A stretch of 64,000 nucleotides of DNA. Source: Pontibacter indicus (GTDB taxonomy: Bacteria > Bacteroidota > Bacteroidia > Cytophagales > Hymenobacteraceae). Below, piece by piece: positions 1 through 64,000 of the stretch. The notes under the pieces are model-generated. The model made no database searches. It was not told the DNA's origin and saw only the letters and a program-made list of their open reading frames with translations. Location: assembly GCF_900156345.1 (NCBI RefSeq), contig NZ_FTPP01000002.1, positions 310,001-374,000 of the forward strand, given 5' to 3'. Every line of letters starts with the position of its first letter. The first letter of the stretch is position 1. Position numbers and translations under genes: made by a program.

Positions 1-2169
1 GAACCATCAGCCGACAGAGGCTCCCGCAGAGGCAACGACCGCAAAGGGGGTGGCAAAGACCGTTCGGCCAAAGGCATTGTGCTGGAGATGTTCTCCAGTA
101 GCCCCGACACCGTTTTCACGCAGCGCCAGATAACCCGACGACTAGGTATAGTTGACAAGAAAGGCCGCGAACAGCTGCAGGGCATCCTGGTGAACCTGGT
201 GCGAGAAAACAAGGTGCTGCTCATCGACGGCGACAAATTCCAGCTTAACCTGCGTGTCAACATCATCACGGGCCGCGTAGATTTGGCCAACAGCAAGTAT
301 GCCTACATCGTGTCGGAGGACACAGAAGATGACGTGCGTGTGTTCCGCGAGCACCTGAAATACGCTATGGACGGCGACCTGGTGAAGGTGGAAGTACTGC
401 CAACGATGCATGGCGGCCGTGCCGAAGGCATGGTGATTGAGGTGCTGGAGCGCTCCCGCACCGAATTGGTGGGTTTGATGGAACTGACCAAAAACTTCGG
501 CTTTGTGGTACCCGATTTCAAGCGACTCTACTTCGACGTGTTCGTAGGCGAGCGCAACCTGAACGGGGCGCAGTCAGGAGACAAGGTGCTGGTGAAGATC
601 ATTGAGTGGCCCAAGGAACCTGGGAAGAACCCGACCGGCGAAGTGGTAAGGGTGTTTGGCCAGGCCGGAGAACACGAGGCCGAGATTCACTCCATCATGG
701 CCGAGTTCGGCTTGCCGTTTGAGTTTCCGGAAGCGGTGGAAGAAGAGGCCGAGCAGATCTCGGACAAGATTCCCGCCGGCGAGATTGCCAAGCGCCGCGA
801 CATGCGCGACGTCACTACCTTCACCATCGACCCGGCCGACGCCAAGGACTTTGACGATGCACTGTCTATTCAGAAGCTGGAGAACGGCAACTGGGAGATC
901 GGCGTGCACATTGCCGATGTGACACACTACGTGCACCCGCGCAGCCTGCTCGAGAAAGAAGCCTTCCACAGAGCCACCTCGGTATACCTGGTGGACCGGA
1001 CCATCCCCATGCTGCCCGAGCGCCTTTCCAACAACCTGTGTTCGCTGCGTCCGAACGAAGAGAAGCTGACTTTTTCTGCCGTTTTTGAACTGGACGATAA
1101 CGGTAAGCTATACAACGAGTGGTTTGGCCGCACCATTATTTACTCCGACCGCCGCTTTGCCTACGAAGAGGCGCAGGAGCGCATTGAGACAGGCAAGGGC
1201 GACTTTGCCGAAGAAATCAACATTTTGAATGGCATCGCAAAGAAACTGCAGGCGAAGCGCTTTAAAAACGGCGCCATCAGCTTCGAGACGGTAGAAGTGA
1301 AGTTCAGGCTCGACGAGACGGGCAAACCGCTTTCCATCTATGTGAAGGAGCGCAAGGACGCCCACAAGCTGATCGAGGAATTCATGCTGCTGGCAAACAA
1401 AAAGGTGGCCGAGTTTGTCTACGGCTTAGGCAAAGGCAAGAAGCGCCCGACCATGGTGTACCGCACACACGGCTCCCCAGACCCCGACAAGCTAAGTACG
1501 TTCTCGCTCTTTGCCCGTAAGTTTGGCTATAAGGTGGACCCGGAAGGCGATATTTCGGAAGAGTTGAACAACCTGACGCACGAAATTGAGGGCAAACCCG
1601 AGCAGAGCGTGTTGCAGAACTTGGCGATTCGCACGATGGCCAAGGCCAAGTATAGCACCGAGCCGGAGGGCCACTTCGGCTTGGCCTTCGACCACTATTC
1701 GCACTTTACGTCGCCCATCCGTCGATATCCGGATATGATGGCGCACCGCCTGCTGCAGCATTACCTGGACGGTGGCACTTCAGAAGACAAAGAGGCTTTT
1801 GAGGAGCGTTGCCGCCATTCTTCGGAGATGGAGAAGCGCGCCGCCGACGCTGAACGCGCCTCTATCAAGTACAAGCAGGTAGAGTTCATGAAAGACACGA
1901 TTGGCAATCAGTACAAAGGAATTGTGTCTGGTGTGACAGAATGGGGTATATTTGTGGAGATTGAAGAGAACAAGTGCGAAGGCATGGTGCGCCTCTCGAG
2001 TCTGAACGACGACTACTACGAGCTGGACGCCAACAACTACCGCATCATTGGTCGTCAGTCGAAGCGCATTATCTCTTTTGGAGATGAAGTGATGGTCGAG
2101 ATCGTGAGCGCCAACATGGCCGAGCGCACCATCGACATGGAACTGGTAGAAACCCTTAAAAGACATTAA
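1..2169 (+). CDS. rnr: Ribonuclease R (5' end outside window)
   Basis: This is a processive 3'-5' exoribonuclease of the RNB family that degrades structured RNA in the cytoplasm. The reading frame is open from base 1, so the N-terminus lies outside the window. The visible start is basic and Gly/Arg-rich, followed by a winged-helix/cold-shock region. The RNB catalytic block has the Asp cluster DPADAKDFDDA near visible residue 280. The C-terminal ~85 residues form an S1 RNA-binding domain (GIVSGVTEWGIFVEI). The next gene begins 8 bp after the stop, which suggests co-transcription. The family call is secure; only the 5' end is missing. Confidence 0.95.
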   Translation, partial: EPSADRGSRRGNDRKGGGKDRSAKGIVLEMFSSSPDTVFTQRQITRRLGIVDKKGREQLQGILVNLVRENKVLLIDGDKFQLNLRVNIITGRVDLANSKYAYIVSEDTEDDVRVFREHLKYAMDGDLVKVEVLPTMHGGRAEGMVIEVLERSRTELVGLMELTKNFGFVVPDFKRLYFDVFVGERNLNGAQSGDKVLVKIIEWPKEPGKNPTGEVVRVFGQAGEHEAEIHSIMAEFGLPFEFPEAVEEEAEQISDKIPAGEIAKRRDMRDVTTFTIDPADAKDFDDALSIQKLENGNWEIGVHIADVTHYVHPRSLLEKEAFHRATSVYLVDRTIPMLPERLSNNLCSLRPNEEKLTFSAVFELDDNGKLYNEWFGRTIIYSDRRFAYEEAQERIETGKGDFAEEINILNGIAKKLQAKRFKNGAISFETVEVKFRLDETGKPLSIYVKERKDAHKLIEEFMLLANKKVAEFVYGLGKGKKRPTMVYRTHGSPDPDKLSTFSLFARKFGYKVDPEGDISEELNNLTHEIEGKPEQSVLQNLAIRTMAKAKYSTEPEGHFGLAFDHYSHFTSPIRRYPDMMAHRLLQHYLDGGTSEDKEAFEERCRHSSEMEKRAADAERASIKYKQVEFMKDTIGNQYKGIVSGVTEWGIFVEIEENKCEGMVRLSSLNDDYYELDANNYRIIGRQSKRIISFGDEVMVEIVSANMAERTIDMELVETLKRH

Positions 2170-2177
2170 TACAACCT

Positions 2178-3152
2178 GTGGATATCACGCAGCTTTCAAC
2201 CCAGCTTAACCAAACGCTGAATAACCTCCGCTTCGGCGACCAGCCGGCGGAATTGTATGAGCCCATCCGCTACATCATGTCGTTGGGCGGAAAGCGGATA
2301 AGGCCCTTACTGGTGCTTCTGGCTGCAAAAATGTACGATGAAGATGTGGAAAACGTGCTATTGCCCGCTGCGGCCGTAGAGGTTTTCCACAACTTCACGC
2401 TCATGCACGACGACATCATGGACAAGGCCCCACTGCGCCGCGGACAGCAAACCGTGCACGAAAAGTGGAATGCCAACACCGCCATTCTGAGTGGTGATGT
2501 GATGCTGGTGCGTGCCTACGAAATGCTCTTAGGTATAGCGCCCGACAAACTGGGCAAAGTGCTGCAGCTCTTCAGCAAAACGGCCGCTGAGGTTTGCGAA
2601 GGCCAGCAACTCGACATGAACTTTGAGCGCCGCGACCAGGTGAGCATCGAAGAGTATATCCACATGATCACGCTCAAGACCGCTGTGCTGGTAGGCTTCA
2701 GCCTGGAGCTGGGCGCCATCCTGCAGGGAGCACCCGACAGCGATGCTGAGCACCTGAAGCAATTTGGCGACAACGTAGGCATTGCCTTCCAGCTTCGCGA
2801 CGATCTGCTCGACGTGTACGGCGACAAGGCCAAGTTCGGCAAACAGGTGGGCGGCGATATCCTCTCCGATAAGAAGACTTTCCTGATGCTGACGGCCCTG
2901 GAGCAAGCCAATCCGGAGCAGCTACAGACCATCCTCGACTGGCGCGACAACACCGACGCAGGTATAGCCGAAGAAAAGGTGCAGGCCATTACCGCCGTGT
3001 ACGACCAGCTCAACATGCGTAAGCAAACCGAACAGCAAATCGACTTCTACTTCCAGCAGGCGCTGGAGCATCTGGACGCCGTGCAGCTTCCTGCCGAGCG
3101 CAAAACCATCCTTCATGGACTGGCGCTGCAGCTGATGGATAGGGATAGTTAG
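2178..3152 (+). CDS. Polyprenyl synthetase (trans-isoprenyl diphosphate synthase)
   Basis: This enzyme condenses isopentenyl diphosphate onto an allylic diphosphate to make a long prenyl chain, probably the menaquinone side chain. The 324-residue length fits the family. It has the first Asp-rich motif (HDDIMD, about residue 77), the GGKRIRP substrate-binding motif near residue 38 and the second Asp-rich motif (RDDLLD, about residue 208) followed by GDKAKFGK. The start is GTG at 2178; this gives the conserved N-terminus, and no in-frame ATG lies nearby. It sits 8 bp behind rnr. The chain length cannot be read from sequence by eye. Confidence 0.9.
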   Translation: MDITQLSTQLNQTLNNLRFGDQPAELYEPIRYIMSLGGKRIRPLLVLLAAKMYDEDVENVLLPAAAVEVFHNFTLMHDDIMDKAPLRRGQQTVHEKWNANTAILSGDVMLVRAYEMLLGIAPDKLGKVLQLFSKTAAEVCEGQQLDMNFERRDQVSIEEYIHMITLKTAVLVGFSLELGAILQGAPDSDAEHLKQFGDNVGIAFQLRDDLLDVYGDKAKFGKQVGGDILSDKKTFLMLTALEQANPEQLQTILDWRDNTDAGIAEEKVQAITAVYDQLNMRKQTEQQIDFYFQQALEHLDAVQLPAERKTILHGLALQLMDRDS

Positions 3153-3186
3153 AATTGCTAAATTGTTGGATTGTTAAATTGTTAGT
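3150..3186 (+). repeat. AT-rich dispersed word (TTGTTAAATTGTTAG type)
   Basis: Directly after the polyprenyl synthetase stop is an AT-rich string built from TTGCTAAATTGTTGGATTG-like units. Its reverse complement shares CAACAATTTAGCAAT with the leader of ribH (about 30365) and resembles the arms around the four-helix-bundle gene (47531 and 47960). It is a small dispersed intergenic repeat of unknown role. Confidence 0.55.
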
Positions 3187-3224
3187 TCGCGGAGCGTAGG
3201 GCATAGGTACAGCAGAGGACTTTT

Positions 3225-3290
3225 CAGGTATAGAGAGGTATAGCGAAGCACTCAGCAAGTATAGCAAGGTATATTTGCAGGTATAGCGGA
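3225..3290 (+). repeat. Cluster of four AGGTATA words in a gene-free gap
   Basis: Four copies of AGGTATA (starting near 3226, 3236, 3266 and 3280) lie within about 65 bp between the polyprenyl synthetase and the rhomboid gene. This is the densest intergenic cluster of the window-wide GGTATA word. No gene or stable hairpin was seen here. Confidence 0.7.
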
Positions 3291-3391
3291 GGGCTTCAGC
3301 TTACGATAACTTATATCTGATAATCGAATCAATTGAACAGCACCCGATAAAATTCAGTACCGGCAAACATCAAGCGTTTGAGCATGCAATG

Positions 3392-3474
3392 AATCACTCA
3401 TGCACTCAATCACTCATTCAAAAATTAAAACACCCACTCATTCGCTAACTCACTCAATCACTCAATCACTCAAT
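3392..3474 (+). repeat. Degenerate tandem repeat (ACTCAATC units)
   Basis: The 5' leader of the rhomboid gene is made of imperfect 7-8 bp units of the type CACTCAAT/CACTCATT, ending 6 bp before the ATG. It contains almost no G on the top strand. Such a simple tandem array could vary in copy number by slippage and change the translation leader. The unit is too short and spacerless for CRISPR. Confidence 0.75.
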
Positions 3475-3479
3475 AAAAA

Positions 3480-4106
3480 ATGAGCGTTACCATCATCCTG
3501 ATCATCATTACAGTGGGCATTTCGTGTTATGCCTGGAAGAACCACGAGCTGATGCAGAACTGGATTTTCCATCCTTACTCAGTGGCCCGTGACAATTCCT
3601 GGCACCGCTTCCTGACTTCGGGTTTCCTGCACGCCGACTTCACTCACCTGTTCTTTAACATGTTCACGCTTTATTTCTTCGGTAACGCTGTGGAGATGAC
3701 GTTCGGGGCTATTTTCGGGGAGACAACCGGTATACTCATCTACTTGCTGATTTATCTGGGTGGCATCATCGTGTCCGATATTCCTACTTTCCTGAAGCAC
3801 CGCGACGACCCGCCTTACCGTGCCCTGGGCGCTTCGGGTGGCGTGGCCTCGGTGGTTTTCTCAAGCATTCTGTTTTACCCGACGCAGGACATCTGTCTGT
3901 ATGCCATTTTGTGTATACCTGGCTTCATCCTGGGCATCCTATACCTGATGTATTCCTATTTTCAGGGCAAGCGGATGGGCGACAACATCAACCACGATGC
4001 GCACTTTTACGGCGCAGTGTACGGACTTATCATTACACTGGCCTTGGTGCCCAAAGCTGGGCCGATGTTTATCGAGCAGCTGAGTACCTGGCGCATGTTT
4101 GGGTAG
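3480..4106 (+). CDS. Rhomboid family intramembrane serine protease
   Basis: This is a polytopic inner-membrane protease of 208 residues. The catalytic serine lies in GASGG (about residue 121) and the catalytic histidine in NHDAHFYG (about residue 172). The conserved HADFTHLFFN segment in an early helix supplies the oxyanion-side His and Asn. Five to six hydrophobic helices are visible. The substrate is unknown. A second rhomboid with an extra C-terminal tail lies at 19908. The ATG at 3480 follows a tandem-repeat leader with no clear ribosome-binding site. Confidence 0.88.
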   Translation: MSVTIILIIITVGISCYAWKNHELMQNWIFHPYSVARDNSWHRFLTSGFLHADFTHLFFNMFTLYFFGNAVEMTFGAIFGETTGILIYLLIYLGGIIVSDIPTFLKHRDDPPYRALGASGGVASVVFSSILFYPTQDICLYAILCIPGFILGILYLMYSYFQGKRMGDNINHDAHFYGAVYGLIITLALVPKAGPMFIEQLSTWRMFG

Positions 4107-4202
4107 GTATAATTGTACTCTTCTGCCTTAGATCCTTTAAACCAAAATCCGGCTGAGGAGCGATGAATTTCGTATAAATGCTAAAGACAAGCATTTGTAC
4201 CG

Positions 4203-4676
4203 ATGAAATCGAAACTCTATTATATATACCTTGGAATAGTACTTTTTATAGCCTTTTTCCTGACAAATAAAGTGGCGGTAGCGCAGGATACGGACTTGCA
4301 GCGCACCACCATCATGCAGTACGTCATCAACGAGCGGCCTGTGCTGGCCGAGCTGCTAACCACGGCAGGTATGGCGCCCGCTCTCTCCGGTAGCACATCC
4401 TATACCTTACTGATGCCGCCCGAGGCGCGTTTGCAGGAGCTGAAAGGGCAACCCGTGGAGAAGATTCGCGCTGTGATGGCGGCGCATCTCATCAAAGGGG
4501 CGCTTTCCGGATCTGACTTTAAAGAGGGAAGCCGCCTGCAGACTTATGGCAACGCCACGCTGAACGTATGCCGCAAGAAAGACGATACCCTTCTGAACGG
4601 CGTTCCGCTTCACGCAGCTGGCATCGCCCTGCGCAATGGCAATGTGCACGAAATAGAAGGGCTGCTCCAACCTTAA
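4203..4676 (+). CDS. Secreted fasciclin (FAS1)-domain protein
   Basis: This 157-residue protein has an N-terminal signal peptide (hydrophobic residues 6-25, cleavage likely after AVAQ). A single FAS1-like fold follows, seen from LLTTAGM, the YTLLMPP segment, the AAHLIKG turn and a terminal VHEIEGLL that matches the FAS1 end motif. FAS1 domains mediate adhesion or protein-protein contacts outside the inner membrane. The domain is short and divergent, so the role is uncertain. It stands alone between short gaps. Confidence 0.7.
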   Translation: MKSKLYYIYLGIVLFIAFFLTNKVAVAQDTDLQRTTIMQYVINERPVLAELLTTAGMAPALSGSTSYTLLMPPEARLQELKGQPVEKIRAVMAAHLIKGALSGSDFKEGSRLQTYGNATLNVCRKKDDTLLNGVPLHAAGIALRNGNVHEIEGLLQP

Positions 4677-4799
4677 CAAACTAGAGAATAACCTATCCGA
4701 AGTCAGGCTTATATGGTTTTACCTCTAATCAGGCTATTTGTCCTTGGATAGGTATAATGCGTTTGCCACTTGGTTGCGTATGCTATACCTAACCCCTGT

Positions 4800-5237
4800 A
4801 TGGATAGCAAAGCACCTCATAACGACCCTTCCGCAGCCGCCCGGCAGCATGTAGCACGCAATTCGTGCTACGAAATTAGCTATGACAGCGTACGCAACAG
4901 GCTATACTTCAATATTTTGGGCTATTGGAAAAACAACGACAGCGTGCCCGAGTACCTGAAAGACTGGGATAAGGCCCTGCAGTTGGTTTCCCCCGGCTTC
5001 ACGCTCCTCATTGACATGCGCACCATGATCACGCATCCCCAGCAACTGAACACGCTGCACGAGCAGTCGCAGCGCAAAATGAGGGCGGCCGGACTGGGAA
5101 GCATTGCCAACGTGATGCCGACCGACAGAATAGCCAGTCTGCAGGTTGCCGACATCATCAAGCGGGTGGACGTGCCGGTGCAGGATTTTGTGACCTGCGA
5201 GGAGGCTCAACACTGGCTGGACAAAACGATGGTTTAA
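4800..5237 (+). CDS. Hypothetical STAS/SpoIIAA-like cytosolic protein
   Basis: This 145-residue protein has no signal peptide or membrane segment. The region from YEISYDSVRNRLYFNILGYW to FTLLIDMRTM resembles the beta-alpha start of SpoIIAA-like/STAS folds, with a phospho-site-type 'LLID' strand. The start is taken as ATG 4800 rather than the upstream TTG at 4770, because the extra residues look like leader sequence carrying TATACCT. The family assignment is tentative and the function is not known. Confidence 0.6.
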   Translation: MDSKAPHNDPSAAARQHVARNSCYEISYDSVRNRLYFNILGYWKNNDSVPEYLKDWDKALQLVSPGFTLLIDMRTMITHPQQLNTLHEQSQRKMRAAGLGSIANVMPTDRIASLQVADIIKRVDVPVQDFVTCEEAQHWLDKTMV

Positions 5238-5419
5238 TCTTCCAGCTGGGCGATTTTATCTATTTGCGCCAGTTTTTTCCCTTCTGCAAGCTCCCTTTTT
5301 TGTAACTGTTTGACGGCAAATGCAGTTATAGCTACCAAATTATTCGCCTCCTGCCTGTGGCAACGCCACACTCCCTGTCTGGCTGCACACGAAGGCGTCT
5401 TTGTCCTTAACTATCGAGC

Positions 5420-7198
5420 ATGACATACGAGATTGGCGTAGTTCTATCGGTGATAGCGGTGGCTGTGGTGCTTTTTGTCAGCGAGAAGCTCTCCATCGAC
5501 ACGACAGCCATTCTGGTGATGTGTCTTTTCATGATGCTCGGTATCCTCACGCCTGCCGAGGGACTCGCCGGATTCAGCAATCCCGCCACCATCACGGTCG
5601 CCTGCATGTTTATCCTCAGTTCGGCTATTTTCAAGTCGGGGGCGCTGAGCAATGTGGGGGTGTTGCTTACCAGGATAGGGCGCAAAAACAACCTGCTATG
5701 TTTACTGGCCGTGATGCTGGTGGCTGGCGCGCTCTCGGCCTTCATCAATGATACGGCCGTAGTAGCCCTGCTTATGCCCATGGTGATACAGGTGGCCCGC
5801 GATACACGCATCAGTCCTGCCAAGCTACTCATGCCCCTCTCTTTCGGAGCGCTGCTAGGTGGCGTCTGCACCCTGATTGGCACCTCTACCAACATACTGG
5901 TAAGCGGTATAGCGGAGGCGCAGGGAGAGGAGCCCATCGGCATGTTCGAGCTCACGGCAGCCGGTCTTGTGTTTCTGGTGATCGGGATACTCTACATGGT
6001 GTTTGCCGGTCGATTTCTGCTGCCCGACCGCAAGGTGGCCGAAGACCTGACAGAGGATTTTAACATGGGCGACTACCTGACCGAGATTGTGTTGCTGCCC
6101 AACTCCCCCTCGGTGGGTATGCCGCTCCGGAGCTCCAGCCTGGTGCAGAACCTCGATATCGACGTGCTGCAGGTGACCCGCGACAAGTTCAAGCTCAACG
6201 CCACGCCCTACACCATGCTGCGCTCGGGCGATGTGCTGAAGGTGCGCTGCGACGTGGAGAAGCTCAAGAAGATGAAGGAGGAGAAGGGCATCAAGCTGAA
6301 GTCGGAGCGAAAACTCAAAGACGAGGACCTGAACAGTACCACCACCAAGCTCTTCGAGGCCATTGTGACTCCCAACTCCTACATGGTAGGCAAGTCCCTG
6401 AAAGAGCTCGATTTCAGGGCCTACAACCACGGGGCCACCGTGGTCGCCATCCGTCACCGCGATGAGATCCTCCACGAAAAGCTCACCCATACCCGCCTTT
6501 CCGCCGGCGACGTACTCCTGATCTCGGCCGACAAAAACCAGGCGCTGAACCTGCGCAGCAACGAAGACATTCTGCTTATCTCCGAAACAGAGCGTAGCCA
6601 TTACGACTACAGCAAAATTATACCTGTGTTAATCATAGGGGTAGGGGTGGTGCTGACAGCAGCCACAGGGATGGCGCACATTGTGCTCAGCGCACTGGTC
6701 GGGGTGGTGTTGCTGGTACTCACCAAGTCCATTCGCCTCGACGAACTCTACAAATCCATAGAGTGGAAAGTGATTTTCATGCTGGCCGGCGTGCTCTCCA
6801 TGGGTGCGGCGCTCGAAAAGACTGGCGCGGCAAGCCTGCTCTCAGGCTTTTTGGTAGAGTCGATCGGAAGCTACGGGCCGCACGCGCTTTTGTCTGCTTT
6901 CTTCTTCATCACGTTCATGACCACCAATTTCATGTCGAACAACGCGACGGCGGCCCTGCTGGCGCCTATTGCCATTGTGGCGGCCAAAGAAATGGGGGTG
7001 AGCGTGCGGCCTTTCCTGATGGCAGTAACTTTTGCAGCCTCGCTCAGCTTTATGACGCCCATGGGCTACCAAACCAACACCATGATCTATGGCCCGGGCA
7101 ATTACAGATTTATGGACTACCTGCGCGTGGGCACGCCGTTCAACATACTGCTGTGGCTGGTGGCCTCATTCATCATCCCCTTCTTTTTCCCGTTCTGA
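5420..7198 (+). CDS. SLC13-type permease with two RCK_C domains
   Basis: This 592-residue inner-membrane transporter of the DASS/SLC13 (ArsB/NhaD-like) group probably couples Na+ to uptake of an anion such as sulfate or a dicarboxylate. Two hydrophobic halves flank a cytosolic insert (about residues 210-390) holding two TrkA-C/RCK_C modules. Each half has an SNT-type signature: GTSTN in the first and SNNATAA plus YQTNTM in the second. The length and layout are normal for RCK-containing members. The substrate cannot be assigned from sequence alone. The gene is flanked by gaps of about 180 and 245 bp with no other genes. Confidence 0.85.
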   Translation: MTYEIGVVLSVIAVAVVLFVSEKLSIDTTAILVMCLFMMLGILTPAEGLAGFSNPATITVACMFILSSAIFKSGALSNVGVLLTRIGRKNNLLCLLAVMLVAGALSAFINDTAVVALLMPMVIQVARDTRISPAKLLMPLSFGALLGGVCTLIGTSTNILVSGIAEAQGEEPIGMFELTAAGLVFLVIGILYMVFAGRFLLPDRKVAEDLTEDFNMGDYLTEIVLLPNSPSVGMPLRSSSLVQNLDIDVLQVTRDKFKLNATPYTMLRSGDVLKVRCDVEKLKKMKEEKGIKLKSERKLKDEDLNSTTTKLFEAIVTPNSYMVGKSLKELDFRAYNHGATVVAIRHRDEILHEKLTHTRLSAGDVLLISADKNQALNLRSNEDILLISETERSHYDYSKIIPVLIIGVGVVLTAATGMAHIVLSALVGVVLLVLTKSIRLDELYKSIEWKVIFMLAGVLSMGAALEKTGAASLLSGFLVESIGSYGPHALLSAFFFITFMTTNFMSNNATAALLAPIAIVAAKEMGVSVRPFLMAVTFAASLSFMTPMGYQTNTMIYGPGNYRFMDYLRVGTPFNILLWLVASFIIPFFFPF

Positions 7199-7443
7199 AT
7201 TGTTCCACGTGGGACAGGTCACGCTTTTGCACACAGTAGGAGAGGTATAGAAAACACGTAATCAGTTAAAAACCAATGCAGTTAAGCAGCAATACTTACC
7301 AACTCAGCCTTTGGTTTGCCGTAAAATCAGGAAGCTGTTTTGAAGCGGGGGCTGCTGCAGACTTTATGCTTGCACCAGCGCAGCTCTAAAGTGCCTGACC
7401 ACATTTTCGCCCACAGGGAAACTATACCTAAACTATACTATCC

Positions 7444-8862
7444 ATGACAATCGCCATAATAGGAGGAGGGCTAAGCGGCACCTTAACGGCTATCCATCTG
7501 CTAAAGGATGCCACGGCAGGTACTACAGTCTATCTGATAGAGCCGGACAGGTATAGAATGAACCGTGGCGTGGCCTACTCAAGCCAGTTGCCGTTTCAAC
7601 CGCTCAATGTGCCCGCTTCTGCCATGAGCCTCTTCCCAGACCAGCCCCTCGATTTTTATACCTGGCTGACAGCGAGAGCGCCACACTACAGCCGGCAGAT
7701 CAGCCTTCCCGTGCAGGCCACTGATTTTATTCCGCGGACTATTTTTGGGGATTACCTGAAAGCGCGCTTGCAGGAAGCAGAGGCTGGTGCGGCAACGGGC
7801 GTGTCGCTGGTGCGGGTATACGAAGAGGCGCTGTCCGTCTCGAGGCATGGTCGCGGCTTTGTCGTCCGTTGCAGCAACCAATGCACGTTGAGCGCCCGCA
7901 AAGTGGTGCTGGCGCTGGGCAACTTCCCGCCGGCGCACTTTCCTATACCTAACAAAAGCTTCTATAAAAGCCATCGCTATATTGCCTCTCCCTGGTCGGC
8001 CAAAGGGCTAAGCGGGCTGCAGACCCATGAACCACTTTTGCTAATTGGCTCCAGCCTGACGATGGTCGATTTGGTGGGCAGCTTGCAGGCGCAGGGCCAT
8101 CAGGGCAAGGTATACGTGGTGTCGCGCCACGGGCTGTTGCCGCAGCCTTTCGATGTCGGCACACGGCCCTACCCCAAGCCGGTAATTCCTGCAGCGGCAC
8201 ATTGGTCGGCTTTGAGTTTACTTCGCTTTGTTCGGGAAGAGATAAGGCAGGCTGAAGCGGCGGGCTATACCTGGCGTGGCGTGCTGGATGCGTTGCGGGA
8301 TGACTTACCTACGCTCTGGCAGTCTTTGCCGCTAAAAGAGAAGAAGGCTTTTCTGCGGCACGTCCGTCCGTACTGGGAAGTGCACCGCCACCGCATGCCG
8401 GCCGCCTCAGCCGCGCTGCTGCAGCAGCTGCAGGCAGAGGGGCGCCTGGAAGTGATTGCGGCCACTGTAGTGGACATGCACGAAACCGGGAACGGCGCGC
8501 GCGTCACCATCCGGAGAAGGCATCACCTGGAAGCAGAAGAAGTGGAAGTGAGCCGGGTCATTAACTGCACGGGACCACAAAGCAACTATACCCAAGTGGC
8601 AGCCCCGCTGGTGCAGCAACTGCTGGCAGATGGCCTGATACAGCCCGACACGTTGCGGCTTGGCCTGAAAACAGCAGCCGACGGCAGGCTGATTGATGCG
8701 GAAGGCATGCCTGTGCGCGGTTTGTTCACCCTCGGACCTCCCCGAAAGTCGATGCTTTATGAGTCGACGGCGCTGCGTGAGATCCGGCAACAGGCAAAAG
8801 CGCTTGCCCACAGATTGCTGCGTCAGGGGAAGGCCTCTCTAAAGATCGTAAAAGCTAGCTGA
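7444..8862 (+). CDS. FAD/NAD(P)-binding oxidoreductase (HpnW/'FAD-NAD(P)-binding' type)
   Basis: This 472-residue flavoprotein begins with the Rossmann dinucleotide motif IAIIGGGLSGTLTAIHLL. It has a second nucleotide-binding turn, LLIGSSLTMVDLV (about residue 200), and a terminal NCTGP...GLFTLGPPR region typical of FAD-dependent oxidoreductases related to YdhS-like proteins. It is likely cytosolic; the substrate is unknown. A 29-codon membrane micro-ORF starts 17 bp downstream and a broken DUF2490 gene follows, so the three may form an operon. CTATACC/GGTATA words interrupt it at seven or more places. Confidence 0.8.
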   Translation: MTIAIIGGGLSGTLTAIHLLKDATAGTTVYLIEPDRYRMNRGVAYSSQLPFQPLNVPASAMSLFPDQPLDFYTWLTARAPHYSRQISLPVQATDFIPRTIFGDYLKARLQEAEAGAATGVSLVRVYEEALSVSRHGRGFVVRCSNQCTLSARKVVLALGNFPPAHFPIPNKSFYKSHRYIASPWSAKGLSGLQTHEPLLLIGSSLTMVDLVGSLQAQGHQGKVYVVSRHGLLPQPFDVGTRPYPKPVIPAAAHWSALSLLRFVREEIRQAEAAGYTWRGVLDALRDDLPTLWQSLPLKEKKAFLRHVRPYWEVHRHRMPAASAALLQQLQAEGRLEVIAATVVDMHETGNGARVTIRRRHHLEAEEVEVSRVINCTGPQSNYTQVAAPLVQQLLADGLIQPDTLRLGLKTAADGRLIDAEGMPVRGLFTLGPPRKSMLYESTALREIRQQAKALAHRLLRQGKASLKIVKAS

Positions 8863-8879
8863 CCTCTTACAGACCAATC

Positions 8880-8969
8880 ATGGGAGAAGACCTGTTCCTG
8901 ATCTTGCTGGCAGTACTGAGTCTGGCCTGTGTGTTACTGGTTTGGCATTTTATGGCAGAGGATGAATAA
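8880..8969 (+). CDS. Possible 29-residue single-helix membrane protein
   Basis: This short ORF encodes an acidic N-terminus, a 20-residue Leu/Val/Ala-rich hydrophobic helix and the acidic tail MAEDE. It lies 17 bp after the flavoprotein and overlaps the start of the DUF2490 gene by 8 bp (ATGAATAA). The close packing and clean hydrophobic profile support translation. No family was recognised, and chance ORFs of this size exist. Confidence 0.35.
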   Translation: MGEDLFLILLAVLSLACVLLVWHFMAEDE

Positions 8970-9734
8970 GATACGTCTTTTTGTGGTGGTGCTTGGGGCA
9001 GGTTTGCTGCATGCCGCCACGGGGCTAGCGCAATCACCCGGAAAAGAGGTGACGCACCAGCAACTGGTCTGGTTTTTTATTCTGTTGCGCTTAAGTTTAA
9101 CAACAGGTGGTCGCTCGTTACAGAAGTGCAGGAATGCCGGTTCATCAATCCTGACAGGCACCACCAGTTTTTGGCGCGCGCACAGGCCCGTTACGCATTG
9201 GGCAGAAACTGGGAGGCAGAGCTGGGCTTTACGTATTTCCTGCAAAGCCCCAACGACCCCAAAGCCACAGAGCGGCTTGCCGTGCCCGAACTGAGGCCGC
9301 ACATCCAGTTGAGCTACGCGCAGCCCCTTGGCAGGGTGAGCATCTCCCACAGGTATAGAGCCGAAAAGCGCTTCTTCCGGAACACCAGCAACGGAGAGCT
9401 GGCACCCGGTTACAACACGAACTACCGTTTCAGGTATAAACTGGGCGTGGCATATCGCCTGACCTACCTGAATGACCGGCCGCTCAAACTGGAGGTGAGC
9501 GACGAGATTCACCTCAACACTGGAGATAAGATTTTGTACAACCACTTCGACCAGAACAGGATCTATGCAGGGGTGAGTTATGCAGCTTCGGACAAGCTGG
9601 AAGTGTCGGCGGGCTATCTGAACTGGTACCAGCAGCGGGATGCGGGCAACCAGTTCTACAACCGGCACATTGTGCAGCTGGCCATCTCCCACAATATTGA
9701 TTTATCGGGCAAGCGCAGGGAGGTGGTAGAATAA
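8962..9734 (+). pseudogene. DUF2490 outer-membrane protein, frameshifted at a T6 run
   Basis: The first frame gives a signal peptide and a start ending THQQLVWFF. The matching continuation (ALKFNNRWSLVTEVQE, then a beta-strand-rich barrel to 9734) is in another frame. The two join if the six T bases at 9073-9078 were seven, giving LVWFFYSVALKFNNRW. DUF2490 proteins are about 230-250 residues and predicted outer-membrane barrels. The break is therefore a one-base loss in a homopolymer: true mutation, phase-variable slippage or a sequencing error. The downstream part shows no further stop. Confidence 0.8.
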
Positions 9735-9815
9735 GGTATAGTGGTGAGGTGAGGATAACAGGTATAGCACTTGAAACCTTTTGTCCTTTGTCAAAAATTT
9801 CCTTTGTCGGGAAAC

Positions 9816-11672
9816 CTACAAATACCCTTTCGCCTGCAGTGCAAACAGTTCAGCGTATTTTCCGTTCTGCGCCAGCAGTTCCTCATGCGAGCCCAGCTCT
9901 TTTAAATGTCCCCGCTCCAAAAACAGAATGCGATCGGCCATGCGCACCGTGGAGAAGCGGTGGGAGATGAGCACAGCGGTTTTGCCGGCAATTAGCTCTG
10001 AAAAACGCAGAAACACCTCGTGCTCGGCCCGCGCATCGAGGGCGGAAGTGGGCTCGTCGAGAATGAGCAGCTGGGCGTCGCGCATGTAGGCCCGGGCCAG
10101 CGCCACCTTCTGCCACTCGCCACCCGATAGTTCCACGCCTTTGTTGAAGCGTTTGCCGAGCACCTGTTCATAGCCATCCGGCAGGCGCTGGATTACGGGG
10201 TCGGCCAGGCTTTTTTGTGCAGAACCCTGTATGCGGTCGCGGTCGCCGATGTTGCTGATCTGGCCGATGGCGATGTTGTCGGAGGCCGTCATCTGGAAGC
10301 GCACATAATCCTGGAAAATGATTCCAACCTGGTGGCGCAGGTCGTTGAGGTCGTATTCGCGCAGGTCTACCCCATCAAGCAGGATGCGACCTTCCGAAGG
10401 TTCGTAGAGGCGCGCCAGCAGCTTGACCAGCGTGGTCTTGCCAGCCCCGTTCTCGCCCACGAGCGCCAGTTTCTCACCAGCCCGCAGGTGGAAGGACAGG
10501 TGCCGCACGGCCCATTTGTCGCTGTTGTGGTATTTGAAGCCGACGTTCTCAAAGGTGAAGCCTTCTTTGATGGGCCGGGGTATCGACAGCGGATTGGCAG
10601 GCGGTGTGATTTGCGGCTTGAGCTCCAGGAAATCAAAGAGGTCCTGCAGGTATAGCGCGCTCTCGGCAATCTGCGAAAAGCGGGTCATGATGCCCTGCAG
10701 CAGGCCGCGCATGTTGCTGAACGAGCCCGCCAGAAACGTGAGCGTACCCACCGTAATGGCGCCGGCCACTGTTTGAGCCAATATAAAAATGTAGGCGCCG
10801 TAATAGGCCAGCGTACCCAAAGAGGAGAGCACGCTCCCCCAGACGGCCCGCCGGATGATCAGGTTCTTGTTCAGGGCATAGTAGCGATCCGAGAGCTGCC
10901 GAAACCGCGTAGCCAGAAAACCGGACAAATTAAAGGTCTTGATTTCCTTCGCTGTTTCATCGGAGGCGCCGATGTAGCGCAGGTAGTCGAGTTCACGGCG
11001 CTCGGGCGTCCAGGAGCGGGAGAGGGAGTAGGTGCGCTCGTTGAAGTGCGTCTCGCCCAGAAAAGAAGGGATAACGGCCACCAGCAAAATCAGAATGAGC
11101 CAGGGGTTGAAGGCAATCAGGCCCACAGCCAGAAAGCCGATCGTGACCATATCTTGTAATTGCGAGAGTACCTGCGACATGAGCACCACCCGCGTGATGG
11201 TTTGCCGCCTGGCCCGCTCCAGCTTGTCGTAAAAGGTAGCGTCCTCGAACTGCGCCAGGTCCAGCCGGGCGGCATGCTCGATGAGCTGCACCGAGGTGTT
11301 GTTGGAGAACAAATCGCCCAGCAGGCTGTCGAGCAGCGTGATGCCCCGGTTAAAGACATCCGATAGAATGGCCAAGCCGAGCTCCGCCGCCACCAGCAGC
11401 CACAGAAAGCTCAGGTCGCGCTCGCCCGTCGCACCAATCAGCCCGATCACTTCGTCGATGATCAGCTTGCCCACGTAGAGCATGGCCAAAGGTATAGCCG
11501 ACTTGACAAGGCGCAGCAGCACGTTCCCAATCGTCATGCCGGGGCTTGTGTGCCAGATCAGGCGGAAGAATTTGGGCAGGTTTTTCAGGGCGCCCACCTG
11601 TTCGCGGAAACTCTTCTTGTCGTCTGCCCCTTTCGCCCCACGGGCTCCTTTGCTCGGTCTGTCCATCGTCAA
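9816..11672 (-). CDS. ABC exporter, fused permease and ATPase
   Basis: This 618-residue half-transporter works as a homodimer or heterodimer in the inner membrane. The N-terminal ~330 residues form a six-helix exporter membrane domain. The C-terminal nucleotide-binding domain has Walker A GENGAGKTT, signature LSGGEWQKVALARA, Walker B LLILDEPTSALD and the switch His in VLISHRFS. Such exporters move lipids, peptides or drugs; nothing nearby fixes the cargo. It is transcribed divergently from the tandem MORN/TonB genes and convergently with the DUF2490 remnant. The N-terminus before the first helix is basic. Confidence 0.88.
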   Translation of the reverse strand: MTMDRPSKGARGAKGADDKKSFREQVGALKNLPKFFRLIWHTSPGMTIGNVLLRLVKSAIPLAMLYVGKLIIDEVIGLIGATGERDLSFLWLLVAAELGLAILSDVFNRGITLLDSLLGDLFSNNTSVQLIEHAARLDLAQFEDATFYDKLERARRQTITRVVLMSQVLSQLQDMVTIGFLAVGLIAFNPWLILILLVAVIPSFLGETHFNERTYSLSRSWTPERRELDYLRYIGASDETAKEIKTFNLSGFLATRFRQLSDRYYALNKNLIIRRAVWGSVLSSLGTLAYYGAYIFILAQTVAGAITVGTLTFLAGSFSNMRGLLQGIMTRFSQIAESALYLQDLFDFLELKPQITPPANPLSIPRPIKEGFTFENVGFKYHNSDKWAVRHLSFHLRAGEKLALVGENGAGKTTLVKLLARLYEPSEGRILLDGVDLREYDLNDLRHQVGIIFQDYVRFQMTASDNIAIGQISNIGDRDRIQGSAQKSLADPVIQRLPDGYEQVLGKRFNKGVELSGGEWQKVALARAYMRDAQLLILDEPTSALDARAEHEVFLRFSELIAGKTAVLISHRFSTVRMADRILFLERGHLKELGSHEELLAQNGKYAELFALQAKGYL

Positions 11673-11806
11673 TTCTATACCTGAAACCTATACCTATACC
11701 GAAATAACGGGCTTATGTTTTACCCAGCGGCCTGAATCTTAACAAAAGCTGTAGGTTCTCTTTCCTGCTGGTATCCTATATTCAGAATTGTGCTTATTTT
11801 TAGCGG

Positions 11807-12634
11807 ATGAAACAAATTTACGCATTCCTGATCATAACCGTGGCGCTCCTGACCGGGTACCAAGCCACGGCACAAACCGTAAAAACAAAGTATTTGTCCG
11901 CCATGCGGAAAGAAGTACCGGCCGCCGAGGCGCATTACTTCGAGGAAATAAAAGAGGACGCACTGGGTGGAGGCACCCGCACGCTATACCTGGCAAAAGA
12001 CAGCAGCAAGGTCAGGACCCTCCACTACAGCGACCTGGACGGAGGTACCTATGGCTTCGGCATCCAGCACGGACCGGTGTATGAGTGGCATCCGAATGGG
12101 CAGTTGAAATTGCAGATGGCCTACCACTACAACAAATGGGACGGTCCCTACACCACCTGGTACGAGAACGGTCAGCTGAAGCTGAGCAGCAGGTATAGCC
12201 AGGGCACGCTCGTAGACACCTTGAAGGCTTTTTATGAAACAGGCGTTCTGCGCAGAGTGGAAGTATACCAGCAAGGCAAAATGGTGTCGGGTGAGGTATA
12301 CGATGCGAGTGGCAACAGCATAGATTTCGTGCCGATGGAGGTCATGCCCGAGTTTCCGGGCGGCGAACAGGTGATGCTGCGCTGGATCGGATCGGTGCTG
12401 AAATACCCAAAAACCACCCGCAAGGCAAAGGCAGAAGGGCTGGTGATCATCTCGTTTGTGGTAGACGAACAGGGCCGGATAGGGGACACGGAACTGATCA
12501 AGGGAATACATCCGGACGCAGACGCCGAGGGAATAAGGGTGATAAAAGCCATGCCCACCTGGAAGCCCGGACTGCAGGAAGGCAAGCCCGTGCCGGTGCG
12601 CTATACCTTGCCGTTGCGTTTCTCGCTGCGGTAA
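11807..12634 (+). CDS. MORN-repeat protein with TonB C-terminal domain (paralogue 1)
   Basis: This 275-residue exported protein has a signal peptide (residues 1-23, ending ATAQ). MORN/YwqK-type repeats follow (EWHPNGQLKLQMAY, TWYENGQLKLSSRY, FYETGVLRRVEVY). The C-terminal half (from about residue 180, PEFPGG to the end) is a TonB C-terminal domain with YP..A...G.V.I.FVVDEQG and a terminal PLRFSLR strand. It lacks a membrane anchor and Pro-rich linker, so it is not a standard TonB energiser. It is a close relative of the next gene, 66 bp downstream. The function is unknown. Confidence 0.8.
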   Translation: MKQIYAFLIITVALLTGYQATAQTVKTKYLSAMRKEVPAAEAHYFEEIKEDALGGGTRTLYLAKDSSKVRTLHYSDLDGGTYGFGIQHGPVYEWHPNGQLKLQMAYHYNKWDGPYTTWYENGQLKLSSRYSQGTLVDTLKAFYETGVLRRVEVYQQGKMVSGEVYDASGNSIDFVPMEVMPEFPGGEQVMLRWIGSVLKYPKTTRKAKAEGLVIISFVVDEQGRIGDTELIKGIHPDADAEGIRVIKAMPTWKPGLQEGKPVPVRYTLPLRFSLR

Positions 12635-12700
12635 GGTATAGCGCAGAAAAGCATTTGCACATCTAAGTAGCTTATTCTAATTTCCTCTCCATCATAACGA

Positions 12701-13519
12701 ATGAAACAACTTTACATACAGCTGATAGCGGTGATCCTGTTGCTACACGGACAGGCAGCCATTGCGCAAATTACTGAAACCAGGTACTTGAATGAACTCA
12801 GCCAGGAAGTTGGAGCTGAGGAAGCTACTTTCAAAGAAGTGATAGAGCGCGACGAGGCCGGAGGAAGCGTCCGCACCCGCTATAGCGTGAAAGACAACAG
12901 CAAGCTGCGTCAGTTCAGCTACAAGGAGGGGAGCGACGGCAAGAGCCGCAGGCATGGCACACACTACGAATGGTACCCGGAAGGGCAACTCAAGCTTGAG
13001 ATCAACTACCGAAACGACAGCCTGACCGGTCCGCACACACGCTGGTATAAGAACGGGCAGGTACACGTGAGCCAGCATTATCACGGCTATCAACTGGTCG
13101 ATACGCTTAAGTCGTATTACGAATCCGGCGCTTTGCGAAGGCTGGAGGTCTATAGCAAAGGCAAAATGCAAAAAGGCAGGGTATACAGCGAATCCGGTAG
13201 AGAAATAAAGTACACACCTATGGAGGTGCAGCCTGAATTTCCGGGAGGGGAAATGAAAATGATGAATTGGCTTGCCCAAAACGTGCGATACCCGGCTGAG
13301 GCTCAAAAAGCTGGAGCACAGGGCCTGGTAATCATTTCCTATTTAGTGGACACTTCAGGGCGCATCAGCAACATTGAAGTTCTGCGGGGTTTCCATCCGG
13401 CAGGTGACACCGAGGCTATTCGTGTCGTAAAGCAAATGCCCCGGTTCAAACCAGGCACCATCGAGGGAGAACCGATCGATATGACCTACATACTCCCGAT
13501 ACGGTTTACCATACACTAA
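12701..13519 (+). CDS. MORN-repeat protein with TonB C-terminal domain (paralogue 2)
   Basis: This 272-residue protein has the same architecture as its upstream neighbour: a signal peptide ending AIAQ, MORN-like units (EWYPEGQLKLEINY, RWYKNGQVHVSQHY, YYESGALRRLEVY) and a C-terminal TonB-C domain starting near PEFPGGEMKMM. Blocks such as GLVIIS.VVD and MEV.PEFPGGE are nearly identical between the two copies, showing a tandem duplication. The copies diverge most in the N-terminal 60 residues. It may act in the periplasm on a shared partner. Confidence 0.8.
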   Translation: MKQLYIQLIAVILLLHGQAAIAQITETRYLNELSQEVGAEEATFKEVIERDEAGGSVRTRYSVKDNSKLRQFSYKEGSDGKSRRHGTHYEWYPEGQLKLEINYRNDSLTGPHTRWYKNGQVHVSQHYHGYQLVDTLKSYYESGALRRLEVYSKGKMQKGRVYSESGREIKYTPMEVQPEFPGGEMKMMNWLAQNVRYPAEAQKAGAQGLVIISYLVDTSGRISNIEVLRGFHPAGDTEAIRVVKQMPRFKPGTIEGEPIDMTYILPIRFTIH

Positions 13520-13658
13520 GCAACAGTCGGCAGGTATAAAGGGAAGCGGTACTACTGAATATAGGTTTTTGCTATATTTTTTAAATGCAGGCCCATCTTT
13601 TGCAAATGCAGCACGATGTTTGAGCTGTACAAGGTCAGAACATCACGAGTCAAGACCT

Positions 13659-14594
13659 ATGAGAAAAACTGTACTGCTTTTGCTGCTGGCTAGCACCGTT
13701 TCCCTGAATTCCTGTTCTCCGGCCCTGTACCCCGAAGTTGACGAGCGACTGACCACACTTCCCACACAGCCACACGCTTACGATATAGAAGTGTTCTTTG
13801 CCGGGGAATGGCCAAAGGAAGAATACATTAAACTGGCGGCCCTTGAGACCAGGACCGGCGGAAATGTGCCCTACGCCTACATGATCAAAAACCTGCAGGA
13901 CAAGGCCAGAGTCTATGGTGCCGATGCAATCATCGTCCAGGACAAGAACTTCATCCCCGATGTGCAAACCGGCGTGATCACAGATGCGGTGTATACCACC
14001 AACTTGGGTACCCTTACAGGTATAGCCATCAAGTATAAGAAGTACATGGATACTAACCTGATGCCCAAAACGCAACAGGTAGAGATGTACGACCCCATAA
14101 CGGGCACCTATCAACCCCTGATCAACCTGGCCTACTGGCCTGATGGAAACCTCCAGGAAAAGGAGGAACTGCGTGAGAATGCGGCCTTCATTTACAGCAA
14201 CTACATTGGCAGCTATACCATGCGCCACCTACAAGAGCGGGGCCCGTGCTGGTCGCACCGCATGCAGGAGGGCTATGTGGTAGAGCGCGAGCTGCATAGA
14301 GACGGCCTATTGCAAAAGCGCATGGAGTTCGACTACGATGTGGCCAGGCGGCTGAAACAGATCCGGATCAGAAACACGCGGGGTGCATCAGAGGAAATAA
14401 ACTTCGTGTATGACGAGGCAGGCAGACTGAGCCAGCGCATCATTTTCAAGAGCGGCAACCCTTATATAGAGGAGGTATACCGCTACAACGAAGCCGGGGA
14501 GGCCGCAGAAGTGCAGGTATACAACACGAATCTGCCGGAAAAACTGCCGCTTCTGCGGAGCACCTATACCTATTATACCCTGGAGGAAATCTAG
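13659..14594 (+). CDS. Lipoprotein with YD/RHS-like short repeats, unknown function
   Basis: The start is set at ATG 13659, which gives a lipoprotein signal (RKTVLLLLLASTVSLNSC) of a 311-residue product; the earlier start at 13569 only adds unlikely leader. The first half contains an alpha/beta segment (YDIEVFFAGEWPKEEYIKLA and YGADAIIVQDKN) similar to putative heavy-metal or YbjQ-like lipoprotein folds. The second half has RHS/YD-like lines (FDYDVARRLKQIRI, FVYDEAGRLSQRII, YRYNEAGEAAEVQV). No known family was recognised with confidence. It follows the MORN/TonB pair, whose repeats are similar in style. Confidence 0.65.
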   Translation: MRKTVLLLLLASTVSLNSCSPALYPEVDERLTTLPTQPHAYDIEVFFAGEWPKEEYIKLAALETRTGGNVPYAYMIKNLQDKARVYGADAIIVQDKNFIPDVQTGVITDAVYTTNLGTLTGIAIKYKKYMDTNLMPKTQQVEMYDPITGTYQPLINLAYWPDGNLQEKEELRENAAFIYSNYIGSYTMRHLQERGPCWSHRMQEGYVVERELHRDGLLQKRMEFDYDVARRLKQIRIRNTRGASEEINFVYDEAGRLSQRIIFKSGNPYIEEVYRYNEAGEAAEVQVYNTNLPEKLPLLRSTYTYYTLEEI

Positions 14595-14621
14595 AAACCC
14601 GGTTCTGCAGTATAGTAGCCT

Positions 14622-15074
14622 ATGACGCGCTACCTGCTGCTTTTCCTGACGGGCTTTGCCTACGCCCTCCTGATCCTACTGTACTCCGACCTGGCGGGTG
14701 ATGAGGCAGTCTTCAACCGGAGGATGGGGCTGATCGCGGCGATTTCACTTTTCGCTTTCGCTTCGTGGCTCACCCTGTTCAGCATGCGGCTGGGCGCGCT
14801 GGTGTCGCTGCCGAGTTTGCTCGTGCTCGTTTACTGGAACCTACGAACCGCTAAGCTTATCATAGGGCAGGGTGCCGCCTTCGATGCGGCCATTGCCATC
14901 ATTCACCTGGTGGTGGGGCTGCTGGCACTGGTCACCTTGCTGACCAGCCTGCGCTACGTGTTTAAAAGGAGGTTGTCGTGGGGAGCGGGCACCCCTTCGC
15001 CGGGCCTGTTTTTCAAATTGCTCCTGACCGTTATACCCATCACTTTGGGTACGGCCTACCTGCTCTATGCCTGA
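14622..15074 (+). CDS. Small multi-pass membrane protein
   Basis: This 150-residue hydrophobic protein has four to five predicted transmembrane helices (about residues 4-20, 33-53, 57-72, 88-108 and 130-149). No catalytic or binding motif is visible and no family was recognised. It lies 27 bp after the preceding lipoprotein gene and may be co-transcribed with it. A GTTATACC word lies in its last helix. Confidence 0.65.
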   Translation: MTRYLLLFLTGFAYALLILLYSDLAGDEAVFNRRMGLIAAISLFAFASWLTLFSMRLGALVSLPSLLVLVYWNLRTAKLIIGQGAAFDAAIAIIHLVVGLLALVTLLTSLRYVFKRRLSWGAGTPSPGLFFKLLLTVIPITLGTAYLLYA

Positions 15075-15152
15075 CATGTATCCGAGAAATAGAGTGGTGA
15101 GCCCTTTCAGAGGGCTGCACACAGAAAATACGAACTGAGAAAGCCCTAAAAT

Positions 15153-15187
15153 GAGAAAAGCCCCGTCAAAATGACTGGGGCCTTCTC
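15153..15187 (-). terminator. Terminator-like hairpin ending candidate small RNA
   Basis: GAGAAAAGCCCCGTCA pairs with TGACTGGGGCCTTCTC across a 3-nt loop (one or two mismatches). Read leftward it is followed by T-rich sequence (TCATTTTAG). It could also act on the gene at 14622 in the other direction. Confidence 0.6.
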
Positions 15188-15264
15188 TCACCTTAAAACA
15201 AACTAATCTAAACTTTAACTAACCTTATCTTTATACCTGCCGAAGCAGTGCTTATATCAATTTT

Positions 15265-15342
15265 CTATAAATGTGCTGTACACATCCAATAAAATTCAAA
15301 AAATCGATTTGGAGATTTGCGTAATCGGAAAATGCTTTTCAT
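15265..15342 (-). CDS. Possible 25-residue peptide inside the candidate small RNA
   Basis: ATG at 15342 (minus) opens a 25-codon ORF with a basic N-terminal half (KSIFRLRK) and an aromatic-rich second half (NRFFEFYW). It starts about 32 nt downstream of the predicted transcription start. The composition could suit a leader or membrane-active peptide, but there is no gene immediately downstream to attenuate. It may be chance. Confidence 0.25.
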   Translation of the reverse strand: MKSIFRLRKSPNRFFEFYWMCTAHL

Positions 15343-15380
15343 ATTAGCCTTCCGGATATGTGTCTCTCTCAATTCGGGTG

Positions 15381-15412
15381 CAAAATTATGGTTCTGTTAA
15401 GATAAAAGCAAG
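15381..15412 (-). promoter_or_regulatory. Predicted promoter (TTG-N20-TAATTTTG)
   Basis: On the minus strand CTTG lies 20 nt before TAATTTTG, a match to the Bacteroidota sigma-A consensus TTTG-N19/21-TAnnTTTG. It would start transcription near 15374, leftward into a gene-free region. Confidence 0.5.
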
Positions 15413-15619
15413 CAGAATACTCAAATTTTTGCATAATTTTTATATCTATCTGATAATCAGGTAAATAATTTTAATTTCGCCTCTTCTCTTTCCTTGCTTT
15501 TTCCTCCTTTTATAGGTTTTTCAGGCTTTACAGAGATGTTCTGTGTGCTATACCTGGCGACTGGATGGTAGTTCGCGCCGCTGAATAAACTTCGTTTACT
15601 TTACTCAAGGCATAAAAAA

Positions 15620-15660
15620 GCAGCCGGCAATGCGTCTTTATCCAGTGCGCTGCCGGCTGC
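15620..15660 (-). terminator. Rho-independent terminator of gshB
   Basis: A perfect 10-bp stem (GCAGCCGGCA / TGCCGGCTGC) is followed on the minus strand by CTTTTTTATG. It lies 24 bp past the stop of the GshB-like gene and closes the three-gene operon. Confidence 0.85.
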
Positions 15661-15683
15661 CTCCAATCGATTCAAACTCAGGT

Positions 15684-16733
15684 TTAGATCATCGCCACTG
15701 TTTTATTGTCGATCTGCCCGCCATAGGTTTTCTTGTAATGCACTTTGCGCTCCAGGGCTTCGATAACAGGTATAGAAAAGTCGACTCCCTCCAGGTTGCT
15801 GGCCGTTGGCATGCCGCCCGGGCTGAACACGTTGATTTCCATGAGCTTATCGCCCACAATGTCGAGCCCAACCATGAACATACCGTCCTGAATAAGTTTC
15901 GGGCGCACCAGCTCTACCAGGTCCAAGGCGGTCTGGGTAATTTTGGCCGCTACGGCAGAGCCGCCGGCGTGTATATTGCTGCGGATGTCGTCTTTGCTGT
16001 TGACGCGGTGCATGGCGCAGTACTTGCCTTTGTACTGCAGGGCCTCGCCGTTCACCACAAAGAGGCGAGTATCGCCCTCAGAGGCTTGCGGCAGGTACTC
16101 CTGTGCAATCACGTAGCCGTCGCGGCTGATGGCCTCCACAATCTGGTTGAGGTTGGTCGTGTCGTCCTTCTTTACCATAAACACACCCGAGCCGCCTGAG
16201 CCCTGCAGCGGCTTGAGGATGATGTTGTTTTTCTGCTCGTTGAAGAACTCCTTAATCTCCTCTTTGTCGCGGGTGATGAGCGTGCGGGGGCGCACCGCTT
16301 CCGGGAAGTGCTGAAAATACATCTTATTCACGGCGTCGGAGAGGGAAGTCGGGTCGTTGAGCACAATTACGCCGTGGCGCAGGGCCAGCTGACCGAAAAT
16401 AATTCCTGCGTTCTGGGCCCAGGCACGGCCCTCGCCTTCCGAAGAGGGATCGTTGCGCAGCATCAGCACATCCAGCTCGGGCGCCGTTACGCGCGTCTGT
16501 TTCGCCTTCGGCCCCTGTATGGCCTCCAGAAAAGTGGCTGGCGTCTTGTACTTCTGCTTCGAGTCGGCGAGCACGGCGGTGGCGCCCATGTAGCCGTCCG
16601 GGTAGTAGGCTAGGTCGCCCACGCCCATCAGCAGCACCGTATGCCCCGCATTGTGCATGCGCTGCGCCAGGAAGATGGTGGTATGGTCAGGTTTTTCTGT
16701 TTTTACGTCGTTTACTACAAATCCTATTGTCAT
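15684..16733 (-). CDS. gshB: GshB-like ATP-grasp ligase (glutathione synthase family)
   Basis: This 349-residue ATP-grasp enzyme is related to prokaryotic glutathione synthetase, which joins gamma-Glu-Cys and Gly. The N-terminal pre-ATP-grasp domain starts IGFVVNDV. The ATP-grasp core has ILKPLQGSGGSGVF (nucleotide loop), GDTRLFVVNGE, the RSNIHAGG substrate loop and the metal-binding FMVGLDIVG...EINVFSPGG. Length and motifs match GshB. It lies 25 bp behind the DUF1704 gene in a three-gene unit, and no gshA is in the window. The true acceptor may not be glutathione; glutathione is uncommon in this phylum. Confidence 0.82.
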   Translation of the reverse strand: MTIGFVVNDVKTEKPDHTTIFLAQRMHNAGHTVLLMGVGDLAYYPDGYMGATAVLADSKQKYKTPATFLEAIQGPKAKQTRVTAPELDVLMLRNDPSSEGEGRAWAQNAGIIFGQLALRHGVIVLNDPTSLSDAVNKMYFQHFPEAVRPRTLITRDKEEIKEFFNEQKNNIILKPLQGSGGSGVFMVKKDDTTNLNQIVEAISRDGYVIAQEYLPQASEGDTRLFVVNGEALQYKGKYCAMHRVNSKDDIRSNIHAGGSAVAAKITQTALDLVELVRPKLIQDGMFMVGLDIVGDKLMEINVFSPGGMPTASNLEGVDFSIPVIEALERKVHYKKTYGGQIDNKTVAMI

Positions 16734-16758
16734 GTCTATATATCAATGTTTATCGGGA

Positions 16759-18615
16759 TTAATTTTCCAGTAGGTTAAATACTGTAATCCCTGCTTTTAG
16801 TTTTTCCAATTTGGGTTGCACGGCCGGGTCGGTAAGGTAGCGGGGCCGGATGGGGACGGGCCGCAGCACCTGCCGGTAGATGAGCTCCTGCACAATGGGA
16901 ATATACTCCTGCCGGATCTTTCCGATCAGAAGCGGCTCCAGCTCGTTGCCCTCTTTCAGGTAATGCAGCAGGTGGACGAGCCCGCGCAGGTATACGGCGT
17001 CCTTCGTAAGCCCACCGCCGCGGTGCACGCGCATGGTCACGTTAAAGGCCGTCTCCTCGCTGAACCTGTACTCCTCTTTAAGCCGCAGGAAATTGTCGCT
17101 AAAGCTGCAGCCTTTGATGAGATGATGCACTGTCACGACGCGTGCAGCCAGTATGCGCAGTCGGTCTTGGTCGAGGCCGCCCACAAGGTATTCGCTCAGC
17201 ACGGCGAGGCCTTCCTGTAGCTCTTCGTAGCCCGGCGCGCCCACATACAGTTGCTGCAGCGGCTGGGCCTTGCCATTGAAGTACGTGAGAATGTGCGTGC
17301 CCACCTCGTGCTGAATCAGCGCCTCGGCGCGGTGTCGCGGTATTTTGGCATCGGTTCCGATGTTTAGCCTGCCTTTGGATACGATTAGCCCGACAATGTC
17401 CTTGCGGATGTCAACCCCCGACTCAAGTGCCGGGTACTGGCTTTTGAGGTAGGCAATTTCGCGCTCGGCCAATGTGGCAAACTCGTCGACAGGTATAAGC
17501 GGCACGTCTTTTTCGCGGGCGGGCTCTGGTATGGCAGCCAGTATGCCTTCGGCCACCTTCAACAGTTGCTCGTCCACGCCGCCAAACAGCTGCAGACTGC
17601 TGTACAGAAAGTGCGGCGTGTTGCGGTCGGCCAGCATGGTCAGGGTCTTGTCGAGCTCGCGGCGCTTGTCTCGGAACAGATAGGCCAGTGTCGGGTCCTC
17701 CACCTTCTCGATGGGAATGTTGTAGAGTTTGCGCTTGAGCAGGTCAGCGTCGATGGGCATGAGGCGGTAGTGGAAGTTGGGAGCCTCTCTGAAGCGTTTC
17801 ACGCGGAACTCCTCCCAAGCCTCGTCGGCATTGATGGGCGTAACCAGCAGCAGAAACCGGAACTGGTCGCTAATGGAAGTGAGCTGCCGGTCGATGCGCC
17901 AGACGGCGGGCACCACGGCCTGCCGGCCCAGCGCCTGAAAGTGCTTGGGATGGTGACTGGTCTGCACGCGCACGAAGTCGAACACGGCCTTTTTGATGGC
18001 GCTCGACACATGGCTGCGCAACGTGCGCTGCAGCAGGGGGTATACCTGCCCCGAGCCGGCCTGGCGATAAATGGGTTTGAGCTCGAGTCCGAGCATCAGC
18101 GTACTGTGCTTTTTCAACTCCTCTTCGCTCATCAGGCTGTTGGGCCCCTCCAGCAAAGTCTGGTTAGAAGCCGTGGTCACCGTAACGGGCAGGTTGCTGA
18201 TCTTGATGCTGGCCAGTTCGTTCTTAAGCGTACGAATGGTGGCGGGCAGTGCTTCTTCAGGTCCGAGCACCCGGAAGGTCGAGCTGTCGGCGGCGCTGTC
18301 GTCGGGAGCGGCCAGGAGCTCGAGTATCATAAAAGCGCCAAACTCATCAGCCATGGCTTTCGCTATCTCGCCTATCAGCTGCCGCAGTTCGGGCGTCTGC
18401 TCTTCGCGGGCAATGATGTAGGCAGCCTCGGCTTTTACGAAGTCGGCGGTGGCATGGTCGGGTTGGCCTGCCGGGTGGCGGAAAAGCACCAGAAAGGGCA
18501 GTGGCCGGTCGATGTGCAGCAGACCTCCCTCGGGCAGTCTTCTGCGCACCTGCCGGCCGCGCTTCAAGCTCCGCACAATGCCTTTGATGAAAATGTCAGA
18601 AATGGTGTCGGTCAT
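16759..18615 (-). CDS. DUF1704 'QEGLA' putative zinc metallocarboxypeptidase
   Basis: This 618-residue protein of the 'flavohemoglobin expression-modulating QEGLA motif' (DUF1704) family carries HEVGTH (about residue 434) and ELQEGLAVLSEY about 30 residues later, giving a zinc site with two His and the Glu of QEGLA. A human DUF1704 protein (KIAA0895L/MATCAP) is known as a tubulin tyrosine carboxypeptidase, so a C-terminal peptide-trimming role is plausible here. The start is set at 18615, where ATGA overlaps the upstream stop; the longer start at 18726 would run 111 bp into the upstream gene. Confidence 0.85.
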   Translation of the reverse strand: MTDTISDIFIKGIVRSLKRGRQVRRRLPEGGLLHIDRPLPFLVLFRHPAGQPDHATADFVKAEAAYIIAREEQTPELRQLIGEIAKAMADEFGAFMILELLAAPDDSAADSSTFRVLGPEEALPATIRTLKNELASIKISNLPVTVTTASNQTLLEGPNSLMSEEELKKHSTLMLGLELKPIYRQAGSGQVYPLLQRTLRSHVSSAIKKAVFDFVRVQTSHHPKHFQALGRQAVVPAVWRIDRQLTSISDQFRFLLLVTPINADEAWEEFRVKRFREAPNFHYRLMPIDADLLKRKLYNIPIEKVEDPTLAYLFRDKRRELDKTLTMLADRNTPHFLYSSLQLFGGVDEQLLKVAEGILAAIPEPAREKDVPLIPVDEFATLAEREIAYLKSQYPALESGVDIRKDIVGLIVSKGRLNIGTDAKIPRHRAEALIQHEVGTHILTYFNGKAQPLQQLYVGAPGYEELQEGLAVLSEYLVGGLDQDRLRILAARVVTVHHLIKGCSFSDNFLRLKEEYRFSEETAFNVTMRVHRGGGLTKDAVYLRGLVHLLHYLKEGNELEPLLIGKIRQEYIPIVQELIYRQVLRPVPIRPRYLTDPAVQPKLEKLKAGITVFNLLEN

Positions 18616-19427
18616 GGCGAGAGGGTTTTGCATACCTGTTCGCGTGCCGCCAAAACAGGTGCTATCGTGCTTTGCAGCGCTTTTCTGATTTCCTGTAGCT
18701 GCGCCTCGTCCGGTTTTCCCGTCCACTCGTCCATAAAAAACTTTTTAAATTCGATGGAGATGACGCAGGCGCGGTCCGGAAAGGTGTCATGGATCCAGCG
18801 CATGAAGTGGCCGCCCTCAAACTTGACATTCTCGCGCACGTCGAGGTGACGGTCCTGGTAGTTGTAGGCTTGCAGCGTCTGGGTAAAGGCCTCGACCACA
18901 GGAGCCCAAAGCTGGCGGTTCATGTTGCCGGTTCCCAGGTTCACTTCGGGGTTTTGCTGCGGGTCTGCCTCGGGCCCTTCGGCGCCATCGCGGCGGTGGT
19001 TGTAGGTATGCAGGTCGTACACCACAAAGCAGCCATGGCGGTCGGCTATACCTTGCAGCATCTCTTTCACATCGGCATAAAACCGGTCGTAGCGGGCCAG
19101 CGACTCCTGCGCCAGTTCTTCGGGTAGATCGTCTTTCCAGACGGTGAGGCCCCAGGCATCCTCGGGCTTCCGGTAAATGGCTTTCTCGCGTGGGCGGTTC
19201 AGGTCCATTTCGAAGCGCGAGTTTAAACCAATGATCTGGTTGTCGGTTATACTTACCCAGCCCGCCGTGAAAGGGTCTTCTTCGCGCAGCCGCTCGTCGG
19301 CGTTAAGCGAGAAAAGGCTGCTGATGTTGTCGCGCACGATATGGCCGTCGTGTATGGCAGTGGCGATAAGGGGGCTTTGGCCGGTAGAAAGGGTATAATA
19401 GGGTGCGGTTTGCTTCGGATCAGGCAT
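18612..19427 (-). CDS. N-formylglutamate amidohydrolase family protein
   Basis: This 271-residue hydrolase of the FGase/HutG-type family (PF05013) cleaves an N-acyl-glutamate-like amide using a metal. Diagnostic stretches are SRFEMDLNRPR (about residue 71), VYDLHTYNHRR (about residue 140) and the late ENVKFEGGHFMRW. No other histidine-degradation gene is near, so N-formylglutamate may not be the real substrate. It is the first gene of the operon and overlaps DUF1704 by 4 bp. The start at 19427 has weak context. Confidence 0.85.
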   Translation of the reverse strand: MPDPKQTAPYYTLSTGQSPLIATAIHDGHIVRDNISSLFSLNADERLREEDPFTAGWVSITDNQIIGLNSRFEMDLNRPREKAIYRKPEDAWGLTVWKDDLPEELAQESLARYDRFYADVKEMLQGIADRHGCFVVYDLHTYNHRRDGAEGPEADPQQNPEVNLGTGNMNRQLWAPVVEAFTQTLQAYNYQDRHLDVRENVKFEGGHFMRWIHDTFPDRACVISIEFKKFFMDEWTGKPDEAQLQEIRKALQSTIAPVLAAREQVCKTLSP

Positions 19428-19659
19428 AAAATCTTTTTGGAAACTTTTACCCGATATTTATACCTAAGGTTATTCTACAGGCATGGTTGTTTAAACCTTG
19501 ATATTCAGTCGCAAACTATTCATAGGCCGGGGCAAAAGCTTAACCTGAAATAGTTTGTAGATTGATCTGAAATAAATAGATTTAAAAGTCTAGAACAAAA
19601 TTAGTTACTATAAAGTATAGCTATATACCAATTGTTTCACCGCAAAAACAGAGGTCCCT

Positions 19660-19842
19660 ATGCGCCATCTTTACAAAAATGTATTGTTAACCATCGCCAT
19701 TTTCTCCGTAATCGTGCTGTCGCATAGCCTCAGAACGGGAACACTAGTACTCACAGAAACACTTGCGCTTGTCCTGTGGTTTGCCATCGGGCTGACCGTA
19801 GCCCTGTTGGTAGGCAAGGCTATACCTGCCCATACCCGGTAA
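19660..19842 (+). CDS. Small two-helix membrane protein
   Basis: This 60-residue ORF has two hydrophobic helices (about residues 7-24 and 31-53) and a basic end. It follows a 230-bp AT-rich gap after the divergent formylglutamate hydrolase gene and precedes the rhomboid gene by 65 bp. No family was recognised. The coding call rests on helix pattern and position. Confidence 0.45.
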   Translation: MRHLYKNVLLTIAIFSVIVLSHSLRTGTLVLTETLALVLWFAIGLTVALLVGKAIPAHTR

Positions 19843-19907
19843 CAACGCTCGCTTTTGCATAATGCATCCGCTGCCTTATCTTTACAGGAAGAGAATAAGG
19901 TTTGCAG

Positions 19908-21485
19908 ATGGAAAACAGTTATGCAGCAGTGGCCTCCGAAAAAGAGGATCACCAACTGCTGAAGATTTTAGGAGAGCATGCAGCATACGAGCCGGAAGCT
20001 GTACTGGCCGTGATCGCTGAGATTGAGAAAAGAAACCTACAGGCTCCGGATCTGGAGCAAATAAAGCAGGAAACCCTGCAAGCCCTCGCGCGGCAAGAGC
20101 AGCAGTTCAACCCCGAACCCACAGGGCCGACCTCTTTCACAGATAAATTGAAAGATTTCTGGACACTCTTTGTGCCGCAACAGCACTACTTTGTCACGCC
20201 CATTCTCGTCAATATCAACCTAGTCATTTTTGTACTGCTGGCACTGACAGGCATGCACGTACTCTCGCCCGAGAGTGAGGATCTGGTAAACGCGGGTGCC
20301 AACTTTGGTCCCTATACCTTAACCGGAGAGCCTTGGCGCCTTTTCACGTCCATGTTCCTGCACATTGGCATCATCCACCTGCTCGTGAACATGTATGCAC
20401 TGGCCAGCATAGGCGGTGCGCTGGAGCCCTTGGTGGGGCGCAGGCAGTTTATCACGGCCTACGTGCTGTGCGGACTGGCGGGCAGCCTGGTGAGTCTGTG
20501 GTGGGACCAGCAGCGCATCAGCGCCGGCGCCTCCGGGGCCATCTTCGGCATGTTCGGCATGTTCATGACCATGGTGCTGCTGGAGCGGAGCATGACCTGG
20601 GCCGAGAAAAAAGGCATGGTGTACAACATGCTGGGCGTCATTGCCTTTAACCTGATTTTCGGGCTGCAGGGAGGTATAGACAATGCGGCGCACACAGGCG
20701 GCCTGGTGCTGGGTATCGTGTACGGCGCTGTGCTGATGCTGCGCTCAAAAAGGTACTTTACGCAGCAGTATAACTGGGGTGGCAGCATCGCGACGGTGGC
20801 GCTGCTGCTGGTCGCTTTTGTGGGCCTATACCTGCAGGTGCCGACCGAAAACGCCCGTTACCTGACTGTGCTCGACCGCTTTGGCGAGCGGGAAACAGCA
20901 GCCATGCAGGTGATGAAGGAAATGGAAGTGGATGCCAGCCTGATCAATGGTGGAAAGTACCTGCCGGGGCTGGAGCAAGGTATAGCCCTGTGGGACGAGA
21001 GCATCAAAGAACTGATTGCGCTGCAAGAGTTGCCTGACCTGGGCGAGCAGCAGGCTAAGGAGGTGGAGATCCTGCTGAACTACACGCAACTGCGCAAAAC
21101 CTCCTATACCATGATGCGCGATGACATCCGGAGCAACCAGCCGTGGATGCACCAGAAGCAGCAGCGCGTCCTGTGGGCCATCGGCACCTATGTGCAGGAA
21201 CTCAACAACCTGCGCGAAGGCAAGCCCTCCCAACAGCACGAAGGCGTAAACGACCTCCCGCTGCCGGAAGCGCTGGAAGAAGTCTCGGGCCTTCCGCTGG
21301 TAGCACAACCGCTCATCGTGCTCGACGGCGAAATACTGGAAGGTATAGCAACAGCTGAAGTTGAGGACTACATCTCACCTGAAGAAATAGAGTCGGTAAC
21401 CGTGTTGAAAGATGAACACGCCTTAGCCAAGTATGGCGAGAAAGCCCGGAACGGAGTGATTGAAATTGTTTCGAAGCAGGAGTAG
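19908..21485 (+). CDS. Rhomboid protease with TonB-plug-like C-terminal tail
   Basis: This 525-residue protein has an N-terminal helical cytosolic segment, then a six-helix rhomboid core with FLHIGIIHLLVNMY, the catalytic Ser in SAGASGAIFG (about residue 210) and the catalytic His in NAAHTGG (about residue 262). A charged helical region follows. The last ~60 residues (LIVLDGEILEG, SPEEIESVTVLKD, ALAKYGEKARNGVIEI) resemble the plug motif of TonB-dependent receptors. ATG 19908 is preferred over TTG 19902. A rhomboid carrying a plug-like module is unusual. Confidence 0.88.
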   Translation: MENSYAAVASEKEDHQLLKILGEHAAYEPEAVLAVIAEIEKRNLQAPDLEQIKQETLQALARQEQQFNPEPTGPTSFTDKLKDFWTLFVPQQHYFVTPILVNINLVIFVLLALTGMHVLSPESEDLVNAGANFGPYTLTGEPWRLFTSMFLHIGIIHLLVNMYALASIGGALEPLVGRRQFITAYVLCGLAGSLVSLWWDQQRISAGASGAIFGMFGMFMTMVLLERSMTWAEKKGMVYNMLGVIAFNLIFGLQGGIDNAAHTGGLVLGIVYGAVLMLRSKRYFTQQYNWGGSIATVALLLVAFVGLYLQVPTENARYLTVLDRFGERETAAMQVMKEMEVDASLINGGKYLPGLEQGIALWDESIKELIALQELPDLGEQQAKEVEILLNYTQLRKTSYTMMRDDIRSNQPWMHQKQQRVLWAIGTYVQELNNLREGKPSQQHEGVNDLPLPEALEEVSGLPLVAQPLIVLDGEILEGIATAEVEDYISPEEIESVTVLKDEHALAKYGEKARNGVIEIVSKQE

Positions 21486-21603
21486 GGGGTTACAATAAAG
21501 CAGTTGAGGTTTTGGCCTGATGTATTAATCTCTTAAATGTAGCTGCCTTTACCTGTGCTGCCCAGCCCATCAAGTTATGAATGCGCTAAACGCTTGCAAA
21601 TGC

Positions 21604-21713
21604 TCTTCGGGACTTCCTAATCCCGAAGAATACTGCTGGCGATGTCCAGATCCCCGTGTGCCGTTATAGGCGGGTTTGGAGACTCGCAGCAGTAAGGGCC
21701 TCTATCAGGATTA
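21604..21713 (+). other. Structured gene-free element
   Basis: Within the 525-bp gap 21486-22011 this segment contains nested pairings: TCTTCGGGA/TCCCGAAGA (9 bp, perfect), ACTGCT-GCGA with TCGC-AGCAGT (10 bp with one bulged G) and TAATCC with GGATTA enclosing them. The arrangement looks like a folded RNA or an intergenic mobile repeat. No ORF, promoter or known family was recognised. The rest of the gap holds one CTATACCTG word and nothing else visible. Confidence 0.45.
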
Positions 21714-22011
21714 GTATAAATAACGAATCAGTTTTGCAATTCAGCCAATTCTAAACTCCTAGGTTGGCGGCAACAGTTACACTGTTCCCTTCCTTCCATT
21801 CCTATACCTGCACTTCCCACATTTCCGGGGTGGTAACCTACACCTAACTATCTGCTATAGAGGTAGAATCAAGAAAAGTATAATTTTTTCTGAGCTCCAA
21901 GCAACCTTTCCGAAATCCGTGCATCTATTAGGCAGTGAAAAGCTTCAGAGAGGTACAGCCTGCTGCTGAGCCAACGCACACCTAACCAAAACCATCAAAC
22001 AAAATAAAACT

Positions 22012-22743
22012 ATGAACATCATCAACATCTACAAAGCGGTTGTTGCCCTACTTGTAACGTTTTTCGTGCTGACCAGCCTGACGACCCTGGCGCAGGAGCG
22101 TCGTAACCTGAAGGGCGAGGGAGAGCCAGTGTCCCAAAACAGAAAAATGTCCGGCTTCAAAGGGATCGATGTGAGCGGCGGCTTTGCAGTAGAACTGACT
22201 CAGAGCGGCAGCGAAGGCGTGCGCATTGAGGCCCAGGAAAACCTGCTGGGCAGCATCAAAACGGAAGTAAAGAACGGTGTGCTCCACATCTATACCTCTG
22301 ACAACATCAGCACCAACAAAGGACTAAAGGCTTATGTCTCCATCAAAGAACTGAATGCAATTGATATAAGCGGAGGTGTGAAAGTAAAAGGCAACTCTAC
22401 TTTTAAGTCGGATGCTTTTAAGATGGACCTGAGCGGAGGCTCTAACATAACACTGGCTCTGAACACCAAAAAGCTGACCGCCAACATGAGCGGAGCGAGC
22501 AAAGTGCTGCTGAGCGGCCGTGCCGACGAAGTGCGCATGGATATGTCGGGAGCCTCTAAAGTAGACGCTGTTGAGCTGGAGGCCAAAAACGTGCACGTGG
22601 AAGCCAGCGGCGCCAGCAATGTGAAAGTGTTTGCCAAAAACCAGCTGAACGTAAATGCCTCCGGTGCTACCAAAGTGGCCTACAAAGGCGACCCAAGTGT
22701 TACTTCCAGCGTATCGGCAGCAGCCAAAATTTCTAAAATGTAA
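22012..22743 (+). CDS. Head-GIN domain (DUF2807) secreted protein
   Basis: This 243-residue exported protein has a signal peptide (residues 1-27, TLAQ). A putative auto-transporter adhesin head-GIN domain follows: right-handed beta-helix-like repeats with GFKGIDVSGGF, ISGGVKVKG, DLSGGSNI, NMSGASKVLLSG, DMSGASKVDA and EASGASNVKV. The length is typical. Members are cell-surface or periplasmic with unclear function, probably adhesive. It stands alone and is followed by a strong hairpin terminator. Confidence 0.85.
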   Translation: MNIINIYKAVVALLVTFFVLTSLTTLAQERRNLKGEGEPVSQNRKMSGFKGIDVSGGFAVELTQSGSEGVRIEAQENLLGSIKTEVKNGVLHIYTSDNISTNKGLKAYVSIKELNAIDISGGVKVKGNSTFKSDAFKMDLSGGSNITLALNTKKLTANMSGASKVLLSGRADEVRMDMSGASKVDAVELEAKNVHVEASGASNVKVFAKNQLNVNASGATKVAYKGDPSVTSSVSAAAKISKM

Positions 22744-22765
22744 GAGAATACATCCCGTATAAAGC

Positions 22766-22800
22766 AGAAAAAGGGCAGCCCACTGGGTTGCCCTTTTTCT
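22766..22800 (+). terminator. Terminator between head-GIN gene and convergent M28 peptidase
   Basis: A 17-bp near-perfect stem (AGAAAAAGGGCAGCCCA with one G-U pair) is followed by T-rich sequence on both strands. It can terminate both converging genes. Confidence 0.85.
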
Positions 22801-22820
22801 TTTGTTCTAGTGAGGTATAC

Positions 22821-24200
22821 CTACTGGCGTACCGGAACCGGCAGTACCGGCAGGCTGGTGTGGCCTAGCTCGTCAGTAGCCTGCACAGCGAAGAAGTAGT
22901 TGTCTTTCGAGTATGGCAGCGTTACGTTGGTGTCCTTCACAAAAAACTTCTTGTCCCAGGTCTGGCTGCTGGTTTCGCGCATCAGGATATAGTAGCCCGC
23001 CGGTTTTTTGCCTTTGGAAGGAGCGGTCCAGGTCAGGTCTGTTTTGTTGGTGAGATTGGCGGTGAGCACCCCCACTTTTTCCGGGGCATGCGGCGCGCGG
23101 CCCAGGTTGGCCATGGTGGCCAGGTTCACGGCGGTGTTCTTGCGCAGGTACTCAAAATCCATGAACTCTGTCAGGTCGCCGTACTGCTTGCCGTTCTCTT
23201 TGCGCACATCCTGGTGCTGGTGGTCGAAGTCCTCATTCATCTCGCTCATGCGCACCGCGGCATAGCCCTGCTGGTTAAAGGGCGTGTGGTCGCCGCCGCG
23301 CAGGAAGCGGTCCGGGCGGTAGCCGAGCACCACTTCGATCTGGTCTACATAGGCCTCACCGGTCATTTTCATATAGCGGGCCAGGTTGCGGCTCGGGCCA
23401 TCGTTCTCCGAGCCCAGGGTGCGGCGCAGTCTTGCCTGCTCTTCGGTTTCGTTGGAAGGAGTGGCTTCGCTGAACACCCTAACGCGGGTATTGTCGTGGA
23501 TGCCCATTTCGGCAGAGTAGGAGTTGCCCACAATGTCGTTGTTGAGCACGGCTACCAGGTTCCAGCCCTCTTTCTTCACACGTTCGGCCATGTGGCGGGA
23601 GCCGTACAAGCCCTGCTCTTCGCCCTGGAAGGCCACAAACACCAGCGTGGCTGGGAACTGGCGCGAAGCCATGATGCGGGCCATCTCCATCACGATCGCC
23701 ACACCAGAGGCATCGTCGTTGGCGCCGGGGGCTTTGCTTTTAGCATCCATCACGTCGGTGGCGCGGGAGTCGAGGTGGCCGGCCACGATGATCACGCGGT
23801 CATCACTTGGGTCGGAGCCTTTGAGAGTAGCCACCACGTTGGCCATTTCCACATCCTGCGGGATGCGGCGGCCGTCGGCCTTCACGGTATAGCGGTCCAT
23901 GTCCACGGTCATGCGGCCATTGGAGGCTTTGGCGTATTTCTCAAATTCGGCTTTCACCCACTCGCGGGCGGCGCCTATACCTACTTTTTTGCTGGTCGTA
24001 GTGCTCAGGGAGTGGCGGGTCTCAAACGAAACCATTTTCTCTACGAGCGTTCGCAGGTTGTCTGCCGACACTTCGTTGACCATTTTGTTAATCTCTTCGT
24101 CGTGCGTGGCCGGGGCCTGTGCGAACGCGGTTTGGCTCAGGTATAGCCCTGCCAGCATACAAAGCGCCAGCAGTCGGGTGAACTTCGTTTTGTAAGTCAT
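22821..24200 (-). CDS. Secreted M28 family zinc peptidase
   Basis: This 459-residue aminopeptidase-like exported enzyme has a signal peptide (ending TAFAQ) and an M28 core with the dinuclear zinc ligands: AGHLDS (His), GANDDAS (bridging Asp), FQGEEQG (catalytic Glu plus ligand), LNNDIVG (Asp) and a late His in GGDHTPF. The last ~90 residues form a fibronectin type III-like domain (LTWTAPSKGKKPAGYYIL). It probably trims peptides in the periplasm or outside. It is the only gene between two gaps and is not in an obvious operon. Confidence 0.92.
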   Translation of the reverse strand: MTYKTKFTRLLALCMLAGLYLSQTAFAQAPATHDEEINKMVNEVSADNLRTLVEKMVSFETRHSLSTTTSKKVGIGAAREWVKAEFEKYAKASNGRMTVDMDRYTVKADGRRIPQDVEMANVVATLKGSDPSDDRVIIVAGHLDSRATDVMDAKSKAPGANDDASGVAIVMEMARIMASRQFPATLVFVAFQGEEQGLYGSRHMAERVKKEGWNLVAVLNNDIVGNSYSAEMGIHDNTRVRVFSEATPSNETEEQARLRRTLGSENDGPSRNLARYMKMTGEAYVDQIEVVLGYRPDRFLRGGDHTPFNQQGYAAVRMSEMNEDFDHQHQDVRKENGKQYGDLTEFMDFEYLRKNTAVNLATMANLGRAPHAPEKVGVLTANLTNKTDLTWTAPSKGKKPAGYYILMRETSSQTWDKKFFVKDTNVTLPYSKDNYFFAVQATDELGHTSLPVLPVPVRQ

Positions 24201-24362
24201 TTGTGTGAAAGGAGGTGAGTTGGGTGCTTCGTTGTTTAGGTTTAGATTCTAAATATAAGCAGCATCCGGAAAGAACGGAAAGAAAGGAAGGAGCAAAGCA
24301 AAAACAGGCGCAGGTATATGGGAGAAATTATACTTCGAAAGTAAATCTCCCAAACAATGTGG

Positions 24363-24926
24363 TCAGGTATAAGCCAGTTGACAACGCTCGCCCTCCAGCT
24401 TGTAAAGCTCTGCCTCGACCGCGATACCGTGCTTGGCCTCAGTAAACTCCGACTGGTAGCGCTGCGCCAGTTCGCGCCGCTTCAGCGCTTCCAGAAAACG
24501 GCGGGCATCCTCGCGGCTCTCCAAAATCAGGCCGGGTACCTGCGTAGGCTTGTCGTCGTCGCCTTTGGCCACCATGGTAAAGTATGAGGTGTTGGTGTGC
24601 TTCACGATGCCTGTTTTCACGTTTTCGGCGATCACCTTTATACCAACCATCAGCGAGGTGTTGCCCACATAGTTCACCGAAGCCATCAGCGACACCAGTT
24701 CTCCCACCTCTACGGGCTGCAGAAAATTCACGCCATCCACCGTCACGGTCACACAGTAGTTGCCGGCATGTTTGGCAGAGCAGGCATAGGCTACTTTGTC
24801 CATGAGCGAGAGCAGGATGCCGCCGTGTATTTTGCCGCCGAAGTTGGCATAGCTCGGGATCATGAGTTCGGTAAGGGTGGTGCGGGAGTAGGAAACGGGT
24901 CGTAAAGCAGGTATAGCCATCAGCAT
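24363..24926 (-). CDS. Acyl-CoA thioesterase (hotdog fold)
   Basis: This 187-residue hotdog thioesterase of the YciA/ACOT type hydrolyses acyl-CoA in the cytosol. Key segments are NFGGKIHGGILLSLMDKVAYACS (catalytic loop and helix), VDGVNFLQPVEVGE and VKTGIVKHTNTSYFTMVA. The start is taken at 24926 (MLMAIPA); the longer frame to 25046 runs into the next gene and looks non-coding. The C-terminal ~40 residues are a charged helix. Confidence 0.87.
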   Translation of the reverse strand: MLMAIPALRPVSYSRTTLTELMIPSYANFGGKIHGGILLSLMDKVAYACSAKHAGNYCVTVTVDGVNFLQPVEVGELVSLMASVNYVGNTSLMVGIKVIAENVKTGIVKHTNTSYFTMVAKGDDDKPTQVPGLILESREDARRFLEALKRRELAQRYQSEFTEAKHGIAVEAELYKLEGERCQLAYT

Positions 24927-24976
24927 GCAAGGTATGGTATGGCAAGGTATACGAGGCCGGTAAAGGAGGGGGTACG

Positions 24977-25633
24977 CTATTGCTGCAAATAAGGCCCTAC
25001 TTCGGAGAGCTTGAACGAAACAGAAGCACCGTCTATGGAAAGGCAAGCTTCAGGTAGGCCGAGGGAGGCGTGAAACACCAGCTGGTCGTCTTCAAAACCA
25101 ATGCTTAGCTCATCGAAGCCAAACGCAGGTATAGACTCTACCATCGCAAAACAGTCGCTAAAGTCAGGGTCGTCTGAGAAGAGGAGGTACTCAGTCCGGA
25201 TGCGTTCGTTCACCTGCCGGAGCAGGTCGTCGCGTTTATTGTTGAACAGGGATTCGTTCTTGATGGGCAAAAAGTCGCCGTTTTCGAGCTTGTGCAGGGC
25301 ATATTCCCAGGTATAGCGGCCCTTGTAATCAGGCATGCCGGTCGCCACCGATCGGTAATGCTGGTAAGTACAGGTCCTGACGATGATGGGGTCTTCGGAG
25401 CCCGGGTTGTCCTCGTCTTTCTCCTCGCATGCGGTGATCGTGCTGTCGGCCTCTGGCTGGCCTGCTTGTTCGGTTTCGGAAGCGACCGCCGCCATGGAAG
25501 TGTCTAAGGTTGTTTCCTCCGCCGACTCGATCGTGATGCCGTTGGCTTCTGTCAGGCCTCGTTTGCTCTGCTCACAACCCAGGCTCATGCTCAGAAAAAG
25601 CACCGATGGGATCAAAAACGCAAGATTTCTCAT
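24977..25633 (-). CDS. Lipoprotein, possibly RsiV/DUF3298-like
   Basis: This 218-residue protein has a lipobox signal (LSMSLGC), then a Thr/Glu-rich low-complexity linker to about residue 70. The globular domain (YKGRYTWEYALHKLENGDFLPI to VSFKLSEVGPYL) resembles the DUF3298/PdaC C-terminal module, with a terminal strand-helix YL. It is exported and likely anchored to a membrane. The function is unknown and the domain call is tentative. Confidence 0.6.
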   Translation of the reverse strand: MRNLAFLIPSVLFLSMSLGCEQSKRGLTEANGITIESAEETTLDTSMAAVASETEQAGQPEADSTITACEEKDEDNPGSEDPIIVRTCTYQHYRSVATGMPDYKGRYTWEYALHKLENGDFLPIKNESLFNNKRDDLLRQVNERIRTEYLLFSDDPDFSDCFAMVESIPAFGFDELSIGFEDDQLVFHASLGLPEACLSIDGASVSFKLSEVGPYLQQ

Positions 25634-25658
25634 AAAAGGGAAGCAGCAGGTATAGCGC

Positions 25659-26033
25659 CTACAAAAATACGACTTCTTTCACCACTTCCTCGCCCATGGT
25701 GCGGTTGAGCAATTCCACCACCTTGCTTTTACTCATATTGAGCTCGTGCTTGAGTGGGGCGGAGGTAAGGCGCACAAAGAGCTTTTGGTCTCTAAAGTAC
25801 AGTTCCTTGGTTTTAAGCGCAATCGGCTTGCCCATGATCTCCTCCCAACGCTGCACCAGGTCCACCTCATTTAGCTTGCCCTGCAGCCGGTAGGCCTTCA
25901 GCAGCCCTTTAATGCTGTCGCCGATGGTCTGCACGTCAGCCTTTCGCTTCGCGATCTCCTCTTTCTTCTTGTAGTAGCGCACGGGGGTGGTTGATTTTTG
26001 AATGAGCGGATCATTTTTCACAGCAGCATGCAT
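25659..26033 (-). CDS. DUF721/DciA-like protein
   Basis: This 124-residue DciA-type protein of the group thought to load the replicative helicase has the KH-like fold signature: LVQRWEEIMGKPIALKTKEL, KLFVRLTSAPLKHELNMSKSKVVELLN. The start is set at 26033 (MHAAVKND), because the longer start only adds poorly conserved residues. In many Bacteroidota this gene directly follows recF; here a sigZ/metallothionein pair sits between them. It is likely cytosolic and DNA-associated. Confidence 0.75.
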   Translation of the reverse strand: MHAAVKNDPLIQKSTTPVRYYKKKEEIAKRKADVQTIGDSIKGLLKAYRLQGKLNEVDLVQRWEEIMGKPIALKTKELYFRDQKLFVRLTSAPLKHELNMSKSKVVELLNRTMGEEVVKEVVFL

Positions 26034-26193
26034 CCGGGCAACTTCTGAAAAACGTCCAGTGGCTTTCCGGCAGGCTTCCAACGCCTCCCCGCAAAGCACA
26101 GGCAAAAGTAATCATAAAGCCGCAGAGTTACAGCTTACACGCTGATTATAAGTTGTACAGCAATAGCGTCTGATTAAAAGCACAGCGCTTCTG

Positions 26194-26736
26194 CTAGCTT
26201 TCGAAGCCACAGCGTTGGCAATTCTGCTCCCCCTTCAGCTTGCCCTGCGCGTCTACTTTAAATTGGCAGCATTCCACAAATTTCTCTTTCAGCATTTCTT
26301 TCGCGCGGTGCACCCTCGACTTGGTGTTGGCAAGCGACACCCCCAGCAGTTTGGCTACTTCCTGCTGCTTTCTGCCCTCCAGGTTTATCAGCTCGAGCAC
26401 ATTCCTGTACTTTTGGGGAAGCTCGTGGATGAATGACTCGAAGCAGCAGTACATGTCCCTGCTCTCCGGCTCCGAAAGTTTTTCGAGCGTTTTGTCCTGC
26501 AACTCAACCGATTGGCCAGCTTGCTTGTAAAAGTCTGTAATTTGGTTTCTGGTGATCTGATAGGCCCAGGCCTGCACGCGGGAATGATCTTTCAGGCGGT
26601 GCAGGTTGAGATGGATCTTGATGAAAACCTCCTGCAGAATATCCTCCGCCTCCGCCTGGTTTCTGACTCTTTTCAGAATGAAGCGGTAGAGGTTCTCTCT
26701 CAGGCCATTCCAGATATGTAAAGTGTCTTTTTGCAT
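26194..26736 (-). CDS. sigZ: SigZ-type ECF sigma factor with Cys-rich tail
   Basis: This 180-residue ECF sigma factor has region 2 (ILQEVFIKIHLNLHRLKDHSRVQAWAYQITRNQITDFYK) and region 4 (LPQKYRNVLELINLEGRKQQEVAKLLGVSLANTKSRVHRAKEMLKEK). The tail (ECC, then CQRC) holds four cysteines that could bind metal or form disulfides, as in other SigZ proteins. An internal CC lies near residue 93. No anti-sigma gene is adjacent. The metallothionein-like gene is 52 bp upstream on the same strand, so the pair may respond to metal or thiol stress. Confidence 0.85.
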   Translation of the reverse strand: MQKDTLHIWNGLRENLYRFILKRVRNQAEAEDILQEVFIKIHLNLHRLKDHSRVQAWAYQITRNQITDFYKQAGQSVELQDKTLEKLSEPESRDMYCCFESFIHELPQKYRNVLELINLEGRKQQEVAKLLGVSLANTKSRVHRAKEMLKEKFVECCQFKVDAQGKLKGEQNCQRCGFES

Positions 26737-26788
26737 TTGGAGTAATTTTAAAGTGAGAAGAGATTCCCCCTCCTCACCTTATACCTTG

Positions 26789-26947
26789 CTAACAACAGTT
26801 TACGCAGTTTTCACACTCGCATTGGTCGCATGTGCACTGGCCATCGGCACAGTTTACGCAATCGCAATTGGGGCATTCGCAGTCGGGGAAGGCGCAGCCT
26901 CCTTGTTTATTTTCGGTCTCTTCGTTGAGCAGCATGATCGTCTTCAT
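26789..26947 (-). CDS. Metallothionein-like Cys-rich protein
   Basis: This 52-residue protein has 13 cysteines and no His after a short acidic N-terminus (MKTIMLLNEETENKQ). The Cys motifs are mostly CxC and CxxC (PDCEC, PNCDC, GQCTC, DQCEC), ending VNCC. Such spacing is typical of metal-thiolate cluster proteins that bind Zn, Cd or Cu. ATG 26947 is preferred over 26995 because the Cys block starts soon after. It lies directly upstream of sigZ, same strand. It is not clearly a known bacterial SmtA family. Confidence 0.75.
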   Translation of the reverse strand: MKTIMLLNEETENKQGGCAFPDCECPNCDCVNCADGQCTCDQCECENCVNCC

Positions 26948-27099
26948 AAGATTGAGTTTTAAGTTTATCTGTGCTGTAGACTGCCGAAGCTCCAAAAGGA
27001 TTCACATTTCGGAGGTATAATTTATTCTGTGGCTCAATCAAATGTCTTTCTACCTGCTAACATCAATCCGAGGTATAAAGTTGAGTGAGCTCTCAACAA

Positions 27100-28206
27100 T
27101 CACCCAATCACCTTCACCGTTCCCTCTTTCACCTCAAACCTGCGGATCTGCTCCGACAGGTTCTCCAGAATCTTGTCTGTCCGCTCCAAATGGGTATCTG
27201 TCAAAAATATTTGGCCGAAGGTATGGGCGGCAACCATTTGCATGAGCTTGGTGATGCGCTTCTCGTCGAGGCGGTCGAAGATGTCGTCGAGGAGGAGGAG
27301 GGGCTTGTGGTGCTGGCGTTCGGACATCACCTCGAAGTGCGCCAGTTTCAGGGCGATCACATAGCTCTTCTGTTGCCCCTGCGAGCCAAAGTGCTTTACC
27401 GGATTGTCATCCATCAGGAACACGAAATCGTCTTTGTGCGTGCCCACAGTGGTGCGCTGCAGGGCGCGGTCCTTTTGCTCGGCCTGCTCCAGCAGCTGGG
27501 CAAAATTAGCCCCGGGTAGCTGACTTTTGTAGGTGAGCGTCACGGCTTCGTGGCTGTCGGAGATGTGGCGGTAGTGCTTCTGGAACACCGGCACAAAGGT
27601 CTCCAGGAAAGCCATACGCTCCTGCGCCAGCTGCTCGCCCAGCGGCACCAACTGCTCGTTGAGGATATGCAGAAAGTCGCGGTCGAAGTAGCGGCGCTCG
27701 GCAAACTGCTTGAGCAGGGAGTTGCGCTGCTTCAGGATGTAGTTGTACTGGATAAGCTGCTCCAGGTAGGTATGGTTGAGCTGCGAGATAAGGCTATCAA
27801 AATACTTGCGACGCTCCTCGCTGCCCTCCCGGATCAGGTCGGTATCATAAGGCGAGATGAGCACTACCGGAAAACGGCCGATGTGGTCGCTCATCTTCTC
27901 ATAGGCCACCTTGTTGTGCAGCACGGTTTTCTTCTGGCCCTGCTTCAGGCTGCAGGTCACCGTGTGCTTCTCGTCGTCAATCTTAAAGCGGCCTTTCACC
28001 ATAAAATACTCCCCGCCCTGCTTGATGTTGAGGGCATCCGAGCTGTTGAAGGCGCTACGCGTCATGGACAGGTAATGGATGGCGTCGAGCAGGTTGGTCT
28101 TGCCGCTGCCGTTGTCGCCGATGAAGCAGTTTATGTGCGGCGAGAAACTAATGTTTGCATCGTCGTAGTTCTTGAAAAACAGCAGACTTAGATTTTCGAG
28201 GAGCAT
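27100..28206 (-). CDS. recF: DNA replication/repair protein RecF
   Basis: This 368-residue ABC-type ATPase helps load RecA on gapped DNA with RecO and RecR. Walker A is GDNGSGKTNLL (about residue 31), the signature motif is FGSQGQQKS and Walker B is LLLLDDIFDRLD. Length and motifs are normal. It is transcribed divergently from pdhA. On its downstream side come the metallothionein-like gene, sigZ and dciA. Confidence 0.95.
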   Translation of the reverse strand: MLLENLSLLFFKNYDDANISFSPHINCFIGDNGSGKTNLLDAIHYLSMTRSAFNSSDALNIKQGGEYFMVKGRFKIDDEKHTVTCSLKQGQKKTVLHNKVAYEKMSDHIGRFPVVLISPYDTDLIREGSEERRKYFDSLISQLNHTYLEQLIQYNYILKQRNSLLKQFAERRYFDRDFLHILNEQLVPLGEQLAQERMAFLETFVPVFQKHYRHISDSHEAVTLTYKSQLPGANFAQLLEQAEQKDRALQRTTVGTHKDDFVFLMDDNPVKHFGSQGQQKSYVIALKLAHFEVMSERQHHKPLLLLDDIFDRLDEKRITKLMQMVAAHTFGQIFLTDTHLERTDKILENLSEQIRRFEVKEGTVKVIG

Positions 28207-28337
28207 TAGTTTCTTCTTGATTACTTTTTTCCTTAATTTCGCAAGCTAAAACCAGGCAGTGGGCTGATTTTTCGCCTCTTGGGGCCAGAATCCTGCTAAA
28301 ATACTGTACGAACATCAATAACGATACTTTAATACCC

Positions 28338-29384
28338 ATGGCTGATACGAAAGAAAAGGCAAAAGCAAAGTCGCAGAAGGCAAAGGTACAGGCTGAACCA
28401 TCATTTTCAAAAGAGACTTACATGCAGTGGTATGAGTCGATGAAACTCATGCGCCGTTTTGAAGAAAAGTCTGGTCAGCTGTATGGCCAGCAGAAAATTA
28501 AAGGCTTCTGCCACCTCTACATTGGTCAGGAGGCTTGCGTGGCCGGTGCTGTTTCAGCGCTCACCAAAGACGATAAGTGGATTACCGCTTACCGTGACCA
28601 CGCGCACCCGCTGGCGTTGGGTACCAGCCCGAACGCGATCATGGCCGAGATGTTTGCCAAGGTGACCGGCTGCTCTAAAGGCAAAGGCGGTTCGATGCAC
28701 ATGTTCGACAAAGAAGTGAACTTCATGGGCGGACACGGCATTGTGGGCGGTCAGGTGCCACTGGGCGCAGGTATAGCCTTTGCCGAGAAGTATAACAAGA
28801 CCGGCAACCTGTGTATTTGCTACATGGGCGACGGTGCGGTGCGTCAGGGTGCCTTCCACGAGGCCCTGAACATGGCCATGACCTGGAAGCTTCCGGTGAT
28901 CTTCGTGATCGAGAACAACGGCTACGCGATGGGTACTTCCGTAACGCGTACTTCTAACGTGACAGAGCTTTACAAGCTGGGCTTGGCGTTCGACATGCCG
29001 TCGGAGCCGGTTGAAGCCATGAGCGTGGAGAATGTGCACAACGCGGTGTCAAGAGCCGCTGAGCGTGCCCGCGCCGGAGAAGGACCAACCCTGCTCGAGT
29101 TCAGAACATACCGCTACAAAGGGCACTCTATGTCTGACCCTGCCAAGTATAGAACCAAGGAGGAATTGGAAGACTACAAAGGCCGTGACTCGATAGAGGC
29201 TGTGAAGGCGACCATTCTGCAGAACGGATGGGCGACAGAAGAGGAACTTGACGAGATCGACGAGAAGCAGAAGCAGATCGTGGCCGAGTCGGTGAAATTT
29301 GCAGAGGAGTCCCCTTATCCGGATCCTTCTGAGCTCTACACCGACATTTACGTGGAGCCGAACTATCCATACATCATGGACTAA
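28338..29384 (+). CDS. pdhA: Pyruvate dehydrogenase E1 component, alpha subunit
   Basis: This 348-residue thiamine-diphosphate enzyme subunit decarboxylates pyruvate and reduces the lipoyl arm of E2. The ThDP/Mg motif is GDGAVRQGAFHEALNMAMTWKLPVIFVIENN. The conserved YRDHAHPLALG and the phospho-loop-like TYRYKGHSMSDPA are present. The N-terminus has a Lys/Ala-rich extension of about 25 residues (KEKAKAKSQKAKVQ) that is probably disordered. E1 beta is not adjacent, so the subunits are encoded apart. Confidence 0.93.
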   Translation: MADTKEKAKAKSQKAKVQAEPSFSKETYMQWYESMKLMRRFEEKSGQLYGQQKIKGFCHLYIGQEACVAGAVSALTKDDKWITAYRDHAHPLALGTSPNAIMAEMFAKVTGCSKGKGGSMHMFDKEVNFMGGHGIVGGQVPLGAGIAFAEKYNKTGNLCICYMGDGAVRQGAFHEALNMAMTWKLPVIFVIENNGYAMGTSVTRTSNVTELYKLGLAFDMPSEPVEAMSVENVHNAVSRAAERARAGEGPTLLEFRTYRYKGHSMSDPAKYRTKEELEDYKGRDSIEAVKATILQNGWATEEELDEIDEKQKQIVAESVKFAEESPYPDPSELYTDIYVEPNYPYIMD

Positions 29385-29445
29385 ATGCTAAAAATTTGAA
29401 GATTAGGAATTAAAAAACATAAATTTGATGTTCTGGTCTTTGAGA

Positions 29446-29478
29446 TTTGGAACAAATCGCTTTTAATTTCTATTTTTG
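29446..29478 (+). promoter_or_regulatory. Predicted promoter (TTTG-N21-TATTTTTG)
   Basis: TTTG at 29446 and TATTTTTG at 29471 match the Bacteroidota sigma-A consensus with 21-nt spacing. Transcription would start near 29485, about 20 nt before the TPR gene ATG. Confidence 0.65.
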
Positions 29479-29503
29479 AATCCCTATTTTTTCAATTAAA
29501 CTA

Positions 29504-30223
29504 ATGGCAAAAGAGACAGTAAAGAAGCACAGCGAATTTGAGGAGCTGGTAGAGAATCCGGATGCGTTGGCAGAGCGCCTGACAACAGGTTCGGAGGACT
29601 TCGTGAAGAAAAATAGAACCATGCTGCTCGGTGTGTTTGCCGCCATTGCCGCTCTTATCGTTGGAGGTTTCCTTTATTATAACCACCGCACGACTCAGAA
29701 CCAGGAAGCACACGAAGCCATGTTCCAGGCTGTGTACTACTTCGAGGCCGACTCGCTGAACAAAGCCCTGAACGGCGACGGACAGTACGACGGTTTGCTG
29801 AGCATTGCAGATGAGTATAGCGGAACAGATGCCGGCAACCTGGCTAATTTCTATGCTGGTGTTGCTTTACTGAAGCAGGGAAGCTTTGCTGAGGCGCAGT
29901 CTCATCTGGAAGACTTCAAATCGGACGACTACCTGATGCAGGCGCGTGCCTACAGCCTGACGGGCGATGCCCTCTCTGAGCAGGGCAAGCACAAGGAAGC
30001 CGCAGACCTGTATAACAAAGCCGCTAACCACAACAGCAACGCATACTTCTCGCCACAGTACCTGATGAAGGCTGCCGTAGCGTACGAAGCCGCCAACGAC
30101 TTCAAAGCTGCTGCCAACACGTACGACAAGATCATCAAAGATTATGCAACGTCAGCTGAAGTTACTGATGCCAAAAAATACAAGGCGCTTGCTGAGTCAC
30201 TGGCCGGCACAGCTGCCAAATAA
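29504..30223 (+). CDS. TPR protein with single membrane anchor (YfgM-like)
   Basis: This 239-residue protein has one transmembrane helix (about residues 41-61), after which tetratricopeptide-like helices fill the periplasmic part (for example NFYAGVALLKQGSFAEAQSHLEDF and LTGDALSEQGKHKEAADLYNKAA). The topology resembles YfgM/ancillary SecYEG or tol-pal TPR proteins. It lies in the conserved Bacteroidota order TPR-ribH. The role is probably a scaffold or chaperone for exported proteins. Confidence 0.8.
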   Translation: MAKETVKKHSEFEELVENPDALAERLTTGSEDFVKKNRTMLLGVFAAIAALIVGGFLYYNHRTTQNQEAHEAMFQAVYYFEADSLNKALNGDGQYDGLLSIADEYSGTDAGNLANFYAGVALLKQGSFAEAQSHLEDFKSDDYLMQARAYSLTGDALSEQGKHKEAADLYNKAANHNSNAYFSPQYLMKAAVAYEAANDFKAAANTYDKIIKDYATSAEVTDAKKYKALAESLAGTAAK

Positions 30224-30251
30224 GATTCTATAGGCAAATGCCTATGTATAG

Positions 30252-30289
30252 AGCGCTTTTGTCTTTCCGGCAGAAGCGCTTCTTTTTTT
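30252..30289 (+). terminator. Terminator after TPR gene
   Basis: A 7-bp stem AGCGCTT/AAGCGCT with a 15-nt loop is followed by a run of seven T. Confidence 0.75.
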
Positions 30290-30359
30290 AGGCCGGTGAG
30301 GATATAACACAGCAGCTATACCTGTGCGGGGTCTGACGCTATACCTATACCTGCAAAAA

Positions 30360-30394
30360 CAACCATCAACAATTTAGCAATCAACAATTCAATC
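30360..30394 (+). repeat. Dispersed AT-rich word in ribH leader
   Basis: CAACAATTTAGCAATCAACA and its neighbours match the words at 3150-3186 (reverse complement) and 47960-48010. It sits directly before the ribH start, so it lies in the mRNA leader. No FMN riboswitch fold was seen. Confidence 0.55.
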
Positions 30395-30396
30395 AC

Positions 30397-30873
30397 ATGG
30401 CTACTTCTCTTAAAAACCTGAACGATTACAAGAAAGAAGGCTTCGGCGATATATCAGAAAAGAAATTCGGCATTGTAGTAGCCGACTGGCACAGCGAAAT
30501 CACGGATGTGCTTTGTGCAGGTGCCATTGACACTCTGTTGAAACACGGGGCACAAAAGGAGCACATCTTCCGTAACACAGTGCCGGGCAGCTTCGAGCTA
30601 ACACTGGGCGCACAGTTCCTGGCCATGCAAGAAGAGATCGACGCCGTGATCTGTATCGGCGTGGTAATCAAAGGCGACACCAAGCACGACGATTACATCA
30701 ATCATGCAGTGGCAAACGGCCTGACGAATGTATCGCTTAAGTTTAACAAACCCGTTTCGTTTGGCCTGGTGACCACCAACAACTTGGAGCAGGCACTGGA
30801 CAGAGCCGGTGGCAAGCATGGCAATAAAGGTGTAGAGGCAGCCGCAGCGGCCATCCACATGCTTAGCTTCTAA
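30397..30873 (+). CDS. ribH: 6,7-Dimethyl-8-ribityllumazine synthase
   Basis: This 158-residue enzyme condenses a ribityl-pyrimidine with dihydroxybutanone phosphate in riboflavin synthesis. It has the substrate motifs IVVADWHSEIT, VPGSFELTLGA, CIGVVIKGDTKHDDYI (including the catalytic His region) and FGLVTTNNLEQALDRAGGKHGNKG. Length and order are standard. Its neighbour upstream is the membrane TPR protein; a terminator follows within 30 bp. Confidence 0.95.
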   Translation: MATSLKNLNDYKKEGFGDISEKKFGIVVADWHSEITDVLCAGAIDTLLKHGAQKEHIFRNTVPGSFELTLGAQFLAMQEEIDAVICIGVVIKGDTKHDDYINHAVANGLTNVSLKFNKPVSFGLVTTNNLEQALDRAGGKHGNKGVEAAAAAIHMLSF

Positions 30874-30898
30874 GCTGGGGCAGGTATACAGGAATAAC

Positions 30899-30933
30899 AA
30901 AAGGCCCTTGCTAACTTGTAGCAAGGGCCTTTT
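30899..30933 (+). terminator. Terminator after ribH
   Basis: A perfect 15-bp stem with a 5-nt loop (AAAAGGCCCTTGCTA / TAGCAAGGGCCTTTT) is T-rich on both strands, so it can serve ribH and the converging outer-membrane gene. Confidence 0.88.
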
Positions 30934-30985
30934 GAGTTTATAGTGTGAAACGCAGGTATAGTCGGTCTAGAAACTATAACCTGGG

Positions 30986-31582
30986 CTAGAAGTTAAAGCC
31001 GATCGCTATACCTGGCCGAAGAGAGAAGCCGCCTCCTACAAGCATGTCACCGATGATGCCTGCATCAAAGTCTTCTTCTGTCCCTACATTCACCTTTAGG
31101 TTGCCACCGTTGTAGCCGGCACCCAAAAACATGTCGAAGGTAAAGCCGCTGTTGAACACCCACTGGTTGCCGATGGCCACGCCAGCTCCTGCTGGTTTGT
31201 AGGTGGCGCTGTAGGTGCGGCCTTCTTCGTCCTTTTTCTCGGCTGTCAGTTTAAAACTCCTGATGCGGCCATAGCCGGCCACGTACGGCCCTGAGGGGGC
31301 TACTTTGTTTTCAGAAAAGTAGTAGCGCACCTCCGGCGTAAAGCCATACCCTCTGAACTTGACATCCGAAACAGAGATGCCCGTTATGGAGGCGCCCAGC
31401 TGCGCACTCAGGTTGTCAGTAATGGCATACTCCAGAAAGCCGGAGCCCGTGGCGGCGAAGGCACTAATGGGATTTACCTTGATAACGGCCCTTTTGGGCT
31501 GTTGTGCCTGGGCCTGAGCTTGCTCGGCAGGTATAAAAAGAAGTGCCGCAGCGGCAAAAGCGAGTAGGATGCTGTTTTTCAT
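30986..31582 (-). CDS. Outer-membrane beta-barrel protein
   Basis: This 198-residue exported protein has a signal peptide (residues 1-24, AQAQAQ). Alternating hydrophobic strands follow (FLEYAITDNLSAQLGASIT, GYGFTPEVRYYF, YVAGYGRIRSF, GFTFDMFLGAGY) and it ends with aromatic FNF, the usual barrel-insertion signal. It resembles the DUF3575/OmpW-like small porin group. ATG 31582 is preferred over 31648 because it gives a direct signal peptide. The role is unknown. Confidence 0.75.
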   Translation of the reverse strand: MKNSILLAFAAAALLFIPAEQAQAQAQQPKRAVIKVNPISAFAATGSGFLEYAITDNLSAQLGASITGISVSDVKFRGYGFTPEVRYYFSENKVAPSGPYVAGYGRIRSFKLTAEKKDEEGRTYSATYKPAGAGVAIGNQWVFNSGFTFDMFLGAGYNGGNLKVNVGTEEDFDAGIIGDMLVGGGFSLRPGIAIGFNF

Positions 31583-31928
31583 ATAAAGTTGTGCGTATTC
31601 CAAATTGACTAAAGCCTGAGCCTGTTTCAGGCTATCAGCAAGTTCCATTCCAGTATTGCGGCTACCCGAATAAAAGAGCGGGAAGACAAATTTAAAATTA
31701 AAATAGAGAGGGCGGGTAGCAAAATATAGATATAACTTCTATTTTTGCACGAAATTTAGCTTAAATAATAACCTGAACATCAGTGCGGTTCGATTTTTGG
31801 GCTTAAGTTTGAAGAGTAAACTAAATCGCAACCTTTTCTGTTGAGTAGGCACAAACACAAACACGACGGAGGGGCGGTTTTTTTGACAAGTAAGACAAAA
31901 AACTATAACCTAGTTCTAAGATAGTATA

Positions 31929-32318
31929 ATGAACACAAACGAAGAGAAACAGCGGTATTCCCGTGAGGAATTGGCAGAGTTTGAAGCGATCATTCAGGAG
32001 AAGCTGACAAATGCGCGTAAGGAGGTATCTTTCATAAAGGAGACCCTGAGCCGTAAGAACGATTCGGGTACCGATAACACGGCATCTCCGACCAAAGTAC
32101 TGGAAGACGGTGCAGACACAGCCGAAAAGGAAAGCCTGAACCAGCTGGCCTCGCGTCAGATGAAGTTCATCCAGCAGCTGGAAAATGCCCTGATACGTAT
32201 TAAAAACGGTACTTATGGCGTTTGTATTGTTACAGGCAAGTTGATCCCGAAAGAGAGACTGCGTGCCGTGCCGCATACACAGCATACCATCGAAGCCAAG
32301 CTTCAGCGTAACGACTAG
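31929..32318 (+). CDS. TraR/DksA-like protein lacking zinc-finger cysteines
   Basis: This 129-residue protein has a coiled-coil N-terminal half and a DksA-type C-terminal part (ENALIRIKNGTYGVCIVTGKLIPKERLRAVPHTQ). Of the four zinc-binding Cys expected only one remains, so it cannot form the usual zinc finger. It may still enter the RNA polymerase secondary channel. A long leader (about 180 nt, with TATTTTTG at 31740 as a possible -7 element) precedes it. scpB follows 12 bp later, so the two likely form an operon. Confidence 0.78.
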   Translation: MNTNEEKQRYSREELAEFEAIIQEKLTNARKEVSFIKETLSRKNDSGTDNTASPTKVLEDGADTAEKESLNQLASRQMKFIQQLENALIRIKNGTYGVCIVTGKLIPKERLRAVPHTQHTIEAKLQRND

Positions 32319-32330
32319 CACATTTTTACT

Positions 32331-32891
32331 TTGAATATACTGCAGAACCATATTCAGGCACTGGTTTTTTGTGCCCAATCGCCAATCAGCATCGAAGAAA
32401 TACAGCGCTGCCTAGCAGAGTCGCTGCAGATGGAGGTGCAGGTGGGCGACGTATTGGAAGCTGTTGAGAACATCAATGAGCAACTAAACGATGCTGGTTT
32501 TGCCTTTCAGATATACGCGATCGGGGGCGGCTACCAATTCCTGACCAAACCGGAGTACCAGGAAACGGTGAGCACCTACCTGAAGCACAAGTCAAAAAAG
32601 AAATTGTCAGCGTCTTCTCTGGAGACGCTGGCAATTATTGCCTACAAGCAGCCGATCACCCGCTCGGCCGTGGAGCAGATTCGTGGCGTGGGCTGCGACT
32701 ACGCTATACACAAACTATTAGAGAAAGAGCTTATCGAGATCAAGGGTAAAGCCGATACCATAGGGAGACCCGTCCTGTACGGCACGTCTCAAAAGTTCAT
32801 GGACTACTTCGGTATTAACCACATCAAGGACCTTCCACAGCTAAAGGATTTCGCCTCAGAGGAAAACATGATCGGCGAAATAGCCGACTAG
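32331..32891 (+). CDS. scpB: Segregation and condensation protein ScpB
   Basis: This 186-residue partner of SMC-ScpA has tandem winged helices: HIQALVFCAQSPISIEEIQRCL at the start and SASSLETLAIIAYKQPITRSAVEQIRGVGCDYAIHKLLEKELIEIKGKADTIGRPVLYGTSQKFMDYFG later. The start is TTG at 32331, because the conserved first winged helix begins immediately and the first ATG would remove it. ScpA is not in the window. Confidence 0.92.
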   Translation: MNILQNHIQALVFCAQSPISIEEIQRCLAESLQMEVQVGDVLEAVENINEQLNDAGFAFQIYAIGGGYQFLTKPEYQETVSTYLKHKSKKKLSASSLETLAIIAYKQPITRSAVEQIRGVGCDYAIHKLLEKELIEIKGKADTIGRPVLYGTSQKFMDYFGINHIKDLPQLKDFASEENMIGEIAD

Positions 32892-32980
32892 CGAACCCCC
32901 ATCATTCATTAGAGTATACTATCTTACATATACTGCACACACAGGTACAGTAGCGATACTGCATCGATAATTATTATACA

Positions 32981-34747
32981 ATGGCAAGAGAAAACGAAAG
33001 ACCATCCCGCAACGACGGTGAGGGCAGAAGATCGTCTGACAGAAACGGGTCAGGCAGGCCGTACAACGACCGCGGCGAAAAGAAAATCTTTAACAGAAGA
33101 GACAAATACGAAGACAGAGAGGGCGAAGAGCGCCGCTCATTCGGAAACAATAGAAGAGAAGACCGCGGAGAGCGTAAACCATACGGCGATCGCCGCGAAG
33201 GTGGCGAGCGTCGCAGTTTTGGAGGCGACAGAGAGCGCCGTGAAGGCGGAGAAAGAAAGCCATACGGTGATCGTAGAGAAGGCGGCCAAGGCCGCTCTTT
33301 CGGTGGAGACCGAGAGCGTAAATCATTTGGAGATCGCAGAGAGGGTGGCGAACGCCGCTCATTCGGAGGAGATCGTGAGCGCAAGCCTTATGGCGACCAT
33401 CGCGAAGGTGATGAACGTGGAGAGCGCCGCTTTGACGCAGAGCGCGGCGAAAGAAAGTCTTTTGGACGCGATAACAGAGAAGAGCGAGGTGAGCGTCGTT
33501 CATTCGGTGAAAACCGCGAGGAGAGAGGCGAGCGCCGCTCATTTGGCAGCGATCGTCGCGAAAGTGGCGAACGTCGTTCATTTGGCGAAGACAGAGAACG
33601 CAGACCATACGGTGACCGCCGCGAAGATGGCGAGCGCAAGCCATACGGCGACAGAAGAGAGCGCGGCGAAGGCCGTTCTTTTGGAGGAGACCGCGACCGC
33701 AAGCCGTACGGTGACCGCAGAGAAGGCGGTGAAAGAGAAGAACGTCGCAACTTCGGAGATCGCCGTGAAGGTGGTGACCGCAGTGAGAGACGTTCTTTCG
33801 GAGGTGATCGCAGAGAAGGTGGCGAACGCCGCAGCTTTGGCGACCGTCGCGAAGGCGGCGAGCGCAGATCCTTCGACGGCAAAGACAAGTTCAGCAAAGG
33901 TGGCGAAGAGCGCCGTGGCCGTAGCTTCGACCGCAGCGATGATTCGGAAAGAGATCCGGAGACGCCAACTTACAACCTGAGCCGCTACAAAGACAACCCG
34001 CGCATTAAAAAGACTAACCGCAAGGGCGAAGACGAGGACGGCAGCATCCGCCTGAACCGCTACATCGCCAATGCAGGTGTGTGCTCGCGCCGCGAAGCAG
34101 ATGAGCTGATCCTGTCAGGCGAGATCAAAGTGAACGGCGAAGTGGTAACCGAGATGGGCTTCAAGGTACAGCCTTCTGACACCGTAATATACGGAAAGAA
34201 GGTGCTGAGCCGCGAAAAGATGGTATACGTGCTGCTGAACAAGCCAAAAGACTTTATCACGACGACAGAAGATCCGGAAGGTCGCAAGACGGTGATGAGC
34301 CTGGTGGAGAAAGCCTCGAAGGAGCGCATCTTCCCGGTGGGCCGCCTGGACCGCAACACGACCGGTCTGCTGCTGTTCACCAACGACGGCGAGCTGGCTC
34401 AGAAACTGACGCATCCGTCAAACGAGATCAAGAAGATCTACCAGGTAGAACTGGACAAGCAGATCACAAAAGAGGACTTCCAGAAAGTAGTGGAAGGTGT
34501 GGAGCTGGAAGACGGCAAAGCGATGGTAGACGACGTGGCCATGCTGGGAGACTCGAAGAAGTTCCTGGGTCTGGAGATCCACATCGGCCGCAACCGTATC
34601 GTGCGCCGTATTTTCGAGCACCTGGGCTACGAGGTGGTAACACTGGACCGCGTGCAGTACGCTGGCCTGACCAAAAAAGACCTGCCGCGCGGCGAGTGGC
34701 GCTACCTCTCCGAAAAAGAAGTGATCCGTCTGAAATACTTTATGTAA
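32981..34747 (+). CDS. RluB/E-type pseudouridine synthase with long RGE-rich N-tail
   Basis: This 588-residue protein has a ~310-residue N-terminal tail made of Arg/Glu/Gly/Ser/Phe repeats. After it come an S4 RNA-binding domain (IRLNRYIANAGVCSRREADELI) and a pseudouridine synthase domain with the catalytic Asp in GRLDRNTTGLLLFTNDG. It modifies 23S rRNA, by family. The tail is probably disordered and RNA-binding. The catalytic half is normal in length. coaX starts 4 bp after the stop. Confidence 0.9.
   Translation: MARENERPSRNDGEGRRSSDRNGSGRPYNDRGEKKIFNRRDKYEDREGEERRSFGNNRREDRGERKPYGDRREGGERRSFGGDRERREGGERKPYGDRREGGQGRSFGGDRERKSFGDRREGGERRSFGGDRERKPYGDHREGDERGERRFDAERGERKSFGRDNREERGERRSFGENREERGERRSFGSDRRESGERRSFGEDRERRPYGDRREDGERKPYGDRRERGEGRSFGGDRDRKPYGDRREGGEREERRNFGDRREGGDRSERRSFGGDRREGGERRSFGDRREGGERRSFDGKDKFSKGGEERRGRSFDRSDDSERDPETPTYNLSRYKDNPRIKKTNRKGEDEDGSIRLNRYIANAGVCSRREADELILSGEIKVNGEVVTEMGFKVQPSDTVIYGKKVLSREKMVYVLLNKPKDFITTTEDPEGRKTVMSLVEKASKERIFPVGRLDRNTTGLLLFTNDGELAQKLTHPSNEIKKIYQVELDKQITKEDFQKVVEGVELEDGKAMVDDVAMLGDSKKFLGLEIHIGRNRIVRRIFEHLGYEVVTLDRVQYAGLTKKDLPRGEWRYLSEKEVIRLKYFM
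33100..33900 (+). repeat. Coding tandem repeat (RRSFGGDRREGGE-type units)
   Basis: Within the pseudouridine synthase gene, imperfect ~24-45 bp units encode RRSFG(G/D)DRE and RKPYGDRREGGE variants about 20 times. Codon choice varies between units (CGC, CGT, AGA), so the protein repeat, not only the DNA, is maintained. This causes long open frames in other phases. Copy number could vary between strains. Confidence 0.85.
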
Positions 34748-34751
34748 GCAT

Positions 34752-35474
34752 ATGCGCAGCATCGCTCTCGACTTAGGCAACACAGGAGGCAAATTCGGCA
34801 TCTTTGAAGAGGATGCCCTCGTCTCGCAAGGCAATTTCACAGAACAGAACGGGCTGCCGCAGGAGGTAGCATCCCAGACGTTTGACCATGCCATAATTGC
34901 CTCGGTGAGTGGCGGCGCATTAGAACAGGTAAAAGCAGGGCTGTCAGTGTCCGGAAGCATCATTGAGCTTTCGGCGCAGACAGCCCTGCCTGTTTCCAAC
35001 GATTACAAGACGCCGGCAACACTGGGTGCCGACCGCATCGCAGCCGCTGTGGCGGCCCATTATTTCTTCCCGGGGCGCAATTGCCTGACGATTGACGCCG
35101 GCACGGCCATCACCTACGACTTTATAGACGCACGCGGCCATTACCAAGGCGGAGGTATAGCACCCGGCATCCGGATGAAATTCAAGGCCCTGCATAATTT
35201 TACAGGCCGACTCCCGTTAGTACAAGGAATCCACGAAAATTTTCCTTTGATCGGGCAGACCACGCAGGAGTCGCTGGAGAGCGGTGTGCTGGGCGGTACG
35301 GTGGCCGAGGTAGAGGGAATTATCAGCGCCTACCGTCAAAAAACAGATAAACTGGTGGTTATACTTTGCGGAGGAGACGCAGGATTTTTTGAAAGTACCA
35401 TAAAACACCCCATCTTTGTAATTCCTGAACTGGTCCTGATTGGGCTTCAAAGAATATTGAGACATAATGTATAA
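34752..35474 (+). CDS. coaX: Type III pantothenate kinase
   Basis: This 240-residue kinase performs the first step of coenzyme A synthesis. It has the ASKHA phosphate motif LDLGNTGGKFG at the start, TPATLGADRIAAAVAAH, LTIDAGTAITYDFID and a GG.....IAPGIRMKFKALH segment typical of CoaX. The length is slightly shorter than some but complete. It follows the pseudouridine synthase by 4 bp and overlaps the next outer-membrane gene by 8 bp, so the three form one unit. Confidence 0.92.
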   Translation: MRSIALDLGNTGGKFGIFEEDALVSQGNFTEQNGLPQEVASQTFDHAIIASVSGGALEQVKAGLSVSGSIIELSAQTALPVSNDYKTPATLGADRIAAAVAAHYFFPGRNCLTIDAGTAITYDFIDARGHYQGGGIAPGIRMKFKALHNFTGRLPLVQGIHENFPLIGQTTQESLESGVLGGTVAEVEGIISAYRQKTDKLVVILCGGDAGFFESTIKHPIFVIPELVLIGLQRILRHNV

Positions 35475-36762
35475 AACGCTCCGTTTACTCTTTTGCGCAT
35501 CCGTGCTCTGCCTGGCGCAGGGCGTGCAGGCGCAAAGCATCGGTAACTCGCCTTACTCCCGCTACGGACTGGGAGAACTCAACACCAACTTAGGCAATCT
35601 GCGCACTGCAGGTATGGGCGATGTGGGCGTAAGCACCGGAAACAGCTTTCAATCCAATACGGCCAATCCGGCACTCCTTTACTACAACAGCATCACGGTG
35701 TTCGACGTAGGTGTGACAGGTAGGTATAAGACCCTGAAAAATGCCAGCCAGTCGCAGCGCGACGGCGATGCCAACCTGACTTACCTGACCCTCGGCGTGC
35801 CGATTACCAAGCGCTGGAGCTCTGCCCTTAGCCTGCGCCCGTACAGCTCGGTTGACTATAACATCAAAAACGTGGGTTCTTTGCCGAACAGGCAGGAAGC
35901 CGTGGTGATTAGCGAATACAAAGGCGAAGGAGGCATTTCAGAGCTTTACTTTGGGCACGGCGTCCGAATCGCGGACGGTCTGACACTAGGTGCCAGCGCC
36001 TCATACCTGTTTGGCACTATTTCGCAGGAGTCTTCCTCCATCGTGGCAGACACATCGATCAGCAACGCCTCGCTGGAGCGCGTAGCCTACGTGGAGCGCA
36101 CCCGCTATTCAGATTTCATGTTCAGGGCAGGAGCCAACTACCGCAAGAAAATAGCCGACAAGGCCTATATGAGCGCAGGGGCGGTGTACGCACTAGGCAC
36201 CGACCTGGGCGCAAAACGCAACTCGGCCTACGAGCGCCGCGACCTGGGCGATGGCCTCAAGGGAGTGCCTATGCTGCCCGACAGTGTAGAGTCATCGGTA
36301 AATGTGCCGCCAAGCCTGACTGCCTCTATCAGCTACGACAACGGCTCTAACCTAACCATTGCAACAGAGTTTATGACGCAGGACTGGTCCGACTACCGCA
36401 ACCTGGATGGGGAGCACGAATTGGGCAAAAGCTACAAGATCGGTTTCGGTACGGAGTTCACCCCTAACCCAACGGCCATCGACAGCTACTTTAAGCGCGT
36501 TACGTACCGGGGCGGCCTACGCTACGGCCAAAGCCCATACATTGTGAACGGAGAAAACATCAAGGATATGGCCGTTACGGGTGGCGCAACACTGCCAATA
36601 GGACGCGGAAATTACTTTGAGCCTCCCTTTCAGTTGAACATCATGATGGGCTATGGCAAAAGAGGCACAACAGATCAGGGCCTGATCGCCGAGAACTACT
36701 TTCAGTTCGGAGCGGGCGTTACAATCAACAGCCGCTGGTTTGTAAAACGCCGAATAGAGTAA
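35467..36762 (+). CDS. Outer-membrane protein of PorV/FadL-like barrel type
   Basis: This 431-residue exported barrel has a signal peptide (LCLAQGVQAQ). The mature N-terminus SIGNSPYSRYGLGELN and NLRTAGMGDVGV matches the hallmark of a Bacteroidota outer-membrane family often next to coaX and lptC. Barrel strands run to the C-terminus. It may carry hydrophobic molecules or support lipoprotein traffic; this is not established. It is co-transcribed with coaX (8-bp overlap) and ends with a terminator. Confidence 0.8.
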   Translation: MYKTLRLLFCASVLCLAQGVQAQSIGNSPYSRYGLGELNTNLGNLRTAGMGDVGVSTGNSFQSNTANPALLYYNSITVFDVGVTGRYKTLKNASQSQRDGDANLTYLTLGVPITKRWSSALSLRPYSSVDYNIKNVGSLPNRQEAVVISEYKGEGGISELYFGHGVRIADGLTLGASASYLFGTISQESSSIVADTSISNASLERVAYVERTRYSDFMFRAGANYRKKIADKAYMSAGAVYALGTDLGAKRNSAYERRDLGDGLKGVPMLPDSVESSVNVPPSLTASISYDNGSNLTIATEFMTQDWSDYRNLDGEHELGKSYKIGFGTEFTPNPTAIDSYFKRVTYRGGLRYGQSPYIVNGENIKDMAVTGGATLPIGRGNYFEPPFQLNIMMGYGKRGTTDQGLIAENYFQFGAGVTINSRWFVKRRIE

Positions 36763-36794
36763 ACCATTTCGACTTTAAAAGCATTATTAAAACA

Positions 36795-36819
36795 GGCCGT
36801 TCTGACGACGGTCTTTTTT
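36795..36819 (+). terminator. Terminator after outer-membrane protein gene
   Basis: A short stem GGCCGT/ACGGTC (one G-U pair) is followed by a run of six T. Confidence 0.6.
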
Positions 36820-36857
36820 AATTTTTAGTATCTTCACTTTCGATAAGGATAAAAAGC

Positions 36858-37394
36858 ATGCCGAGATCTATTTTTTCAGTGCTGATCGCCTTGCTGGCCC
36901 TATTGGCGACAAGTTGCGGAACAGACCTGAGAGACCCGGACCAGGAGAAAAAATACGAAGGACCGTTTCGGGAAACAGCCAATGTGCTGACCCTCTACAG
37001 CGACTCTGCCAAAGTGATGGTGAGGCTGCAGTCCCCGATGCAGGAGGACTATGAAAATGGCGATGTGGTTTTCCCGGACGGCATTGATGTGGAGTTTCTG
37101 GAAGAAGGGGAGAGGGTGACCTCGACGCTGCGTGCCAACTACGGCAAGCAGGAACGTAACAAAGACCTATACCTGGTGCGGGGCAACGTGATCGTGCACA
37201 ACCTGCAGAAGCAGGAAAAGCTCGAAACCGAAGAGCTCTACTGGAACAAGGCCAAAGCCCAAATCTACACAGACAAGTTTGTGAAGATAACGACCCCCGA
37301 GGAGATCCTGATGGGACACGGGCTGGAGGCCAACCAGGACTTTAGCAATTATAGAATCAAAAAAGTAACGGGCGTATTCAGCCTGAAAGAATAA
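36858..37394 (+). CDS. lptC: LPS export protein LptC
   Basis: This 178-residue protein is predicted to bridge lipopolysaccharide from the LptBFG transporter to LptA. It begins with a membrane/lipobox-like segment (LLALLATSCG), then a beta-jellyroll with VMVRLQSPMQEDYENGDVVFPDGIDVEF, RANYGKQERNKDLYLVRGNVIVHN and a terminal RIKKVTGVFS. Gram-negative LptC normally keeps a transmembrane anchor; here a Cys suggests a lipoprotein form. The stop overlaps the next start (TAATG). Confidence 0.85.
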   Translation: MPRSIFSVLIALLALLATSCGTDLRDPDQEKKYEGPFRETANVLTLYSDSAKVMVRLQSPMQEDYENGDVVFPDGIDVEFLEEGERVTSTLRANYGKQERNKDLYLVRGNVIVHNLQKQEKLETEELYWNKAKAQIYTDKFVKITTPEEILMGHGLEANQDFSNYRIKKVTGVFSLKE

Positions 37395-37567
37395 TGAACC
37401 AAAAACTGGTTAATACCATTTTATTATCGTTGGCCTTTGTGGCCATGGTGATAGGCGTGCACAGAAGCATTGCGGAATCCGACATAGCCAGCAATTACTG
37501 GATTTACATGATCGGCTTTATGCTCTACATCGTGTACCACTACCGCAAGAAGAAACAGACCGAGTAG
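37394..37567 (+). CDS. 57-residue two-helix membrane protein
   Basis: This ORF starts within the LptC stop (TAATG overlap) and ends 13 bp before the CNNM-type gene. It encodes a hydrophobic helix (NTILLSLAFVAMVIGV), a short polar loop and a second helix (YWIYMIGFMLYIVYHY) with a basic tail. The tight packing strongly suggests translational coupling with lptC. Function is not known. Confidence 0.6.
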   Translation: MNQKLVNTILLSLAFVAMVIGVHRSIAESDIASNYWIYMIGFMLYIVYHYRKKKQTE

Positions 37568-37580
37568 TCTGTAGCATCTT

Positions 37581-38879
37581 ATGATAGACCCCGACCAGAT
37601 ACTGTTACTGCTTTTTGCGCTGCTGGCCTGTGCTTTTTTCGCAGGTATGGAGATCGCCTTTATGGCGGCGAACAAATTGCAGATAGAGCTCGACGAGAAA
37701 AACAACGTCCTCTCCGGGCGCATCCTCACCCACCTGCTGCGGCACCCTACCCACCTGTTGGGCACTACCCTGATCGGCTATGTTCTCTCGCTGGTGCTGT
37801 ACGGCTTCGTGATAGCAGGCATCCTCTATACCTTGTTTCAGGCCTGGCTGCCGGGCGCACTGCAACTGGCGCCGCTTATGCTAGTGTTACAGGTGCTGGT
37901 GGCTTCTGTCTTTGTGCTGCTCACCGCCGAGTTTCTTCCCCGCAGCCTCTTTGCCATCAACCCCAACCGCATGCTCGATGTGCTGGCTATACCTATGCTG
38001 GTGCTGTACTACCTGCTATACCCTGTGGTCATCCTGTTGATGAGACTGAGCAAGTGGATTGCGGAGCGGATACTCAAGATCGAGTTTTCGGACGAGCACC
38101 CGGTGTTTGGGGCAACAGACCTGCACGCCTTCATTAAGAACAGGCTATACCATCCGGTGGAGGAGGGAGCCCCGGAAGTAGACCAGGAGATATTTCATAA
38201 TGCGCTGGAGTTTAAGAAGGTGCGCGTGAAGGAATGCATGGTGCCCCGGACGGAGGTAAAAGCGGTAGAAGTAAACGATGCGGTAGAGCTGCTGCGTAAC
38301 ACCTTCATCAAATCCGGGCACTCCAAGATATTGGTATACGAAGACACGATCGACAACATCATCGGCTACTGCCACCAGCTCGACATGTTCCAGCAGCCGC
38401 GTCACATCCGCGAGATACTGTCGCCGGTAAGCCTGGTGCCGGAAAGCATGCTGGCCAGCGAGTTGTTTTTGCGCTTCGGCACCGAGCACCGCACCGTGGC
38501 CGTGGTGGTGGATGAGTTTGGCGGAACGTCCGGCATTGTGACCGTGGAGGACGTGATTGAGGAGATTGTGGGAGAGATACAGGACGAATACGACTACGAT
38601 GGCCTGCTCGAGCAGGTGTTCCCGGCCAAGCACCTATACCTGCTGAGCGCCCGCCACGAAATCGACTACCTCAACGACAAATACGAACTCAACTTGCCCG
38701 AAGGCGAGTACGAGACGCTGGGTGGCCTGATCTTCTCGGTGCTGGGCGAAATACCGAAGGCAGGCGATGTGGTGGAGCTGCGGCCTTTCACGGCTACCAT
38801 TCTGTCGATGGATGACAACCGCATCAATGCCGTGAAGCTCTTCAAAGACCCAGACTTACAGGCAGATGGCGTATTTTAA
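37581..38879 (+). CDS. CNNM/CorC (hemolysin C-like) membrane protein
   Basis: This 432-residue protein has a DUF21 membrane domain (about residues 1-190, four helices), paired CBS domains (VKECMVPRTEVKAVE to HREILSPVSLVPESM, with VVVDEFGGTSGIVTVEDVIEEIVGEIQDE) and a C-terminal CorC_HlyC domain (YLLSARHEIDYLN to MDDNRINAVKL). Family members act in Mg/Co efflux or, as GldE, in gliding-protein assembly. This one could be GldE-like. It lies behind lptC and the small helix gene. Confidence 0.85.
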   Translation: MIDPDQILLLLFALLACAFFAGMEIAFMAANKLQIELDEKNNVLSGRILTHLLRHPTHLLGTTLIGYVLSLVLYGFVIAGILYTLFQAWLPGALQLAPLMLVLQVLVASVFVLLTAEFLPRSLFAINPNRMLDVLAIPMLVLYYLLYPVVILLMRLSKWIAERILKIEFSDEHPVFGATDLHAFIKNRLYHPVEEGAPEVDQEIFHNALEFKKVRVKECMVPRTEVKAVEVNDAVELLRNTFIKSGHSKILVYEDTIDNIIGYCHQLDMFQQPRHIREILSPVSLVPESMLASELFLRFGTEHRTVAVVVDEFGGTSGIVTVEDVIEEIVGEIQDEYDYDGLLEQVFPAKHLYLLSARHEIDYLNDKYELNLPEGEYETLGGLIFSVLGEIPKAGDVVELRPFTATILSMDDNRINAVKLFKDPDLQADGVF

Positions 38880-38896
38880 ACAGATACGCACAAAAT

Positions 38897-38927
38897 TTTG
38901 AATTTTTGCACGATTAACCTTATTTTG
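38897..38927 (+). promoter_or_regulatory. Predicted promoter of foldase gene
   Basis: TTTG at 38897 and TATTTTG at 38921 (20-nt spacing, one base off the TAnnTTTG box) lie 27 nt before the foldase ATG. The match is moderate. Confidence 0.4.
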
Positions 38928-38953
38928 CACATCCTTTATCATTCGTATAACAC

Positions 38954-41059
38954 ATGGCATTAATTAACAAGATTAGAGAAAAGTCGGGTTGGGCTGTTGG
39001 CGCTATCGCCATTGGACTTGGCGTATTTGTAGTAGGCGGCGACCTATTAGGGCCAAACTCCAGACTTTTGGGTAACGATGCGACGACCGTAGGCGAAATA
39101 GCCGGCGAGGAAATAGACTACCAGCGTTTCGACATGGTGTTCCAGCAGATCAAGGCTCAGTACGAAGGACAGGTGCAGCGTGCCGCCACCGAGAGCGAAA
39201 TGGCCATGATGCGTGAGCAAGCCTGGAACCAGCTAATCTTCCAGATTGCCCTACAGAAAGAGTACGACCGCCTGGGCATTGAGGTGTCAGAAGAAGAACT
39301 GGCCGACATGGTACAGGGTAACAACATCCACCCATCGGTTCGTCAGGCCTTCACCAATCCGCAGACCGGTGAGTTTGACCGCAACCAGATAATTCAGTAC
39401 CTGCAGAGCCTGGACCAGACAGGTGGCCGCCCAATGTGGGTTAACTTCGAGCAGAGCATCCTCAGCGATCGTATCCAGACCAAGTATAGCAACCTGCTGA
39501 CCAAGTCGGTGTACGTAACAGGGGCTGAAGCAAAGAAGCACTTCGATGCGCAGAACACGATCGCCGACATGAAGGTGCTCTATATCCCTTACTTCTCGAT
39601 TGCTGACTCTGCTGTGAGCGTAACAGACGCGCAGCTGAAAGACTACTATAACCGCAACAAAGAGCTATACAAGGTAGAAGACGGCCGTACGTTGGAGTTT
39701 GTGACCATTCCGGTTGCTGCCTCTACCGACGACATGAACTACTTCCAGGAAGAGCTGAAAGACCTGACAACGCAGTTCGCGGCATCGACCAACGACTCTG
39801 CTTTCGTGAACACGCATTCCGACCTGCCTTACGACGGCACCTACCTGCACACTGCAGAGCTGCCTGAGCAACTGCACAAAATCGCGCCGCTGGAAGAAGG
39901 CAAGGTATACGGCCCTTATAACGATGGCGATACCTATGCTTTGTACAAGATCATGGACATCAAGGACGGTAGCACGAACACAGCCCGCGCCAGCCACATC
40001 CTGATCAAGCCGGAGAACGACTCACCGGAAGCGAAGCAGGCGGCTCTTGCCAAAGCGAAAGACATTCATACGCAGATCAAAAACGGTGCTGATTTCGCGG
40101 CAATGGCGGCACAGCACGGTTCTGACGGTACTGCATCAGTAGGTGGTGACCTGGGTTACTTCACAGAAGGCCGCATGGTGCCAGCTTTTGAGAAAGCGGT
40201 GTTCGGCGCTACTGCTGAAGGCCTTCTGCCTGCTCCAGTGGAGACAGAGTACGGTTACCACATCATTAAAGTAACGGCTCCTAAGTCGAAGCGCACGTAC
40301 AAAGTGGCTGCCGTGCAGCGCTCACTGGATGCCAGCGACGCCACCCGCGACCAGGCTTATGCCTTGGCTGACGAGTTGGCCGGCACAAGTCAGTCGACTG
40401 AGGAGTTCAGAGAGAACGTGAAGAAGAACGAAGCGCTTGCCATTGAATCAGTGCCAAACGTAGGCAAAAACAACGTGCTCGTTGGCAACCTGAGCAATGC
40501 CAGAGAACTGGTGCGTTGGGCTTACTCCAAAGACACATCAATTGGCGATGTATCGCCTGTGTTCGAGATCAACGACCAGTACGTAATCGCTACCCTGACT
40601 GGCAAGCGTGAGGCGGGCTACGCCAAGGTAGAAGACGTGAAAGAAGAGCTGACTGCTGCTGTTCGTAACGAGGTAAAGGCCCAGCAAATCATCGAGAAGC
40701 TGAAAGGCGCTACAGGTTCGCTTGACCAGATCGCAGCCAACTACGGTCCGGATGCCATCATTAGAGATGCTGCGGATGTATCGCTTGCCTCTGGTGCTAT
40801 ACCTGGCCTGGGCCTGGAGCCTGTGGCAATTGGCAGCGCCTTTGGCCTGAAGCCTGGCAGCCGTACCGCCCCGATCGAAGGACAGGGTGGCGTGGTGATA
40901 GCAGAGCTGGTTAACCTGACAAAGGCACCGGATGCACAGGATCTGTCTGGTGTGAAGGCACAGTTGGTAAACACCCGCACTTCGCGCGTAGAGACCAACG
41001 CATTCGAGGCGATCAAAGAGAAAGCCGACATTAAAGACAACCGCGTAAGATTCTTCTAA
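38954..41059 (+). CDS. PpiD/SurA-type periplasmic peptidyl-prolyl isomerase
   Basis: This 701-residue foldase has one N-terminal membrane anchor (WAVGAIAIGLGVFVVGGDLL). A SurA_N-type helical chaperone region runs to about residue 260. A parvulin domain lies near residues 345-450 (ARASHILIKPENDSPEAKQAALAKAKDIHTQI, GADFAAMAAQHGSDGTASVGGDLGYF). A second, parvulin-like helical domain follows. It helps newly exported proteins fold. Length and order are typical of Bacteroidota PpiD. A strong terminator follows. Confidence 0.9.
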   Translation: MALINKIREKSGWAVGAIAIGLGVFVVGGDLLGPNSRLLGNDATTVGEIAGEEIDYQRFDMVFQQIKAQYEGQVQRAATESEMAMMREQAWNQLIFQIALQKEYDRLGIEVSEEELADMVQGNNIHPSVRQAFTNPQTGEFDRNQIIQYLQSLDQTGGRPMWVNFEQSILSDRIQTKYSNLLTKSVYVTGAEAKKHFDAQNTIADMKVLYIPYFSIADSAVSVTDAQLKDYYNRNKELYKVEDGRTLEFVTIPVAASTDDMNYFQEELKDLTTQFAASTNDSAFVNTHSDLPYDGTYLHTAELPEQLHKIAPLEEGKVYGPYNDGDTYALYKIMDIKDGSTNTARASHILIKPENDSPEAKQAALAKAKDIHTQIKNGADFAAMAAQHGSDGTASVGGDLGYFTEGRMVPAFEKAVFGATAEGLLPAPVETEYGYHIIKVTAPKSKRTYKVAAVQRSLDASDATRDQAYALADELAGTSQSTEEFRENVKKNEALAIESVPNVGKNNVLVGNLSNARELVRWAYSKDTSIGDVSPVFEINDQYVIATLTGKREAGYAKVEDVKEELTAAVRNEVKAQQIIEKLKGATGSLDQIAANYGPDAIIRDAADVSLASGAIPGLGLEPVAIGSAFGLKPGSRTAPIEGQGGVVIAELVNLTKAPDAQDLSGVKAQLVNTRTSRVETNAFEAIKEKADIKDNRVRFF

Positions 41060-41081
41060 GACCTGCACGCTAGGTATAAGC

Positions 41082-41119
41082 AAAGGGCCGTTCCAGTGAG
41101 GAACGGCCCTTTGTTTTTG
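41082..41119 (+). terminator. Terminator after foldase gene
   Basis: A perfect 13-bp stem (AAAGGGCCGTTCC / GGAACGGCCCTTT) with a 5-nt loop is followed by TTTGTTTTTGG. Confidence 0.88.
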
Positions 41120-41200
41120 GTGGCTGGAATAGAATTATTCACTATCTTCATTTTTAAGGTATAACCTAAAATCAAAAAGCCCGGATACACGTTGTAAGAA

Positions 41201-43036
41201 ATGATGCCTATACCTGCGAAGACCCGCTATACCTACCTGTTACTAGTCCTAGCCCTGTTCCTGCTGGCTATACCTGGCGCCATGGCCCAAAATCAGGAGC
41301 TGGCGCTGGCACGCGAGTACTTTAGCAAAGGCGAATACCAGAAAGCGGAGGCCATCTACAGCAAGCTGATCAACGATGAGCGCCTGTTCTCTGTCGTATA
41401 CCCTGACTACCTGAAAACACTGCTGGCCCAGAACAACCACAAAGACGCCGAGAAACTGGTGAAGCGCACCATTAAGCGCTACCCCGGGCAGATCAATTAC
41501 AACATCGACTTAGGCACCGTCTACCAGGCGGCCGGCGACAAAGCGGGTGCAGAGAAGCACTTCGACAAACTGATTGCCCAGCTAAAGCCGGAGGAAGTAA
41601 TCGTGGCGGCCAGTGTGTTTGTGCAGCACGAGCTGTTCGACTATGCCGAGAAAACCTACCTGCGCGGCCGTGAGCTCAGCAAGAACCCCTACGAACACAA
41701 CCGCTCACTAATCGCGCTCTATACCTTCCGGCAGAAACATGAGAACCTGATTGGCGAGGCACTCAACCTGTTGCAGGAAAATGAGAGTGAGCTGATTTAT
41801 GTGCAGAACATGCTCCAGAACAGCATGCAGGACGAGAAGGTGATGGATGCGCTGGAAAAAGAACTGATTACCCGCGTGCAGCAGTATCCGGACCTGCTGG
41901 CTTACAACGAGCTCCTGATCTGGCTCTACATCCAGCGCCGCGACTTTTACAGTGCCCTGCTGCAGGCCCGGTCGGTGGACAAGCGCACCCGCAGCGGCGG
42001 AACCCGCGTGATGGAACTGGGTGCCATCAGCGCCCGCAACCAGGACTACCAGGGCGCCATTGAGGCCTACGAATACATCATCAAAGAATATCCGGACGGA
42101 CCCTATTACCTGATTGCCCGGCAGCGGCTCATACACGCACGCGAGGAGCAGGTAGAGAACACTTTCCCGGTTGACCTGGACAAAATCAGGACGCTGATAA
42201 CCGATTACGAAGCGCTGTTGGCGGAGGTGGGGCGCAATGCGCAAACCGTGGAGGTGCTGCAGCACATGGCCAATCTGTACGCCTTTCATCTGGATGAAAA
42301 AGACAAAGCCATCGCCCTGTTGCAGGAGGCCATCGCGATGCCGCGGGCCAAGCCCGACTTTGTGGCCGAGAGCAAACTCACGCTGGGCGACATTTACCTG
42401 CTGAAAGGGGAGCCCTGGGAGTCGACCCTGCTGTACTCGCAGGTAGAGAAGTCGCATAAGGAGACGCCGATCGGGCACGAGGCTAAGCTGCGCAACGCCC
42501 GCCTCAACTACTACAAAGGCGACTTTGAACTGGCGCAGGCCCACCTCGACATCCTGAAACTGGCCACCAGCCGCGAGATTGCCAATGACGCCATGGACCT
42601 AAGCCTGCTCATTACCGATAACACTGGTTTGGACACTTCTACCGTGGCCATGGAGGAGTATGCGGCCATTGAGCTGCTCATCTTCCAGAACAAGCTGGAC
42701 GAGGCGCAAAACCGGTTGGACGCCATGCTGCAGAAATTCCCGGGCCACAGCCTGACAGACGAGATCTACTTCCTGAAAGCCAGCATCTACGAGCGTACGG
42801 GCGCGTTCGACAAAGCCATTGCCAGTCTGGAAAAAGTGGTGAGTGCGCCCGCAGACATCCTGAGTGATGATGCCCTTTACAAGATGGCCTATATTTACGA
42901 AGAGAACCTGAAAGACACGCAGAAGGCACAGGAGCTATACAACCAGTTTTTGGTGAAGCACCAAGGCAGCATTTTTGTGGCGGAGGCCCGCAAGCGTTTC
43001 CGCAATTTGCGTGGCGATGCGCCCGTGGTCAACTGA
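41201..43036 (+). CDS. Exported TPR protein, 611 residues
   Basis: This exported protein has a signal peptide (residues 8-29, GAMAQ). Tetratricopeptide repeats fill almost the whole length, for example YFSKGEYQKAEAIYSKL, IDLGTVYQAAGDKAGAEKHFDKL, ARNQDYQGAIEAYEYI and LKASIYERTGAFDKAIASLEKV. It is likely a periplasmic scaffold, similar to TPR proteins linked to gliding or outer-membrane assembly. It stands between the foldase and a repeat-containing gap. The function is not known. Confidence 0.8.
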   Translation: MMPIPAKTRYTYLLLVLALFLLAIPGAMAQNQELALAREYFSKGEYQKAEAIYSKLINDERLFSVVYPDYLKTLLAQNNHKDAEKLVKRTIKRYPGQINYNIDLGTVYQAAGDKAGAEKHFDKLIAQLKPEEVIVAASVFVQHELFDYAEKTYLRGRELSKNPYEHNRSLIALYTFRQKHENLIGEALNLLQENESELIYVQNMLQNSMQDEKVMDALEKELITRVQQYPDLLAYNELLIWLYIQRRDFYSALLQARSVDKRTRSGGTRVMELGAISARNQDYQGAIEAYEYIIKEYPDGPYYLIARQRLIHAREEQVENTFPVDLDKIRTLITDYEALLAEVGRNAQTVEVLQHMANLYAFHLDEKDKAIALLQEAIAMPRAKPDFVAESKLTLGDIYLLKGEPWESTLLYSQVEKSHKETPIGHEAKLRNARLNYYKGDFELAQAHLDILKLATSREIANDAMDLSLLITDNTGLDTSTVAMEEYAAIELLIFQNKLDEAQNRLDAMLQKFPGHSLTDEIYFLKASIYERTGAFDKAIASLEKVVSAPADILSDDALYKMAYIYEENLKDTQKAQELYNQFLVKHQGSIFVAEARKRFRNLRGDAPVVN

Positions 43037-43129
43037 CAGGTATAGCGCTCAGTCGTAAATGTGATACCACCAGCTGTTTAATCGGGTGTAACCCACAATG
43101 CAGTCAACTTAAGCAAAGGTTCATCTAAC

Positions 43130-43232
43130 TGTCATCTCGAATGAAATGAGAGATCTGGATTATTTCAAAACTTAAGTAGTAATTCAGATTTCTCCCAGAA
43201 AGAGGGCGCCTACCCCCGGGTCCAAATGACAA
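43130..43232. repeat. REP-like intergenic palindrome, copy 1
   Basis: The block runs from TGTCATCTCGAATGAAATGA through AGATCTGGATT and CAGATTTCTCC to TCCAAATGACA. Its ends are inverted, and the AGAxATCTGGATT / AGATTTCTC core is shared with the block at 50201. This matches a dispersed Bacteroidota intergenic palindrome type. It is non-coding. Confidence 0.65.
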
Positions 43233-43358
43233 CAAATCTTTAGGTTGACAGCTTTGGTGTTACCCAGGCTAGTAAACTCTCATCCGCCCGAAGTACGTTT
43301 AATGGAGCATGCTATAAAAGTGCTTGCGAAAGGTATAAGCTGTTTTCTGGGCTACATC

Positions 43359-43469
43359 CTATGCAAAGAAAATAAACAGGAAGAGGATGAAAAGCAGGAA
43401 AAATCCATACATGATCAGGTCCAGCGAGTAGTTCTTATACTGCTCGTAAATTTCTTTGATTCGTTTCAT
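43359..43469 (-). CDS. 36-residue single-helix membrane protein
   Basis: On the minus strand this ORF encodes a basic N-terminus (MKRIKEIYEQYKNYSLDLI) and one very hydrophobic helix (MYGFFLLFILFLFIFFA). The pattern of a charged, coiled start and a single helix is typical for real micro-membrane proteins in this phylum. The plus-strand ORF over the same bases (43245-43508) has no such pattern. No family name is known. Confidence 0.5.
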   Translation of the reverse strand: MKRIKEIYEQYKNYSLDLIMYGFFLLFILFLFIFFA

Positions 43470-43562
43470 GATCTGGTGAATTGTAAAACTGCAAATTACA
43501 AAAAATAGCGCAAAGGTGCAGTGTTATGAACGGCGGCAAAGCCAAATCCGGCGTAAAATGAC

Positions 43563-43570
43563 TACCTTTG
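43563..43570 (+). promoter_or_regulatory. Possible recJ -7 element (TACCTTTG)
   Basis: TACCTTTG matches TAnnTTTG and lies 28 nt before the chosen recJ start. No clear TTTG is seen 20 nt upstream, so support is partial. Confidence 0.3.
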
Positions 43571-43597
43571 CAGCCGGGTTTATTTGTGAAGCAGCAT

Positions 43598-45313
43598 ATG
43601 GAGAAAAGGTGGGTATACAACGAAAGCGTGTCGCCGGAGAAGATCAATCATCTGGCCGAATCGCTCCGGATCAGCACTACGCTGGCCGACGTACTGTGCC
43701 AACGCTCTATCTGCACCTACGAGGAGGCCAAGGCCTTTTTCCGTCCCAACCTGCTCGACCTGCACGACCCTTTCCTGATGAAGGACATGCACCGCGCCGT
43801 CGATCGGCTGGCGGAGGCGCTTCACCGCTCCGAACGCATTCTGGTCTATGGCGACTATGACGTGGATGGCACCACCTCGGTGGCGCTCATGTATAGCTTC
43901 CTTCACACGCTCGCCCAACCCGGCCAACTTGAGTACTACATCCCGGACAGGTACAAGGAAGGCTACGGCGTTTCCACGCAAGGTATAGACTATGCCAAAG
44001 AGCAGGGTTTTACGCTCATCATCAGCCTCGACTGCGGCATCAAATCGGCCGATAAGGTAGCTTACGCCAAGTCGCTGGGTATAGACTTCATCATCTGCGA
44101 CCACCACCTGCCCGATGAGGACATTCCGCAGGCAGTGGCGGTGCTGGACCCGAAACAGATCGATTGCCCATACCCTTACAAAGAGCTTTCGGGTTGTGGC
44201 GTTGGCTTTAAGCTGGCGCAGGCTTTCTGTATTCAGCAGGGCATCCCGCAAGAAGAAACGTTTAAGCTGCTCGATCTGCTGGTGGTGAGCATCGCTGCCG
44301 ACATCGTGCCGATTACGGGCGAGAACCGAATCCTGGCTTACTATGGCCTGCAACTGATCAACGGACCGGGGCCGCTGCGACCGGGATTGGCGGCACTGAA
44401 AGAGCTGGCAGGTATAAGCGGCGAGATGGACATTACGAGTGTGGTGTTCGGCTTTGCGCCCCGCATCAACGCGGCAGGGCGTATGGGCGATGCGAAGCGC
44501 TCTGTGCGCATGCTGCTGGCCCAGACGAAGGCAGAGGCCTTTGAGATGGCCGATATCATCAACGAGTCCAACAAGGAGCGACGCGACAAGGACTCCAACA
44601 TCACCAAAGAGGCGCTGCAGATGATCGCCGAGGACGAGTTTTTGCGAAACGCCAACTCCACGGTGCTCTACAAAGAAAGCTGGCACAAAGGCGTGATCGG
44701 CATCGTGGCCTCTCGCTGCATCGACCATTATTACCGCCCTACCATCATCCTGACGCAGTCAAACGGCAAGGCATCCGGTTCGGCTCGCTCGGTGCACGGT
44801 TTCAACGTACACGACGCCATCGAAAGCTGCTCCGACCTGCTCGACCAGTTCGGGGGCCACATGTACGCGGCAGGGCTGACGCTCCCAGTGGAGAACGTGC
44901 CGGCCTTCAGGCAGCGTTTTGAAGAGGTGGTGGCCCGTACCATTACCGAAGACCAGAAAATCCCGCAGATAGAGGTAGACGCGAAAATCAGGCTCAACCA
45001 GATCACCCAGAACTTTTACAAGATAATCAAGCAGATGGAGCCTTTCGGGCCAGGCAACATGAAGCCCGTGTTCGTGTCGGAGTGCGTGTACGATACCGGC
45101 AGTGTGCGTGTGGTTGGCGACAGTCACCTGAAGCTGCGCCTGACGCAGGACGGCTTCTACGACATCGACGCGATTGGCTTCGGCTTCGGCGACTTCTTCC
45201 GGCACATCTCCAAAGGTATACCGTTCGATGTCTGCTATACCATAGAAGAGAACGAGTTCAGGGGGAATGTGACGCTGCAGCTGCGCATCAAGGACATCCG
45301 GATGCAGAAGTAG
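43598..45313 (+). CDS. recJ: Single-stranded-DNA-specific exonuclease RecJ
   Basis: This 571-residue 5'-3' exonuclease acts in recombination and mismatch repair. It has DHH-family motifs: LVYGDYDVDGTTS (about residue 79), LDCGIKS, ICDHHLPDE (about residue 168), GFAPRINAAGRMGDA and the DHHA1 segment SARSVHGFNVHDAIESC...DQFGGHMYAAGLTL. A C-terminal OB-like domain ends the protein. ATG 43598 is preferred over TTG 43568. Confidence 0.95.
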   Translation: MEKRWVYNESVSPEKINHLAESLRISTTLADVLCQRSICTYEEAKAFFRPNLLDLHDPFLMKDMHRAVDRLAEALHRSERILVYGDYDVDGTTSVALMYSFLHTLAQPGQLEYYIPDRYKEGYGVSTQGIDYAKEQGFTLIISLDCGIKSADKVAYAKSLGIDFIICDHHLPDEDIPQAVAVLDPKQIDCPYPYKELSGCGVGFKLAQAFCIQQGIPQEETFKLLDLLVVSIAADIVPITGENRILAYYGLQLINGPGPLRPGLAALKELAGISGEMDITSVVFGFAPRINAAGRMGDAKRSVRMLLAQTKAEAFEMADIINESNKERRDKDSNITKEALQMIAEDEFLRNANSTVLYKESWHKGVIGIVASRCIDHYYRPTIILTQSNGKASGSARSVHGFNVHDAIESCSDLLDQFGGHMYAAGLTLPVENVPAFRQRFEEVVARTITEDQKIPQIEVDAKIRLNQITQNFYKIIKQMEPFGPGNMKPVFVSECVYDTGSVRVVGDSHLKLRLTQDGFYDIDAIGFGFGDFFRHISKGIPFDVCYTIEENEFRGNVTLQLRIKDIRMQK

Positions 45314-45363
45314 TAAAAAGGGTTTCTCGCTTTTCCCCTAAGGTATAGCATGAGGACTTCATA

Positions 45364-45648
45364 CTAAAAAGAATACCCATACAGCAGGATAAGACAAAGC
45401 GCGCACAAACCTATACCTGATAGGCCGAGTTTTAGAGAGCGGTTTCTGTAGGCCAGATAACCCAGCAGCACGCCTAGCGTTTCCAGTGTAAAGAGGAAAA
45501 TCCGCAGCGGGAGGCTCATGGGATAAGAAAAGGTCTCTTGCTGCACCTCACCGAGCACCGCCAGGCTTTCTTCTGCCAACAGGTAGAAATAGGTAATCAC
45601 GACAAGCCCAGCCATACCGATCAACACAGAAGCGAATCCCATTTTCAT
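45364..45648 (-). CDS. Small three-helix membrane protein
   Basis: This 94-residue ORF has three hydrophobic helices (about residues 5-25, 47-66 and 74-93). It converges with recJ and follows GH25 on the same strand beyond a terminator. No family was recognised. Confidence 0.55.
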   Translation of the reverse strand: MKMGFASVLIGMAGLVVITYFYLLAEESLAVLGEVQQETFSYPMSLPLRIFLFTLETLGVLLGYLAYRNRSLKLGLSGIGLCALCLILLYGYSF

Positions 45649-45680
45649 ATACCTGCATTACGCACAAGCGGCAAAAATAA

Positions 45681-45720
45681 ACGAATCGGGCCCTGCAGTT
45701 GTCTGCGGGGCCCGATTCGT
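45681..45720 (-). terminator. Terminator after GH25 gene
   Basis: A perfect 13-bp stem (ACGAATCGGGCCC / GGGCCCGATTCGT) is followed on the minus strand by TTATTTTTGC. Confidence 0.85.
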
Positions 45721-45735
45721 TGAGGGTATGCTATG

Positions 45736-46599
45736 TTATAGCTGTTCGATGTTGTTGGCCAGGAGCTTCACGGCGGGCAGCTGCTCCAGTTCAGCCAAAA
45801 TCAGTTTCTCCGGATAAGATATAAGCTTTGGCGGCACGCACATTAGGTTCAGGCTGTTGAGGTCGCCCACGAAGAAGTTCAGGTCGATGGCCGCATTCAC
45901 GCCGGCTAACCTGCCTGTGTCGGTGTACTGCCAGAAGAGCCACTTGTCTTCGTGGTGAATGTCGGGCTCGATGGTGTTGTAGCGGGCGATCCAGAAATGA
46001 TAGTCCTTGAAGTGCCCCTGCAGCCAGCGGCGGTAGAAGTTCTGATTGGTGTAGATGATGGGCTTTACGCCATAGTGCGCTGTGACGGCCTCCAACCAGA
46101 TACGCATGTTCTTGCGCATGTCGGCAGGGGAGGTATGCTTCTCGATCACTTCCACGTCCAGCACGGGCGGCAGGTCGCCTTCCTCCAGCTCCACGGTGTT
46201 AATGAACATTTCGATCTGGCCCTGCACCGGGGCGGCAGGTATAAAAAAGTGATAGGCGCCCCGCTTGATGCCCACGCGCTTGGTCTCGGCCCAGTTGCGG
46301 GCAAAGTAGGGGTCCAGCCTGTAGTCGTCCTGTGTTGCCTTTACGAACGCAAACGTCACGTCAGCGTCCCGCACCTGGTCCCAGTCCACCTCTTTCTGCC
46401 ACTTCGATACGTCTATACCTTTCAGACTTGAAGAAGTGATCATCGTCGTCTTGGTGCTAGCACTCGTGCTTTTGGCAGCGGTACTGTTCCTTTTTGCATT
46501 ATCTGAGTTTCCGGAAGGAAGCCCAGCAAACATTAAAGAGAGCAATAAAGTGGAGTAGGTCACCTTGTGAGCGACCAGGCAAAGTAAAGCAAACATCAT
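45736..46599 (-). CDS. GH25 lysozyme-like protein
   Basis: This 287-residue glycoside hydrolase family 25 protein hydrolyses peptidoglycan glycan strands. An N-terminal hydrophobic segment probably exports it. A Ser/Thr-rich linker follows, then the catalytic domain: LKGIDVSKWQKEVDW (first catalytic Asp), VTFAFVKATQ, LPPVLDVEVIEK (catalytic Glu) and FWQYTDTGRLAGV...IDLNFF. The substrate could be its own wall or that of competitors. Confidence 0.9.
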   Translation of the reverse strand: MMFALLCLVAHKVTYSTLLLSLMFAGLPSGNSDNAKRNSTAAKSTSASTKTTMITSSSLKGIDVSKWQKEVDWDQVRDADVTFAFVKATQDDYRLDPYFARNWAETKRVGIKRGAYHFFIPAAPVQGQIEMFINTVELEEGDLPPVLDVEVIEKHTSPADMRKNMRIWLEAVTAHYGVKPIIYTNQNFYRRWLQGHFKDYHFWIARYNTIEPDIHHEDKWLFWQYTDTGRLAGVNAAIDLNFFVGDLNSLNLMCVPPKLISYPEKLILAELEQLPAVKLLANNIEQL

Positions 46600-46798
46600 A
46601 AAGGCTGGTTAATCGGAATTCCAAACTAATAAGAAGACGCGAGACTAACAACAGTGTACCCGGAATAATTTCATTTATAAAATTAGACTTTCTGAATATA
46701 GAGAAAAGTGCATCTGCTGTTATACTTGTTTCAGGCAGGTATAAACTTGGCAGGATTCCTGCATTGCAGGACGGAACTAGAATGCGTAAATTAGCCCG

Positions 46799-47530
46799 AT
46801 GATATTAAGAGCCGAACATCTATATAAAAAATATAAGTCACGCATGGTCGTGAACGACGTGAGCGTGGAAGTGAACCAGGGCGAGATTGTGGGTTTGCTG
46901 GGGCCGAACGGTGCCGGCAAAACCACTTCGTTCTACATGATCGTGGGACTGGTGAAACCAAACGAGGGCCGGATTTTCCTTGACAAGGAAGACATCACCG
47001 ACCTGCCCATGTACCAGCGCGCCAAACGCGGCGTGGGCTACCTGGCGCAGGAGGCCTCCGTGTTCCGGCAGTTGACGGTGGAGGAGAACATCCTGGCCCC
47101 GCTCGAAATGACCAACCGCCCCAAGAAGGAGCAGCTTGAGAAAGTGGAGGAACTGCTGGAAGAATTCTCGCTCACGCACGTGCGCAAAAACAAAGGCATC
47201 GTGTTGTCGGGTGGTGAGCGCCGCCGCACCGAGATTGCCCGCGCCCTGGCCGTAGACCCCAAATTCGTGCTGCTCGACGAGCCCTTCGCCGGTGTAGACC
47301 CGATTGCAGTGGAGGAGATCCAGAGCATCGTGGCCAAACTCAAGAGCAAAAACATCGGCATCCTGATCACTGACCACAACGTAAACGAAACCCTTTCCAT
47401 CACCGACCGCGCCTACCTGCTCTTCGAGGGCAAGATCCTGAAATCAGGCACCGCCGAAGAGCTTGCCGCCGACGAACAAGTGCGCAGGGTATACCTGGGC
47501 AAGCACTTTGAGTTGAAGAGGAAGATTTAA
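46799..47530 (+). CDS. lptB: LPS export ABC transporter ATPase LptB
   Basis: This 243-residue ATPase powers LPS extraction by LptFG. Motifs are Walker [10 protein letters not shown] (about residue 34), signature [16 protein letters not shown], Walker [14 protein letters not shown] and the LptB-specific [12 protein letters not shown]. Length and spacing are typical. It is not next to lptC (36.9 kb) in this genome. The stop is followed at once by the left arm of the inverted repeat around the S23 gene. Confidence 0.95.
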
Positions 47531-48010
47531 TTGCTGATTGTTAATTGTTGATTGTTTTTCTCGTAGAGTGAAACCATGGACGAGAAAAAGCATCATCAGT
47601 TGAATGACATTGAGCCATATAAGGTGGCTTATAACCTGAGCAACTATGTATGGTCAAGAGTAGACTTATGGAGCCATTTCGCCAAGAATACCGTTGGCAT
47701 ACAGTTTACCACAGCTGTCGATAGTATTTCTGCTAACCTTGCGGAGGGCTTTGGTCGATATCACAAAAAAGATAAAATAAAATTCTACCGCTACGCGAGG
47801 GGTTCCGTTTATGAGTGCCATGACTGGACAGCGAAAAGCCGTGTTCGTAAATTGTTGAGCGAGGAAGAATATGAGCAAGTATTTGGAGTGTTGCAGAAAT
47901 TACCCAAATTGATAAATGGTTTGATAAAGCTGACGAACGATAATCTCAAGGATTAGCCTAAAAACAATCAACAGTCAGCAATCAACAATCAGCAATTAAC
48001 AATTTAGCCA
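47531..48010. mobile_element. S23/IVS-type unit: four-helix-bundle gene inside inverted repeats
   Basis: The left arm (47531-47560) and right arm (47960-48010) are complementary in two blocks: AAAACAATCAACA (13 bp) and AACAATCAGCAATTAA (16 bp). The right arm has a 12-13 bp internal duplication. The four-helix-bundle gene lies between. The design resembles intervening sequences of 23S rRNA, which carry the same protein family inside a stem, but here it sits between lptB and a GH3 gene. Confidence 0.65.
47576..47956 (+). CDS. Four-helix bundle (S23/IVS) protein
   Basis: This 126-residue protein belongs to the S23/23S rRNA intervening-sequence family (TIGR02436). Hallmarks are YKVAYNLSNYVWSRVDLWSHFAKN, AVDSISANLAEGFGRYHKKDKIKFYRYARGSVYECHDWTAKS and a final helix. 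Members form pentameric bundles of unknown role and are often linked to mobile insertions. Usually the motif reads ARGSxxE; here it is ARGSVYE. Inverted AT-rich arms surround the gene. Confidence 0.85.
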   Translation: MDEKKHHQLNDIEPYKVAYNLSNYVWSRVDLWSHFAKNTVGIQFTTAVDSISANLAEGFGRYHKKDKIKFYRYARGSVYECHDWTAKSRVRKLLSEEEYEQVFGVLQKLPKLINGLIKLTNDNLKD

Positions 48011-48017
48011 TCAAACG

Positions 48018-49535
48018 TTGGAAATAATCAACTCTATCGTGACGTGGGTGATGAAGAAGCGGATTCATGACATTGATCTGTTTCGGAAATACCCGCATGA
48101 AGTGCAGAACGAGCTGTTTCAGGACCTGATCAGCAAGGCAAAGGGCACGGAGTTCGGTAAGAAGTATGGCTTCGGCGATACGAAATCGGTGAAGACGTTT
48201 CAGGAGCGGGTGCCGATTGCCGCGTACGAGGATCTGTATCCCTACATCGAGCGGGTGATGAAGGGGGAGCAGAACGTGCTGTGGCCGAGCAAGATCGAGT
48301 GGTTTGCCAAATCGTCGGGCACGACCAACGCCCGCAGCAAGTACATACCTGTCAGCCCAGAGTCGCTGGAAGACTGCCACTACAAGGGCGGCAAAGACAT
48401 GCTCTCGCTCTACGTCAACAACTACCCCAATACCAAGCTTTTCACGGGAAAGGGCCTCTCCATTGGGGGCAGCCACCACCCCAACGAGTTCAATGCCAAG
48501 ACCTCATGCGGCGACGTGTCGGCGGTGATCATGCAGAACCTGCCCATCTGGGCCGAGGCCATGCGCACGCCCCCGCTTAAAGTCGCTCTCATGGACAAGT
48601 GGGAGGAGAAGATCGAGAAGATGGTGGAGGTGACCGTGCCCGAAAACGTGACCAGCCTGAGCGGTGTGCCTACCTGGACCTATGTGCTGCTGAAACGCAT
48701 ACTGGAGGTGACAGGCAAGAAGAACATCCTGGAGGTATGGCCGAACCTGGAGCTCTTCACGCACGGGGCGGTGGCTTTCGGGCCGTACCGGCAGCTGTTC
48801 AAAGAGATCATCCCCTCTGCCCAAATGCACTACCTGGAGGTATACAACGCCTCCGAGGGCTTCTTTGGCATACAGGACCAGCGCGACACCGAGGACGAAA
48901 TGCTGCTCATGCTGGACTACGGCGTGTACTACGAGTTCATCCCGATGGACCAGTTTGACGAGGAAAACCCTAAAACGCTCACGCTCGACCAGGTGGAGTT
49001 AGGCAAAAATTACGCGATCGTGATCTCGACCAACGCCGGTTTGTGGCGCTATAAGATCGGCGACACGGTGCGCTTTACCAACCTGAGCCCTTACCGCATC
49101 AAGATATCGGGCCGCACGAAGCACTTCATCAACGCCTTTGGCGAAGAGGTGATCGTGGAGAACGCCGAGGTGGCTATTACGAAGGCCTGCGAAGCGACTG
49201 GCGCCATTATTTCGAACTTCACGGCCGCACCTGTGTACATGGAGAGCGGTAAGCGTGGCGGGCACGAATGGCTAATTGAGTTTGAGAAAGAACCCGACAG
49301 TCTGCAGACCTTTACCAAGGTGCTCGACGAAACCCTGCGCGAGATCAACTCCGACTACGACGCCAAACGCCAGAAAGACATCGCCCTGCAGGAGCCCATC
49401 GTGCACGCTGCCCCCAAAGGCACCTTCATGAACTGGCTCAGCAAGAAAGGCAAGCTCGGCGGCCAGCATAAAGTGCCGAGACTAAGCAACACCCGCGAGT
49501 ATCTGGAGGAGATCCTGAATCTGGTTGAAAGTTAA
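48018..49535 (+). CDS. GH3-family acyl-acid-amide synthetase-like protein
   Basis: This 505-residue protein is related to plant GH3 auxin-amido synthetases, which adenylate an acid and join it to an amino acid. It has ATP-binding SSGTTNARSKYIPVS (about residue 98), YNASEGFFGIQD (adenylate site) and LWRYKIGDTVRFTNLSPYRIKISGRTKHFIN. Bacterial substrates are unknown. The chosen start is TTG 48018, giving the family-like EIINSIVTWVMKKRIH; the next Met is inside the helix. Confidence 0.88.
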   Translation: MEIINSIVTWVMKKRIHDIDLFRKYPHEVQNELFQDLISKAKGTEFGKKYGFGDTKSVKTFQERVPIAAYEDLYPYIERVMKGEQNVLWPSKIEWFAKSSGTTNARSKYIPVSPESLEDCHYKGGKDMLSLYVNNYPNTKLFTGKGLSIGGSHHPNEFNAKTSCGDVSAVIMQNLPIWAEAMRTPPLKVALMDKWEEKIEKMVEVTVPENVTSLSGVPTWTYVLLKRILEVTGKKNILEVWPNLELFTHGAVAFGPYRQLFKEIIPSAQMHYLEVYNASEGFFGIQDQRDTEDEMLLMLDYGVYYEFIPMDQFDEENPKTLTLDQVELGKNYAIVISTNAGLWRYKIGDTVRFTNLSPYRIKISGRTKHFINAFGEEVIVENAEVAITKACEATGAIISNFTAAPVYMESGKRGGHEWLIEFEKEPDSLQTFTKVLDETLREINSDYDAKRQKDIALQEPIVHAAPKGTFMNWLSKKGKLGGQHKVPRLSNTREYLEEILNLVES

Positions 49536-49546
49536 GATAACCAAGA

Positions 49547-49579
49547 GCCCCTGCAGCTATACCTGCAGGGGCTTTTTTT
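49547..49579 (+). terminator. Terminator after GH3 gene, GGTATA word in loop
   Basis: A perfect 10-bp stem GCCCCTGCAG/CTGCAGGGGC with loop CTATAC is followed by TTTTTTT. The CTATACCTG word spans the loop and 3' stem. Confidence 0.88.
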
Positions 49580-49676
49580 ATGGCCTTTAGAAATCAAACA
49601 AGACTATAATTTTTTATACACCTGCTTTTTCCTGATATTTAAGGTATAGCTCCCTAATTACTTAATTGACAAGCAT

Positions 49677-50189
49677 ATGAAAATGGAAAGCATGGTGTTT
49701 AGTCAGTGCCGGAGGATGATCATGGTAATGTTGCTCGCAGCACTAGGTATGGCAGCAACCGCTTGCGAAAAGGAGGAGGGAGATGTGATCATCAATACGG
49801 CCATAGAGTTGAGGTTCACAGATGCGATTGGACATAATTTATTGGACCCAGCGACGCCTAATGCCTTTTCTCAGGAAGAAATAGAGCTGTATTACTTAGT
49901 TAACGGGGAGAGAAAACTAACACTGGATGGTAGCTTAGATTATCCTAAACATTTCTTCGTCTTTCAAGCAGGAACCCAACACATCATGCGGCTTTTCCCA
50001 AGTCTTCACGAGGAGAACATGCGGACCCAGACCTACATCAGGCTCAGTGAAACAGATACCGACACCATATCCTGCGCCATCAAAAGATGGGGTAAAGGCA
50101 ACCAGTCTGCTGCTGTCACCAAGGTGTGGTATAACAATGAACTGGTATGGGAAGGGACAGGTCCGAGGTATGTGGAGGTCGTAAAATAA
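49677..50189 (+). CDS. Small lipoprotein of unknown function
   Basis: This 170-residue protein has a basic start, a hydrophobic stretch and a lipobox-type Cys (ALGMAATAC). The mature part is beta-rich (DVIINTAIELRFTDAIGHNLLD, YYLVNGERKLTLDGSLDYP, KVWYNNELVWEG). No family was recognised. It is AT-richer than its neighbours. A REP-like repeat and a terminator follow. Confidence 0.6.
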   Translation: MKMESMVFSQCRRMIMVMLLAALGMAATACEKEEGDVIINTAIELRFTDAIGHNLLDPATPNAFSQEEIELYYLVNGERKLTLDGSLDYPKHFFVFQAGTQHIMRLFPSLHEENMRTQTYIRLSETDTDTISCAIKRWGKGNQSAAVTKVWYNNELVWEGTGPRYVEVVK

Positions 50190-50200
50190 GGCGATGGGTT

Positions 50201-50286
50201 AACGTTTCATTTCGAGCAGTAGCGAGAAATCTGGATTGAGTAACGGCTACTATCTCAGATTTCTCATTAACGTTCGAAATGACATT
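50201..50286. repeat. REP-like intergenic palindrome, copy 2
   Basis: The block runs from AACGTTTCATTTCGAGCAGT through GAGAAATCTGGATT and CTCAGATTTCTCA to AACGTTCGAAATGACATT. The ends are inverted, and the core GAAATCTGGATT / AGATTTCTC matches the block at 43130. Confidence 0.75.
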
Positions 50287-50287
50287 A

Positions 50288-50324
50288 AAAAACGCCCGGC
50301 AGTTTATACCTGCCGGGCGTTTTT
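50288..50324. terminator. Bidirectional terminator, GGTATA word in loop
   Basis: Stem AAAACGCCCGGCA/TGCCGGGCGTTTT has a loop that carries TTTATACC. It lies between the converging genes at 49677 and 50353. Confidence 0.88.
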
Positions 50325-50352
50325 GTATTGAGCTATACCTTAGGTATAGCGA

Positions 50353-50556
50353 CTAACTAAGCAAGCCGTAAATCGTTACAGACACCACAAACCCCAGCAC
50401 CAACAGGAGCGCCACATTCAGGTATACCGGTACCGCTTTGCCTTTCACTTCTTCATAGTTGAAACCTTGGCCGGTAAGCACCATTAATAAGGACAGGTTG
50501 ATGATAGTCAGCACCTTGTTAATGGCGTTCCAGGTATGCTTGATTTCTAAAGTCAT
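50353..50556 (-). CDS. Small two-helix membrane protein
   Basis: This 67-residue ORF starts with a polar segment (LEIKHTWNAIN), then has two hydrophobic helices (VLTIINLSLLMVLTG and YLNVALLLVLGFVVSVTIYGLL). It is a clean, isolated minus-strand ORF with terminators on one side. No family was recognised. Confidence 0.6.
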   Translation of the reverse strand: MTLEIKHTWNAINKVLTIINLSLLMVLTGQGFNYEEVKGKAVPVYLNVALLLVLGFVVSVTIYGLLS

Positions 50557-50663
50557 TTTGTATGTTTTTGCCTAAAAGTACTGTGGTCGAAACTCAGATG
50601 AATGAGAAATTAAAAGGTCCCTATACATAAGGTTTAGCCAAAATACTCATTAATAATTACTCA

Positions 50664-51431
50664 TTATTCCAAAAAGCTACTCATAAAGCCGCCTTCCTTC
50701 TTGGCGTTCTCGCCGTGTGGCATCAGGGCTTGGATCAACTTCTTCACTGGCATGGACTGTAGCCATACCCTACCAGTGCCGCGCAGGGTAGCCAGGAATA
50801 GGCCTTCGCCGCCGAAGATCATCGACTTGAGTCCGCCGGCCTGCTGAATGCTGAAATCTATACCTAGTTCAAAGGCCACTACGCAGCCGGTGTCCACGCG
50901 CAGGGTTTCGTTGTTGAGCTCTTTCTCTACAATGGTGCCGCCCGCGTGCAAGAAGGCCAGTCCGTCGCCGGTAAGCTTCTGGAGGATAAAGCCCTCGCCA
51001 CCGAACAGGCCGGAGCCCAGCTTCTGGTTGAAGTGCATGGCCAGTTTGGTGCCCAGCGCTGCGGCCAGAAAGGCGTCGCGTTGCGCAATGAGTGTGTTGC
51101 CAGCCAGCTGCTGCAGGTCGATGGGCAGGATGGTGCCGGGGTATGGGGCCGAAAAAGCGACCCGGCTCTTGCCGTGGCCACGGTGCGTAAAATGCGTCAT
51201 AAACAGCGACTCGCCCGTAATCAGGCGGCTGCCCATGGACACCAGTTTGCCCAGGAAGCCCTGGCTCGGATTGGAGCCGTCGCCCATTTTAGTCTGGAAG
51301 TCGATGCCCTCTTCCATATAGACCATGGCGCCAGCCTCAGCTATCACGGTTTCGTTGGGGTCAAGCTCGATCTCGAGTACCTGTATGTCGTTGCCGAAAA
51401 TGCGGAAGTCGATTTCGTGTGCGTTTCTCAT
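50664..51431 (-). CDS. TIGR00266/AIM24 family protein
   Basis: This 255-residue cytosolic protein of the AIM24 family has a double-stranded beta-helix. Recognisable stretches are [79 protein letters not shown]-like [13 protein letters not shown] and [26 protein letters not shown]. Its biochemical role is not established. It appears monocistronic. Confidence 0.88.
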
Positions 51432-51474
51432 AGTTTTTAGGACTTAGTGTTCAGACAGACAAGATAGCAATTAT

Positions 51475-51843
51475 CTAGTCTTCTTCATCATCCTCGTCCT
51501 CTTCCGCACGGCCTTTTTTTCGGCGTGCTTTTGGCAGGTCCTTGTCGTCCTCGTCATCCGATACGGAGCTGGTGCCTTTCACAAAGTCCTCATCGGTTTC
51601 CTCTACTTCTTCGCCCTCCTCAATGTGAAACTCCTCTTCTTCGCGCTTGGCCCGCTCGGCGGCGTCGCGCTTCACCAGCTTTTTATCCTCCACATTCTTG
51701 TTGAGAAACTCGTTGATCTGGTCGATGGAGTAGTTGGAGATGATTTCACCCTGCTTGTTCACCTTAATTTCGAAACCCTCGAGGTCTTTGTGCACGCGGG
51801 TTTTCTTCTTCGAGTTCTTATTTTCTTTTTTATCCTTAGCCAT
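51475..51843 (-). CDS. Highly charged protein of unknown function
   Basis: This 122-residue protein has a basic N-terminus (KKENKNSKKKTRVHKD), one short possibly folded region (LEGFEIKVNKQGEIISNYSIDQINEFLN) and a long acidic tail (DDEDDKDL...EEDEDDEED). The middle is Lys/Arg/Glu-rich and likely helical. No signal peptide or membrane segment is seen. No family was recognised with certainty. Confidence 0.6.
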   Translation of the reverse strand: MAKDKKENKNSKKKTRVHKDLEGFEIKVNKQGEIISNYSIDQINEFLNKNVEDKKLVKRDAAERAKREEEEFHIEEGEEVEETDEDFVKGTSSVSDDEDDKDLPKARRKKGRAEEDEDDEED

Positions 51844-51924
51844 ACCTTGGGTCTGTTGCTTTCTGAAGTATAAGGCGAAACGGCCAAATAGTTTCAGACA
51901 GGTATAGCGGGCAGGTATAAAAAA

Positions 51925-51952
51925 GGCGGCTACCCCTCTCGGAATAGCCGCC
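51925..51952 (-). terminator. Terminator after gltX
   Basis: Stem GGCGGCTA/TAGCCGCC is followed on the minus strand by a T-run (CCTTTTTTATACC). Confidence 0.8.
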
Positions 51953-51975
51953 CTTGTGCAGGTATAAGGTATAGC

Positions 51976-53517
51976 CTAAGCTGTTGCGTATTGGCTCAGG
52001 GCACTGATGGCAGCATCGATGCGGTTGGCGGTTTCCTCACGGCCGATCACCTCGATGATCTGCATCAGGTCAGGACCCGCCTCGGCACCGGTCACTGCCA
52101 GACGAAGCGCCTGCATCACCTGGCCGATCTTCATGCCATGGCGCTCTAGGATACTTACCAGCAGGTCTTTCACCGTGTCAGCATTGAAATCGCTGAGGGT
52201 AGAAAGCTCGTTGCGGAAGTCAGAGAACACGGCTACCGCCTGGCTGTTCCACTTTTTGGAGGCTACTTTCTCGCTGTACTCGGTAGGTGCCACGAAGAAG
52301 TAAGCTGCCTCGCGCCAGAACTCCTGCGGGAAGCTCACGCGCTCCTTCATCAGGCCGGCGATTTTCTCGGCTTTCTCAGGCGAGCAGGAGATGTTGTGTT
52401 CTTCCAGCGCCTTGAGCAGGTAGCCTGCCAGCTCGGCGTCCGGCTTGGCGCGCAGGTACTGCTCGTTGAACCAACGGGCTTTCTGTATATCGAAACGGGT
52501 GCCGGACTTGCCGATGCGCTCGATCGTGAATTCATTTGCCAGCTCCTCCATCGAGAAGATCTCCTGCTGTGTGCCTGGGTTCCAGCCCAGGAAGGCCAGG
52601 AAGTTGATGAAGGCCTCCGGCATGTAGCCGCTCTCACGGTAACCAGAAGAAACTTCGCTGGTGAAAGGGTCTACCCAACGCAGCGGGAATACCGGGAAGC
52701 CCAGCTTGTCGCCGTCGCGCTTGCTCAGTTTACCATTGCCGTCTGGCTTGAGCAGCAGCGGCAGGTGCGCGAACTCCGGCATGGTGTCTTCCCAACCCAG
52801 GTAGCGGTATAGCAGCACGTGCAGCGGAGCAGATGGCAACCATTCCTCGCCTCGGATCACGTGCGTGATCTTCATCAGGTGGTCGTCCACGATGTTGGCC
52901 AGGTGGTAGGTCGGCATGCCGTCCGACTTCATCAGTACTTTATCATCAATGGCAGAAGAGTGTACCATTACCCAACCGCGGATCAGGTCTTTCAAACGAA
53001 CCTCTTCCTTGCGGGGCACTTTCAGGCGGATCACGTACGGATCGCCGCTCTCGAGGCGCTTCTTCACTTCATCCTCCGGCAGCGTGAGCGAGTTTTTCAT
53101 CGTCATGCGGGTGATGGCGTTGTACTGCGGCGTGGCTACTTTGGCGGCTTTCAGGCGCTCGCGCATTTCGTCCAGCTCCTCAGCCGTGTCGAAAGCGTAG
53201 TAGGCATGGCCGCTCTCGATCAGCTGCATGGCATACTGCATGTACATCGGCTTGCGCTCCGACTGGCGGTATGGCGCATACGGGCCGCCGTTCCATGGGC
53301 TTTCATCCAGCTCAATGCCGCACCACTCCAGCGACTCACGGATGTAATCTTCGGCACCTGGCACAAAACGGTTCTGGTCTGTGTCCTCGATGCGCAGAAT
53401 CATCTTGCCGCCGGTCTTACGGGCCAGCAAAAAGTTGTAAAGGGCCGTGCGGACACCGCCGATATGGAGAGGCCCTGTCGGGCTTGGGGCAAAGCGTACT
53501 CTAACTTCTCTTTCCAT
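51976..53517 (-). CDS. gltX: Glutamyl-tRNA synthetase
   Basis: This 513-residue class I synthetase charges tRNA-Glu. It has RFAPSPTGPLHIGGVRTALYN (HIGH-type motif at the start) and GKLSKRDGDKLG (KMSKS-type, about residue 260). The anticodon-binding domain forms the C-terminal third. It is divergent from yihY and follows no operon partner. The length is normal. Confidence 0.96.
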   Translation of the reverse strand: MEREVRVRFAPSPTGPLHIGGVRTALYNFLLARKTGGKMILRIEDTDQNRFVPGAEDYIRESLEWCGIELDESPWNGGPYAPYRQSERKPMYMQYAMQLIESGHAYYAFDTAEELDEMRERLKAAKVATPQYNAITRMTMKNSLTLPEDEVKKRLESGDPYVIRLKVPRKEEVRLKDLIRGWVMVHSSAIDDKVLMKSDGMPTYHLANIVDDHLMKITHVIRGEEWLPSAPLHVLLYRYLGWEDTMPEFAHLPLLLKPDGNGKLSKRDGDKLGFPVFPLRWVDPFTSEVSSGYRESGYMPEAFINFLAFLGWNPGTQQEIFSMEELANEFTIERIGKSGTRFDIQKARWFNEQYLRAKPDAELAGYLLKALEEHNISCSPEKAEKIAGLMKERVSFPQEFWREAAYFFVAPTEYSEKVASKKWNSQAVAVFSDFRNELSTLSDFNADTVKDLLVSILERHGMKIGQVMQALRLAVTGAEAGPDLMQIIEVIGREETANRIDAAISALSQYATA

Positions 53518-53680
53518 GTATGGTTATTTCAAAAAGGCATTGCAAATGAAGCCACAAAGGTACAAAATAAATTTTCGTTTCTGTAAGGGTTTGGGGTATA
53601 ACCTATACCTGTACGAGGCGCAGGTATAAACATAACCTTTCATCTGCGTATCAGTTTTAGGATAGTATCCGTTCCGCTCC

Positions 53681-54703
53681 ATGCCCCGCAAAACGCTGAA
53701 AAATATTTGGTGCCTGCTCAAGGAGACGACCCTTGAGTTTATCGAAAACAACTCCTTCCAGAAAGGGGCGGCGCTGGCCTATTATACCATTTTCGCGTTG
53801 CCGCCCATTCTTCTGATCATCATCAACGCGACGGGCTATTTTTTCGGGGAACAGGCTGTGTCGGGCGAGGTATACTACCAGATTCGGGAGACGATCGGGG
53901 CGGAGGCGGCTTTTGCGGTGCAGCGCATGGTCGAGAGCATCAACGAGATTACCTCCTTCAACTTTGCCACTGTGGTGATCGTGGTCACGCTCTTCATTGC
54001 GGCTACAGGTGTGTTCGTGTCGCTGCAGGACTCGCTCAACGAGGTATGGTACGTGCGGCCTGCCCCCAAGCGCGGCTATGTTAAGCTGATTCTCGACCGT
54101 TTCCTGTCCTTTGCCATGATTCTGGCCATTGCCATTCTGCTGATCGTGTCGCTGCTGGCCAACACCATCCTGGTTGCCATCGGCGATTTTCTGGAGGCTC
54201 GCCTGGCCGGCTGGATCGTGTACGTGATGCGGGGTGTGAACCTGGTGTCGGGCTTTGTGCTGATGACCTTTATGTTCGGCTGCATCTACCGCTTCCTGCC
54301 CGATGCCAAGATCAAGTGGCGCGACGTTTGGGTAGGAGCCTTGGTTACCTCGCTGCTGTTCGCCATCGGCCGCGAAATCATCGGGCTATACCTGGGCACG
54401 AGCAACATCACGTCTATCTACGGGGCAGCCGGCTCGGTTATCGTGATTTTGCTGTGGGTGTTTTATACCTCCCAGATCATCTTTTTCGGGGCGGTGTTCA
54501 CGTTCGTTTACTCCCGCAAGTATGGCTTTAACATCTACCCCGCCGAGTATGCCGTACGCTTTATCCGGCAGGAGATAGAAGTAGGCCACACCGCCGTGAA
54601 CGCCGAGCCGGGCAAGTTTACGAAGGACATTTATGGCGAGGAGGAAGCGAAGGAAGCAGCGGAGTCGGAAGAGAAGGAGAAGTCAGCGGGGGAGGGGATT
54701 TGA
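53681..54703 (+). CDS. YihY/BrkB family inner-membrane protein
   Basis: This 340-residue protein has six hydrophobic helices. Hallmarks are FQKGAALAYYTIFALPPILLIIINA, VSLQDSLNEVWYVRP, FLPDAKIKWRDVWVGALVTSLLFAIGR and YGAAGSVIVILLWVFYTSQIIFFGAVFT. YihY is of unknown transport function. The C-terminal ~40 residues are Glu/Lys-rich. An attC-like site begins only 4 bp after its stop codon, so a cassette was inserted exactly at the gene edge. Confidence 0.9.
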   Translation: MPRKTLKNIWCLLKETTLEFIENNSFQKGAALAYYTIFALPPILLIIINATGYFFGEQAVSGEVYYQIRETIGAEAAFAVQRMVESINEITSFNFATVVIVVTLFIAATGVFVSLQDSLNEVWYVRPAPKRGYVKLILDRFLSFAMILAIAILLIVSLLANTILVAIGDFLEARLAGWIVYVMRGVNLVSGFVLMTFMFGCIYRFLPDAKIKWRDVWVGALVTSLLFAIGREIIGLYLGTSNITSIYGAAGSVIVILLWVFYTSQIIFFGAVFTFVYSRKYGFNIYPAEYAVRFIRQEIEVGHTAVNAEPGKFTKDIYGEEEAKEAAESEEKEKSAGEGI

Positions 54704-54707
54704 GGGG

Positions 54708-54769
54708 AACGTTTCGTGCATGATGTGAGTGAGGCGTAGCCGAAGCCTAAACCATGCCCTTTGTTACCT
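54708..54769 (-). repeat. attC-like site A (integron cassette 3' end)
   Basis: Read on the minus strand the site has R'' AGGTAAC, spacer AAAGG, L'' GCATG, a 30-nt centre including GGCTTCGGCTACGCC, L' CATGC, spacer ACGAAAC and the R' junction GTT. Reclosing the cassette on its own left end would give R' GTTACCT, the exact complement of R''. The stop codon of the cassette gene lies inside R''. Confidence 0.65.
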
Positions 54770-55357
54770 GCTTTTTTTCTTATTCTTTAAGTATATTTCA
54801 ACCAATCCATTCTTAGCATTCCTTCCATAAACTTCAGGATTAGGAGTGTCATACATTGCAATATTCTGTATGTCTTCCATCTTTAAATCATTAACTAATT
54901 GTCTTGCTTGGTACACCCCTACAGACATACCATCTACAACTACCTGCATGCAATCTTGGCATAAATAGTCACGTATGACAAGCTTTGGAAGATTATCATT
55001 TAAGTTAGCTCTGACTTTAGAAAGAATCCTTTCCTTCTCTTCTTCGGCCTGATTGCTACCCGTACTAAGAACAGTCACATATTTGCAATCATGGTTAAAG
55101 AATGTTGTCTTTGATAAGTCAACAAGCTCAGTAAAAATAATCTGCTGCTTTTCATACTTCTTTAAAGCGCCGTTGATGCTTTTTTCATCATACACTATTC
55201 CTTCAAGGATGTAGATGTCGCACAAGTCTACCTTATCCAAACTTACTCCATACCTTGCTTCAATCAAGCTCTTTATTAATTCAATATTTGCTTTTTGCGC
55301 AACCACAAGATTTAGCTGAAAAGCAACTATCAAAACTATAAGTAGGGCTTTCATCAT
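54764..55357 (-). CDS. Cassette-borne secreted protein with plug-like tail
   Basis: This 197-residue exported protein has a signal peptide (residues 1-20, NLVVAQ). The middle part is helical/beta mixed and unknown. The last ~60 residues (VVVDGMSVGVY, MEDIQNIAMYD, EVYGRNAKNGLVEI) resemble the TonB-receptor plug end, also seen in the rhomboid at 19908. The codon use is AT-rich compared with neighbours, which suggests transfer. The stop lies inside attC-like site A. Confidence 0.75.
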   Translation of the reverse strand: MMKALLIVLIVAFQLNLVVAQKANIELIKSLIEARYGVSLDKVDLCDIYILEGIVYDEKSINGALKKYEKQQIIFTELVDLSKTTFFNHDCKYVTVLSTGSNQAEEEKERILSKVRANLNDNLPKLVIRDYLCQDCMQVVVDGMSVGVYQARQLVNDLKMEDIQNIAMYDTPNPEVYGRNAKNGLVEIYLKNKKKSR

Positions 55358-55370
55358 AATTAGAAATTGC

Positions 55371-55434
55371 AGGTAACGGCTTGTGCAGCCGAAGCCCGAA
55401 GCGTAGCAAGGGTTAAGGCTGCATTGGGTTAGGC
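55371..55434 (-). repeat. attC-like site B (integron cassette 3' end)
   Basis: On the minus strand the site reads R'' GCCTAAC, spacer CCAA, L'' TGCAGCC, a 26-nt centre, L' GGCTGCA, spacer CAAGCC and R' GTTACCT. L'' and L' are perfectly complementary over 7 bp, and R'' fits RYYYAAC. The higA stop codon (TAA) lies inside R''. Length is 64 bp, similar to site A. Confidence 0.7.
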
Positions 55435-55728
55435 TGCGTTTTTCTCAAAGCGCTTTATCGTTTCCAGCTCTTTTTGCTTATTTATCATTTCTTCTTCCAA
55501 ATCATAATCGTCTTGTAGCCCGAGCCAGAACTTAGGGGAATTGCCAAAGTAGTAACTTAATCGTAAGGCTGTGTCTGCTGTTATGCGCCTGTTTCCTTTC
55601 AAAATTTCAGACACTCTCGTTTGAGGTATACCAATGTCCTTTGAAAGCCTGTAGGCTGTGATGTTTAGAGGAACAAGAAATTCTTCTTGCAATATTTCTC
55701 CTGGATGAATATTAGGTAACCGCTCCAT
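55429..55728 (-). CDS. higA: HigA-type antitoxin
   Basis: This 99-residue antitoxin of the HigA/VapI family has an HTH_XRE DNA-binding domain: IHPGEILQEEFLVPLNITAYRLSKDIGIPQTRVSEILKGNRRITADTALRLSYYFGNSPKFWLGLQDDYDLE. It neutralises HigB and represses their promoter. It follows higB by 11 bp, which is the usual toxin-first order. The TAA stop overlaps attC-like site B. Confidence 0.92.
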   Translation of the reverse strand: MERLPNIHPGEILQEEFLVPLNITAYRLSKDIGIPQTRVSEILKGNRRITADTALRLSYYFGNSPKFWLGLQDDYDLEEEMINKQKELETIKRFEKNAA

Positions 55729-55739
55729 TTAATTCTTCT

Positions 55740-56021
55740 TTAGTGGTAATCAATAATTTCTACTTCTGACGCTTGGCCGTTACTCCATTGAAAAATGATT
55801 CTCCATTGGCTGTTTATCCTGATGCTATAAAACTCTTTCAGGTTTCCCGCTAACTTCTCTAATCTGTTGGAAGGAGGGATTCGAAGGTCAGCAATATCTT
55901 GAGAGTTGTGAAGCATTCTAAGTTTGCGCCTGCCGACCGTCTGAATTTCCATAGGCAACTTCGCTACTCTTTCTCCGTTCCAGATTTTTTCTGTTTCCTT
56001 TGACCCGAATGATACAATCAT
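55740..56021 (-). CDS. higB: HigB-type toxin (RelE superfamily)
   Basis: This 93-residue ribosome-dependent mRNA interferase of the HigB (plasmid killer) type has IVSFGSKETEKIWNGERVAKLP at the start and NLKEFYSIRINSQWRIIFQW, the RelE-fold catalytic end. The start at 56021 (MIVSFG) is preferred over 56048 because it matches the family N-terminus. The toxin is first, the antitoxin second. Toxin-antitoxin pairs are common cassette cargo in chromosomal integrons. Confidence 0.92.
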   Translation of the reverse strand: MIVSFGSKETEKIWNGERVAKLPMEIQTVGRRKLRMLHNSQDIADLRIPPSNRLEKLAGNLKEFYSIRINSQWRIIFQWSNGQASEVEIIDYH

Positions 56022-56104
56022 GCTTACCTTATGCGTTACTAACGCCAAAAGTAAGTATAAGGTTTAACACTAAAAAGGTTTATGTTTTTATTCTTTGAAA
56101 TACA

Positions 56105-56111
56105 GCCTAAC
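56105..56111 (-). other. Left boundary of cassette 2 (GTTAGGC)
   Basis: The minus strand reads ACAAGTTAGGCTG. GTTAGGC fits the GTTRRRY core and is the exact complement of R'' of site B (GCCTAAC). No third attC-like hairpin lies upstream, so this could be a degenerate attI or attC junction. Confidence 0.5.
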
Positions 56112-56203
56112 TTGTAGCTAAACAGAATAAACTTACGGTTTTTTGTCGATTTTAACAGAAAACCGCAATCGGATTATCGAACATACTATATATGCACAAA
56201 AAA

Positions 56204-56238
56204 CCTCCAACCCTATCATCAAATGACAGTGTTGGAGG
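56204..56238 (-). terminator. Terminator after ridA
   Basis: Stem CCTCCAAC/GTTGGAGG is followed on the minus strand by TTTTTTGTGC. A GAGGTATAG word overlaps its right arm. Confidence 0.8.
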
Positions 56239-56264
56239 TATAGCATTTGCTAATCAAAGCTTTT

Positions 56265-56645
56265 CTACAAAGCCGCGATACAAGAAATCTCCACATTCAC
56301 ATCCTTTGGCAGGCGGCTCACTTCCACGGTCTCACGGGCAGGCGGGTTGGCGGTAAAGTAGCTGCCGTATACCTCGTTTATTTTGCCGAAGTTACCCAGG
56401 TCTTTCACGAAGATGGAGCATTTGAGCACATTGTCGAAGCCCATGCCAGCTTCTTGCAGAATGGCGAACAGGTTCTTCATAACCTGGTGCGTCTCCTCTT
56501 CAATGGTGCCGCTTACCAACTCACCGCTTTGTGGGTCGAGTGGAATTTGTCCTGAAACATATAAGATGCCGTTATGAAATGTCGCTTGGCTGTAAGGCCC
56601 GATAGCGGCTGGTGCTTTGGCGGAATTGATGATGCTGTGCGTCAT
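56265..56645 (-). CDS. RidA family enamine/imine deaminase
   Basis: This 126-residue RidA/YjgF protein clears reactive 2-aminoacrylate-type imines. Motifs are AIGPYSQATFHNGILYVSGQIPLDP, the mid EAGMGFDNVLKCSIFVKDLGNFGKINEVYGSYF and the C-terminal PARETVEVSRLPKDVNVEISCIA including the conserved Arg. Length and motifs are standard. It is divergent from the next gene. Confidence 0.95.
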   Translation of the reverse strand: MTHSIINSAKAPAAIGPYSQATFHNGILYVSGQIPLDPQSGELVSGTIEEETHQVMKNLFAILQEAGMGFDNVLKCSIFVKDLGNFGKINEVYGSYFTANPPARETVEVSRLPKDVNVEISCIAAL

Positions 56646-56694
56646 AGTCTGATTAGTTTTAATGTGTATCTTTACCCATCAAAAGTACAGAAAT

Positions 56695-57378
56695 ATGCAC
56701 ATACTTGTTTTGTCTGGCGATGAAATGGCCGCTGAGTTCCGGCAGAAGTTTCCCGAGGGGAGCAATGGCAACACCTATACCTTTCTGCACAGCCGCCACC
56801 TCATCGATGACCAGCTGAGGCCGTCTGATATTGTATTTGACTTCCTGCTGCACGAAGAGCCGGAGCGCCTCAGCGACTATCCTCCTGGCCAGATCGTATT
56901 TTGCCAGGCTGCAACAAAACAATTGGCCGCGCTGGTACGCGAGTCAGGTATAGAGAACGCCTGTACGCTGTTCGGCTTCAACGGACTGCCTACCATGCTT
57001 AACCGGCCAGTGCTGGAAATGAGCCTGTACAAGCAAAGCGACACCGAAAAACTGCACCAGGTATGCGAGCAGCTCGGCACAGAGTACCAGGTGGTGGAGG
57101 ATCGGGCAGGTATGGCCACGCCGCGCATCCTGTGCATGATCATCAACGAGGCCTGCTATACCTTACAGGAAGGCACCGCCTCCATTCAGGACATAGACCT
57201 GGGCATGAAGCTCGGCACCAATTACCCGCATGGCCCCTTCGAGTGGGCCAATGCCATAGGTATAGCCAATGTGTATAAAGTGCTGGAGGCGATGTACGAA
57301 GACACCAAAGAAGAACGCTACAAAATCTGCCCGCTGCTCAAGACGAAGTATTTGAGAGGGGAGACGTTTGCGGTATAG
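56695..57378 (+). CDS. Short 3-hydroxyacyl-CoA dehydrogenase family protein
   Basis: This 227-residue protein has the 3HCDH C-terminal domain (RAGMATPRILCMIINEACYTLQEGTASIQDIDLGMKLGTNYPHGPFEWANAIG) after a reduced N-terminal region. The usual Rossmann GxGxxG is replaced by VLSGDEMAAEF, so NAD binding may be lost. ATG 56695 is preferred over 56662, because it begins the hydrophobic strand. It may act as a structural or variant enzyme in fatty-acid breakdown. Confidence 0.8.
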   Translation: MHILVLSGDEMAAEFRQKFPEGSNGNTYTFLHSRHLIDDQLRPSDIVFDFLLHEEPERLSDYPPGQIVFCQAATKQLAALVRESGIENACTLFGFNGLPTMLNRPVLEMSLYKQSDTEKLHQVCEQLGTEYQVVEDRAGMATPRILCMIINEACYTLQEGTASIQDIDLGMKLGTNYPHGPFEWANAIGIANVYKVLEAMYEDTKEERYKICPLLKTKYLRGETFAV

Positions 57379-57748
57379 AGGGATTGTCTGAACCAGGATT
57401 CCCAAGATTAAAGGATTCTCAGGATTTACACAGATGCCGGGTCATCCCCCTACCCCCTTCAAAGGAGGACGAGGTATAAGTTGCATAGCAAAGGCTTGAG
57501 CTATCGAAAATCTTCCCAGTCTTTGGGTGGGGGTAGGGGCCCTCGATAAGGAGCGCTTTGTAGATTTCCGGTGACGCGCAGCGGCATTGCGACGCAGGAG
57601 CAAAGGGAAGATACACAGCGCGATGCCCGAAGACGATGCCCCGCGGCAAGAGCGCTCCAAGGCTGAAGACGAAGCAATTGGTGTAATAGCATTGGATAGG
57701 CCTTAGCTACAAAGCGTATAAAAAAACTGTTTCAAAATATGTGAACAA
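57379..57748. other. Gene-free region, G-run and repeat-like
   Basis: No credible gene was seen in this ~370-bp gap. It contains complementary G/C runs: CCCCCTACCCCCTTCAAAGG near 57446 and GGTGGGGGTAGGGGCC near 57526 can pair. Between them all three minus-strand phases stay open for 60-75 codons without a coding signal. It looks like an intergenic repeat of the Bacteroidota 'CCCCTACCCCCTTCAAAGG' type. Confidence 0.45.
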
Positions 57749-57749
57749 A

Positions 57750-57779
57750 AAAAGGGGAAGCCAGTCAGCTTCCCCTTTT
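57750..57779 (-). terminator. Terminator after glmS
   Basis: A perfect 12-bp stem AAAAGGGGAAGC/GCTTCCCCTTTT has a 6-nt loop. It is T-rich on the minus strand (TTTTTTTGTTC). Confidence 0.88.
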
Positions 57780-57798
57780 CTTTTATACCTACATAAGA

Positions 57799-59634
57799 TT
57801 ACTCTACTGTTACAGACTTCGCCAGGTTACGAGGCTGGTCTACGTTACAGCCGCGCATCACCGCAATGTGGTAAGAGAGCAGCTGTAGCGGAATAACAGA
57901 CAGCAACGGCACCAGGTGCTCGCTCGTCTCCGGAATTTCGATCACGTGATCTGCCATGGCAGGTATAGTCGTGTCGCCTTCCGTCACAACTGCAATGATC
58001 TTGCCTTTACGCGCCTTCACCTCCTGTATGTTCGATACGATCTTCTCATATGAGCTATCCTGCGTGGCGATTACCACCACTGGCATCTGCGCATCGATCA
58101 GGGCAATTGGGCCGTGCTTCATCTCAGCAGCTGGGTAGCCTTCGGCGTGGATGTAGGAAATCTCCTTCAGCTTCAGAGCGCCTTCCAGGGCAACCGGGAA
58201 GTTGTAGCCACGACCCAGGTATAGGCAGTTGGTGGCGTCTTTGTACTGCTCCGAAATAGCGATGATCTGGTCGTTCAGTTCCAGTGCTTTCTCTACTTTG
58301 GCCGGAATGCTCTCCAACTCCACCATCAGCTGGCGCAGCTTGGTTGTCTCCAATGTGCCGCGCTTGCTGCCTAAAATCATCGCGATCAGCGACAGCACCG
58401 TTACCTGCGCCGTAAAGGCTTTGGTAGAAGCTACCCCAATCTCAGGGCCCGCATGGGTATAGGCACCCGCATCGGTAGCACGGGCGATAGAAGAACCTAC
58501 CACGTTGCAGATGCCGAAGATAGTAGCGCCTTTCGACTTGGCCAGCTCCAGGGCCGCCAGCGTATCGGCCGTCTCGCCGGACTGAGAGATGGCGATCACG
58601 ATGTCACGCTCGCTGATGATCGGGTTGCGGTAACGGAACTCTGAGGCGTACTCTACTTCCACCGGTATGCGGGCCAGGTCCTCAATCAGATACTCGGCCA
58701 CCAGACCGGCGTGCCATGAGGTACCACAGGCCACAATAATGATGCGCTCGGCATTCACAAATTTGTTTTCGAACTCACGGATGCCGCCCATCATCATGTG
58801 GTCGCTCTCCGCAATCAGACGGCCGCGCATGCTGTCGAGGATGGAGCGTGGCTGCTCGAAAATTTCCTTCAGCATGAAGTGCGGGTAGCCGCCTTTCTCA
58901 ATCGACTCCAGGGCCATTTCGAGGCGCTGTACGTAAGGTGTTTGCACGACGTCCTCTTTCGTGCGGATCTCCATCTCGCCGTTTTTGATCACCACCAGCT
59001 CGTAGTCGTTCACATACACCACATCGCTGGTATACTCGATGATCGGGGTGGCGTCAGACGCCAGGAAGTACTCGTCCTTGCCTATACCCACCACCAGCGG
59101 GCTGCCTTTGCGGGCCGCGATCAGCTGGTTCTGGTCATCTTTCGAAAGTACTACGATAGCATAGGCACCTACCACCTCGTGCAGGGCAAGGCGCACGGCC
59201 TCGGCCAGCGAGCAGTTGCTGTTTTGCTTAATGTCTTCGATCAGGTTGATGAAAACCTCTGAGTCCGTTTCAGACTGGAAGGTATGGCCTTTCTCGATCA
59301 GGAGCTGCTTCAGCGAAGCATAGTTCTCGATAATGCCGTTGTGGATGATGGCAATGCTCTTGGAGCTGGAGTAATGCGGGTGTGCGTTCACATCGTTCGG
59401 CTCGCCGTGGGTAGCCCAACGGGTGTGGCCCATGCCGATGTTGCCGTGCACATCCTTGTCTGCAATATACTCTTCAAGGTCGCTTACCTTGCCTTTCTTT
59501 TTGAAGATGTTCAAACCTCCGTTCATCAGGGCTATTCCTGCGCTGTCATAGCCTCTGTATTCAAGTCGTTTCAAGCCCTTAAGGACAATAGGGCAAGCAT
59601 CTCTATGCCCTACGTATGCTACAATTCCGCACAT
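57799..59634 (-). CDS. glmS: Glutamine-fructose-6-phosphate aminotransferase (isomerizing)
   Basis: This 611-residue enzyme makes glucosamine-6-phosphate for cell wall and LPS. The N-terminal Cys nucleophile is in MCGIVAYVG. The glutaminase domain has GHTRWATHG; the two SIS domains contain VACGTSWHAGLVAEY, ISQSGETADT and YLGRGYNFPVALEGALKLKEISYIHAEGYPAAEMKHGP. The C-terminal end is QPRNLAKSVTVE. No glmS ribozyme structure was seen upstream. Confidence 0.97.
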   Translation of the reverse strand: MCGIVAYVGHRDACPIVLKGLKRLEYRGYDSAGIALMNGGLNIFKKKGKVSDLEEYIADKDVHGNIGMGHTRWATHGEPNDVNAHPHYSSSKSIAIIHNGIIENYASLKQLLIEKGHTFQSETDSEVFINLIEDIKQNSNCSLAEAVRLALHEVVGAYAIVVLSKDDQNQLIAARKGSPLVVGIGKDEYFLASDATPIIEYTSDVVYVNDYELVVIKNGEMEIRTKEDVVQTPYVQRLEMALESIEKGGYPHFMLKEIFEQPRSILDSMRGRLIAESDHMMMGGIREFENKFVNAERIIIVACGTSWHAGLVAEYLIEDLARIPVEVEYASEFRYRNPIISERDIVIAISQSGETADTLAALELAKSKGATIFGICNVVGSSIARATDAGAYTHAGPEIGVASTKAFTAQVTVLSLIAMILGSKRGTLETTKLRQLMVELESIPAKVEKALELNDQIIAISEQYKDATNCLYLGRGYNFPVALEGALKLKEISYIHAEGYPAAEMKHGPIALIDAQMPVVVIATQDSSYEKIVSNIQEVKARKGKIIAVVTEGDTTIPAMADHVIEIPETSEHLVPLLSVIPLQLLSYHIAVMRGCNVDQPRNLAKSVTVE

Positions 59635-59660
59635 ATAGTATAAAATTTCATTAAAAAAAT

Positions 59661-59686
59661 AAAGGGTACCTGCAAAGGTACCCTTT
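59661..59686 (-). terminator. Terminator after DUF4270 gene
   Basis: A perfect 10-bp stem AAAGGGTACC/GGTACCCTTT has a 6-nt loop, then on the minus strand ATTTTTTTAATG. It lies between the DUF4270 stop and glmS. Confidence 0.82.
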
Positions 59687-59728
59687 TCTATAATATGTAT
59701 AAAATTTCTAACTAATATTTGTGGCTTA

Positions 59729-61111
59729 CTACTGCAGCTTCGAGTAATAGATCAGCAGCCTTACCGGATTTGCCTCGTTATTGGTAATGATGGTGCGGTA
59801 AGGGCGTACTTCGGGACGTACGGTACCTGCGGCGCTGTTTGTGGCAGAAGTTACGACAGCGGCTCCAAGCAGCAGTCCGTTGTTCGTTCTTTTACCTACC
59901 AGTACATCCTGCAGATAAGTAGTGATGTTGATAGTATAGTAGTCCTTGCCGTCTTTGCGGATCATCCTCAAAGCTGCCGGTCGTGCTGTTATAGGCCAGT
60001 TCACGCCATCTTCCTGCACGGTGCGCACGGCGCCCGAAATGTCGCGCAAAAACTGGTTTGCATCATTGGTTTCGTACAAAGCCAACTGTGGAGGACCTGG
60101 CAGGTTGTTTGCCGAAGAAGCTGACTTAACAGGTATAATCAGTTCGGCCCGGTTGATGATCAGGTTGCCCGGAATGTCCTTCAGCTCATTCATGTAAGGG
60201 AAAGTGATCTTGCTGAGCAGTTGTGTGCCTGCCTGTACATATGAGTCACCACCTGTTTCTGTGGCAGGTACAAAGCTTCCGTTACTTTGCAGCGCCGCAA
60301 CGGTAGTACCGGTGCGGTCCGATGACAGCTGCGTGAAATAATTGCCTGTGCCCAGCAAAAAGTTATGCTGTCTTGCCGTGCCTTCCGCTGTTGTGTAGTG
60401 CAGTGTCAGGCTGGAGTTGGTGCTGCTCAGGTTTAGGCCCACGATACTGGCATTCTCTTCCTCAGGCACCGTTAGTGCTACACCTTTGAAAAAGTTGCGG
60501 AAGCCTGCCTGGTCGGCCAAACCAGCCTGGCCGGACTGGGCCATGAACTCGTTTGCCAGCTCAGAGCTCAGCTTTATCTTTAGCAGTCGTGTCTTTTTGG
60601 TTGTCACGCCGTTGGTCGTCTCCGTGTCTATGCGCGGAAAGAAAGCCTTCGAGCCAACAGGCGTCTGGTCGTAAGGGAAAGGAGTCGTCGTGAAGTAAGA
60701 CGTTCTTTCGTCGAACGTACCGGTCAGACGATGCACGTTTACCTGCATGGCCTTCAGGGTGTCGGCATACTTAAATGAGTAGTCCAGCGTGAGCACCAGT
60801 GAGTCAACTTTAGCGCCTGCGCCAAAGTTCAGGCTGGAGCCGTTAAGCGCCACCTCTGTTATCGTGCTTGCCCGCACCTTGCCCAGCACCGGGTCAACAT
60901 ACTGACCTAGCAGCGGCGACTGTGAACGGAACGAGGGAATCGAGTCCCCCTGAAACACAGTTCCGGTCCGGATGGTAAGGGTATCGGTGAACTCTGTGCC
61001 TATCAGGTTTTCATCCTGAAGTTCGAGTCCGATGTCTTTTGGGTCTTCGCAGGCTGTGAGGGCGGCAAATGAAAAGAAGAAAAAAAGTAATCTTCTAGCG
61101 GCTGAGTTCAT
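59729..61111 (-). CDS. DUF4270 lipoprotein
   Basis: This 460-residue exported lipoprotein has a signal with FFFSFAALTAC and the conserved mature start EDPKDIGLELQDENLIGTEFTDTLTI. The rest is beta-rich (SPLLGQYVDPVLGKVRASTITEVAL, KVDSLVLTLDYSFKYADT). DUF4270 is confined mostly to Bacteroidota, function unknown. ATG 61111 is preferred over 61186; the start overlaps the end of the glycogen synthase gene by 17 bp, so they are co-transcribed. Confidence 0.85.
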   Translation of the reverse strand: MNSAARRLLFFFFSFAALTACEDPKDIGLELQDENLIGTEFTDTLTIRTGTVFQGDSIPSFRSQSPLLGQYVDPVLGKVRASTITEVALNGSSLNFGAGAKVDSLVLTLDYSFKYADTLKAMQVNVHRLTGTFDERTSYFTTTPFPYDQTPVGSKAFFPRIDTETTNGVTTKKTRLLKIKLSSELANEFMAQSGQAGLADQAGFRNFFKGVALTVPEEENASIVGLNLSSTNSSLTLHYTTAEGTARQHNFLLGTGNYFTQLSSDRTGTTVAALQSNGSFVPATETGGDSYVQAGTQLLSKITFPYMNELKDIPGNLIINRAELIIPVKSASSANNLPGPPQLALYETNDANQFLRDISGAVRTVQEDGVNWPITARPAALRMIRKDGKDYYTINITTYLQDVLVGKRTNNGLLLGAAVVTSATNSAAGTVRPEVRPYRTIITNNEANPVRLLIYYSKLQ

Positions 61112-61910
61112 TATATAGGTTGAAGTATGAATCACACAGGTTGTCGTCGGCACTGATGGTATTGATGTTCTTGTTCGTCTCAACAAACTCGTTGAACAGG
61201 GCGTCGATGTTCTCGCTGAAGTTCTCGTTCGTCTTGATCACAGAGTCGGCATACTCCATGCCTACTTTGATGAAGCTGTCGAGGTCCGCTTCCTGCAGCG
61301 AAGCCAGCATGCTGTTGTCGATGTCGAGCATTTTTACTTTTTCGAGCAGGTCGCCTTCGAACTTGTGCTTGTACTCGTGGTTGTAAACCGTAAAGATAGA
61401 CTTCGAGTCCTTAAAAATCGGGTCTTTCTTGTAAGTAGTTTTCAGGTATAGCGGAATCAGGCCCGTCATCCAGTCGTTGCAATGCACGATGTCCGGCTGC
61501 CAGCCCAGTTTCTTTACTGTTTCGAGCACACCCTTGCAAAAGAAGATGGCACGCTCGTCGTTATCCTGGTGGAAGTTGTTGTTCTTGTCCACAAAAACGG
61601 ACTTGCGCTGAAAATAGTCTTCGTTGTCGATAAAATATACCTGCAACTTGGCATTCGGGATAGAGGCCACCTTGATAACAAGCGGCTTCTCGTCATCACC
61701 AACGGCGATGTTAATGCCCGACAGGCGAACTACCTCATGCAAACGGTTTTTACGCTCGTTTATTATACCGAACTTTGGCACGAAAATGCGGATCTCCATA
61801 CCTCTCTCCTGCATGCTCTGCGGTAGCGTGTTTAGAAATTCTGCTACTTTAGTGGTTTGGAGGAAAGGAAGGATTTCGGTGGCGGCGTACAGGATTCGCA
61901 ATTTAGACAT
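61095..61910 (-). CDS. Glycogen/starch synthase, catalytic N-domain type
   Basis: This 271-residue protein matches the starch synthase catalytic domain (GT5) N-terminal half: ILYAATEILPFLQTTKVAEFLNTLP, EIRIFVPKFGIINERKNRLHEVVR, PDIVHCNDWMTGLIPLYLKTTY. It lacks the second GT-B domain of full GlgA, so it may not be a complete enzyme. Such short forms next to panC are common in the phylum. A back-to-back promoter pair separates it from panC. Confidence 0.82.
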   Translation of the reverse strand: MSKLRILYAATEILPFLQTTKVAEFLNTLPQSMQERGMEIRIFVPKFGIINERKNRLHEVVRLSGINIAVGDDEKPLVIKVASIPNAKLQVYFIDNEDYFQRKSVFVDKNNNFHQDNDERAIFFCKGVLETVKKLGWQPDIVHCNDWMTGLIPLYLKTTYKKDPIFKDSKSIFTVYNHEYKHKFEGDLLEKVKMLDIDNSMLASLQEADLDSFIKVGMEYADSVIKTNENFSENIDALFNEFVETNKNINTISADDNLCDSYFNLYNELSR

Positions 61911-61953
61911 GGGTATGTAATTAAAAATTAATGAGCAACAGTAATGGGACGTG

Positions 61954-61985
61954 CAAAATTAGCATTTTTTATTCTAATTTTCAAT
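61954..61985 (-). promoter_or_regulatory. Predicted promoter of glycogen synthase operon
   Basis: On the minus strand ATTG (61985-61982) and TAATTTTG (61961-61954) are 20 nt apart, a fit to the phylum consensus. Transcription would start near 61947 toward the glycogen synthase gene. Confidence 0.5.
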
Positions 61986-62001
61986 TTAATGTTCTATAAC
62001 C

Positions 62002-62009
62002 TACTTTTG
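62002..62009 (+). promoter_or_regulatory. Predicted -7 element of panC
   Basis: TACTTTTG fits TAnnTTTG exactly, with TTTTC about 19 nt upstream as a weak -33 element. It lies 38 nt before the panC ATG. Confidence 0.45.
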
Positions 62010-62047
62010 CCGGCTTTCAGCAATTGCACCATTTAGACCGATTTAAT

Positions 62048-62902
62048 ATGGAAGTTATAGAGCAGGTGTCAGCCCTCAGGGCCATAGTAGCGGCGCTGCG
62101 TTGCGGCGGCAAGCGCATAGGCTTTGTGCCCACCATGGGCGCCCTGCACGAAGGGCACCTGCAGCTTTTGCGCGCCTCGGCCCGCGAGAATGACATTACG
62201 ATTTGTAGTGTGTTCGTGAATCCGACTCAATTCAACAACGCCTCTGATTATAAGCTATACCCCCGCACGCTCGAGCAGGACACCCGTCTGCTGCAGACCG
62301 TCGGCTGCGACTACTTGTTCGCGCCGAGTGCGGAGGAGATATACCCACAACAGTCTGTGCTGCAGTTTAGTTTCGGCGCGCTGGAAGCCGTGATGGAGGG
62401 CGAGCACCGGCCGGGTCACTTCAATGGTGTGGCGACTGTCGTGAGTAAATTGTTCCACATTGTGCAGCCGCACAGGGCCTATTTCGGGCAGAAGGATTTG
62501 CAACAGGTGGCCATTGTGCGGCAACTGGTGCAGGGCCTGAGCTTCGACCTAGAGTTGGTCTGCTTCCCCACTGTGCGCGAAGCCGACGGACTGGCCATGT
62601 CGTCGCGCAACAAGCGCCTGAGCGAGGCGCAGCGGCAGTTGGCCCCACAGCTTTACCTAGCCTTGCAGACGGCAGCCGCCAATTTGCACCAAAAGCCCAT
62701 CAACGCCATCAAAAGCGAAGTAGCGCAGCAGCTGCAGCAGGAAGAGGAGATCAAACTAGAATACTTTGAGATAGTGGATTCGCTCACGCTGCAGCCGCTT
62801 CAGGACGTAAGCGGGCACGACGAGGTGGCCCTTTGCATTGCCGCTTTCGTGGGTGAGGTGCGCCTAATCGACAACCTGCTCGTGAATCTAAAAGAAATAT
62901 AG
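62048..62902 (+). CDS. panC: Pantothenate synthetase
   Basis: This 284-residue enzyme joins pantoate and beta-alanine with ATP. It has IGFVPTMGALHEGHLQLL (HIGH-type motif), SVFVNPTQFN, GVATVVSKLFHIVQPHRAYFGQKDLQQV and DGLAMSSRNKRLSEAQR (KMSKS-type). ATG 62048 is preferred over the 62024 frame start. panD, often next, is not seen in the remaining window. Confidence 0.95.
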   Translation: MEVIEQVSALRAIVAALRCGGKRIGFVPTMGALHEGHLQLLRASARENDITICSVFVNPTQFNNASDYKLYPRTLEQDTRLLQTVGCDYLFAPSAEEIYPQQSVLQFSFGALEAVMEGEHRPGHFNGVATVVSKLFHIVQPHRAYFGQKDLQQVAIVRQLVQGLSFDLELVCFPTVREADGLAMSSRNKRLSEAQRQLAPQLYLALQTAAANLHQKPINAIKSEVAQQLQQEEEIKLEYFEIVDSLTLQPLQDVSGHDEVALCIAAFVGEVRLIDNLLVNLKEI

Positions 62903-63109
62903 GTTGTTAACACTTATGGGAAGCCTATTTGTTGGGAAAGCTTACAGCCGACAAAAAAGTGCAGTAAGAAGAGGGCACTTGCATCTCACAGTGGCCTCGT
63001 GCGCTATATTGCAAAAATAGCCTCTAAGTATCGAAAAGGAAGAAAAAATGCTTTTTGGCTGCATGAGGGAATGCTTGGGCAGCCTTGCACTTGACTAAAT
63101 TAAAAATAA

Positions 63110-63137
63110 TTGAGGGAGGATATGTATCCTCCCTCAA
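63110..63137. terminator. Perfect 28-bp palindrome, probable terminator
   Basis: TTGAGGGAGGATA, TG, TATCCTCCCTCAA forms a perfect 13-bp stem. On the minus strand it is followed by TTATTTTTAATTT, so it probably ends the Cys-rich lipoprotein transcript. The rest of the 62903-63216 gap shows nothing else. Confidence 0.65.
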
Positions 63138-63216
63138 GGCAGTAACAGCTCAATCGCTAAAATAGGAAGAGGCAGCGTGCGAGACTGAACTGACACAGTA
63201 GTAAATTACTCTTAAA

Positions 63217-63822
63217 TTATTCAGGAGCAGGAGTTGGATATGTTATAGTCATTGAACAGCAAGAGCTTTCACATTTAAAGTGAATTGTGCCATTAGGTTC
63301 AATCGAGCCACCAACTCTGCAATTAGTACACCCATGACAAGACACTGTCGGCCCTGAACCTTCTTCTGAAGCAGTCATTACTGCAGAAGACTCGCCATCA
63401 GCTTTAAGATTTCCTGTATTGCTAGAATGTACTTGTAATTTATTCGTAGAAAACTCTATTTTGCCTTTTCCTATAGCTATGTTTTTTACAAATTCGTCAC
63501 CTTTAACTTTATAAGAAACAAAGGCAGCAGAAGCTACTTTGGATTCCATATATTCAATATCAACGATTTCAATTGAATCAGTGCTTAAGCCGTTGATCTT
63601 AGAGAGCGATTTAAGAATATCCTGCTTGCTTTTAGCAATCGTAAACCCATTTGGAGAGGTAAGATGAAGCTCTGACGTCTTGCTTTCTATAGAAAGTTGA
63701 TCAGGCTCTAGCTCATCCTCTTTTGTACAGCCTGTAAATGCCGCAAGAGCGATGATAAAAAGCGCAAGTAGTGAAAATTTAGGCAATATTTTTTTCATGA
63801 TTTTTGTTTTTAAGTTTTTCAT
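63217..63822 (-). CDS. AT-rich lipoprotein with Cys-rich C-terminal module
   Basis: This 201-residue lipoprotein has a long signal (about residues 10-31) and lipobox AAFTGC. The middle part is helical/beta (SKQDILKSLSKINGLSTDSIEI, EYMESKVASAAFVSYKVKG). The last ~45 residues hold seven cysteines: VSCHGCTNCRVGG then HFKCESSCCSM. This may bind metal or form disulfides. Base composition is clearly richer in A/T than the window average, suggesting transfer. No family was recognised. The sequence after 63823 shows no further gene. Confidence 0.65.
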   Translation of the reverse strand: MKNLKTKIMKKILPKFSLLALFIIALAAFTGCTKEDELEPDQLSIESKTSELHLTSPNGFTIAKSKQDILKSLSKINGLSTDSIEIVDIEYMESKVASAAFVSYKVKGDEFVKNIAIGKGKIEFSTNKLQVHSSNTGNLKADGESSAVMTASEEGSGPTVSCHGCTNCRVGGSIEPNGTIHFKCESSCCSMTITYPTPAPE

Positions 63823-64000
63823 AAAATCACTGTCCTCTTATTTGTTCTTTTTCAAGATACGATATATATAATATAAAAGTAATATTATTATGTGTTTTTC
63901 CTTCCCATCCGCTCTTTTACTATAGTGGCTTGTTCAGGTCCAGGACTTTTGAAAGTGATGCACAATGTGCTGGTAGTTTATCTGCCGCCAAATGCATAAC

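Follow-up and report, generated by a model that had tools for sequence, protein, structure and literature searches.

The eukaryotic MATCAP/TMCP tubulin carboxypeptidases work against ATP-grasp ligases (TTL/TTLL), and the MATCAP/TMCPs of human and Tetrahymena are deglutamylases (PMC10499314). Carboxypeptidase action on Tyr or Glu tails is known for the eukaryotic members of this family only. The Rim system (RimK/RimB, S6 polyglutamylation) and the Rlo operon also join an ATP-grasp ligase with a glutamate-cutting protease, and the Rlo ATP-grasp/polyGlu-protease operon governs hypo-osmotic tolerance in Pseudomonas (PMC12239564). HutG-type N-formylglutamate amidohydrolases and GshB are further described relatives. 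The NAGGN osmolyte pathway couples an ATP-grasp peptide ligase with a peptidase in an osmotic context and is induced by high salt. Literature searches on DUF1704/QEGLA proteins and the three-gene set described below turned up a single transcriptome table; no paper on the function of the bacterial operon was among the results. A 2009 amidoligase survey reportedly may mention such gene neighborhoods. DUF1704 proteins are commonly labeled “flavohemoglobin expression-modulating QEGLA motif protein” and the ligase partner “glutathione synthetase,” annotations that mislead pathway reconstruction.

Operon architecture and the three proteins

The window is a 64,000-nucleotide stretch of the Pontibacter indicus genome. 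It holds three minus-strand genes in the order FGase, MATCAP/DUF1704, and GshB-like ATP-grasp ligase, hereafter the trio, with the following features.

18612-19427, minus strand: operon gene 1, FGase (271 aa), a zinc amidohydrolase assigned to PF05013, the N-formylglutamate amidohydrolase family
16759-18615, minus strand: operon gene 2, MATCAP/DUF1704 metallopeptidase of the “QEGLA” family (PF08014; 618 aa)
17920-18615, minus strand: catalytically dead FGase-like domain at the N terminus of MATCAP, covering about residues 1-232, one third of the protein (hhalign, fold match, and lost residues)
15684-16733, minus strand: operon gene 3, GshB-like ATP-grasp ligase (NF009110; 349 aa; RimK-like RSN..GG and SPGG)
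15606-15672, minus strand: intrinsic-terminator-like hairpin and U-run, 3' of the GshB-like gene (folding and sequence reading)

The sequence-only reading had described a tightly packed operon with a terminator at its end, and both features were confirmed. The FGase stop codon (18614-18612) and the MATCAP ATG (18615-18613) share a 4-bp ATGA overlap, and 25 bp (16734-16758) separate MATCAP from the GshB-like gene. We placed the MATCAP start at the ATG at 18615; the ORF list also holds a longer, GTG-start frame reaching 18726. The hairpin after the third gene has a folding energy of −29.4 kcal/mol (z = −4.3), and none of 200 shuffles was equally stable. It was not listed by a simple terminator scan, probably because its loop is long.

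The FGase scored 66.8 bits against PF05013 (cutoff, 28.9) and had no NCBIfam match. Its model (pLDDT 92.5) matched the FGase fold of 2q7s (E 1.4e-13; TM 0.71); the sequence found no match among PDB sequences, and FGases were recovered by fold search. Residues H26, E49, E50, R71, H140, and E226 are invariant in all 72 stand-alone trio FGases, so that profile, fold, and conserved zinc/catalytic residues all place the protein in this family. It shares fold and Pfam family with HutG-type N-formylglutamate amidohydrolases, but it does not lie beside hut genes and instead travels with MATCAP and GshB. The claim that histidine-degradation genes are missing held within the window but not genome-wide, since a family search found a urocanase outside the trio locus. 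Histidine use was rejected as the role of the trio: the urocanase lies elsewhere, and the linkage of the FGase to MATCAP/GshB holds across phyla.

MATCAP belongs to PF08014 (287.9 bits; cutoff, 27) and carries the HEVGTH zinc motif (HExxxH) and QEGLA. Among 98 relatives, HExxxH is present in 97 and a QEGLA-type motif in 94. Residues 257 to 620 match human MATCAP 7z6s/7z5g (Z 24.7; rmsd 3.1 over 292 residues), so that peptidase fold and HExxxH site are shared with the eukaryotic enzymes, as is an ATP-grasp ligase as the putative opponent. Unlike those enzymes, bacterial MATCAP has no tubulin to act on, shares one operon with an FGase, and carries an additional domain. The window protein falls below the QEGLA equivalog cutoff of TIGR02421 (323.7 versus 338.65 bits), which the Photobacterium FGase-MATCAP fusion passes with 459.9 bits.

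That additional domain had escaped the sequence-only reading. Model residues 30 to 221 match FGase 2q7s (Z 13.5), the N domain aligned by hhalign with fused and stand-alone FGases at 97.7% (E 1.8e-12; 210 columns), and the zinc/catalytic FGase residues are lost in the N domains of 89 relatives. By alignment and structure model, the N-terminal third of MATCAP is thus a catalytically dead FGase domain. The kinship became clear only after fused FGases were added to the alignment, and by structure; against stand-alone FGases alone, the hhalign match was weak (23%; E 9e-4).

The ligase scored 182 bits against PF02955 (cutoff, 23) and exceeded the cutoff of NCBIfam NF009110, the PRK12458 subfamily (465.7 versus 408 bits). 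Among proteins of solved structure, E. coli GshB is closest to it (E 1.6e-66), and the two share overall sequence and domain layout; however, the ligase misses both glutathione-synthase equivalog cutoffs (217 < 272 and 199 < 299), and its substrate-side motifs differ. Where GshB has RGN and SPTC, the ligase has RSN..GG and SPG in common with RimK-type glutamate ligases. The GshB-like similarity fits nonglutamate substrates equally well. The absence of gshA, noted earlier for the window, extends to the genome, in which family searches found no PF04262 protein above the cutoff. The sole GCS2 protein is encoded in another operon and lies far below every glutamate-cysteine-ligase cutoff. The host does have bshC, and bacillithiol is therefore its likely thiol. 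Because the GshB cutoffs are missed, gshA is absent, and bshC is present, we rejected glutathione synthesis as the role of the trio, in agreement with the sequence-only reading.

Conservation of the trio as a single unit

MATCAP and GshB are neighbors in 92 of 95 loci from about 10 phyla, and 73 of the 95 have all three genes with a separate FGase. These counts come from an all-ORF recount, as antisense shadow ORFs in GC-rich loci had mimicked the absence of FGase or GshB. In Photobacterium DA100 and in locus L023, FGase is fused to MATCAP, while Flavobacteria have an AstE/AspA-type deacylase in its place. Distance matrices correlate at r values of 0.83 to 0.87 (permutation maximum, 0.20). In Sinorhizobium meliloti (L122), pSymB carries the trio. 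Because the grouping recurs in about 10 phyla, it is far beyond chance, and the trio is a real, single functional unit. The linkage across genomes on which the sequence-only reading had made its case depend is therefore conserved. An apparent 914-aa ORF in L032 suggested a MATCAP-GshB fusion, but it was not counted because the MATCAP match sits in its own 691-aa open frame.

Neighboring channels and the response to salt

The sequence-only reading had proposed a chemistry that fits but no physiological setting, for which neighbors and published expression indicate salt, osmotic, and Mg2+ adjustment. MscS lies in 8, CorA in 5, and MgtE in 4 of 39 independent trio loci. At least one of the three is found beside 14 of the 39, compared to 0.85 expected from genome-wide counts, a significance that is optimistic because the families were chosen after inspection and also cluster with one another. 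MgtE sits between MATCAP and GshB in L063, MscS-CorA lies immediately 3' of GshB in L053, and an MscS-permease pair occurs in L051. No channel gene lies beside the trio at the window locus or at most Pontibacter, Sphingobacterium, and alphaproteobacterial loci.

In Photobacterium damselae, RNA-seq at 1% versus 3% NaCl showed RS17020 (GshB) up 38.4-fold and RS17025 (QEGLA/MATCAP) up 27.5-fold (PMC10308900), both genes being tied to the trio via locus-tag adjacency and a sister species. RimK (52-fold), MgtE (5.4-fold), and an Na+/H+-dicarboxylate symporter (7.8-fold) also rose at 1% NaCl, in a single study of one species in which about 1,800 genes respond (PMC10308900). Lower-salinity genomes more often encode glutamate-modification ligases, Mg2+ uptake, and mechanosensitive channels (PMC10219603). 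The trio genes go unmentioned in the main text of a proteomic study on salinity in three marine bacteria. Taken together, neighbors and published expression support salt, osmotic, and Mg2+ homeostasis as the setting of the trio. The flanking of trio loci by MscS, CorA, and MgtE, tied with the published low-salt induction, is new.

Proposed function and alternatives

We propose, with a probability of roughly 0.4, that the trio is a cytoplasmic module that makes and trims a short peptide or tail, most likely rich in Glu or other acidic residues, for adjustment to salt and divalent ions. Assembly and trimming of a peptide or tail of the Glu or Tyr type, as the sequence-only reading had suggested, is the best-fitting chemistry given the RimK-like ligase motifs and the deglutamylase/detyrosinase kin of MATCAP. 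We infer substrate, direction of flux, osmotic purpose, and partner docking as follows. The GshB/RimK-like ligase would attach an amino acid, probably glutamate, to a carboxyl acceptor at the expense of ATP, and the MATCAP carboxypeptidase would take C-terminal residues off again. The FGase would strip an N-acyl cap or liberate the last acyl-amino acid, a step for which the AstE/AspA-type deacylase may substitute in Flavobacteria, and the dead domain of MATCAP probably docks partners. At low salinity, free glutamate would pass into oligomers, keeping negative charge for K+ and Mg2+ with fewer osmotic particles; at higher salinity, glutamate would be set free again. The resemblance to Rim and Rlo would lie in the pairing of ligase and glutamate-cutting protease, predicted here from sequence, and in the RimK motifs. 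In contrast, the trio has no retropepsin-like protease (RimB/RloA), its sole peptidase being the MATCAP zinc enzyme; it adds an FGase, lacks the transglutaminase-like RloB, and its ligase is GshB-type overall.

Modification of a protein tail is a less likely but serious alternative, in which the ligase adds and MATCAP removes C-terminal amino acids of a cellular protein with the FGase either providing the amino acid or removing it, much as TTL/MATCAP act on tubulin and RimK/RimB on ribosomal protein S6. MATCAP relatives do work on protein tails against ATP-grasp ligases, and the RimK-like motifs and the co-induction of RimK with the GshB/QEGLA pair (PMC10308900) fit as well. However, no target-protein gene recurs in trio loci, and the enzymes that accompany the ligase and MATCAP, FGase and AspA-type small-molecule deacylases, indicate a small substrate. 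Another alternative is that the trio makes or degrades an acylated or amidated dipeptide osmolyte like N-acetylglutaminylglutamine amide. We consider this rather improbable. The osmotic setting and the N-acyl-amino-acid hydrolases within the unit are compatible with it. So are an asparagine-synthase gene that adjoins the trio in L108, with its cluster also represented in L115, and the glutamine cyclotransferase gene of L095. Induction in the one data set is nonetheless at low salt, the opposite of a compatible solute and of NAGGN, unless the net role is removal, and the core unit lacks an acetyltransferase or amidotransferase: neither the Asn-synthase-like amidotransferase nor the acetyltransferase/ATP-grasp synthetase domain of the NAGGN pathway was found in the trio.

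Glutathione or related thiol metabolism, with the hydrolases recycling gamma-glutamyl compounds for a true glutathione synthetase, is very unlikely. The kinship to E. coli GshB, class-B ligases that pass one of the two GshB cutoffs, and, at some flavobacterial loci, nearby genes for rhodanese and DCC thiol-oxidoreductase speak for it, but they are opposed by the thiol genes of the host described above, by the cutoffs that the window protein misses, and by plasmid copies of the trio that stand alone without gshA. Least probable of all is a cell wall role, namely, editing of muropeptides or addition of amino acids to peptidoglycan precursors with an effect on turgor resistance. The FGase fold does belong to a zinc-peptidase/amidase group with AmiC and Csd4, the setting is osmotic, and a D-Ala-D-Ala-ligase-like ATP-grasp gene lies near L062; genes of its cluster also occur close to L029 and L050. 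Yet direct reading of the three proteins revealed no obvious signal peptide or membrane anchor, and mur or penicillin-binding-protein genes do not recur near the trio.

It is doubtful, though worth stating, that a glutamyl-polymer or tail cycle serves as an osmotic and ionic buffer across roughly 10 phyla, the ligase tying up Glu at low salinity and MATCAP releasing it, in coordination with mechanosensitive channels and Mg2+ transporters. If so, the opposition of MATCAP and an ATP-grasp ligase would mirror the tubulin tail code in bacteria and might even be its forerunner. The trio gives three families a common context, a condition (low salt, hypo-osmotic shock, or Mg2+), and a likely chemistry. 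Should the glutamyl-peptide reading be true, bacteria would have a further, new means of adjusting their osmotic load and charge, and human MATCAP, a tubulin carboxypeptidase, would belong to an older partnership of ligase and peptidase.

The ligase-peptidase-deacylase trio in P. indicus

The trio lies on the minus strand, and each gene has a strong match to its family:
18612-19427, minus strand, FGase
16759-18615, minus strand, DUF1704/MATCAP
15684-16733, minus strand, GshB-like ATP-grasp ligase

The tight packing and shared terminator proposed in the sequence-only reading were borne out. ORF and sequence reading placed an ATGA overlap between FGase and MATCAP and a 25-bp gap between MATCAP and the ligase, while folding against shuffles gave a hairpin with a U-run downstream of the last gene (z of -4.3). 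A whole-genome family search found one MATCAP. Divergent from the trio, and apparently unrelated, is a rhomboid protease gene (19902-21485, plus strand) whose product matches a SusC/RagA plug-like signature region at its C-terminus.

The earlier remark that gshA is missing held genome-wide, whereas the absence of histidine degradation was true of the window but not of the genome, in which urocanase is present. Glutathione is an unlikely explanation of the trio in P. indicus because the family search of its genome found no PF04262 gshA over the cut-off, bshC is present, and the sole GCS2 protein falls far under every glutamate-cysteine-ligase cut-off. The GCS2 gene belongs to a second overlapping operon (contig C8 near 1.034 Mb; locus L035, 7520-11000, or L002, 395-3817), another ligase and FGase module comprising a RimK-like ATP-grasp protein with an RLAN domain (485 aa), the GCS2 protein itself, a carboxylate-amine ligase of 426 aa, and a 241-aa FGase distinct from that of the trio.

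Linkage and protein architecture

Among the matches listed, the closest named relatives were Pontibacter species (93% identity in MATCAP). In the genomes sampled, Pontibacter is the only genus of its family with the module: PF08014 occurred in 39 of 50 Pontibacter genomes, but in none of the roughly 100 drawn from elsewhere in the family. A phylum-wide draw found PF08014 in 16/296 genomes, with FGase and GshB adjoining nearly all. Scanning one genome per species gave at least 576 MATCAP relatives, the best 80 of which came from Bacteroidota, Planctomycetota, Acidobacteriota, Poribacteria, Kiritimatiellae/Verrucomicrobia, Calditrichaeota, Gemmatimonadota, Campylobacterota, and delta- and gammaproteobacterial lineages.

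The predicted conserved linkage was recovered: MATCAP and GshB lay within 3 kb in 92 of 95 loci and all three genes in 73, although many loci are from close kin (Pontibacter, Sphingobacterium) and the 95 cannot be counted as independent. Most loci that lacked a separate FGase either came from Flavobacteria, Litoribacter, or Algoriphagus, where an AstE/AspA-type deacylase gene adjoins GshB, or were cut by contig ends. Alphaproteobacterial plasmids, and one plasmid with a Roseateles record, also bear the trio by itself. The three proteins' distance matrices correlated at r of 0.83-0.87 (permutation maximum, 0.20), as joint inheritance would predict, with shared species history contributing. The trio is thus a conserved ligase-peptidase-deacylase unit.

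The MATCAP model matched human MATCAP over residues 257-620 (Z 24.7, rmsd 3.1, 292 residues). Its N-domain of about 230 residues aligned by profile to FGases fused to the MATCAP N-terminus (97.7%, E 1.8e-12), and its best structural match was the FGase 2q7s (Z 13.5, rmsd 3.3, 181 residues; model residues 30-221). The fused FGases of Photobacterium sp. DA100 and locus L023 keep their catalytic residues. Because the window N-domain is FGase-like but lacks the zinc and catalytic residues, the long MATCAP contains a dead FGase copy, with a live FGase encoded upstream that may dock on it. A Vibrio fusion with no neighboring GshB (L119, 9449-11440) has tyrosine for the second histidine of its FGase domain, hinting at a different use.

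The ligase is overall nearest to E. coli GshB (1gsa). GshB, however, has RGN and SPTC where the trio ligase carries RSN..GG and SPG, the substrate-side motifs of RimK-type glutamate ligases; SPG follows EIN/EVN in 63/67 trio ligases. Motif comparison thus gives a putative RimK-type substrate side.

Neighboring genes, salt response, and function

Besides the trio and response regulators, neighbor clusters comprised MscS, amino-acid permeases, CorA, MgtE, and Castor/Pollux-type channels. Across 39 genomes, with 227 MscS, 47 CorA, and 54 MgtE matches genome-wide, flanks were expected to hold 0.59, 0.11, and 0.15, and 8, 5, and 4 loci were observed. The Poisson P values (2e-7, 1e-7, and 2e-5) are optimistic, because the families were picked after inspection and also cluster mutually. 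Enrichment is still more than 10-fold, and 14 loci had at least one of the three against 0.85 expected. MgtE sits inside the trio in L063 (3831-8227; MATCAP-MgtE-GshB), L053 reads trio-GshB-GshB-MscS-CorA, and L051 reads trio-MscS-permease; by gene order, these look like single operons. The window's own locus had no MscS, CorA, MgtE, or permease neighbor.

Other loci varied in content. Three GshB-like genes stand in tandem in a Phycisphaerae bacterium (L053, 9887-13122), and a Rhodopirellula has duplicated MATCAP-GshB pairs with one FGase (L055, 7809-14992). Two different GshB-like genes flank FGase and MATCAP in flavobacterial L024 (7088-14654) and L025 (5142-12034), both with glutamate/dicarboxylate symporter and DCC thiol-oxidoreductase genes, and L024 also with a rhodanese gene. 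In a Calditrichaeota genome (L065, 1125-3437), the trio is preceded upstream by an OmpA-family gene and one with a TrkA_C domain, of the K+ channel regulator type; genes of the same clusters lie likewise upstream in L067. An asparagine synthase gene directly upstream of a flavobacterial MATCAP-GshB-AspA (L108, 3804-5498) and, in L095 (10836-11801), a gene for glutamine cyclotransferase lying downstream from GshB are possible extra tailoring steps.

In Photobacterium damselae, comparison of 1% with 3% NaCl showed RS17020 (GshB) up 38.4-fold and RS17025 (QEGLA, the MATCAP family) up 27.5-fold, along with RimK (52-fold), MgtE (5.4-fold), and a dicarboxylate symporter (7.8-fold) (PMC10308900). By locus tag the two genes are adjacent, and the pair probably corresponds to GshB and the FGase-MATCAP fusion as in Photobacterium sp. 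DA100. Lower-salinity genomes more often encode ligases for glutamate modification, uptake of Mg2+, and mechanosensitive channels (PMC10219603), and hypo-osmotic tolerance has been tied to an ATP-grasp/polyGlu-protease operon (PMC12239564). Glutamates are removed by the MATCAP/TMCPs of human and Tetrahymena (PMC10499314).

The product of the trio may be a glutamyl peptide or tail; the main rival is that the trio modifies protein tails. Taken together, two independent lines, neighbors and expression, agree in supporting a role for the trio in salt and ion homeostasis, where its product would serve an osmotic or charge-buffer purpose.
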